Position numbers and translations under genes: made by a program. Positions 1-32,569 of a stretch of DNA of 32,569 nt are shown here, piece after piece. Under the pieces are notes generated by a model, which saw only the letters and a program-made list of their open reading frames with translations, was not told where the DNA came from and made no database searches. This DNA comes from a bacterium (GTDB taxonomy: Bacteria > Bacillota > Limnochordia > DTU080 > RSA5): positions 1 to 32,569 of the forward strand of contig PKEU01000168.1 of NCBI GenBank assembly GCA_002919195.1, read 5' to 3'. Position 1 is the first letter of the stretch; every line of letters begins with the position of its first letter.

Positions 1-266
1 CGGGCGACGATGACCAGGCGATTCTGGAAAAAGACGAGGGCGCTGAAGCCGTGGACGAAGAGGCGCTTGAGGAACCGGCCGAGTACCGTCCTATTCGAGC
101 CACGTATCCGACGGCCTATGTCGTTCACGGGGAGGTGCAGTTCCCGCTGACGATTTTGCCGGCCCGCGAGATGGAGGAGGACGAACCGGAGAGCGAAGAG
201 CCGGCTCCTGCGCCGCCGGCTGACCCCTTCAGGGAGCCTGACGTCCTTCCGATCGATGCCCGGTGA
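1..266 (+). CDS. C-terminal fragment of an unrecognised acidic protein
   Basis: An open frame runs in from the left edge (first full codon at position 3) and stops at the TGA at 264-266, so only about 87 C-terminal residues are visible. The fragment is very acidic and ends in a low-complexity stretch rich in Glu, Pro and Ala, with one more ordered segment (VVHGEVQFPLTI) in the middle. A GTG at 51 could be a start, but the frame is open upstream of it and I see no good ribosome binding site there, so I treat this as the tail of a longer gene. I recognise no family. It lies 104 bp upstream of tamB on the same strand and could belong to an upstream unit. Confidence 0.5.
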   Translation, partial: GDDDQAILEKDEGAEAVDEEALEEPAEYRPIRATYPTAYVVHGEVQFPLTILPAREMEEDEPESEEPAPAPPADPFREPDVLPIDAR

Positions 267-330
267 GAAAAGAACGGCGGCCGGGCCCGGCGCGTGGAAA
301 AGCATGTACCGGTATTTTCCCTCGCGGCCT

Positions 331-361
331 GCAGGAGGAAGGGCGGCAGGTGTAACCGAAG
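331..361 (+). repeat. Copy 1 of a dispersed intergenic element (GCAGGAGGAA ... GAA)
   Basis: The sequence starts GCAGGAGGAA, has a GGTGT pentamer 18 bases from its start, and a CGAAG 26 bases from its start. A second intergenic stretch at 32397-32427 has the same opening ten bases, the same GGTGT and a GAAA at nearly the same distance. The AGGAGG inside it is about 32 bp from the tamB ATG, too far to act as that gene's ribosome binding site. Function unknown. Confidence 0.4.
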
Positions 362-370
362 TCTCGAGGC

Positions 371-3300
371 ATGAGTTTTGAACCGACCCGTCGACCCCAA
401 GGCGACCGGGAAAACGCTCCTCTTCGTTCCCGTACTTTTCGGCGCACAGCGATCATCGCAGCGGGTCTCCTCCTGATCGCGGGCGTCCTCTGGCAGGGCG
501 GCCTTTACCTATCCGACCTCGCCCAGGAGGAACTGGCCCGGATTGTCGAGGAAGCGGCCGGCCCCTCCGCCAGTGTCGGCGGGGTCGGTTTCGCGCTGCC
601 CAATCGTGTGACCATCCGCGACATTGAAGCTGGTCCGGTCAAAGCCGGTGAGCTGCGCATCAATCTCTCGCTCCCTGGACTGCTCCGGCGGGATCCGCTC
701 GGCGCGATACGCCGGTTTTCTCTTTTGGAGGGCGAGCTGGATCTCCACGGCGAGGGGTCAACGGCCACCTTTTGGGCGCAGGGTGAAGTGTCCCTCGAGG
801 AGGAAGGGTTTTCCCTCCTCTGGGAGCAGGGCGAGATCGAGCTCGGCGGCGAAATCTGGCGGCACCGGGGCCGCGGCCGGATCGTCGACGGCGCCCTGGT
901 CGAGGCAGAGCTCTCGTTGATCGCTCCCGGTGAGGTCGACTCCCGCCTTGACGTCGCCCTGTCGCCAGCGCAGACGGCGCGCGCTGACCAGCTGCACATT
1001 CGCGGATCCGCTCTTCCCCTTGTCAAGGTATGGGAGGGTGTCCGGGCATTCATCGCGTCCGGCGTCCTTGACCAGTGGCCCGCGCCCACCCAGGGCGAGA
1101 TGGATCTCGACCTATGGCTTGACGTCGAGGATTTTCGTCCCCTTTCGGCACGGGGCCGCGCGACGGTATCCGAGATGGTTTGGAGCCCGGTCGAGACAGA
1201 CCGCGCCCAGTTCCACTTGGACGCTGAGGGCCCCTTTGGGGAAAGCCTTCCGACGGCTGGTGACGCCAATGCCGGCTCATCTCCAGCGGACTGGACGGTG
1301 ACTCTTGCGGTTGAGCTGGGACGAGGCAGGATGTACCATCATGAAATCGTGGAAGCGCGGGGCGTCGTGACGGGAAGCCCCCAAGGGTGGAGCGTCAAAG
1401 GCGTCGAGGGCCAAGGTCCGGCCGGGGCTTATTACCGAGCCGAAGCTCACCTCAGCCCGAAGGGCAGTGAAGGGCCTCACATCCTCATCGACGGCGAACA
1501 TGTACCGTTGAAGGAGGCGCTTCTCTGGCTCACACCCGCTGGGCAAGCTCCAGCCCGTGAGGGCGAAGGGCACGCCAAGGCCAAAGAGGCGCAGGCGAGC
1601 CCCGGGTTAGAAGATCTTCTGGGTCAACTGGCCGGGACGGTGTCGGGGAGCATTCGCCTCCAACTGGGAGAGACCCCGATCGGCGTCGAGGGCCAGGTGG
1701 AGCTTAACGACGCGTGGGTCGGGCCCTTGAGGCTCGCAGCGGGAAACGTCCACTTTGAGTCGAGGGGCGCTGCCTCCCGGGGCGCTACCGTCTCGGGGGA
1801 ACTGGAGCTGGGCGGCGGCCGGGTGGCCCTGAGCGGCGTGACCGTCCACCCCGAGGAGCTTTCAGGAGCTGTGTCGCTGGAGGGGGTGGCGCTTCCGGCC
1901 CTCGAAACCTTGGTCCGGGCGGCGGGCCTCTCTGCAGGCCCCCAGCGTTGGCGAGGCCGGATCAGCGGCGAGGTGCAACTCCATGGCACACCGGAGTCTC
2001 CGGGGCTCTCGGGCCGGCTGATCGGCGAACGGGCGGGCTTTGGAAGCATCGCTTGGGACGCCGTTGAAGCCAGCGGCAAATGGCGCGGCGAGCAGTGGGA
2101 GATCCAAACCTTTGAGGCCCGCGGGCCGGGCGAGTTTCGCGCAGAGGGCAAAGGCCGCGGGAGCGTGGGCCAGGGATACCAGCTCGAATTGGTGTGGCAC
2201 GGGCTGAGTTTCAAAGATCTAGGCGAGATCTTGAGCGTCGATTTCGCGCGGCGCATCGACGGTGCGATCAGCGGCGAACTGCATGTCCAAGAGAAAGAGG
2301 GGCGTACCGAACTGTGGGGGCGAGGAGACGCGGCGAGCGGAGAACACCCCCACAAACTCGAAGCCTCCTTTGCTTTCCAGGGCGATCTGGATCAAGGCGT
2401 CGAGGTGGAGGGCACTCTTGCCGCGGGTGACGGTGAAGCGAAGGTTTCGCTGGTTTGGGGGCGTCAACACGGCCGCATCGCCGCGACCCTCGATGCAATG
2501 CCCCTCGCTGCAGGCGGCCGCCTGTTGGGGCTTGCGGGCATCGACGGCGCCGTCACGGGCCAGGTCCAATTTGAGCAGAGCCCTGGCCGGAGCGTGGTGG
2601 GAAGCGCGGACCTTTCCATCCCACAGCTGGATGCCGGCGTCCTTGTCATTCACGACGCGGCGATTTCGTTGGAGCTTGACGGAACTTTATCCGCCGAGGC
2701 AATGGAGGTCGCGCGCTGCTCGTCTTGCTTGTTTGGAGAAGGCTGGATTCGCGGGCGGATCGCCGCGAGCAAAGGGAGTCGTAAGAGCGATCCTTTCTCG
2801 CTGCGCCTCCACTTGCTTGGCGATGAGGTCGCGCTGGACCCCGCGGTGATCCCGTTGTGGGGAGGACGGGTGGAGCTGGAGGGAGGAGCCCGCCGGTCCC
2901 AGGGCGGCTGGGAGCTTGGGTTGAAGTCTGCAGGAAGCCGCTTGGAATACTCTGGGTCCGGCATGCTCGCCCGGTTGGATTATCAGGCCAACCTCACAGG
3001 ACCGCTCGCGTCGCCCCAGCTTCAAGCCGCCTTTCGGGTGCGGGAAGGAGAGATCGATCTCTTTCGCCTGTCAGGGTGGGGAGGCGGCAAGTCCTCCTCG
3101 TTACGGGGTATCGATCTCGATGCCGATGTGGACATCTCGAGCCTCCGCTTGTCCGCGCGGTCGCTCCTCGACGCGGAAGTGCGGGGGAGCCTCAACGTCA
3201 AGACGGTGGGCGGCGAGCTTCACGCCCAGGGCTCGGTGGGCGTGGTCCGGGGCTTCTTTGGTTACCTGGGCCGCCGGTTTGAGATCGTCCGGGGCGTTGC

Positions 3301-3826
3301 TGACTTTCCCGGGGGCGGGATCATCCCCCAACTGGATGTCATGGGAACGACCCGCACCCAAGGGGTGACCCTCATCGTCGAGGCGACGGGCCCGGCGGAT
3401 GACTTGGTCTTGTCGGCCCGCACGGATCCGCCTGTCGATCAGGAGCGCTTGCGGGAGCTGATGATGGAGCCGTTGGGCACGGGCGCTCAAGGCCTGAGCG
3501 GCGACTGGAAGGTGCTGGCGTCGGCCCTTTCCCGGGCGTTAAACCGGCAAGTCGTCTCGGAGTTTTACTGGACGGTCGAGCGGGCGCTGGAGGACGCGTT
3601 GGACCTGGATCTGGTCCAGATCGCGCCCGGCGAACAGGAGCTGGAGCTCACCTTGGGCAAGTACATCGGCTCCCGCCTGTTTGTCGCCTACCAGCGCAGC
3701 TTGAGCCGGGCCGAGCAGGACCGGATCGATCTAGAGTATCGCCTCGGACGCTACGGCCAGCTGCGGACCCGCTGGGACCGCCAGGAGGGCACTCACCTGG
3801 ATATAGGTGTCTCGCTGCCCTTTTAA
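371..3826 (+). CDS. tamB: TamB-like translocation and assembly module protein (AsmA/TamB, DUF490)
   Basis: The 1151-residue protein has one N-terminal membrane anchor (about residues 25-48) followed by a very long region rich in beta strands. The last 200 or so residues fit the TamB C-terminal domain, including LELTLGKYIGSRLFVAYQRS and a final SLPF. TamB proteins span the periplasm as a grooved beta structure and are linked to outer-membrane protein assembly and to phospholipid movement between the membranes. The length is close to the E. coli protein (about 1260). The ATG at 371 is the first start after an in-frame TAA at 353; its nearby Shine-Dalgarno is weak. The gene sits 188 bp upstream of bamA, the usual neighbour in diderm Firmicutes, and in this lineage TamB may work directly with BamA because no TamA is seen. 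The family is clear; which substrate it handles cannot be read from the sequence. Confidence 0.9.
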   Translation: MSFEPTRRPQGDRENAPLRSRTFRRTAIIAAGLLLIAGVLWQGGLYLSDLAQEELARIVEEAAGPSASVGGVGFALPNRVTIRDIEAGPVKAGELRINLSLPGLLRRDPLGAIRRFSLLEGELDLHGEGSTATFWAQGEVSLEEEGFSLLWEQGEIELGGEIWRHRGRGRIVDGALVEAELSLIAPGEVDSRLDVALSPAQTARADQLHIRGSALPLVKVWEGVRAFIASGVLDQWPAPTQGEMDLDLWLDVEDFRPLSARGRATVSEMVWSPVETDRAQFHLDAEGPFGESLPTAGDANAGSSPADWTVTLAVELGRGRMYHHEIVEARGVVTGSPQGWSVKGVEGQGPAGAYYRAEAHLSPKGSEGPHILIDGEHVPLKEALLWLTPAGQAPAREGEGHAKAKEAQASPGLEDLLGQLAGTVSGSIRLQLGETPIGVEGQVELNDAWVGPLRLAAGNVHFESRGAASRGATVSGELELGGGRVALSGVTVHPEELSGAVSLEGVALPALETLVRAAGLSAGPQRWRGRISGEVQLHGTPESPGLSGRLIGERAGFGSIAWDAVEASGKWRGEQWEIQTFEARGPGEFRAEGKGRGSVGQGYQLELVWHGLSFKDLGEILSVDFARRIDGAISGELHVQEKEGRTELWGRGDAASGEHPHKLEASFAFQGDLDQGVEVEGTLAAGDGEAKVSLVWGRQHGRIAATLDAMPLAAGGRLLGLAGIDGAVTGQVQFEQSPGRSVVGSADLSIPQLDAGVLVIHDAAISLELDGTLSAEAMEVARCSSCLFGEGWIRGRIAASKGSRKSDPFSLRLHLLGDEVALDPAVIPLWGGRVELEGGARRSQGGWELGLKSAGSRLEYSGSGMLARLDYQANLTGPLASPQLQAAFRVREGEIDLFRLSGWGGGKSSSLRGIDLDADVDISSLRLSARSLLDAEVRGSLNVKTVGGELHAQGSVGVVRGFFGYLGRRFEIVRGVADFPGGGIIPQLDVMGTTRTQGVTLIVEATGPADDLVLSARTDPPVDQERLRELMMEPLGTGAQGLSGDWKVLASALSRALNRQVVSEFYWTVERALEDALDLDLVQIAPGEQELELTLGKYIGSRLFVAYQRSLSRAEQDRIDLEYRLGRYGQLRTRWDRQEGTHLDIGVSLPF

Positions 3827-4014
3827 TGTTTCCTCCGGCAACAGCTGCCGAAAATGTGGTCTTTTGCCCGTGCCTTTTCGGGAGGAGACCCTAATTTTCG
3901 AGGCGAAAGTGGCATGGCGTAAGCGCGACGCGTGTGGCATGAATCACGCTTCCCAGGGGGAAAGGTGAGGTTCACCGCGCCTTTGCCACCCGGTGGAAGA
4001 GGAGGTTTTTTCCC

Positions 4015-5718
4015 TTGAGATTGCACATCGCCTTGAGGCGAGCGATTGCCCTTACCCTTTGCCTTACCCTTTGGCTCTCCCTGCCTTTGGGCGCCGGAGC
4101 GCAAGCTGAGGATGATCAAAAGGGCGCTCAAGACCCGATTGTTCGCGCGATCGTGGTCGAGGGGAATGTCGAAGTGGACACCGAGACCATCCTCAACCAG
4201 GTGCAAGCGACGAAAGTGGGCGAGCCCCTCGACATCGACGGTCTGCGCGAGGACGTCTTCCGCATTGCGGATCTCGGTTATTTTGAGTCGATCGAACCCG
4301 AACTTTACACCGTGGACGAAGACGGTGTCCGGGTCGTTTTTAACATCGTCGAGTTTCCGGTGGTTCGCGAGATCACGATCGCCGTCGCGGAAAACGTGGT
4401 CGAGCCTTCGAGGGTACGGGCGCTCCTCGACGTCGAGACGGGCAAAGTGCTCAATGCCAACGCGTTGACAGAGAGCTTGCAAAGGCTTCCCGTCGTTTCG
4501 GGTGAACAGCTGGGTTACATCTTGCAAGCGACGCGGGTGGAGCTGACGGGCAGCGACATGGACGTGCTCGCGATCGATGTCGCTCCTGTCCGCGTCGGCG
4601 AGATCATCATCGAGGGCAATGAAAAAACCAAAGAGTACGTGATCCGCCGGGAGCTCACCTTTAAGCCGGGCGACATTTTGGAGATGGAGGCTATTCGCAA
4701 CAGCCTGCGCCGGCTCGGCCAGCTGGGCTATTTTGAGCCGATCATCCCGGACTTTCTCGTCACGGATGACCCGCTCGTCGTGGACATCCACTTGCCGGTG
4801 ACCGAGCACAAGACGGGCCGGGCGGCCTTTGGCGCGGGGTACAGCTCGAGAGACGGCCTTGTCGGGTACATCGAGGTCGACGATACCAACTTCCTCGGCC
4901 GGGGCCAGCAAGCCCGGCTCAAGTGGGAGTTTGGCGGACGGGTCAACATGTACGATCTCGGCTTTACCGAGCCCTATCTTTTCGGCACCTCCACGTCCGC
5001 CGGGTTTAATCTCTATAACCGCCGGCGGCTCGAGCGCGGCGAGTACACCTTGCGGAGCACGGGCGGCGAAGTGACGTTTGGTAGGCCCTTGGGCCAGTTT
5101 ACCCGGGGCTTTCTCAGCTTGCGGCTGGACAACTCCAGCGGCGAGCCGGTCGCGGGGAGCGATTATGAGCCCTGGAGCAACCGGACGCGCAGTATCATCA
5201 CCAGCCTGCGCACCGACACGACCGATTACCTCAACTACCCGACCGAAGGCTTTCGCCATTCGCTCTCCGTGGAGATGGCCGGGTACTTCCTGGGCGGCGA
5301 CACCCGCTTCACCAAGTACCAGACATCGTTTAGCAAGTACTACAAGGTGGGGCGCAACGACCAAACGGTGGCGCTGAGAGTGCTCGCCGGGTACGGTGTC
5401 GGCGAACTTCCCCCGCAGGAGATGTTTCGGGTCGGCGGTTCGGAGACCGTCAGAGGATACCGCTACGGCGAGATGCGGGGCGATCGCATGCTTGTCGCCC
5501 AGGCGGAGTACCGTTTCCCCATCAATGAGACGATTCACGGAGCTGTCTTTTTCGACCTGGGCAACGCCTGGGACAATGAGGCGATCGACTTGACGGACCT
5601 TAAGCGAGGGTTTGGTGTCGGTATCCGGTTTAACACGCCTCTCGGCGTGATGCGCATCGACTACGGGATCGGCGAGCGAGGCGGAGAAGCCTACTTCAGC
5701 CTGGGCCCGACGTTTTAA
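4015..5718 (+). CDS. bamA: BamA outer-membrane protein assembly factor (Omp85 family)
   Basis: BamA folds and inserts beta-barrel proteins into the outer membrane. The TTG at 4015 is chosen because AAGAGGAGG lies 9 bases upstream and it opens a standard signal peptide (basic start, hydrophobic core, cut near GAGAQA at residues 25-30). After it come three POTRA-like repeats (about residues 38-115, 116-192 and 193-268), each with the paired pattern of a glycine-asparagine turn and a LGYFE-type helix end. A C-terminal Omp85 barrel follows (about 270-567), with the conserved loop-6 motif VRGY at 479-482 and a terminal Phe. E. coli BamA has five POTRA domains and about 810 residues, so this is a short form. 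The 188 bp upstream contains a small hairpin (3836-3850) but no promoter I trust. It is followed by ompH. Confidence 0.96.
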   Translation: MRLHIALRRAIALTLCLTLWLSLPLGAGAQAEDDQKGAQDPIVRAIVVEGNVEVDTETILNQVQATKVGEPLDIDGLREDVFRIADLGYFESIEPELYTVDEDGVRVVFNIVEFPVVREITIAVAENVVEPSRVRALLDVETGKVLNANALTESLQRLPVVSGEQLGYILQATRVELTGSDMDVLAIDVAPVRVGEIIIEGNEKTKEYVIRRELTFKPGDILEMEAIRNSLRRLGQLGYFEPIIPDFLVTDDPLVVDIHLPVTEHKTGRAAFGAGYSSRDGLVGYIEVDDTNFLGRGQQARLKWEFGGRVNMYDLGFTEPYLFGTSTSAGFNLYNRRRLERGEYTLRSTGGEVTFGRPLGQFTRGFLSLRLDNSSGEPVAGSDYEPWSNRTRSIITSLRTDTTDYLNYPTEGFRHSLSVEMAGYFLGGDTRFTKYQTSFSKYYKVGRNDQTVALRVLAGYGVGELPPQEMFRVGGSETVRGYRYGEMRGDRMLVAQAEYRFPINETIHGAVFFDLGNAWDNEAIDLTDLKRGFGVGIRFNTPLGVMRIDYGIGERGGEAYFSLGPTF

Positions 5719-5726
5719 CGCAGTGT

Positions 5727-5751
5727 AAGGCCAGCGAGTCCGCTGGCCTTT
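5727..5751 (+). terminator. Perfect 10-bp hairpin between bamA and ompH, possible attenuator
   Basis: AAGGCCAGCG (5727-5736) and CGCTGGCCTT (5741-5750) pair perfectly around an AGTC loop. Only three T residues follow before an A-run that leads into the ompH ribosome binding site. That is short for a full terminator, so it may instead reduce read-through or protect the bamA mRNA end. Confidence 0.55.
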
Positions 5752-5770
5752 AAAAAAGGAGCGATGAGAC

Positions 5771-6229
5771 TTGAAAATCTCCCGTGCATGGATGCTGGCG
5801 GCCGCGGCGGTGGCGGTGGTCGCCGCTGCGGTCGTGATCTTGAATCCCCTCGCGGCCCAAACGCAGTCGACGGTGGGCTACGTCGATTCGGAACTTTTGA
5901 TCCAGGCCTACGCCGGGCGCGAGATCGAGGCCGCCCGCGAGGCTGTGCGTCAAGAACGGGACCGGCTGCAAGAGGAGTTTGACCGCCTATCGGCCGATCT
6001 CGACGAGGCCGCAAAGGAACAACTGTTTAACGAGTATCAAGGGCGCCTGGAAGCGTATGAGCAAGAGCTGGGCACCGAAATTGAAGAGCGCCTCAACGAG
6101 ATCGGGGAGGTGCTGGAGGCCGTCGCCCGGGAAAACGGGGTCACGGTTGTCGTCGACCGGGCCGCGGTGGTATGGGGAGGCGTCGACCTCACGGGCGAGG
6201 TCTTGCGCCGTTTGGGCGTGCTCGACTGA
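5771..6229 (+). CDS. ompH: OmpH/Skp family periplasmic chaperone
   Basis: This 152-residue protein has a signal peptide or anchor (hydrophobic Ala/Val run at about residues 8-29), then VGYVDSELLIQAY, which matches the start of the Skp beta core, then a long charged helical arm (about 50-110), and a return to the core with the strand VTVVVDRAAVVWGGVDLT. That is the order found in Skp, a trimeric chaperone that holds unfolded outer-membrane proteins in its helical arms. The TTG start at 5771 is supported by AAGGAG at 5756-5761. It lies between bamA and lpxD, the order also known in proteobacteria and Negativicutes. The sequence shows no lipobox. Confidence 0.9.
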   Translation: MKISRAWMLAAAAVAVVAAAVVILNPLAAQTQSTVGYVDSELLIQAYAGREIEAAREAVRQERDRLQEEFDRLSADLDEAAKEQLFNEYQGRLEAYEQELGTEIEERLNEIGEVLEAVARENGVTVVVDRAAVVWGGVDLTGEVLRRLGVLD

Positions 6230-6308
6230 CCGCTGGCGACGGTGGCTTAAGACGGGAAAGACTAGGAAAGGCGCACGGGTGAATTCCTAGGGAAGGGAAG
6301 TATGGAGG

Positions 6309-7373
6309 ATGTTGCGGCTCGACGAGATCGCACGCCTCGTCGGCGGAAAGTTGGATGGCCCGCCTGACCTTGTGATCACCGGAGCAGCGCCGGTCGATCA
6401 GGCGGGGCCGGGAGATATCACCTTTGCTGCTGAAAAACGGTACTTTGAGGCGGCCCGGACCAGCGCGGCCGCCTGCGTCATTGTTCCCGAGGACGCGCCA
6501 GAGCTCGAGCGGCCGACGATCCGGGTGGCGAGCCCGAGGCTTGCCTGGGCCCAGGTGCTGGAGGCGCTGGCACCCAAACCCCAGCATCCCGTGGGGATCC
6601 ACGAGAGCGCGGTCGTGGCTGAAGATGCCCGGATCGGCAAAAACGTCTCCATCCAGGCCAATGTGGTGGTAGGACCCCGGGCGGTGATCGGCGACGGGGT
6701 CGTTTTGTGCCCGGGAGTCTTTGTCGGCGCGGACTGCGTCATCGGGGAAGGGAGTCTCCTCTATCCCAACGTCACCGTGATGGATCGGGTCACCATCGGC
6801 AAGTCCGTCATCATCCACGCGGGCGCCGTGATCGGCAGCGACGGCTTTGGTTACGTCACGGTCAACGGCACGCACCGCAAAGTGCCCCACATCGGTACGG
6901 TGTTGATTGAGGACAACGTGGAGATCGGCGCCAATGTCACGGTGGATCGGGGCGTCTGTGGGGCGACTCGGATCGGTCGCGGCACCAAGATCGACAACCT
7001 GGTTCAGATCGGGCACAATGTGGAGATCGGCGAAGACTGCCTGGTCGTGGCCATGTCGGGGATCGCAGGCAGCGCGCGCATCGGCAACCGGGTGACCCTG
7101 GCCGGCCAGTCGGGCGTGGCCGGGCACCTCACCGTGGGCGATGGGTGCGTGGTAGCGGCCAGAGGGCTGGTGGCGAGGGACCTGGCCCCCAATTCTTTTG
7201 TCTCCGGCTTTCCGGCGCGGCCTCACAGAGAAAACATGCGGGTGATCGCCGCGACCCACAAACTGCCTGAGGCTTTGGAGAGCCTTGCGGCGCTCAAGCG
7301 CCAGTTGACACAGCTCCAGGAGCGCCTGGAGCGGTTGGAGGAGGATCTCCCCGCGCCCGGTGAGCTCCGATGA
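6309..7373 (+). CDS. lpxD: LpxD, UDP-3-O-(3-hydroxyacyl)glucosamine N-acyltransferase
   Basis: LpxD adds the second hydroxyacyl chain, at the 2-amino group, in lipid A synthesis, using acyl-ACP in the cytoplasm. The 354-residue protein has the N-terminal uridine-binding domain (about 1-95), a left-handed parallel beta helix of hexapeptide repeats (about 98-285), and a C-terminal helical tail (about 300-354) for the ACP-binding trimer end. The catalytic His of E. coli (H239) matches H236 in LVQIGHN, and H276 matches H273 in VAGH. The ATG at 6309 has a purine-rich GGGAAGGGAAG about 8 bases upstream; TTG 6312 in the same frame is a possible alternative. An inverted repeat CTAGGAA/TTCCTAG (6262-6290) lies in the 79-bp gap after ompH. 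Its stop overlaps the next start as ATGA. Confidence 0.97.
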   Translation: MLRLDEIARLVGGKLDGPPDLVITGAAPVDQAGPGDITFAAEKRYFEAARTSAAACVIVPEDAPELERPTIRVASPRLAWAQVLEALAPKPQHPVGIHESAVVAEDARIGKNVSIQANVVVGPRAVIGDGVVLCPGVFVGADCVIGEGSLLYPNVTVMDRVTIGKSVIIHAGAVIGSDGFGYVTVNGTHRKVPHIGTVLIEDNVEIGANVTVDRGVCGATRIGRGTKIDNLVQIGHNVEIGEDCLVVAMSGIAGSARIGNRVTLAGQSGVAGHLTVGDGCVVAARGLVARDLAPNSFVSGFPARPHRENMRVIAATHKLPEALESLAALKRQLTQLQERLERLEEDLPAPGELR

Positions 7374-9304
7374 GCCTGGTTCAACTGCGGGGCGTGCACC
7401 GCTACTACGGGGCCTACCACGTCCTCGGCCCCGTCGATCTCGAAATCCATCATCAAGATCGCATCGGGCTGATCGGGCCCAACGGCTCCGGCAAGAGCTC
7501 CCTTCTCGACATCATCGCTGGCGCCGAGCCCGACGAGGGTGTCGTGTCGCGGGCAAGGGGCCTCCGCATCGGGTACCTGCGGCAAGAGACGCCGATAGGA
7601 AGCGACCTGACACTTTACCAGTACGCCCTGGAGGCCTTTCGCCACCTGGAAGAAATCGAGGAAAACTTGCGGTCCCTCGAAGCCCGCATGGCTGATCCCA
7701 GGGTGCAAAGCGATCCTGATGCCTTGGAGTCGACCATGGGGACCTACCAGCGTCTCCTGACGCAGCTCCAAGAGGGCGGCGGTCTCGAAAAGGAAGCGCG
7801 CGCCAAGGGAGTGCTCTTTGGCCTCGGCTTTCGCGAGGAGGACCTCGCCAAACCCTTCGACGAGCTGTCCGGAGGGCAGAGGGCCCGGGCGCAGCTGGCC
7901 AGGACGCTGCTCAGCCAGCCCGACCTGCTCCTCCTCGACGAGCCCACCAACCACCTGGACCTGGAAGCGGTCGAATGGCTCCAGGGTTTCCTCAGCCGTT
8001 TCTCCAAGAGCTTGGTTTTGGTCTCCCATGACCGGTACCTCCTGCGGGCGGTGGCCAACAAGATCTGGGAGATTGAAGGAACCGGCGTCCTGGTCTTTAG
8101 AGGGGGATACGACGCCTCCCGCGAGCAGGCGGCGCAGCGCCGGGAGCAGATGGCCAAGCGGTACGAGGCGGCGCAGCAAGAGCGCGCCCGGCTGGAGGCG
8201 TTTATCCGCAAGTACAAGGCGGGAAGCCGGGCGACCCAGGCCAAAAGCCGGGAAAAGCGCTTGCAGCGGATGGAGGACGTCCCTCCGCCTCCCGAGGAGG
8301 CCCGGCGGGCAAAATTTACTGTTCCTCTCGGGCACCGGAGCGAACGCCGGGTGTGTACCCTGGAGGGCGTGAGCTTGGGCTATTCAGGTCGGGTGGTGCT
8401 GAAAGATCTCGATCTTGAGATCACCCGGGGCCAGCGTATCGGCATCGCCGGTCCCAACGGCTCGGGAAAGAGCACACTGCTCGCGGCCCTCGCGGGGGAG
8501 CTCGCGCCCCTCGAGGGCAGGATCGACTGGGGCAGAGGGGTTGTCCCAGCGTACTTCTCCCAGATGCGGACAGATCTCGATGAAACTCAAAGCGTCCTTG
8601 AAACCGTCCTCGACGCTTCAGGACAGCTGGTCGAGGAAGCCCGGAGTTTCCTGGCGCGCTTTCTTTTCCGGGGCGACGCTGTCTTTAAGAAAGCCGGCGA
8701 CCTCAGCGGCGGGGAAAAGAGCCGCCTGGCTCTCGCGCGGCTCCTTGTGCGGGGGGGCAACTTCCTGCTCCTCGACGAGCCCACCAACCACTTGGACATC
8801 GGCATGCAGGAGGCGTTGGAGGAGGCTCTGGAAGCCTACGAGGGGACTTTGCTCTTTGTCACCCACGACCGGAGGCTCTTGGACTCGCTGGCCCAGAGCA
8901 TCTGGTGGATCGAGGACGGAAGCCTCCACGTCATCGACGGCGGTTACGAGGCGCTGTCGCTCTGGCTGGCGGCCAGGCGAAAAGCTCTGGACGTGGTGGC
9001 GGACGAACGAACGGCGGACCGGCGGCCAGGCTCCTCGCTAGGGGTCCGGCAGCAAACGGGGCGGCCCGGCGCAAAGGACCGGGCGCGGGCCCGCGAGCGC
9101 GAGCGTCGCCTTGGGGAGATCGAAGCCGAGGTGGAGCGCCTTGCAGCTCGCAAAGCCCAGCTCGAAGAGGCGCTGGCCGACCCGGAAACCTACCAAGATC
9201 CGCAGAAGGCGGCTGAAATAGCCCTGGAGCACGCTGAGGTAGCAAAAGACCTGGAGGAGCGAGAAGCCCTCTGGCTCCAACTCGCGGATGGTCAGGAGGA
9301 TTGA
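7370..9304 (+). CDS. ABC-F family ATPase (Uup/EttA-like)
   Basis: The protein (644 residues) has two ABC ATPase domains and no membrane segments, the mark of the ABC-F group, whose members act on the ribosome rather than in transport. Walker A motifs are GPNGSGKSS (36-44) and GPNGSGKST (about 357-365). The signatures LSGGQRARAQ and LSGGEKSRLA are each followed by LLLDEPTNHLD. A charged linker of about 80 residues lies between the domains, and a C-terminal coiled coil (about 560-640) resembles the Uup DNA-binding tail. The ATG overlaps the lpxD stop (ATGA), so the two are translationally coupled. Why a ribosome or DNA-acting ATPase sits in an outer-membrane unit is not explained by the sequence. 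The exact subfamily is uncertain. Confidence 0.95.
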   Translation: MSLVQLRGVHRYYGAYHVLGPVDLEIHHQDRIGLIGPNGSGKSSLLDIIAGAEPDEGVVSRARGLRIGYLRQETPIGSDLTLYQYALEAFRHLEEIEENLRSLEARMADPRVQSDPDALESTMGTYQRLLTQLQEGGGLEKEARAKGVLFGLGFREEDLAKPFDELSGGQRARAQLARTLLSQPDLLLLDEPTNHLDLEAVEWLQGFLSRFSKSLVLVSHDRYLLRAVANKIWEIEGTGVLVFRGGYDASREQAAQRREQMAKRYEAAQQERARLEAFIRKYKAGSRATQAKSREKRLQRMEDVPPPPEEARRAKFTVPLGHRSERRVCTLEGVSLGYSGRVVLKDLDLEITRGQRIGIAGPNGSGKSTLLAALAGELAPLEGRIDWGRGVVPAYFSQMRTDLDETQSVLETVLDASGQLVEEARSFLARFLFRGDAVFKKAGDLSGGEKSRLALARLLVRGGNFLLLDEPTNHLDIGMQEALEEALEAYEGTLLFVTHDRRLLDSLAQSIWWIEDGSLHVIDGGYEALSLWLAARRKALDVVADERTADRRPGSSLGVRQQTGRPGAKDRARARERERRLGEIEAEVERLAARKAQLEEALADPETYQDPQKAAEIALEHAEVAKDLEEREALWLQLADGQED

Positions 9305-9316
9305 CACTATTTTCCT

Positions 9317-9349
9317 GGTGGAGGAGATCCAGCACGACCAGCGAAAACC
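9317..9349 (+). repeat. Possible degenerate copy of the GCAGGAGGAA ... GAA element
   Basis: Just after the ABC-F stop, a GGAGGAG run is followed about 20 bases later by GCGAAAAC. This resembles the spacing of the clearer elements at 331-361 and 32397-32427, but the match is loose and could be chance. Confidence 0.2.
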
Positions 9350-9385
9350 CGATGTCTAGGGGTGGTCGGCCAGCTTCTTGCAACA

Positions 9386-9416
9386 AGAGGGGGCAACGCA
9401 CCCCTTCTCGGTTTTT
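9386..9416 (+). terminator. Probable rho-independent terminator after the ABC-F gene
   Basis: AGAGGGGG (9386-9393) pairs with CCCCTTCT (9401-9408) over 8 bp with one G-U pair and a CAACGCA loop, then CGG and a run of five T (9412-9416). This would end the tamB to ABC-F transcript. The T run starts three bases after the stem, which lowers confidence slightly. Confidence 0.6.
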
Positions 9417-9474
9417 ATAGGCGAGCGGGGCCGCTTGGCCGGGGGCTGATCTTTACAGTTGGGAGGTCGCCTGT

Positions 9475-10104
9475 ATGGCGAAGAAACGCACGCGTCTTGG
9501 TTTGATCACAATGATGACCTTGGTCATGGTGTCGCTCGGACTTGGGACCGGCGCGGCTTACGCCGCGAGCGTCTCCGGCGCGACCGGACTGATTTACGTA
9601 CCCAGCGCCGACACGCTGGCAGCGCGTGAGGCCGAGATCAGCGTCCGCTACCTTGACGGCCGGCTCTCGTCATCGTTTATGTACGGGGTGTTTGACCAGA
9701 TCGAGATCGGCGTCAACAACATCCGGGCTAATGGCGACACGTCCGATCTGGGCATCGTCCTCAAAGGGACTGCGGTTCAAGAGACGGCGGACAGCCCGGC
9801 CATCGCGGTGGGATTTGAAACGGGACAGGGTTACGTGGTTGCGAGCAAGCGGCTAGCTCCGTGGCTGCGCGGCCATGCCGGTTTTGGCTACGGCGATCTG
9901 GAGGGCCTTTTCGCCGGCGTCTCGCTGGTCGTCAATACGACTTCGGGCGGTGGGGGCCCGGCGACCACCGTGTTGGCCGAATACACTCCGAAAGGCCTCA
10001 ATGCCGGGGTGAGAATGGTCTTTTCGCCGCTGATCTCGGTGGATGTGGCGTTGATCGATCTCAAGGAGCTTTCCGCCGGGGTCGCGCTCCGCACTCGGTT
10101 TTAG
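9475..10104 (+). CDS. Small exported beta-barrel-like protein, possibly YjbH-like
   Basis: The 209-residue protein has a clear signal peptide (basic MAKKRTR, hydrophobic core, cut near AYAA at about residue 26). The mature part is made of alternating short beta strands rich in Gly and aromatics. It ends in ALRTRF, and a final Phe is the usual outer-membrane barrel signal read by BamA. The opening GATGLIYVPSADTLAAREAE resembles the first strand and turn of YjbH/DUF940-type outer-membrane proteins, but the protein is much shorter than full YjbH, so this is only a family-level guess. A barrel of about 8-10 strands would fit. GGGAGGT at 9461-9467 supports the ATG. It stands alone between a terminator and a strong hairpin, so it may be expressed as its own unit. 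Confidence 0.6.
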   Translation: MAKKRTRLGLITMMTLVMVSLGLGTGAAYAASVSGATGLIYVPSADTLAAREAEISVRYLDGRLSSSFMYGVFDQIEIGVNNIRANGDTSDLGIVLKGTAVQETADSPAIAVGFETGQGYVVASKRLAPWLRGHAGFGYGDLEGLFAGVSLVVNTTSGGGGPATTVLAEYTPKGLNAGVRMVFSPLISVDVALIDLKELSAGVALRTRF

Positions 10105-10165
10105 GCAGTTTGAGGCCGGTTTTCAGCTGGCTGTAGGAAAAGGCGGATCTTCAATCTAAAGACAA

Positions 10166-10212
10166 TGCCGCCGGCGCGGCCGGTCCCTTTCGGCCGGTCG
10201 CGCCCTGCGGCA
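10166..10212 (+). repeat. Long GC-rich hairpin between the barrel gene and the LptF/G gene
   Basis: TGCCGC (10166-10171) plus GGCGCGGCCGG (10173-10183) pair with CCGGTCGCGCC (10194-10204) plus GCGGCA (10207-10212). That gives 17 bp with one G-U pair and a small C versus CT internal loop around a 10-base loop. No T run follows on either strand, so it is not a classic intrinsic terminator. A 10-bp palindrome GCACGCGTGC follows at 10219-10228. Confidence 0.6.
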
Positions 10213-10264
10213 GTGCGAGCACGCGTGCTTCACGTCGGGCGCTTGGGGGGTATGGGGGAAGCGC

Positions 10265-11341
10265 ATGCGGATCGTCGATCGGTATACGGCCCGCGAATTT
10301 TTCGGACCCTTTTTCGCTGCCGTAGGCGGCTTTACCGTCATGCTCCTCAGCGGCCTGTTGTTTGAGCTGACGGATCTGATCGTCGATAAGAAGATGGCCA
10401 TCGAGACGGTGATCCGCATGCTGTTTTACCGGATCCCCGGCGTGGTGGTCGTAACCCTTCCTATCGCTGTCCTCTTTGGGACGCTGCTCTCGCTGACTCG
10501 CCTCGCTAAGGACAGCGAGCTGACGGTGTTTCTCAGCACCGGCACCCCGTTTCGCAGGCTTGCCGCGCCCATCCTCGTGCTCGCGGCGTTGGTGAGCCTT
10601 GTGGCCTACGTCCTCAACGAGTGGATCGTTCCCGAGAGCAATCACCGGGCGGAAACCCTCTTTCGCCAAGCCTTGTTTCGCGATCCCTTGCCCACGGTGG
10701 AGCAGGGCGTCTTTTTCCGGGGCGGCGACGGGCGAGTCTTTTACGTTGAAGAGGTCGACCGGCGAACCCGCACCATGAAAAACATCATGATCTACATCGT
10801 GGGGGATGGGGCCTATCCCGAGATGATCACCGCCGCCCGGGGCAGGTACGAGGATCACGTCTGGCACCTCGAAGACGGTATCCGCAAGAAACTCGACGAC
10901 CGCGGCTATACGCTGGAAGACTCGGGTTTCGCGAGCCTTTCGTTCCCCATGCGTGAGGATTTTGACGTGTATCTTGGCAACCAGCGGACCACCGATGAGA
11001 TGACCCGGCGGGAGCTGGCCCAGCACATCGAGCTTTTCAAGCGGAGCGGTCTCGACGTCAAGCGGTTTGAAGTGGAGTACCACATGAAGGCCGCCCTCCC
11101 CATGGCAGGGCTCCTATGGGCTTTGGTAGGCGCTCCGTTGGCGCTCCGCTCGAGCCGAGGCGGCCGGTTTTTTGGCATTGTGGCGAGCATTGTCCTCGCG
11201 CTGGCCTACTTTGTCCTCTCCTCGCTCTTTCGCTCTCTGGGCGGCAACGGCATCGTCGATCCTTTCGTCGCCGGATGGACCACCAACCTCCTCTTTGCGG
11301 CGGCCGGCTGCTTCCTCCTGTACCGCGCCGATCGGGTGTGA
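10265..11341 (+). CDS. LptF/LptG family LPS export permease (YjgP/YjgQ)
   Basis: This 358-residue protein has the LptF/LptG layout. Three membrane helices come first (about residues 15-37, 55-77 and 98-118), then a periplasmic beta-jellyroll of about 140 residues, then three C-terminal helices (about 277-295, 302-322 and 333-353). The opening DRYTAREFFGPFF is the family's N-terminal coupling-helix region, and the NEWIVPESN stretch after helix 3 is typical. With LptB it forms the inner-membrane complex that pulls LPS out of the membrane. A second member of the family lies at 29845-30945; I cannot say which is LptF and which LptG. A GGGGGAAG precedes the ATG. lptD follows 102 bp downstream, so this unit joins extraction and insertion. 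Confidence 0.93.
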   Translation: MRIVDRYTAREFFGPFFAAVGGFTVMLLSGLLFELTDLIVDKKMAIETVIRMLFYRIPGVVVVTLPIAVLFGTLLSLTRLAKDSELTVFLSTGTPFRRLAAPILVLAALVSLVAYVLNEWIVPESNHRAETLFRQALFRDPLPTVEQGVFFRGGDGRVFYVEEVDRRTRTMKNIMIYIVGDGAYPEMITAARGRYEDHVWHLEDGIRKKLDDRGYTLEDSGFASLSFPMREDFDVYLGNQRTTDEMTRRELAQHIELFKRSGLDVKRFEVEYHMKAALPMAGLLWALVGAPLALRSSRGGRFFGIVASIVLALAYFVLSSLFRSLGGNGIVDPFVAGWTTNLLFAAAGCFLLYRADRV

Positions 11342-11443
11342 GGGACGAGGGTAAAAGCAGATAGTGCCACAAGGGGAAGGCGCGTTTTCCGTGGAAGGAA
11401 GGCCGGGCACCCCATAGTCACTCCGGCTCAGGAGGGAGCGCGT

Positions 11444-13645
11444 TTGCCCACGCCGGCATTGCGGCGAACGGTGAAGAGACTCATCACGATTTTCCCGGCG
11501 TTGTTTCTCGGGATCGCCGCGACGCTCACGGGATTCGCGGCGGAACGGGCGTGGATCACGACGGATGGCGTCCTCAGCTACGATGGGGACGACTGGATCG
11601 CGGTGGGAGGCGTCCGCCTGGTCCAGGGCGAGACCGAGATCCGCGCTGAGCGGCTCCGTTATGACGTCGACGCCGAGCTGGTCTACTTTGACGGCAACGT
11701 CCTCATGACGCAAGGGGACGACCAGGTGAGAGGCTCTTCGCTGGTCTACAACGTGGCGACGAGCTCCGGTACCATCTCGGACGCTCAAGTGAGCTACATC
11801 GTCGAAGGCGTTCGCGATCCCGTCTACCTCTTGGGCCCCACGATCGAGTTTTCGCCGGGTCAGGCCACGGTCTACGACGGTCGCCTGACGACGTGCCTCC
11901 CGATCACCGCCCCCGGGTATTACCTGCAGAGCCGTCGCATCGACATTTACCCGGGAGACCGCATCGTGGTCCGCAACGTGCGCTTTGTCGAGAGCGGCAT
12001 GACGTTGTTTTACTGGCCGTACGTCACGATCTCGCTGCGAGAAGGCAGGCCCAGCCGGATCAGTTTCCCCGAGATCGGCCGCAACAGCGAAGACGGCTGG
12101 TACGTGAGGGTGTCGTACGCGTACGACGGGCCGGGCGACGGGTATGGCGAAGCGATCGTCGACGTGACCGAGCGCCGCGGCATCGGCACCGGCGTGAACC
12201 ACACCTACCGGGATCGCCCCGACAGCAAGGGGAGCTTCACCGCCTACCGGCGGGCCAACAGGGCGACGGGGCATGACGATCTCCTTTTGGGCTTGAAAGA
12301 GTCCTTCCCTTTGAGCGACGGACTCAAAGTCGACCTGGAGACGGCTTACTTCACCGAAGCGGGCGAGGATGGGGAGGAAGAGCGCACCGCCCAGTTGATC
12401 GCGGGGATCCAACACGAAACGACCCGCTCGTCCACTCAAGCGGAGTGGGCCGGGGAGACCACCTGGAACGGCGGTATGGAGCATGCCAGCCGCGGCGATT
12501 TCGATCATTCGGGGAGGGCCGGCAGCCTCAGTTGGCGGTTGAACGTTGACACGTTCCGCCACCTGACGGACCAAGAGCTCTTGAAAGAAGCCCTGGCCTA
12601 CCATGCCAGCGCGACGCAGCGAGGGAGCGGTTACACGCTCCAGTTGACGATGGAAAAGCGGATGCACTCGTCGTTATTCAGCAAAGATCCCGTCACGCCC
12701 GCATGGCGGAGCATCTCGCGGCTTCCCGAAGCCAACCTTACCCTCGACCTTGAACGCTTGGTTTCGCCGCGCCTTCCGGTGGAGCTCGGCGTAGGCTACG
12801 GCAGGCTGGCTGAGGAGCAGCGGGTGGGAAGCGAATACGTCGAGGTCGCCGCCGGCCGGACGCTCGCGGCTTTCCGCCTCAAACCGGGGAGCCTCTCTTT
12901 AGGAGCTCTCGGCCGGTGGAGCTACCGGGCCGGAGCGGAGATGCGCCAGTATTCGACGGGCGAGAGGCGTTGGATCCTCTCCGCCGATCACCAGTACCGG
13001 CTGCCTCTCGGACGTGCTTGGTCGCTCTTGGGCGTCTACGCCTACCGCGAGGCTTTTGGCGACCCGTCGCCTTTTCGGTATGCGGACACCGTCAGCGAGT
13101 ACGAGCGAGTGACGGGCCGCTTGCAGTACCTCAGCGGACCGGTGAGTTTGAGCCTTTCGACCGGATACGATTTTCGCAACGCTCGGCTGCTCGATCTGGT
13201 GGGGCAAGCTTCGTACAGGACCAGCGGGGGTACGGCACTGACGCTGCAAGGCGCTTACTCCCTTGAGCAACAAAGGCCGACCTACGCGGCCGGGAGCGTC
13301 ACCGTCTATCCTAGAGAGGGCTGGATGATGACGGGTTCGGCCCGGTACGACTTCGAAAGGCAAGACTTTGACCGCATTCAAGGGACGATCTCCTACGCCT
13401 TTCCGGGATGGCGCCTGGATTATACGGCGATCTACAACGGCGTGACGGACGCCTTTGTCGCTGGAGAGGCCGCGCTCGTCCGCGATCTGGGTTGCCGCCA
13501 GGTGGGGCTCCGGTACGATCCCGTCGACGAGGCCGTCTGGCTCGAGTACCAGATCACGGCCCTGCCCGGTCCGGGGGTGCGGATCGGGGCGAGCCGCGAG
13601 CGCCTGCTGTTTGACCCGGAACCCCTCACGGACATCTTTGAGTAA
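11444..13645 (+). CDS. lptD: LptD (OstA/Imp) LPS-assembly outer-membrane protein
   Basis: LptD is the barrel that places LPS in the outer leaflet. The TTG at 11444 has GGAGGGAG 5 bases upstream and opens a signal peptide (hydrophobic core at about residues 13-27, cut near GFAA). Residues about 35-145 form an OstA/LptA-type domain, with repeats such as AVGGVRLVQGETEIRAERL and YFDGNVLMTQGDDQVRG. The motif TTCLPITAPGYYL follows, then a large Tyr/Arg-rich barrel to residue 733. Only two cysteines exist, C151 in TTC and C684 in DLGCRQV; they lie where E. coli LptD has its N-terminal and C-terminal disulfide partners. The protein is a little shorter than E. coli LptD (784). lptC begins 16 bp after its stop. 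No lptE is seen. Confidence 0.92.
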   Translation: MPTPALRRTVKRLITIFPALFLGIAATLTGFAAERAWITTDGVLSYDGDDWIAVGGVRLVQGETEIRAERLRYDVDAELVYFDGNVLMTQGDDQVRGSSLVYNVATSSGTISDAQVSYIVEGVRDPVYLLGPTIEFSPGQATVYDGRLTTCLPITAPGYYLQSRRIDIYPGDRIVVRNVRFVESGMTLFYWPYVTISLREGRPSRISFPEIGRNSEDGWYVRVSYAYDGPGDGYGEAIVDVTERRGIGTGVNHTYRDRPDSKGSFTAYRRANRATGHDDLLLGLKESFPLSDGLKVDLETAYFTEAGEDGEEERTAQLIAGIQHETTRSSTQAEWAGETTWNGGMEHASRGDFDHSGRAGSLSWRLNVDTFRHLTDQELLKEALAYHASATQRGSGYTLQLTMEKRMHSSLFSKDPVTPAWRSISRLPEANLTLDLERLVSPRLPVELGVGYGRLAEEQRVGSEYVEVAAGRTLAAFRLKPGSLSLGALGRWSYRAGAEMRQYSTGERRWILSADHQYRLPLGRAWSLLGVYAYREAFGDPSPFRYADTVSEYERVTGRLQYLSGPVSLSLSTGYDFRNARLLDLVGQASYRTSGGTALTLQGAYSLEQQRPTYAAGSVTVYPREGWMMTGSARYDFERQDFDRIQGTISYAFPGWRLDYTAIYNGVTDAFVAGEAALVRDLGCRQVGLRYDPVDEAVWLEYQITALPGPGVRIGASRERLLFDPEPLTDIFE

Positions 13646-13661
13646 AGTCCGAGGTGAGCTT

Positions 13662-14309
13662 GTGCAACCCCGAGTGCGCCTGGCCGTCATTGCGATTTTG
13701 ATGGTGACCGTGGCGGTGCTTGCCCTCCGGTACGTCAGTGACGCTCCCGGCGCGGGCGGCGGGGAAGAAGGCCCGGCGACGACCCGGTTTACTGCGCCGC
13801 GGTTTGTCGGCTACCACCAGGGCGTCCGGCAATGGGAGCTGGAGGCCGACGAGATCGAGGAGCGCCAAGATGAGAAAGGCGGCCGCCTCGTTCACCTCAC
13901 CCGGGTGCGCCACGGGATCCTCTACCGGGACGGGGAAGAGAGCATGCGCTTTGAGGCCGATCGAGGCGTGTGGCACGAGAAAAGCAGCGACCTCACGCTC
14001 GAGGGCAATGTCGTCTTTACCAACCAAGACGGGATGCGCTTCACCACCGAGGTGGTCTACTGGAACGCCGACACCGAGGCGCTCAGCTCACCAACGCCGG
14101 TGCGCATCACCTACAAGGATCAAGAGTTTGTGGCCGATCAGCTCGACGCCGACGTCAAAGCTGACGTCTACCGGTTTATCGGGAACGTCCGGTGGACCAA
14201 CGAGGCCGGCGCTTTGGTCCGCGCGCATTTGGCCGTCTACTCCGATGAAAAAGGCGTCTTGGAGTTTGTGGATCTTGACGGTCCCGCGCAGTTGATCGTC
14301 GAGCGGTAA
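13662..14309 (+). CDS. lptC: LptC-like bitopic periplasmic LPS transport protein
   Basis: The frame is open well upstream inside lptD, but the GTG at 13662 is preferred. It follows the lptD stop by 16 bp, has GAGGTGA at 13651-13657, and starts a typical LptC membrane anchor (residues about 5-24). The 215-residue product then carries FVGYHQGVRQWELEADEIE, the LptC family opening, followed by repeated beta strands (LTLEGNVVFTNQDGMRFTTE, FIGNVRWTNEAGALVRA) of the LptA/LptC jellyroll. LptC receives LPS from LptB2FG and passes it along the periplasmic bridge. E. coli LptC is 191 residues, and the extra length at the end could supply another jellyroll edge. No separate lptA is found here, so LptC and the LptD N-domain may bridge directly. 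It could also be read as an LptA/LptC hybrid. Confidence 0.85.
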   Translation: MQPRVRLAVIAILMVTVAVLALRYVSDAPGAGGGEEGPATTRFTAPRFVGYHQGVRQWELEADEIEERQDEKGGRLVHLTRVRHGILYRDGEESMRFEADRGVWHEKSSDLTLEGNVVFTNQDGMRFTTEVVYWNADTEALSSPTPVRITYKDQEFVADQLDADVKADVYRFIGNVRWTNEAGALVRAHLAVYSDEKGVLEFVDLDGPAQLIVER

Positions 14310-14387
14310 GCGCCTCCAACTCTTGGATTTGCCGGACGATCCCGGCCCGGAGGGAAGGAGTTGCCGCCCGTGCCCCTTTGCCTCCTA

Positions 14388-14396
14388 TGCTACAAT
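14388..14396 (+). promoter_or_regulatory. Extended -10 promoter for the transporter pair
   Basis: TGCTACAAT fits the extended -10 form TGnTAnAAT. No good -35 is seen at the right distance, which is common for extended -10 promoters. The predicted RNA start (about 14403) is upstream of the ribosome binding site and the GTG at 14431. Confidence 0.6.
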
Positions 14397-14430
14397 CAAG
14401 GTGTGTAGCTGGGGAAAAGGGGGTCGCGGG

Positions 14431-16317
14431 GTGCTCGCGCTGTTTCGAGAAGGGTTTTGGCGGGACGCGCTGGCCCTGGTGATCGTCGCGGTCGTGTTGG
14501 GCGGCCTTGCGGTCGGGGCGATCGGCCGGGGGGTCGAGGCCTACTTGACCCGGGCGGTCTCGGGGCTTGTCGGCGCGCCCGGTGAGTTTGACGCCGTGGT
14601 CCACGTGCGCCAGGACACGGGTGACCAAGCCCTGCGGCTCCTCGGCGAGCGCCTCGCCCAGTCTCACCCAGGTTTTGTGTATCGACGGGGCCCCGATCTG
14701 GCCGGCTACCGCAATGTGTTGATCCGCTTTCCCCGCGAGCTGCGCACCCGGGAGGGATTTGAATCCCTCCGTTCCCTCGTCGAAGATGTGCCTGGCTTTG
14801 ACGGCATCACGTATATCGTCCAGCCGGCGGTGGTGATCAGTGAAGTTCACCCCGCCTTGCGCCGCGAGTTTCTCGACTACGCGGCGAGCCTTTCCGAAGT
14901 TGAGTTTGCCTTTGCCAGCGGCTCCAGCCTTTGGACGGTGCTTCGTTCCCCCGACGACGTGGAGCGGGTCCAGCGCGCCCTTGAGGCTTTTGTTGCATCT
15001 TTGGCGATCCTTGACCTCCGCCTCGCGGCCCCTCTCGATTTGCCCCTTCGAGAAGCTATGAGTCGTGACGTGATCGCGCGGTTGCACGAGCACGACGCCG
15101 CGCTGCGCGTCATGCCCCTAACGGTCGATCCAGCCGAGAATGGGCCATCCGCCGACCTCTTTGCGGCCCGCGAGGCGATTGCCCGCCTGGGCGAGCTGAG
15201 CTCGCAAGAGCTGCGCTCCCGCCTGTTGGAAGCGGCGGATCTCGTCGAAAGTATGGCGAACGGCCTCCAAGGCGAGAGCAGCGATGATGAAGCCGACCTT
15301 GGGTACGTGCTCGACGCTTTCGCGCAGGCGGTCGATCAGCTGGAGCTCCTCGAGGCCCGGGTGGCGGATCTCGCCCGGCAGCTTCGCGGCATGGCCGAAG
15401 GAGGCCAGGCCTCCGACGTCCTCATCGCTCTCTTGCTGCAGAAGCTCATGGAACGCTGGGGCGGCGGGCAGCCCGTCGAACCGCCCCGCTCGGCCGTCGA
15501 CGTCGAGACATTGCGGAAAGGCCTTGACGCCATTTCCGCGCGCTTGGAAAGCCTGGAGGACCTCGACCTGCATCAGGCCGCGTCAGCGTTACGGGAGCTG
15601 GCCACGGCCCTGCCCGAGGTGGATCCGGAAGCGAGCGCGCGGATGCTGGCGGTCATCGACGCCCTGCTCCAACAAAGCCCCCAAGATCCTCAGCGGCTCC
15701 TTCTGATGGCCCGGGGCGTGAGCGACGTGCGGGAGCTCCAGCGGATCGTGGAAACCGCTGCGGGCGACGCTGTCCGTGTCTACGTGCAAAGCGCCGGCGT
15801 GGTCCAGCCCGACCCGCGCACGGCGATGCTGCAGCTGTTAATCGGCGCCCGGCGAGCGGCGACGATCCTCGGCGCCCTGCTGTTGTTTTTGCTCGTCTAC
15901 GTCTTCGACGCGACGACGCTCCTCAGCTTCGCCAGGCGGTGCGCTGAAGTGAGGGGAGAAAGCCGGCTTAAGACCGGGGCGGAAGTCGCGCTCTGGGGAG
16001 GCCTCTTTGGCGCTGTCACTTTTGGCGGCATGGTCTGGCTGGCGTCCGGCAGCGAGCTTATCCGCTTTTCGCTTACGCTCCTTGCGGGCGCCGCGATGGG
16101 CGCGCTGCTCTCTTTGGCGTCGGAGCGCCTCGGCGGGGTTGAGCGGGCGCCGTTTCTTGCGGCGTTGAGCCTCGGCGTCGCCGAGCCGGACCTCGTGAGG
16201 GAAGTGATCATCCCCGCAGGACGTCCCGGTATCTTGTACTGGCTGACCCGGCCGGGGCGAAAGCTGGGGCGCAAGGACGTTATCGACAGGTTTCGTCCCG
16301 GCTTTGCTGAGCGCTGA
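14431..16317 (+). CDS. Unrecognised membrane protein with MacB/FtsX-like topology, probable ABC transporter subunit
   Basis: I do not recognise this 628-residue protein. It has one N-terminal membrane segment (about 13-33), a soluble region of about 440 residues, then three membrane segments (about 478-494, 519-538 and 544-564) and a basic cytoplasmic tail. That 1+3 layout is the one used by MacB, LolC/E and FtsX permeases. The soluble part opens with an alpha/beta portion (52-135, EFDAVVHVR ... VLIRFPREL ... YIVQPAVVISEV). It then becomes mostly helical, with coiled-coil-like heptads (about 245-445) in place of a MacB core. Start: the frame runs back to 14323, but the promoter at 14388-14396 lies inside it. 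GTG 14431, with AAAAGGGGGT at 14415-14424, is better than GTG 14401. An ABC ATPase follows 46 bp downstream behind a perfect Shine-Dalgarno. A role in moving a lipid or lipoprotein, or in envelope signalling, is inference from topology and place. Confidence 0.5.
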   Translation: MLALFREGFWRDALALVIVAVVLGGLAVGAIGRGVEAYLTRAVSGLVGAPGEFDAVVHVRQDTGDQALRLLGERLAQSHPGFVYRRGPDLAGYRNVLIRFPRELRTREGFESLRSLVEDVPGFDGITYIVQPAVVISEVHPALRREFLDYAASLSEVEFAFASGSSLWTVLRSPDDVERVQRALEAFVASLAILDLRLAAPLDLPLREAMSRDVIARLHEHDAALRVMPLTVDPAENGPSADLFAAREAIARLGELSSQELRSRLLEAADLVESMANGLQGESSDDEADLGYVLDAFAQAVDQLELLEARVADLARQLRGMAEGGQASDVLIALLLQKLMERWGGGQPVEPPRSAVDVETLRKGLDAISARLESLEDLDLHQAASALRELATALPEVDPEASARMLAVIDALLQQSPQDPQRLLLMARGVSDVRELQRIVETAAGDAVRVYVQSAGVVQPDPRTAMLQLLIGARRAATILGALLLFLLVYVFDATTLLSFARRCAEVRGESRLKTGAEVALWGGLFGAVTFGGMVWLASGSELIRFSLTLLAGAAMGALLSLASERLGGVERAPFLAALSLGVAEPDLVREVIIPAGRPGILYWLTRPGRKLGRKDVIDRFRPGFAER

Positions 16318-16323
16318 GGCGCC

Positions 16324-16338
16324 AGGCCCGCCGGGCCT
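16324..16338 (+). repeat. Short hairpin ahead of the ABC ATPase gene
   Basis: AGGCCC and GGGCCT pair around a GCC loop in the 46-bp gap between the membrane protein and the ATPase. No T run follows. It may adjust the ratio of the two products, but nothing proves this. Confidence 0.4.
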
Positions 16339-16363
16339 TCCTGCTGCCGAAAGGAGGTGCTCC

Positions 16364-17236
16364 ATGCTCCAAGTCCACCAATTGACCAAACGTTTCGGCG
16401 ATCATGTGGCGCTGGACGCCGTCAGCTTTGACCTCAAGGCGGGAGAGACGCTCGCCATCTTGGGTCCCAGCGGCTCGGGAAAGTCGACCCTCCTCCGCTG
16501 CATTCAGCGGTTGATAGCCCCCGACTCCGGCGAAATCTGGTTTTGCGGCCAACCGGTGAGCCAATTGAGAGGAGAGGAGCTCCGCGCATACCGCCGGCGG
16601 GTGGGTTTCGTCTTTCAACACCCCCATCTCATCGAACACATGACCGTGCTGGAAAACGTCGCCTTGGGCCCGGTGATGGCGGGCCTTTCGACAAACGTGG
16701 CCTTGAGGTTAGCGGCCGCCGCGCTGGAGCGCGTGCAGCTCAGCGACAAGGCCCGGGCGTATCCCGCTTCGCTGAGCGGCGGCGAACGGCAGCGGGCGGC
16801 CATCGCCCGGACACTGGCCCTTGAGCCCCAGCTGATCCTCTGGGACGAGCCGACGTCGGCTCTCGATCCGATCTTGGTCGACGAGGTGCTCGCGATCATG
16901 GCCGAACTCGCCTCCCGGCGGGACCGGGCGATGATCGTCGTCACCCACGAGATCCCCTTCGCGTTGGCCGTCGCCGACCGCATGGCGCTCATGGAGCGGG
17001 GAAAGATCGTCGTCCAGGGCGAGCCCGAGGAGGTGCTCGTCGGCTCCGACGCCCCGCTAAGCCGAAAGTTTCGGCGGCTGTACGAGGTGCGGTACGCCGG
17101 GCTTTACCACCATATTGGCACGCGCCGAGGGAGGAAAGAGGCGGCCCGCTCCAGAAGTCAGCAACGTCTTGCCGGCGCGGCGTTGCTGAGGCGGCTGCCC
17201 GCCGGCTGGAGATGGAAAGGAACGATCTCAGGTTGA
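16364..17236 (+). CDS. ABC transporter ATP-binding protein paired with the 14431-16317 membrane protein
   Basis: The ATG at 16364 has a perfect AAGGAGGT (16351-16358). The 290-residue protein contains Walker A GPSGSGKST (34-42), Q-loop Q85, signature LSGGERQ (137-143), Walker B LILWDEP (157-163, with an unusual Trp) followed by TSALDP, and the H-loop His195. The sequence resembles polar amino acid (GlnQ-like) and FtsE/LolD ATPases. No amino acid permease or binding protein is near, while the membrane protein directly upstream has MacB/FtsX topology, so I infer they form one transporter. The fold should end near residue 243; the last 47 or so residues are basic, low in order, and encoded over a 9-bp inverted repeat, so they look like a read-through tail. 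Its TGA overlaps the lpxC TTG start. Confidence 0.88.
   Translation: MLQVHQLTKRFGDHVALDAVSFDLKAGETLAILGPSGSGKSTLLRCIQRLIAPDSGEIWFCGQPVSQLRGEELRAYRRRVGFVFQHPHLIEHMTVLENVALGPVMAGLSTNVALRLAAAALERVQLSDKARAYPASLSGGERQRAAIARTLALEPQLILWDEPTSALDPILVDEVLAIMAELASRRDRAMIVVTHEIPFALAVADRMALMERGKIVVQGEPEEVLVGSDAPLSRKFRRLYEVRYAGLYHHIGTRRGRKEAARSRSQQRLAGAALLRRLPAGWRWKGTISG
17158..17189 (+). repeat. Inverted repeat inside the 3' end of the ABC ATPase gene
   Basis: TCAGCAACG (17158-17166) and CGTTGCTGA (17181-17189) pair perfectly over 9 bp, with a 14-base GC-rich loop. It lies 44 bp before lpxC, in the part coding for the odd basic tail. No T run follows, so its role could be regulatory or none. Confidence 0.5.
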
Positions 17237-18078
17237 TCAGGCAGCGGACGGTTCGACAAGAAGTCTCCTACACGGGGCCGGCGATCCACACCGGCACCGT
17301 CAGCACGGTGACCCTGCGCCCGGCCCAGGGCGACACGGGCATTCTCTTTCGCCGCATCGACCTTCCCGGCCAGCCCACCGTCCAAGCGATTGCCGAAAAT
17401 GTCTCGCGCGCCGACCGGTGCACGACCCTGCAACAAGGAGAGGCTGTCATCTCGACGGTCGAGCACTTGATGGCGGCGTTGCGTGGCATCGGGATCGACG
17501 ATGTGGAAATCGACGTCGATGGTCCGGAGATTCCCATCGGTGACGGCAGTGCCGCGTGTTTCGTCAAGATGATCCAGGAGGCTGGCATCGTCGAACTGGA
17601 CGCGCCGCGGCAAATCGTCAAGGTGGAGCGTCCGGTTTGGGTGCGCGTGGGCGACAAAGTGGCGGTGGCCCTTCCCTACGACGGGTTTAAGGTGAGTTTC
17701 ACCTTTACCAATGACCACAACCATCCCGTATTGGGCGATCTCTTTGCCGAGTTTGATATCGACAGCGAGACCTTTTGCGAGGAGATCGCAAACGCCCGCA
17801 CGATCGGTTGGCTTTCCGAGCTGGAAGCCCTGCGGGCACGGGGCCTGGCCCGCGGCGCCACCGCAGAGATGGCGGTCGTCCTTTCGGAAAACGAGCTCTT
17901 GACTCCCCTGCGCTACCCCAACGAACCAGCCCGCCACAAGATCCTCGACATCATCGGCGACCTTTACCTCTCGGGATACCTCGAGGCCCACATCATCGCC
18001 ATCCGGACGGGCCACAAGATCAACAACCAGCTGGCCCGGGCGATCCGGGCGCAACATAAAGCCTTGGAAAGGGTGTAA
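17233..18078 (+). CDS. lpxC: LpxC, UDP-3-O-acyl-N-acetylglucosamine deacetylase
   Basis: LpxC is the zinc-dependent, committed step of lipid A synthesis. The TTG at 17233 gives MIRQRTVRQEVSYTG, which lines up residue for residue with E. coli MIKQRTL. It overlaps the preceding TGA as TTGA and has GGAAAGGAA about 10 bases upstream. ATG 17212 would add seven residues with no family match. The zinc ligands of E. coli (H79, H238, D242) match H78 in STVEHLM and H235 and D239 in RHKILDIIGD. The catalytic E78 and H265 match E77 and H261 (GHKINN). The length of 281 is a little below E. coli (305) because the C-terminal tail, which controls FtsH-dependent breakdown there, is lacking. That regulation is therefore unlikely here. 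A nucleotidyltransferase follows after 6 bp. Confidence 0.97.
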   Translation: MIRQRTVRQEVSYTGPAIHTGTVSTVTLRPAQGDTGILFRRIDLPGQPTVQAIAENVSRADRCTTLQQGEAVISTVEHLMAALRGIGIDDVEIDVDGPEIPIGDGSAACFVKMIQEAGIVELDAPRQIVKVERPVWVRVGDKVAVALPYDGFKVSFTFTNDHNHPVLGDLFAEFDIDSETFCEEIANARTIGWLSELEALRARGLARGATAEMAVVLSENELLTPLRYPNEPARHKILDIIGDLYLSGYLEAHIIAIRTGHKINNQLARAIRAQHKALERV

Positions 18079-18084
18079 GCGCCG

Positions 18085-19071
18085 GTGAAAGTCATCTTGC
18101 CGGTGGCAGGGATCGGAAGCAGGCTGAGACCACACACCCATACGACGCCCAAAGCTTTGGTGCACGTGGCGGGAAAGCCGATCTTGGGGCACATCCTCGA
18201 CGCTTTGATTCCCGTCGGCGTCGACGAGGTGGTGCTGGTCGTCGGGCACTTGGGCTCAAAGATCGTCTCGTACGTCAAGGAGCACTATGACGTGCGGGTC
18301 CACGTCGTCGAGCAAAAGGAGCCTAAAGGGCTGGGCCACGCCATCTACGTGGCGAGGGAAGCGGTCAAGGAGCCCGAGCCAATTCTCATCGTCCTGGGGG
18401 ACACCATCTTCCAGGCCGATCTCAAAAGCGCCTTGAGCCGGGGCAAGAGCACGCTGGGGGTCGCCCGGGTGAGCGATCCGAGAAACTTTGGCGTCGTGGA
18501 GCTCCAAGGGGAGCGCATCGTCCGCTTGGTGGAAAAGCCCCAAGATCCGCCGAGCGACTTGGCCATCGTCGGCGTTTACTACCTCAAAGACAGCTCCCGT
18601 TTGTACCAAGCGCTCGAACACGTGGTGAAAGGGGGGATCCGCTCGCGGGGCGAGATCCAGCTGACCGACGCCCTGCAGGTGATGGTAAGCCAGGGCGAAG
18701 AGATGACCACGTTTCCTGTGGACGTCTGGCTGGACTGCGGGAGCCCCGAAAGCCTCCTCGAAACCAACCGCCGCCTCTTGGAGCAGCGGGGGACGACCTC
18801 GGTCGAGCCCGGCACCGGGGTGATTATCATCCCGCCGGTGTACATCGCCCCGAGCGCCACGGTGAGGCACAGCATCGTCGGGCCCCACGTCTCGATCGCC
18901 GACGACGCCGTGGTCCAGCGGGCGGTGGTGCGCCATTCGATCATCAACCAGGGCGCGCACGTGGAGGAGATCCTTTTGTCGGATTCGATCATCGGCGAGC
19001 GGGCGGTGGTGGGCGGCAAGTACACGCGCCTCAACGTCGGCGATTCGTCGGAGATGCGCGTCGTCGGTTAG
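18085..19071 (+). CDS. Sugar-1-phosphate nucleotidyltransferase with left-handed beta-helix tail
   Basis: The protein (328 residues) opens with GIGSRLRPHTHTTPKAL (9-25), the nucleotide-binding loop of the RmlA/GlmU-type nucleotidyltransferases. LIVLGDTIF gives the metal-binding Asp, and EIQLTDALQ lies near residue 190. From about 245 to the end it forms hexapeptide-like repeats (IAPSATVRHSIVGPHVSIAD), as in the long form of glucose-1-phosphate thymidylyltransferase and archaeal-type sugar nucleotidyltransferases. It would make an NDP-sugar. Which sugar and which base (dTTP or UTP) cannot be told from the sequence. The GTG at 18085 starts 6 bp after lpxC, so it is co-transcribed and probably supplies a sugar for LPS or another surface glycan. 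It does not look like GlmU, because the catalytic acetyltransferase part is missing. Confidence 0.92.
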   Translation: MKVILPVAGIGSRLRPHTHTTPKALVHVAGKPILGHILDALIPVGVDEVVLVVGHLGSKIVSYVKEHYDVRVHVVEQKEPKGLGHAIYVAREAVKEPEPILIVLGDTIFQADLKSALSRGKSTLGVARVSDPRNFGVVELQGERIVRLVEKPQDPPSDLAIVGVYYLKDSSRLYQALEHVVKGGIRSRGEIQLTDALQVMVSQGEEMTTFPVDVWLDCGSPESLLETNRRLLEQRGTTSVEPGTGVIIIPPVYIAPSATVRHSIVGPHVSIADDAVVQRAVVRHSIINQGAHVEEILLSDSIIGERAVVGGKYTRLNVGDSSEMRVVG

Positions 19072-19128
19072 CGCGATCACCAAAGAGAACGTCGAATTTC
19101 GTCGTATCGAGCTGCCAGAATCATATCC

Positions 19129-19157
19129 TTGACACCCTTTGAACCCGCGAGTACAAT
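19129..19157 (+). promoter_or_regulatory. Sigma-A type promoter for fabZ-lpxA
   Basis: TTGACA (19129-19134) and TACAAT (19152-19157) are separated by 17 bp, an almost ideal housekeeping promoter. The RNA would start near 19164 and leave about 78 bases of leader before fabZ. I see no FapR-type operator or riboswitch in that leader. Confidence 0.88.
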
Positions 19158-19241
19158 GGGGACGAATCTGGGAGGGGCGAGCCGAAACGCCCATGGCGAG
19201 CAGGCTTTGGCTCTCTTGGGTTCGGCAAGGAGGCCACGGTA

Positions 19242-19685
19242 TTGAGCTTGGAGGCGTTCGACATTTTTCGACGACTGCCGCATCGGTACCCGATGCTGAT
19301 GGTCGATCGGATCGTCGCTGTCGAGCCGGGGCGCCGGGCGGTAGGGATCAAGTGCGTCTCGGTCAATGAGCCTCACTTTCCGGGGCATTACCCGGATCAA
19401 CCGATCATGCCGGGGGTGCTGATTCTCGAAGCGATGGCCCAGGTGGGGGGTATCGCCCTCGGCAGCCAAGACCATCGCGGCAAGATTCCTCTCCTTGCCG
19501 GCGTGGAAAAGGCGAGGTTTCGTCGGCCCGTCACTCCCGGCGACCGCCTCGAGATCGAGTCGGTCGTCCTGCGGGCTCGGGCGACGCTGGGCAAGCTCCA
19601 GTGCGTGGCCCGAGTCGACGGCAACGTCGTGGCAGAAGCCGAACTCCTTTTCACGTACGCCGAACAAAATGTAACTGAATCGTAG
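19242..19685 (+). CDS. fabZ: FabZ, (3R)-hydroxyacyl-ACP dehydratase
   Basis: FabZ removes water from hydroxyacyl-ACP in fatty acid elongation and competes with LpxA and LpxD for the same substrate, so it helps set the balance between phospholipid and lipid A. The 147-residue hot-dog fold protein shows HRYPMLMVDRI near the start and FPGHYPDQPIMPGVL with the catalytic His49. The central helix LEAMAQ carries Glu63, the same positions as in P. aeruginosa FabZ. The TTG at 19242 has AAGGAGG at 19227-19233. It is the first gene behind a strong promoter and is followed by lpxA, the pairing found in many diderm bacteria. Confidence 0.97.
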   Translation: MSLEAFDIFRRLPHRYPMLMVDRIVAVEPGRRAVGIKCVSVNEPHFPGHYPDQPIMPGVLILEAMAQVGGIALGSQDHRGKIPLLAGVEKARFRRPVTPGDRLEIESVVLRARATLGKLQCVARVDGNVVAEAELLFTYAEQNVTES

Positions 19686-19764
19686 TTGACATTCTCAGAT
19701 ACGACATCCAGATGGAAACGGTGCGCGCGTCGCCGTTTTCGACAACAAGGGGCGACGATGAGCC

Positions 19765-20589
19765 ATGAGTCCGACAGAGCGCATGCCGGAACGGTCAAAA
19801 ATCATCCCGATGCACGCCAAGGTGCATCCCACAGCCATCGTGGCGCCGGGGGCGCAGCTAGGCGTCAACGTCGAGATCGGGCCCTACTCGATCATCGGCG
19901 AAAACGTCGTCATTGGCGACGGCACCAAGATCGGTGCCCACGTCGTCATCGAGGGTTGGACGACGATCGGCAAAAACAACCGCATCTACACAGGGGCGAT
20001 CGTCGGCAACGAGCCGCAAGACCTCAAGTTTAAAGGGGAAAAGAGCTACCTCACCATCGGTGACAACAACATCATCCGCGAGTACGCCACCATCAGCCGG
20101 GGGACCGAAGGTGGCGGCGGTGAGACGCGGATTGGCAACAACAACCTGATCATGTCGTACGTCCACGTGGCCCACGACGTCCAGATGGGCAGCCACATTG
20201 TCATTTCCCACGGTTCCGGGATCGCCGGCCACGTGGTGATCGAAGATCGGGTGGTCATCGGCGGCCTGTGCGGCATCCACCAGTTCACCAAGATCGGCCG
20301 CATGGCGATGATCGGCGCGCACAGCATGATCACCAAAGACGTTCCCCCCTATGTGCTGGTCAAGGGCAACCCGCCCAAGCTCTACGGCGTCAATATCGTG
20401 GGGATGAGGCGAAACGGCCTCTCGCCCGAGGTGCGGATGGAAATCCAGCGGGCGTACAAGATCTTGTACCGCTCGGGGCTCAACGTCTCCCAGGCGATCG
20501 AAGAGATGGAGAGGGAGCTTCCCGGGATCGAAGAGATCGACCACTTCTTGAGGTTTTTGCGGAGCGCGGAGCGGGGCATCTGCAGGTAA
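19765..20589 (+). CDS. lpxA: LpxA, UDP-N-acetylglucosamine O-acyltransferase
   Basis: LpxA adds the first hydroxyacyl chain to UDP-GlcNAc. The 274-residue protein has hexapeptide repeats from about residue 20 to 195 (VHPTAIVAPGAQLGVNVEIG) and the helical C-terminal part with NPPKLYGVNIVGMRRNG. The catalytic His125 of E. coli matches H137 in YVHVAHD, and GIHQF carries H172. The position of the E. coli acyl-length ruler Gly173 is Ala185 here. The start is less sure: ATG 19765 has AAGGGG 12 bases upstream. ATG 19810 would begin at MHAKVHPTAIV, closer to the family start but without a visible ribosome binding site. A terminator follows the gene, so fabZ-lpxA may be a short two-gene unit. Confidence 0.97.
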   Translation: MSPTERMPERSKIIPMHAKVHPTAIVAPGAQLGVNVEIGPYSIIGENVVIGDGTKIGAHVVIEGWTTIGKNNRIYTGAIVGNEPQDLKFKGEKSYLTIGDNNIIREYATISRGTEGGGGETRIGNNNLIMSYVHVAHDVQMGSHIVISHGSGIAGHVVIEDRVVIGGLCGIHQFTKIGRMAMIGAHSMITKDVPPYVLVKGNPPKLYGVNIVGMRRNGLSPEVRMEIQRAYKILYRSGLNVSQAIEEMERELPGIEEIDHFLRFLRSAERGICR

Positions 20590-20607
20590 GCGCAAGAAAG
20601 CGCTTTT
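20588..20607 (+). other. Small hairpin at the lpxA stop codon
   Basis: AAGCGC and GCGCTT pair over 6 bp around AAGAAA, starting inside the TAA stop, and four T overlap the end of the stem. It is too weak to call a terminator alone and precedes the stronger one at 20617-20651. Confidence 0.35.
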
Positions 20608-20616
20608 GCATTGGAA

Positions 20617-20651
20617 ACGCCGTCGCCGCCAAGCGGCCGGCGTCTCTTTTT
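20617..20651 (+). terminator. Rho-independent terminator after lpxA
   Basis: ACGCCG (20617-20622) and GCCGC (20625-20629) pair with GCGGC (20633-20637) and CGGCGT (20638-20643), giving 11 bp with a TC bulge and a CAA loop, followed by CTCTTTTT (20644-20651). No clear promoter is seen in the 55 bp before lpxI, so some read-through is likely. Confidence 0.75.
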
Positions 20652-20706
20652 GTCTCTTGCTCGAGGCTCGAAAGGAATCTGCTCGATCGGAAAGGAAGCG
20701 GGATCG

Positions 20707-21543
20707 GTGGCGGAGACCATCGGAGTGATCGCAGGCCTCGGACGGCTCCCCCATGCCCTGACGCACTCGGCGAAACGGCAGGGGGCCAGGGTGGTTGTCA
20801 TCCGGGCGCTGCCGGGGGCGTTTGAGGAGGCTCGCGACATGGGGGCCGATGAGGTGTGCGACATCTTCATCGGCCAGTGGGGGCAAGTGGTCTCGACCCT
20901 CAAAGCCCACGGTGTGGGGCGAGCTTTTCTTGTCGGAAAAATCTCAAGAGAGTGCTTCTTTGGCGAGGGCTCTTTTGACCGGCGCTTCCAGGAGATCGTG
21001 GCCCAGCTGGGCGAGCGGAAAAACGACGATGCCGCGATCAATGGCTTTGTCGCTGACCTGGCCCGGGAAGGGATTGTCGTCGGCAACCAGGCGGAGTACC
21101 TGGCGCACCTTTCGACGGAGCCGGGGGTGCTCGGCGTCCGAGTTCCCACGCCCGAAGAGTGGCGGGATCTTGTGCGCGGCTACGAGGTCGCCAAGGCGCT
21201 GGCCGGCCTCGATGTGGGCCAGACCGCAGTCGTCAAGGACGGGGCGGTGTTGGCCGTCGAGGCGGTCGACGGGACGGACCGGACGATCGCCCGCGGCCTT
21301 GAGCTGGGCAAGGGTGGCGGCGTTGTCGTTAAAGTGGCCAAGCCCCAGCAAGATCCTCGTTTCGATGTGCCGGTGATCGGCCCTGAGACGGTGGAGACGG
21401 TCATCCGGGGGAAGGGCGCCGTCCTTGCTTTCGATGCGCACGTGACGTTGGTGCTCGATCTTGAGCAGTGCGTCGAGCTGGCTGATCGCCACGGGATCAG
21501 TTTGGTGTCGTATGTCCCGGGGATGGAGGGAGCCCGGCATTGA
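20707..21543 (+). CDS. lpxI: LpxI, UDP-2,3-diacylglucosamine pyrophosphatase (DUF1009)
   Basis: LpxI cuts UDP-2,3-diacylglucosamine to lipid X and UMP, the step done by LpxH in E. coli. The frame is open back to 20611, but the GTG at 20707, with AAAGGAAG at 20691-20698, gives the family start MAETIGVIAGLGRLP. The 278-residue protein has the N-terminal domain and then the C-terminal DUF1009 core, with AVEAVDGTDRTIARG and the motif KPQQDPRFDVPVIG (212-225). D220 is a likely match for the essential Asp of Caulobacter LpxI, which I did not align in full. LpxI is the usual form outside beta- and gamma-proteobacteria. Its TGA overlaps the lpxB TTG (TTGA), so the product lipid X passes to the next enzyme in order. 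Confidence 0.94.
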   Translation: MAETIGVIAGLGRLPHALTHSAKRQGARVVVIRALPGAFEEARDMGADEVCDIFIGQWGQVVSTLKAHGVGRAFLVGKISRECFFGEGSFDRRFQEIVAQLGERKNDDAAINGFVADLAREGIVVGNQAEYLAHLSTEPGVLGVRVPTPEEWRDLVRGYEVAKALAGLDVGQTAVVKDGAVLAVEAVDGTDRTIARGLELGKGGGVVVKVAKPQQDPRFDVPVIGPETVETVIRGKGAVLAFDAHVTLVLDLEQCVELADRHGISLVSYVPGMEGARH

Positions 21544-22703
21544 AAATCATGATGGTGGCAGGTGAAGCCTCGGGCGACCTGCACGGCTCTCACCTCGCCG
21601 CGGAAATCAAAAAGCGCGAGCCTGATCTGGAGCTCTTTGGGATGGGCGGCCCGATGATGGCTCAAGCCGGGGTCGAGCTCCTTTACGATCCGACTGCGAT
21701 CAGCGCCATCGGCTTTATCGAAGTGCTTCGCAGCGTGCAGATCTTGCGCAGGGTGCTCTCGCGCTTCGCGGAGGAGCTGGAGAAGAGGCGGCCGGATTGT
21801 CTGGTCTTGATTGATTTTCCCGAGTTTAACATGCGCCTGGCGGAGGTCGCGAAGACCCAGGGGATCCCGGTGGTCTACTATTTCAGCCCTTCGGCTTGGG
21901 CATGGCGCAAGGGCAGGGCCAAGACCGTCGCGGGGCACGCCACGAAAGTTTGTGCTGTCCTGCCCTTTGAAGCGCAAGTGTACCGGGAGGCCGGCGCCAG
22001 CGTGGAGTACGTGGGCCATCCCCTCGTCGATGTCGCCAAGCCCACCCTTTCCCCGGACGAGGCGAGAAAAGCCTTTGGCTGTGAGGGGAAGCATCCGGTG
22101 ATCGCCCTGCTGCCGGGAAGCCGCAAGCAGGAGTTGGACAACCACGTCGCGCCGATGCTCGCGGCGGCCGAGCAGCTCCTCGAGAAGTATCCCAACGCCT
22201 TTTTCCTTATGGCGCTCGCCCACACGATGAGCGAGGAGCAGATCAAGGAGAAACTGCCCAAGGAGCTGCCGGTCCGGGTCGTGCGGGGGCAGACCTACGA
22301 CGTGCTCGGCCTTGCGGACGCGGCGGCGTCCAAGATGGGCACTGTCACGTTGGAGGCGGCGCTCATCGGCTGTCCGATCGTTGCCCTCTACCGCACGTCC
22401 CGCTCGACCTACTTGATCGCCCGGCAGTTGTACCGGGGCAGGTACGTCGCTTTGCCCAACATCATCGCAGGCCGGGAGATCGTGCCGGAGCTCCTCCAGG
22501 ACGACGCCTCGCCCCAGCGGATCGCCGCCGAGGTGGCCGCGCTCTTAAGTGACGAGAAAAGGCGCCAGGCCATCATCGAAGGGTACCAAGAGGTGCGCCG
22601 GATTCTCGGAGGTCCAGGGGCTGTGGGTCGCGCCGCCGACGCCGTGTTGAGCGTCGCTCGGGCGCAAGCCCGCCGGGCTGAAGGTGGAACGCGTGGTTCG
22701 TGA
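21540..22703 (+). CDS. lpxB: LpxB, lipid-A-disaccharide synthase (GT19)
   Basis: LpxB joins lipid X to UDP-diacylglucosamine to make the beta-1,6 disaccharide at the membrane. The protein (387 residues) has GEASGDLHG (8-16), then LIDFPEFNMRLA, YYFSPSAWAWRKGR, YVGHPLVD, ALLPGSRKQELDNH and SKMGTVTLEAAL, all classic LpxB blocks over a GT-B fold of normal length. The TTG start at 21540 overlaps the lpxI stop and has GGAGGGAG 7 bases upstream. It is the first of three LpxB-fold glycosyltransferases in this region, and the only one with the full set of family motifs, so it should be the true disaccharide synthase. Confidence 0.97.
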   Translation: MKIMMVAGEASGDLHGSHLAAEIKKREPDLELFGMGGPMMAQAGVELLYDPTAISAIGFIEVLRSVQILRRVLSRFAEELEKRRPDCLVLIDFPEFNMRLAEVAKTQGIPVVYYFSPSAWAWRKGRAKTVAGHATKVCAVLPFEAQVYREAGASVEYVGHPLVDVAKPTLSPDEARKAFGCEGKHPVIALLPGSRKQELDNHVAPMLAAAEQLLEKYPNAFFLMALAHTMSEEQIKEKLPKELPVRVVRGQTYDVLGLADAAASKMGTVTLEAALIGCPIVALYRTSRSTYLIARQLYRGRYVALPNIIAGREIVPELLQDDASPQRIAAEVAALLSDEKRRQAIIEGYQEVRRILGGPGAVGRAADAVLSVARAQARRAEGGTRGS

Positions 22704-24018
22704 CGAAATCGTTTTTACCGTCAACAGCCCGGGCGAGGTGTCGACGTGGCTCGCCCCGACGGTGGCCGCGCTCAAGCGGCTGGCGCCCGACGTCAAGGCG
22801 ACGGTGTTTATCTTGCCATGCCTCTATGCTAGCGGCACGGAGCTCGACGTGGTCCGGCGCATGCCTGGCGTGGAGGCCGTCGTAAGCCCGCGCGAGAGCC
22901 TGCGCTACATCGTGGGAGGCCGCCTTCCGGCCGGGTGGCGCCCGGCGGGCCGGGGAGCCGTCGTCTTTTTGGGCGGCGAGCTGCTCCTGGCGGCGTTGTT
23001 GAGCAAGCGCTTGGGTTATCCCGCCGCCGCGTACACCGAAGGGGTTATGAATGCGCCGGCGGCCTTTTCCCGGGTATTTGTGTCCAGGGAGAGCGCCCGG
23101 GAGCAAGCGCTCCGAAAAGGAGTGCCCAAAGACCGGATCCGCGTCATTGGCGACTTGATGGTCGACGCGGCGAGGGTGGCAAAGGACGAAGCGGAGCGCC
23201 GCGAGGTGAGCGCGCCCTTGACGCGAGGCGACGAGCGGCGCATCGTGGCGATCCTTCCCGGAAGCAGGCCCTATGAGCTGCGCCACACCTTTCCCGTGAT
23301 GCTGGGAGCGGCGGCCTTGCTGGCTCGCTGGGCGCCGGGGCTGCGCTTTGTCGTGGCGGTGTCGCCGTATACCACCCGTGAGGCGTTGGCCCGCGGCCTT
23401 GAGGCGAGCGCCCGGTGGTCCTGCGGGGATGAAAAAAATCCGGCGTCGGCCAGCGAGCCGGTCCTTTCGCCGCCGGGGGCGCTGGAGCGGCTTTTCGCCT
23501 CCGACGCGGGCGGCGGCACGCTCGTCGATGCGACGGTCACCACGCCTGAGGGCCCGGTGGAGGTCACGTTTTGGCGGGGGCCGTCGAGGGTGGTCATGGC
23601 CGGCGCGGCGCTCGCGCTCACCATTCCCGGCAGCAACACTGCAGAGTTGGCCGCGTGGGGCGTGCCTATGGTGGTGACGATGCCCCTGAGCAGCCCTGAA
23701 GAAGTGCCGCTGGACGGGGTGTTGGGCTATATCGACAAGATTCCCCTGATCGGCCGGTCGCTCAAAGCCAAAGCGGTGCTGCGGGCGGTGGAGCGAACAC
23801 CCTTTGTCGCCTTGCCAAACCGCATTGCCCAGGAGCTTATCGTGCCAGAACTCCGTTCCACCCGCCTCCTGCCACGCGAGGTGGCCGAGGAGGCTCGGCG
23901 CCTTCTCGACGAGCCGGAAGTGCTTAAAAGCATGGGCAGCCGGCTTGTCGAAGTCATGGGAGCGGGGGGCGGCGCGGAGGCGCTGGTGCGCGAGACCCTC
24001 AAACTCTTGCAGCCTTGA
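22693..24018 (+). CDS. LpxB-like GT-B glycosyltransferase of unknown acceptor
   Basis: About 441 residues with a GT-B fold resembling LpxB and related lipid-sugar transferases. NSPGEVSTWLAPTV at the N-terminus takes the place of the LpxB GEASGD loop. YTEGVMNAPAAF and VIGDLMVDAARVAKDEAE follow, then AILPGSRPYELRHTFPVML and the donor-site stretch TIPGSNTAELAAWGVPMV. It is longer than LpxB by an insert near residues 235-285, low in similarity to anything I know. The start is either GTG 22693, with AAGGTGG 6 bases upstream (chosen), or GTG 22684; both overlap the end of lpxB. The place between lpxB and msbA is where LpxK and WaaA lie in other bacteria. A role in adding a sugar to the lipid A disaccharide is inference; WaaA-type Kdo transfer is possible but unproven. 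Confidence 0.7.
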   Translation: MVRDEIVFTVNSPGEVSTWLAPTVAALKRLAPDVKATVFILPCLYASGTELDVVRRMPGVEAVVSPRESLRYIVGGRLPAGWRPAGRGAVVFLGGELLLAALLSKRLGYPAAAYTEGVMNAPAAFSRVFVSRESAREQALRKGVPKDRIRVIGDLMVDAARVAKDEAERREVSAPLTRGDERRIVAILPGSRPYELRHTFPVMLGAAALLARWAPGLRFVVAVSPYTTREALARGLEASARWSCGDEKNPASASEPVLSPPGALERLFASDAGGGTLVDATVTTPEGPVEVTFWRGPSRVVMAGAALALTIPGSNTAELAAWGVPMVVTMPLSSPEEVPLDGVLGYIDKIPLIGRSLKAKAVLRAVERTPFVALPNRIAQELIVPELRSTRLLPREVAEEARRLLDEPEVLKSMGSRLVEVMGAGGGAEALVRETLKLLQP

Positions 24019-24093
24019 ATGGATTTTCCACCTGGGCTTCCTTGATCCGGCGCAGCCCAGTTGATAACGTGATGAATAGAGGAGGGGAGTTGT

Positions 24094-25880
<1,787 letters not shown>

Positions 25881-25884
<4 letters not shown>

Positions 25885-27083
25885 TGGCCGTGCCTTCCCT
25901 CCTTTTCTTGAGCAATGGCCACGGAGAAGACGTAATCGCCGCCACCATCGCGACGAAGGTGCGCGAGCTCGCGCCCGCGATCAAGATCATGGCGTACCCG
26001 GTCGTCGGCTACGGCGACGCCTACCGCCGAGCTGACCTTCCCGTGGTCGGCGTGCAGCAGGCGATGCCCACCGGCGGCTTTATCCTCAAAGGCGCCGGCA
26101 ACCTGTGGAAAGACCTCAAGGCAGGCTTGATCGATCTCACCCGCCGCCAAATCCGAGATCTTAAGGAGAGGAGCGCGGCCGTCGACGGCGTCGTCGCTGT
26201 CGGCGATGTTTACGCGCTTTGGTTGGCTGGGAGATTTGTGAGGCGGCGTACCCTCTTTGTCGCGACGGCTAAGTCGGAGTACATCCGGGGGCACTACTTT
26301 TGGGAATACGCCCTGATGCGCAGGTATGCCGTCCACGTCTACGCTCGCGATCTGTTGACGGCCCAGGCGATGGCCCGCCGGAAGGTGCCGGCGGAGTTTG
26401 TCGGCAACGTGATGATGGACGCGCTTCCCATCCATGGGAGCGACTTGGGACTGCGGCCTGACTTGCGGGTCGTGGGGTTGTTGCCCGGGAGCCGCCAGGA
26501 CGCGTACGGCAACGCCCTGGACCTCTTGCGGGTCGTCGAGGCTTTGGAAGGTTTGGGCGAAGAGATCGGGTTTCTGATGTCGGTCGCTCCGTCGCTCGAG
26601 GTGGAGCCACTGGTCCGGGCTGCACGGGAAGACGGCTGGCGAGCGCTTGACGACGGCCCTGTAAGCATCGCCGGAGGCAGCCGCTGGACGCTGGCGAAAC
26701 ATGGGCTCCAAGTCGTGTGCGTCCAAGGGGCCTTTGGCGACTTGCTTTCCCGGGCAGACATCGTCATCGGCCTCGCCGGTACCGGCAACGAGCAGGCGGT
26801 GGGGCTTGGGAAACCGGTCGTCACGTTTCCCGGAAAAGGCACGCAGTTTACCCCCAAGTTTGCCCGGGACCAAAAACGCCTCCTCGGCGACGCGGTCTCT
26901 CTCGTGGCCCGAGATCCCCAGGTGGTGGCCGAGGAAGTACGCCGCATCTTGAGCGATCCTGAGCTTTACGCCCGCATGGCCCGCGCCGGCAAGGAAAGGA
27001 TGGGGGAGCCGGGCGGAGCGCTCAAGATGGCTGAGCGGATTGTCGCGCTCTTTCAGCCGCCAGCGCCTCGCGCATCCCGGTGA
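25881..27083 (+). CDS. Lipid-A-disaccharide synthase-related protein (COG4370-like glycosyltransferase)
   Basis: This 400-residue GT-B protein starts with LLFLSNGHGEDVIAATIA, the signature opening of a group related to LpxB that is found in cyanobacteria, Deinococcus and some diderm Firmicutes, with no tested function that I know of. Later blocks are VGNVMMDALP, GLLPGSRQDAYGNALDLL and IGLAGTGNEQAVGLGKPVV followed by FPGKGTQFTPKFARDQ, the donor-binding end. Start GTG 25881 overlaps the msbA TGA (GTGA), and ATG 25884 directly after is equally possible. Co-translation with msbA suggests it acts on the same lipid, for instance to add a sugar to it. Its last 62 bp overlap the end of the minus-strand GT2 gene. 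Confidence 0.8.
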
Positions 27084-27948
27084 CGTACGCGTGGTGCGTG
27101 ATCAGGCGGACGACAAACCGCAAGGCAAGATGGTAACCGCGCCGGTCGAGCCATTGCAAAAGGCGCTGGGTCGCCGGCCGGTCGGGCCACCCGCCTGCGG
27201 TCACGATCGAGTCGAGCCAAAAGGTGAGCGGAAAGAGCATCGTCATCATGCGCACTCTCGCTGTAGGCACCTTGCGGTAAAAGGCGACAGCGGTGTGGCC
27301 CCGCTCGCGCTCGCGCTGGCGCCATATGGGGACGTCGGCCGCCGCCAGCTTCTTTTTGTAGTGGTAGCCCCGGGCTTTGGGCACTTTGACCGCTTTGAGG
27401 CCGAGGCGGCGGAGCCGGATGCCAAGCTCGAGATCTTCCCAGCCGTACTCGACGAAGGACTCGTCAAAGAGGCCGGCGGCAAAGAGGTGCTCCTTGCGGA
27501 TCGAGGCGTTGCCCGTCGCGAAAAAGGCGCGGGAGATGTCGGTCACCTTAAACGAAGCCGAGGTAGGATCGTCGAGGTTGTCGGTGTGGATCACCGGGCC
27601 GTGCCCGATGTAATGAGGCTCGGTGTGGGCTTTGAGGTGAGCCTCGAGAAACTCCTCATTAACGACGATATCGCTGTCGATAAAGACGATCAGGTCGGCC
27701 CGGGCGAGCTTTAACCCAAGGTTTCGGGCCGCGGCGGGCCCTCTGCGGCTGGTGAAGCGGTAGACCAGCGAGTAGGGGGTCTTGAGCTGCTGGATCATCT
27801 CTTGCGTGCCGTCGGTCGAGCCGTCATCGATCACAATGACCTCGTAGGCTCGGCTGTCGAGGGTTTGACGGCTCAGAGCCTCAAGAGCCTTTCGCAAGAT
27901 AACCCGGCGGTTGTACGTCGGAATGATCACGGAAATTTGAAGTTGCAA
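27022..27948 (-). CDS. Family 2 glycosyltransferase
   Basis: The only minus-strand gene here. From TTG at 27948 (GGGAG 8 bases upstream) the 308-residue protein begins MQLQISVIIPTYNRR, a standard GT2 start. It has DDGSTDGT (41-48), the metal-binding DSD (91-93) in FIDSDIVV, and the catalytic-region WED (170-172) in YGWEDLELGIRLRRLG, as in GT2 enzymes with a GT27-like C-terminal half. An upstream in-frame GTG at 27999 lies inside the promoter, so the shorter form is preferred. The C-terminal half is basic and amphipathic and may bind the membrane. The enzyme probably adds a sugar to a surface glycan; donor and acceptor are unknown. It is convergent with the gene to its left and divergent from the epimerase gene. 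Confidence 0.92.
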   Translation of the reverse strand: MQLQISVIIPTYNRRVILRKALEALSRQTLDSRAYEVIVIDDGSTDGTQEMIQQLKTPYSLVYRFTSRRGPAAARNLGLKLARADLIVFIDSDIVVNEEFLEAHLKAHTEPHYIGHGPVIHTDNLDDPTSASFKVTDISRAFFATGNASIRKEHLFAAGLFDESFVEYGWEDLELGIRLRRLGLKAVKVPKARGYHYKKKLAAADVPIWRQRERERGHTAVAFYRKVPTARVRMMTMLFPLTFWLDSIVTAGGWPDRPATQRLLQWLDRRGYHLALRFVVRLITHHAYVTGMREALAAERARQSAQPS

Positions 27949-27989
27949 CGTTTGCGCTCCCGTCCGTGCCAAGGTTGTGGTCGAGCTCC

Positions 27990-27998
27990 AGTATATCA
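27990..27998 (-). promoter_or_regulatory. Extended -10 promoter for the GT2 gene
   Basis: On the minus strand TGATATACT fits TGnTATAAT with one change. The -35 area is weak. The RNA would start near 27983, about 35 bases before the chosen TTG start. Confidence 0.55.
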
Positions 27999-28144
27999 CA
28001 GCCGGCTACGGTTGGTTGCGCCTTGATGGTTTGCGCTCGTCACGAGAAGGAGTCGGACGAGCAAGACCGAAGCGTACCGGAGCGCTGGGCGCTGGGGGCC
28101 CGGGGCGACGGGGGGCATCAAGGTTGGGGAGTAGGAGCTGAGCC

Positions 28145-29062
28145 ATGCGGGTTTTGGTCACGGGCGGGGCCGGTTTCATCGGCTCCCATATCGTCGAGCT
28201 CTTGCTAGAGCACGGACACGATGTGGCGGTGATCGACAACCTGTCGACGGGAAAAGAAGAGAACGTCCCGAAGGGAGCGCGCCTCTACCCTGTCGATCTC
28301 ACTTCGTGGAGGATTCAAGAGGTGCTGGCGGCCGAAAGGCCCGAGGTGATCATCCATCAAGCGGCCCAGATCGACGTGCGCCGCTCGGTGGAAAATCCAG
28401 CGATGGACGCGCGCGTCAACATCATCGGGAGTATCAACCTGCTCGAGCACGCACGGGAATTTGGGGTCCAAAAGGTGGTCTACGCCTCTTCGGCCGCTGT
28501 GTACGGCAATCCCCTGTCGGTGCCTGTGGCCGAGGATCATCCTATCTTGGCGACGTCGCCCTACGGCGTTTCCAAGTACGTGGTCGAAAGATACCTCTAC
28601 GTCTACCGGGAGCTGTATGGGATCGATTTCACGGTCCTCCGCTATGCCAACGTCTATGGCCCCCGGCAGGATCCTTTGGGAGAGGGGGGCGTGGTTGCCA
28701 TCTTTACCCACCGGCTGGCCAAGGGGCTTCCGGTGACCATTTTCGGCGATGGCGAGCAGACCCGGGACTACGTTTACGTGGGCGACGTGGCCCGAGCAAA
28801 TCTCTTGGCCTTGACCCAGGGCGGGGGCGAAGTGGTCAACATCAGTTGCGCGAGGGAAGTGAGCGTCAACCAGCTGCTCCAAATCATGCAAGACGTGACG
28901 GGGGTGCAGGCAACGGTCCACTGGGCGCCCAAGCGGCCGGGAGAGATCGACCGGAGCGCTCTGGCCAACGACCGGGCTCGCCGGGTGCTCGGTTGGCGCC
29001 CCTCGGTGACGCTCGCCGAGGGCATCGAACGGGTCTTCGCCTATGAACGCGCGAGCCTCTAA
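28145..29062 (+). CDS. NAD-dependent sugar epimerase/dehydratase (GalE-like SDR)
   Basis: An extended short-chain dehydrogenase of 305 residues. It has the NAD-binding GGAGFIG (7-13), VIDNLSTG after the second strand (the Asp binds the NAD ribose), YASSAAVYG, and the catalytic Tyr140 and Lys144 in YGVSK. YGPRQDP and GDGEQTRDYVYVGDV are the substrate-side blocks of UDP-glucose 4-epimerases and close relatives. It would interconvert NDP-glucose and NDP-galactose, or the N-acetyl forms. The exact sugar is not readable. AGGAG at 28133-28137 fits the ATG at 28145. It is divergent from the GT2 gene across a 196-bp gap, with which it may share a glycan pathway, and lies 66 bp ahead of lptB. Confidence 0.88.
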   Translation: MRVLVTGGAGFIGSHIVELLLEHGHDVAVIDNLSTGKEENVPKGARLYPVDLTSWRIQEVLAAERPEVIIHQAAQIDVRRSVENPAMDARVNIIGSINLLEHAREFGVQKVVYASSAAVYGNPLSVPVAEDHPILATSPYGVSKYVVERYLYVYRELYGIDFTVLRYANVYGPRQDPLGEGGVVAIFTHRLAKGLPVTIFGDGEQTRDYVYVGDVARANLLALTQGGGEVVNISCAREVSVNQLLQIMQDVTGVQATVHWAPKRPGEIDRSALANDRARRVLGWRPSVTLAEGIERVFAYERASL

Positions 29063-29128
29063 CGCCCATCCTTGCCACATTTTCAGCGAAGGTTACTGCA
29101 GCCCGAAGCTCGAAAATTGCCAGGTGAT

Positions 29129-29848
29129 ATGAGCATCGTCGCACAGGATCTCGTCAAATCGTATTCGGGCCGCCGGGTGGTGGACGGCGTCTCGCTCCAG
29201 GTCGACCGCGGGGAAGTCGTGGGCCTTTTGGGCCCCAACGGCGCGGGCAAGACCACGACGTTTTACATGATCGTCGGGCTGGAGCGGGCGGCGAGCGGGC
29301 GCATCTTGCTCGACGGCGTCGACGTCAGCGCGTGGCCGATGTATCAGAGAGCCCGCAAAGGCCTGGGGTACCTGGCGCAAGAGCCTTCGGTCTTTCGGAA
29401 ACTCACGGTGGAAGAAAACATCCTGGCGATCTTGGAAAACCGGGGCATCCGGGGCAGCGCCGCGAAAAAGCGGGCTCAGGAGCTATTGGAAGAGTTTGAT
29501 ATTGTGCATGTGCGTCATCAAAAGGGTTTCTCGCTTTCCGGCGGCGAGCGCCGGCGGACCGAGATCGCAAGGGCATTGGCCGCGGATCCGTCGTACCTTT
29601 TGTTGGACGAGCCCTTTGCCGGAGTCGACCCCATCGCCGTGGCCGAGATCCAGGCCATCATTGCGCACCTCAAGTCCCGGGGACTCGGCATCCTGATCAC
29701 CGACCACAACGTAAGGGAGACGCTCGCGATCACCGACCGGGCCTATATCATGCACCAGGGAAAGATCTTGGTCTCGGGTCCGGCCAAAGTGGTGGCCCAA
29801 AACGAGATCGCCCGCAAGTTTTACCTTGGAGAGGGGTTTACTCTGTGA
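29129..29848 (+). CDS. lptB: LptB, ATPase of the LPS export complex
   Basis: The 239-residue ATPase matches LptB along its length. The start SIVAQDLVKSYSGRRVVDGV is followed by Walker A GPNGAGKTT (35-43). The Q-loop stretch is GYLAQEPSVFRKLTVEENI, and the motif LSGGERRRTEIARALA runs into LLDEPFAGVDPI, which is specific to LptB among ABC ATPases. The H-loop is in TDHNVRETL. LptB dimers drive the two LptF/G-type permeases. The ATG at 29129 fits the family length; the frame runs back to TTG 29072, but that would add an unmatched tail. The Shine-Dalgarno AGGTGA sits close to the start. Its TGA overlaps the next start (GTGA), tying it to an LptF/G permease. Confidence 0.97.
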   Translation: MSIVAQDLVKSYSGRRVVDGVSLQVDRGEVVGLLGPNGAGKTTTFYMIVGLERAASGRILLDGVDVSAWPMYQRARKGLGYLAQEPSVFRKLTVEENILAILENRGIRGSAAKKRAQELLEEFDIVHVRHQKGFSLSGGERRRTEIARALAADPSYLLLDEPFAGVDPIAVAEIQAIIAHLKSRGLGILITDHNVRETLAITDRAYIMHQGKILVSGPAKVVAQNEIARKFYLGEGFTL

Positions 29849-30945
29849 GATGGGGGCCGACACTCCTCGACCGCTATATCGTGCGGGAGATGTTGGGCCC
29901 GCTTTTCTTTGGCATTGCCGCTTTCACCAGCCTGTTTGTGAGCGGCGATCTTTTGAGCCTCGCCAATACCGTCGTCGAGCTGGGAGCTCCCATTGAGCCT
30001 GCCCTGAGGGTCTTTCTGCTCAAACTTCCCCAGATCATCGTGTGGACGCTGCCCATGTCGGTGTTGCTCGCGACGCTGCTTGCCCTGAGCCGCCTCTCGG
30101 CCAACAGCGAGATCGTCGCGATGCGGGCGGGCGGCACCAGCTTCTTTCGCATTGCGGCGCCCATCTTGGTGATCAGCCTGATCGTCAGCATCATCAGCTT
30201 TGTGGTCAATGAGACCATCGTTCCCGAGACCAACGCCGAGTCCCGGCGGATTTTGGTCGAAGAGGTGCGGGGCGGCACCCTGCCGACCGTGACCCGCCAT
30301 GTGGTCATCAAGGGTGAACGGGGCAACGACCTGGACTGGATGCTGTACGCCAACCGTTACGACGGCCGCACCAGCACGTTTCACCAAGCCACGCTGGTGT
30401 ATATGGCCAACAACGAACCGGTGCAGACCGCGTTTGCCGATCGCATCGTCTGGCAAAATGACCGGTGGGTGATGGAAAACGGCGTCGCGTACCACTTTTC
30501 CCGCGATGGCAACGTCGTCGTCGCCACCTACCCGGCGCACACCCGTCCCGTCGAGCTGGGCCAGACGCCGCAGCAAGTGGCGCGGCTGCAGAAAAGACCC
30601 GAGGAAATGGGACTTGCGGAACTTAAGGAGCACATCGAGGTGCTTAACGCTCAAGGGGCCGACGTGCGGTCGCTGGAAGTGCAGATGCACCTCAAGTACT
30701 CCATACCCATGGCGAGCCTCGTCTTTGCGTTAGTGGGGACGCCGCTGGGGATTCAATCGCACCGTTCGGCCCGGTCTACGGGGTTTGGCCTGTCCATCAT
30801 CATCATTTTCCTCTATTACATCGTGATGACGCTGGGCTCGGCCCTCGGACAGGCGGGTGTGTTGCCCCCCGCCTTGGCGGCCTGGATCCAAAACCTGCTC
30901 TTGGGGGTCTACGGAGCTTATCGCTTCTACAAGAGCGCCCGCTAA
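29845..30945 (+). CDS. Second LptF/LptG family LPS export permease
   Basis: The 366-residue protein shares the six-helix plus periplasmic jellyroll layout of the gene at 10265. Helices lie at about residues 20-42, 59-80, 100-124, 285-304, 311-331 and 340-360. It begins DRYIVREMLGPLFF and has NETIVPETN after helix 3. It should pair with the other family member to make the LptF-LptG heterodimer around LptB, but two homodimers cannot be ruled out. GTG 29845 overlaps the lptB stop, so it is made together with LptB, while its partner is in a different unit about 19 kb away. The DUF3084 gene follows after 30 bp. Confidence 0.93.
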   Translation: MRWGPTLLDRYIVREMLGPLFFGIAAFTSLFVSGDLLSLANTVVELGAPIEPALRVFLLKLPQIIVWTLPMSVLLATLLALSRLSANSEIVAMRAGGTSFFRIAAPILVISLIVSIISFVVNETIVPETNAESRRILVEEVRGGTLPTVTRHVVIKGERGNDLDWMLYANRYDGRTSTFHQATLVYMANNEPVQTAFADRIVWQNDRWVMENGVAYHFSRDGNVVVATYPAHTRPVELGQTPQQVARLQKRPEEMGLAELKEHIEVLNAQGADVRSLEVQMHLKYSIPMASLVFALVGTPLGIQSHRSARSTGFGLSIIIIFLYYIVMTLGSALGQAGVLPPALAAWIQNLLLGVYGAYRFYKSAR

Positions 30946-30975
30946 GCCACAAAGAGAAAGGGGGTCGGCCGTTTC

Positions 30976-32190
30976 GTGTACGGGATCTGGCTGGTGCTCG
31001 TGCTGGTCTTGATGGGAGGCGGCATCGCCTACCTGGGCGACAAGATCGGCATGCTGGTCGGGCGCAGGCGGCTGACCCTCTTTGGGCTGCGGCCGAAGCA
31101 TTCTTCGGTCATTGTCACCGTGATGACCGGAACGCTCATCGCGGGCACCTCTTTATCGATCTTGGCTGTTGCCTCCCATGACGTGCGGACCGCCCTCTTT
31201 CACATGAAGGAGATCCAAGAATCTTTGGAGACCACCCAAAACGCTCTGCTCTCCAGCGAGGAGGAGCTCTATCTCCTGCGGGAGATGCTGAGCCGCCAGC
31301 GGGCCGAGGTGCAGGAGTTTATCGATGCCCGGGACACAGCTGTCGCCGAGCGCGACGCAGCGCTGGCTGAGCTCGAGTCGTTGGAAGCGGAGCTGGAGCA
31401 GGTGCAAGCCGCTCTCGATGAGGCGCAGGCCGATCTGGAAAACTGGAAGTGGAGAGTGGCGTCGCTGCAGGAGCTGGGCCAAACCTTGGAAGACAACGTC
31501 AGAAAGATGCAAGCCACCGAAGCAAAGCTGCGCGCCGACATTGCGGCTTTGTCGGAGCAGCTGATCGCCCTGGAGGGCCGGCTCCGCCTTGGCGCTTTTG
31601 CTTATTTGAAAGACGAGATCGTCGCCGCCACGGTGATTCGCGGGGGTGATCGCGAGGCGGCGGAGCGGGAGCTCCTCGCTTTTTTGGAGGAGGCTGACCG
31701 GGCGGCGCTTGCGCGGGGCGCCCGGATCGAGGGAAAGGAGCGGGCGATCGAGCTGGCCGGGGAGGAGCACTTTTTTGAGGCGGTCGACGTGTTGGCGGCC
31801 GATTCGCGGGAATGGGTGGTGCGGGCCGTCGCCCAGCAAAACACGGTCCAAGGCGAGCCCCTGTTGGTCTACCTGCACCTTTTCCCCGAGACCATGATCT
31901 ATCAAGCGGGTCAAGTGATCCGCGAGAGGGTGCTGGACGGCGGGCGCCGCGATCTTGAGTCGCTGATCCTGGGCCTTTTAGACGAAGTCAACCGGGATGC
32001 GATTGAAAAAGGGATGATCACGTCGCCGCAAGGCGACGTGGGACAGCTCGCGGGCGAGGAGTTTGTCGAAGCGCTGCTCAACCTGCGGCGCGTGAGCGGC
32101 AAGGCCCGCTTGTCAGTGATCGCCGAAAACGATACGTGGAATACCAAAGGGCCTCTGGAGATCCGCCTCCGGGTCGAACCGGTCGGTTAA
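30976..32190 (+). CDS. DUF3084 membrane protein with long coiled coil
   Basis: The 404-residue protein has two N-terminal membrane segments (about 3-22 and 44-66) with a short basic loop VGRRRLTLFGLRPKH between them. A long coiled coil follows (about 80-200, rich in Ala, Glu and Leu heptads), then a mixed alpha/beta domain (about 210-400) typical of DUF3084. The family is known from cyanobacteria and diderm Firmicutes and has no known function that I can name. The GTG at 30976 has AAAGGGGG about 11 bases upstream. Its place right behind lptB and an LptF/G permease suggests a part in LPS export or in keeping the envelope layers together; this is inference only. Confidence 0.88.
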   Translation: MYGIWLVLVLVLMGGGIAYLGDKIGMLVGRRRLTLFGLRPKHSSVIVTVMTGTLIAGTSLSILAVASHDVRTALFHMKEIQESLETTQNALLSSEEELYLLREMLSRQRAEVQEFIDARDTAVAERDAALAELESLEAELEQVQAALDEAQADLENWKWRVASLQELGQTLEDNVRKMQATEAKLRADIAALSEQLIALEGRLRLGAFAYLKDEIVAATVIRGGDREAAERELLAFLEEADRAALARGARIEGKERAIELAGEEHFFEAVDVLAADSREWVVRAVAQQNTVQGEPLLVYLHLFPETMIYQAGQVIRERVLDGGRRDLESLILGLLDEVNRDAIEKGMITSPQGDVGQLAGEEFVEALLNLRRVSGKARLSVIAENDTWNTKGPLEIRLRVEPVG

Positions 32191-32396
32191 GGCGTGGTTC
32201 GTGGCGCCCGAGCTGTTTCTGGCGCACGAAAAACTCGTCTCGCTGACGCATGGCGAGCTGATCTTTCTTGCAACGGTATACGGAGCGTTGTACGGAGAAG
32301 GCTCGGCCAGGGCGAGACTCCTGCTGGGCGAGGCATCTCGTGGGCGGTGCAAATCGCACGCCGTGCCAAAAACTGCGGGATCACTGGCCAGAGGCG
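32191..32396 (+). other. Mostly non-coding stretch with a doubtful small frame
   Basis: A 79-codon frame from GTG 32201 to the TAA at 32438 is open, but its second half reads through the repeated element and half of the operator-like palindrome. Its ribosome binding site is poor, and the product resembles nothing I know. I see no RNA gene here. Confidence 0.25.
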
Positions 32397-32427
32397 GCAG
32401 GAGGAACCCGGAGGATGGTGTTGAAAC
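32397..32427 (+). repeat. Copy 2 of the dispersed intergenic element (GCAGGAGGAA ... GAA)
   Basis: It shares the first ten bases GCAGGAGGAA with 331-361, has GGTGT at index 20 and GAAAC at index 26. It directly overlaps the -35-like TTGAAA at 32421-32426. Confidence 0.4.
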
Positions 32428-32448
32428 AATCAGTGACTAACCTATGTT
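32421..32448 (+). promoter_or_regulatory. Candidate promoter at the right end of the window
   Basis: TTGAAA (32421-32426) and TATGTT (32443-32448) are spaced by 16 bp. The -10 lies inside a perfect inverted repeat, as expected for a repressed promoter. The gene it would drive is mostly outside the window. Confidence 0.45.
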
Positions 32449-32453
32449 AGTCA
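32434..32453 (+). promoter_or_regulatory. Operator-like inverted repeat, TetR-type geometry
   Basis: TGACTAAC (32434-32441), four bases CTAT, then GTTAGTCA (32446-32453) form a perfect 8-bp inverted repeat that covers the -10 region. Size and spacing fit TetR/AcrR family operators. It could also act as a small RNA hairpin. Confidence 0.55.
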
Positions 32454-32475
32454 GTCGGCGGGAGAGGAGGGCAGA

Positions 32476-32569
32476 TTGGCCTCAGCCGCGTGGGGGCTTT
32501 GGCTCTGCGCGCGTCTTAGGCCAGTCCACACGACACATGCTCTCAATCGCCCCCGTGACGGCACCCGGC
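32476..32569 (+). CDS. Possible start of a gene running off the right edge
   Basis: TTG 32476 has AGGAGG 5 bases upstream (32465-32470) and stays open for 31 codons to the window end. The visible residues (start MASAAWGLWLCARL) match no family I know. ATG 32537 in another frame is an alternative without a ribosome binding site. It lies just behind the operator-like repeat, which supports a regulated gene here, but the reading is weak. Confidence 0.25.
   Translation, partial: MASAAWGLWLCARLRPVHTTHALNRPRDGTR

Follow-up and report, generated by a model that had tools for sequence, protein, structure and literature searches.

An ABC permease-ATPase gene pair linked to the outer-membrane gene cluster and to a sporulation marker in diderm Firmicutes

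An ABC permease gene (PERM) and its ATPase gene, located in the outer-membrane (OM) gene cluster of a member of the Limnochordia, belong to a family whose presence follows a rule, the pair being found almost exactly where an outer membrane and endospore formation occur together. The sole spore marker used was SpoIVA (PF09547), a gene whose presence is not proof of sporulation. The pair was examined in a 32,569-nucleotide stretch of DNA (contig PKEU01000168.1 of assembly GCA_002919195.1), hereafter the window, and forms one unit with type I-like coupling that is tied both to the OM cluster and to the sporulation marker. Our tentative reading, to which we give somewhat less than an even chance, is that the pair encodes an ABC complex of the inner membrane, an extractor or mechanotransmitter that serves the OM of diderm endospore formers, possibly for the conversion of inner to outer membrane.

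The locus and its promoter

The two open reading frames and the Shine-Dalgarno sequence lie where a sequence-only reading of the window had placed them (Table 1), with AAAGGAGG 6-7 nt ahead of the ATG of the ATPase gene. PERM and the ATPase gene were constantly adjacent in the loci read, and two natural fusions in a single frame of 991-992 codons were identified on the minus strand (L035, 8875-11847; L038, 1888-4863). In several Negativicutes a second PERM-ATPase operon (about 50% identical; L181-L189) stands by itself outside the lpx cluster, and the surrounding ORFs that were looked at included no recognised sporulation or OM genes. The fusions and second operons indicate that PERM and the ATPase form one unit.

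Table 1. Positions of the gene pair, its sequence elements and its conserved neighbours in the window
Feature	Position	Strand	Details
PERM permease gene	14431..16317	+	GTG start, 628 aa; TM1, two predicted ferredoxin-like units in tandem, a helical domain, a half ferredoxin, TM2-TM4 and the EAA tail at the C-terminus
ABC ATPase gene	16364..17236	+	ATG start, 290 aa; all catalytic motifs; PAAT (GlnQ/HisP) branch
Shine-Dalgarno AGGAGG of ATPase gene	16352..16357	+	from sequence
Extended -10 element TGCTACAAT ahead of PERM gene	14388..14396	+	7/8 match in window; kept in relatives
EAA-type coupling segment ERLGGVERAPFLAALSLGVAEPDLVREVIIPAGRPGILYW	16138..16251	+	PERM residues about 570-607; hhalign, PDB profile search, BPD_transp_1 matches
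lptC, conserved upstream neighbour	13659..14309	+	PF06835 E 1.6e-17; TIGR04409 80.5 bits, cut-off 38
lpxC, conserved downstream neighbour	17212..18078	+	PF03331 E 7.4e-93; TIGR00325

When a single genome from each species was scanned, 78 PERM loci were obtained, among them loci of Negativicutes (Pelosinus, Sporomusaceae, Propionispora), Halanaerobiales and Hydrogenispora, and the family occurs widely in Limnochordia, Negativicutes and Halanaerobiia. PERM was present in 58/61 genomes sampled with the relatives of the window, with no match in three genomes of its class (G011, G054, G060), which are left out of the spore-gene comparison below. None of the PERM relatives was found on a plasmid. 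Nearly all loci read show, with variations, the order bamA - lpxD - lpt genes - PERM - ATPase - lpxC - fabZ - lpxA - lpxI - lpxB, the pair lying directly 5′ of lpxC in most genomes, and no substrate-binding protein was recognised in this conserved neighbourhood. The true LptB of the window is encoded at 29072-29845 and two LptF/LptG genes are also present.

Other features of the cluster were recorded in the window. There is no separate gene between lptC and PERM (14309-14431), a position where many relatives have room and some have LptA/LptD-like genes. At 9475-10101 lies a gene for a short protein that partly matches YjbH (PF06082, E 1.6e-6) and is often found beside lpxD/lptF in diderm Firmicutes, with an ABC-F (ribosomal protection-like) gene at 7370-9301 between it and lpxD. 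An RmlA-like nucleotidyltransferase gene (18085-19068) lies between lpxC and fabZ, as in many Limnochordia, and was not found at that site in the Negativicutes or Halanaerobiales loci read. A lipid-A-disaccharide synthase-related protein (TIGR03492) is encoded at 25881-27080 in addition to the lpxB-like gene at 22684-24015.

The pair had been proposed to have its own extended -10 promoter, and comparison of related loci supports this. A perfect 8/8 TGnTATAAT stands ahead of PERM in 69/74 related loci at a median distance of 28 nt from the start codon, and the 80 nt ahead of PERM contain TATAAT in 70/74 loci against 3.4 expected from shuffles. Nine other cluster genes tested for an upstream TATAAT were at or near background, and genomes lacking the pair have no perfect TGnTATAAT copy ahead of lpxC. 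A scan for -35/-10 pairs at the window promoter gave none that passed. Because the element is conserved perfectly in those 69 loci, TGCTACAAT is not a chance match, and the PERM promoter is real, conserved and of the sigma-A type. A sporulation sigma promoter ahead of PERM was considered and rejected, CATAnAnT/CATnnTA motifs being no commoner than in shuffles, so that production of the pair presumably extends to growing cells. Repeated GTATATAC blocks, operator-like and suggestive of a putative regulator, were seen within 100 nt ahead of PERM in three loci (L144, L112, L110). An inverted repeat with arms of 5-10 bases surrounds the -10 element in some others (L071, L081, L101, L111), the mean longest arm upstream of PERM being 3.7 compared with 1.7 in shuffles.

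Topology, fold and coupling of the permease

Hydropathy analysis of PERM identified transmembrane (TM) stretches at residues 8-37, 467-502, 519-537 and 542-564, with one further marginal peak, soluble, at 184-204. An AlphaFold2 monomer model built with 43 family members (mean pLDDT 77.5, pTM 0.65) placed helices at 9-47, 462-508, 516-539 and 546-562, the two methods concurring on one TM helix at the N-terminal end and three at the C-terminal end. No other topology was predicted, in keeping with the proposal that PERM has a 1+3 arrangement with its soluble part outside the cytoplasm. The extracytoplasmic part between TM1 and TM2 comprises about 430 aa. Within it, residues 55-198 are predicted with high model confidence to form two ferredoxin-like units in tandem, as read from the order of strands and helices, followed by a stretch of helices modelled with low confidence (about 204-415) and a half ferredoxin unit (422-460). 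The same domain order was obtained in a second monomer model, that of a Propionispora relative.

Profile searches of Pfam, NCBIfam and the PDB gave no confident match for PERM, in agreement with its description as part of an unrecognised ABC transporter. The window protein had no Pfam match at E 0.1, FtsX/MacB_PCD was not among the 25 families listed for 17 PERM members, and searches for LptF_LptG, MlaE (PF02405) and MCE domains gave no match. A likeness to adenylate kinase was rejected as spurious because it was weak and confined to the low-confidence helical region. A likeness to MmpL/RND proteins (Foldseek, E 5e-5 but TM-score 0.12 and rmsd 40-50) was also rejected and kept merely as a hint of ferredoxin-like subdomains.

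The best-conserved stretch of PERM is its C-terminal tail, with the consensus AGxALGLSxxxIMREIVIPxxRPGLL. Profile-profile alignment (hhalign) of the tail against 12 E. coli type I permeases gave a probability of 94.6% (E 6.8e-8, metI 111-159), compared with at most 4.3% for 60 column-shuffled controls, 0.55% for the reversed control and 26-30% for PERM against LolC, LolE, FtsX and MacB. An hmmsearch of the PDB with the PERM family weakly matched MetI 115-148 and PotC (E 0.17 and 0.54), and BPD_transp_1 was matched by 7/17 PERM members with a best E of 0.001. Type I importers have a core of five TM helices, two of which follow the EAA loop. No TM helix follows the EAA motif in PERM and the chain ends soon after it. 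The ATPase has all its motifs (Walker A GPSGSGKST, LSGGERQ, Walker B LILWDEP and H-loop VTHE) and in a tree groups with GlnQ, HisP, ArtP and GltL (node support 0.977), apart from LolD, MacB and FtsE, as expected of the GlnQ-like enzyme it had been taken for. The description of PERM as MacB/FtsX-like therefore stands for its topology but not for its coupling, which by these alignments is type I-like and not of the MacB/LolC/FtsX kind. The architecture is thus mixed, a type VII-like topology being joined to type I coupling and a type I ATPase. By the features that define them PERM falls in neither family, and none of the families searched shows this combination.

Distribution with outer-membrane and spore genes

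A sample of the phylum comprising 299 genomes, many of the sampled genomes being MAGs, was searched by alignment with the top three candidates per genome scored. The 113 matches obtained were cut to 59 true PERM orthologues (E < 1e-15) because the rest were short MetI-type permeases drawn in via the EAA tail. The gene lpxC was present in 62 genomes and both genes in 46 (Fisher p 1e-28, relatedness ignored). PERM without lpxC was found in 13/299 genomes, and the eight such loci that were read (L034, L149-L154, L161) have kept LptB, LptF/G, LptC and mostly BamA and have no lpxC, lpxA or lpxD, indicating that PERM follows the OM and Lpt genes and not lipid A. As such the pair is independent of lipid A synthesis. 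These eight loci (families f7, f76, f86), which also carry LpxB-like genes, apparently represent an OM without lipid A, Lpt perhaps carrying another glycolipid. The converse, lpxC without PERM, was found in 16/299 genomes. Three of these have lpxC outside an OM cluster (two read, G142 and G207; the third, G281, taken from its family) and in G306 the locus is cut by a contig end, while in the nine loci read from the remaining 12 genomes the lpx cluster is present and the pair is missing. The pair was not found in sampled genomes lacking the OM cluster, so that its expected place beside lpt and lpxC across diderm Firmicutes, and its absence where the OM cluster is lacking, were both seen in the genomes sampled.

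SpoIVA was present in 250/299 genomes of the phylum sample, including 59/59 genomes with PERM, and in 0/12 genomes having the OM cluster but lacking the pair. There are thus about 190 genomes with SpoIVA and without the pair, nearly all of them also without lpxC, and monoderm spore formers do not have the pair. The link was followed in samples of two classes, which overlap the phylum sample by a few genomes and whose class assignments were inferred from a 100% match to a Propionispora protein, from synteny and from relatedness. PERM was present in 27/59 Halanaerobiia and SpoIVA in exactly the same 27 (59/59 concordant, Fisher 2e-17), while 145/150 Negativicutes were concordant (50 with both, 95 with neither; p 8e-34), although these p-values ignore relatedness and independent losses on a tree are the fairer measure. 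A tree of 55 Halanaerobiia taxa built from five concatenated lpx/fabZ proteins shows four such losses of PERM, each with loss of SpoIVA. Two families, f77 and f165, are mixed for PERM and the rule holds inside each of them. In f77 and f122 the stretch from lpxD to lpxC was also stripped of its recognisable lpt genes, the losses being narrower in f165, f167 and the Negativicutes. Of the five discordant Negativicutes four have PERM only, two of these genomes being 65-83% complete and two (G375, G381) 92-93% complete, and one (G393, 89% complete) has SpoIVA only. The rule for the presence of the pair is thus an outer membrane together with endospore formation.

Possible function and relation to known ABC systems

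Two permeases and two ATPases would probably make up a single inner-membrane complex, in which the C-terminal EAA tails of the permeases would be the docking sites of the ATPases. Binding and hydrolysis of ATP would then shift the TM helices, and these would pass the movement on to the ferredoxin-like and helical domain outside the cytoplasm. Outward action is the most likely since there is no substrate-binding protein beside the pair, and the complex would act at the periplasmic face as a lipid or lipoprotein extractor or as a mechanotransmitter. The most likely step would be OM supply or remodelling during spore formation and outgrowth, when the outer spore membrane derived from the inner membrane becomes an OM. 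Within this reading it is the stoichiometry, direction, substrate class and stage of action that we infer.

In Acetonema longum the outer spore membrane originates from the inner membrane, which it resembles, and the mechanism that remodels it into an OM is described as 'not known' (PMC7985256). An inner-membrane pump whose genes lie with those for the OM and persist only in spore formers fits this gap. The pair is therefore a concrete candidate for this step in diderm spore formers, since it needs both the OM cluster and spore genes and has undergone repeated coupled losses. Veillonella parvula, a diderm Firmicute that has been studied, does not form spores (PMC7985256) and the sampled non-spore-forming Negativicutes almost all lack the pair, which may explain why it has escaped notice. 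The main text of a 2016 survey of this cluster names three unexplained conserved genes and the pair is not among them (PMC5007114). A bolder version, in which a dedicated ABC machine of mixed architecture drives the conversion of spore membrane to OM and was an ancestral part of the proposed diderm, spore-forming ancestor of the Firmicutes, is possible but doubtful.

An outward lipid or lipoprotein extractor would be the first choice, its main rival being a mechanotransducer resembling FtsEX that transports nothing but spends ATP on activating a periplasmic partner such as a peptidoglycan hydrolase acting on the septum, cortex or germ cell wall of diderm spores. The 1+3 topology, the large helical extracytoplasmic domain, the spore link and a weak structural match to FtsEX (8ymc_C, E 0.14) are all consistent with such a switch, and signalling of this kind would look the same as transport in these data. 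However, the pair lies among lpx, lpt and bam genes and not among wall hydrolases, and both coupling and ATPase are of the type I kind and not that of FtsE/FtsX, so that we regard a wall-enzyme switch as unlikely. We consider it rather unlikely that the pair transports lipids or lipoproteins for the OM in general, in the manner of Lol or Mla, and by chance was lost in lineages that also lost spores. Its place in the OM cluster is in keeping with this, as are the reported absence of Lol from Negativicutes (PMC10665443; PMC5007114) and the patchy occurrence of MlaE, which was detected in 18/75 genomes tested (f44/f74, f7 and four others), is absent from most pair-bearing genomes and is not complementary to the pair. 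Against this, the pair and SpoIVA disappeared together on at least four independent occasions, LolA is reported in Halanaerobiales (PMC5007114) and MlaEFD in all Negativicutes (PMC10665443). The suggestion made from the sequence, that the pair moves lipids or lipoproteins in place of a missing Lol pathway, is weaker. Substitution for Lol explains too little, since Halanaerobiales, many of them with the pair, are reported to have LolA and many diderm Firmicutes have no PERM, including 12 OM-bearing genomes of the phylum sample (no spore gene) and, in the class samples, 95 Negativicutes and 32 Halanaerobiia.

An accessory role in LPS export, for example as a second pump feeding the Lpt bridge, would suit the position of the pair between lptC and lpxC, directly before lpxC in most genomes, but is improbable given that LptB and two LptF/LptG genes are already encoded in the window, that 13 genomes have the pair without lpxC and that many lpx-bearing genomes do not have the pair. 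A nutrient importer of the polar amino acid type, to which the GlnQ-like ATPase and EAA motif might point, is highly improbable in view of the large extracytoplasmic domain, the OM gene context, the lack of a nearby binding protein and the lack of any TM helix after the EAA motif, where type I importers have two.

The pair shares features with several known ABC systems. With LptB2FG the pair shares its gene cluster and its service to the OM, but LptB and two LptF/LptG proteins are encoded separately in the window, PERM does not match LptF_LptG and the ATPase is not an LptB equivalog. MlaFEDB and other MCE systems are likewise ABC systems linked to OM lipids, whereas the pair has no MlaE or MCE domain and the distribution of MlaE differs from its own. 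Type I importers of the PAAT/MetNI branch (BPD_transp_1, PF00528; HisMQP, GlnPQ, MetNI) have an ATPase of the same GlnQ/HisP branch and an EAA motif whose G, Q(+5), P(+13) and RPG spacing is found in most PERM members. They differ in that their EAA motif precedes two more TM helices, while that of PERM is C-terminal, after the last, and in that PERM has an extracytoplasmic domain of about 430 aa and no binding protein nearby. The type VII systems (MacB, LolCDE, FtsEX) have the same 1+3 topology and likewise carry an extracytoplasmic soluble part between TM1 and TM2, but PERM does not match FtsX or MacB_PCD, the ATPase belongs to another branch, and the coupling helix of type VII lies between TM2 and TM3 while the coupling-type motif of PERM follows TM4. 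The pair would add to the known ABC architectures one in which the EAA coupling motif forms the C-terminal tail of a 1+3 permease.
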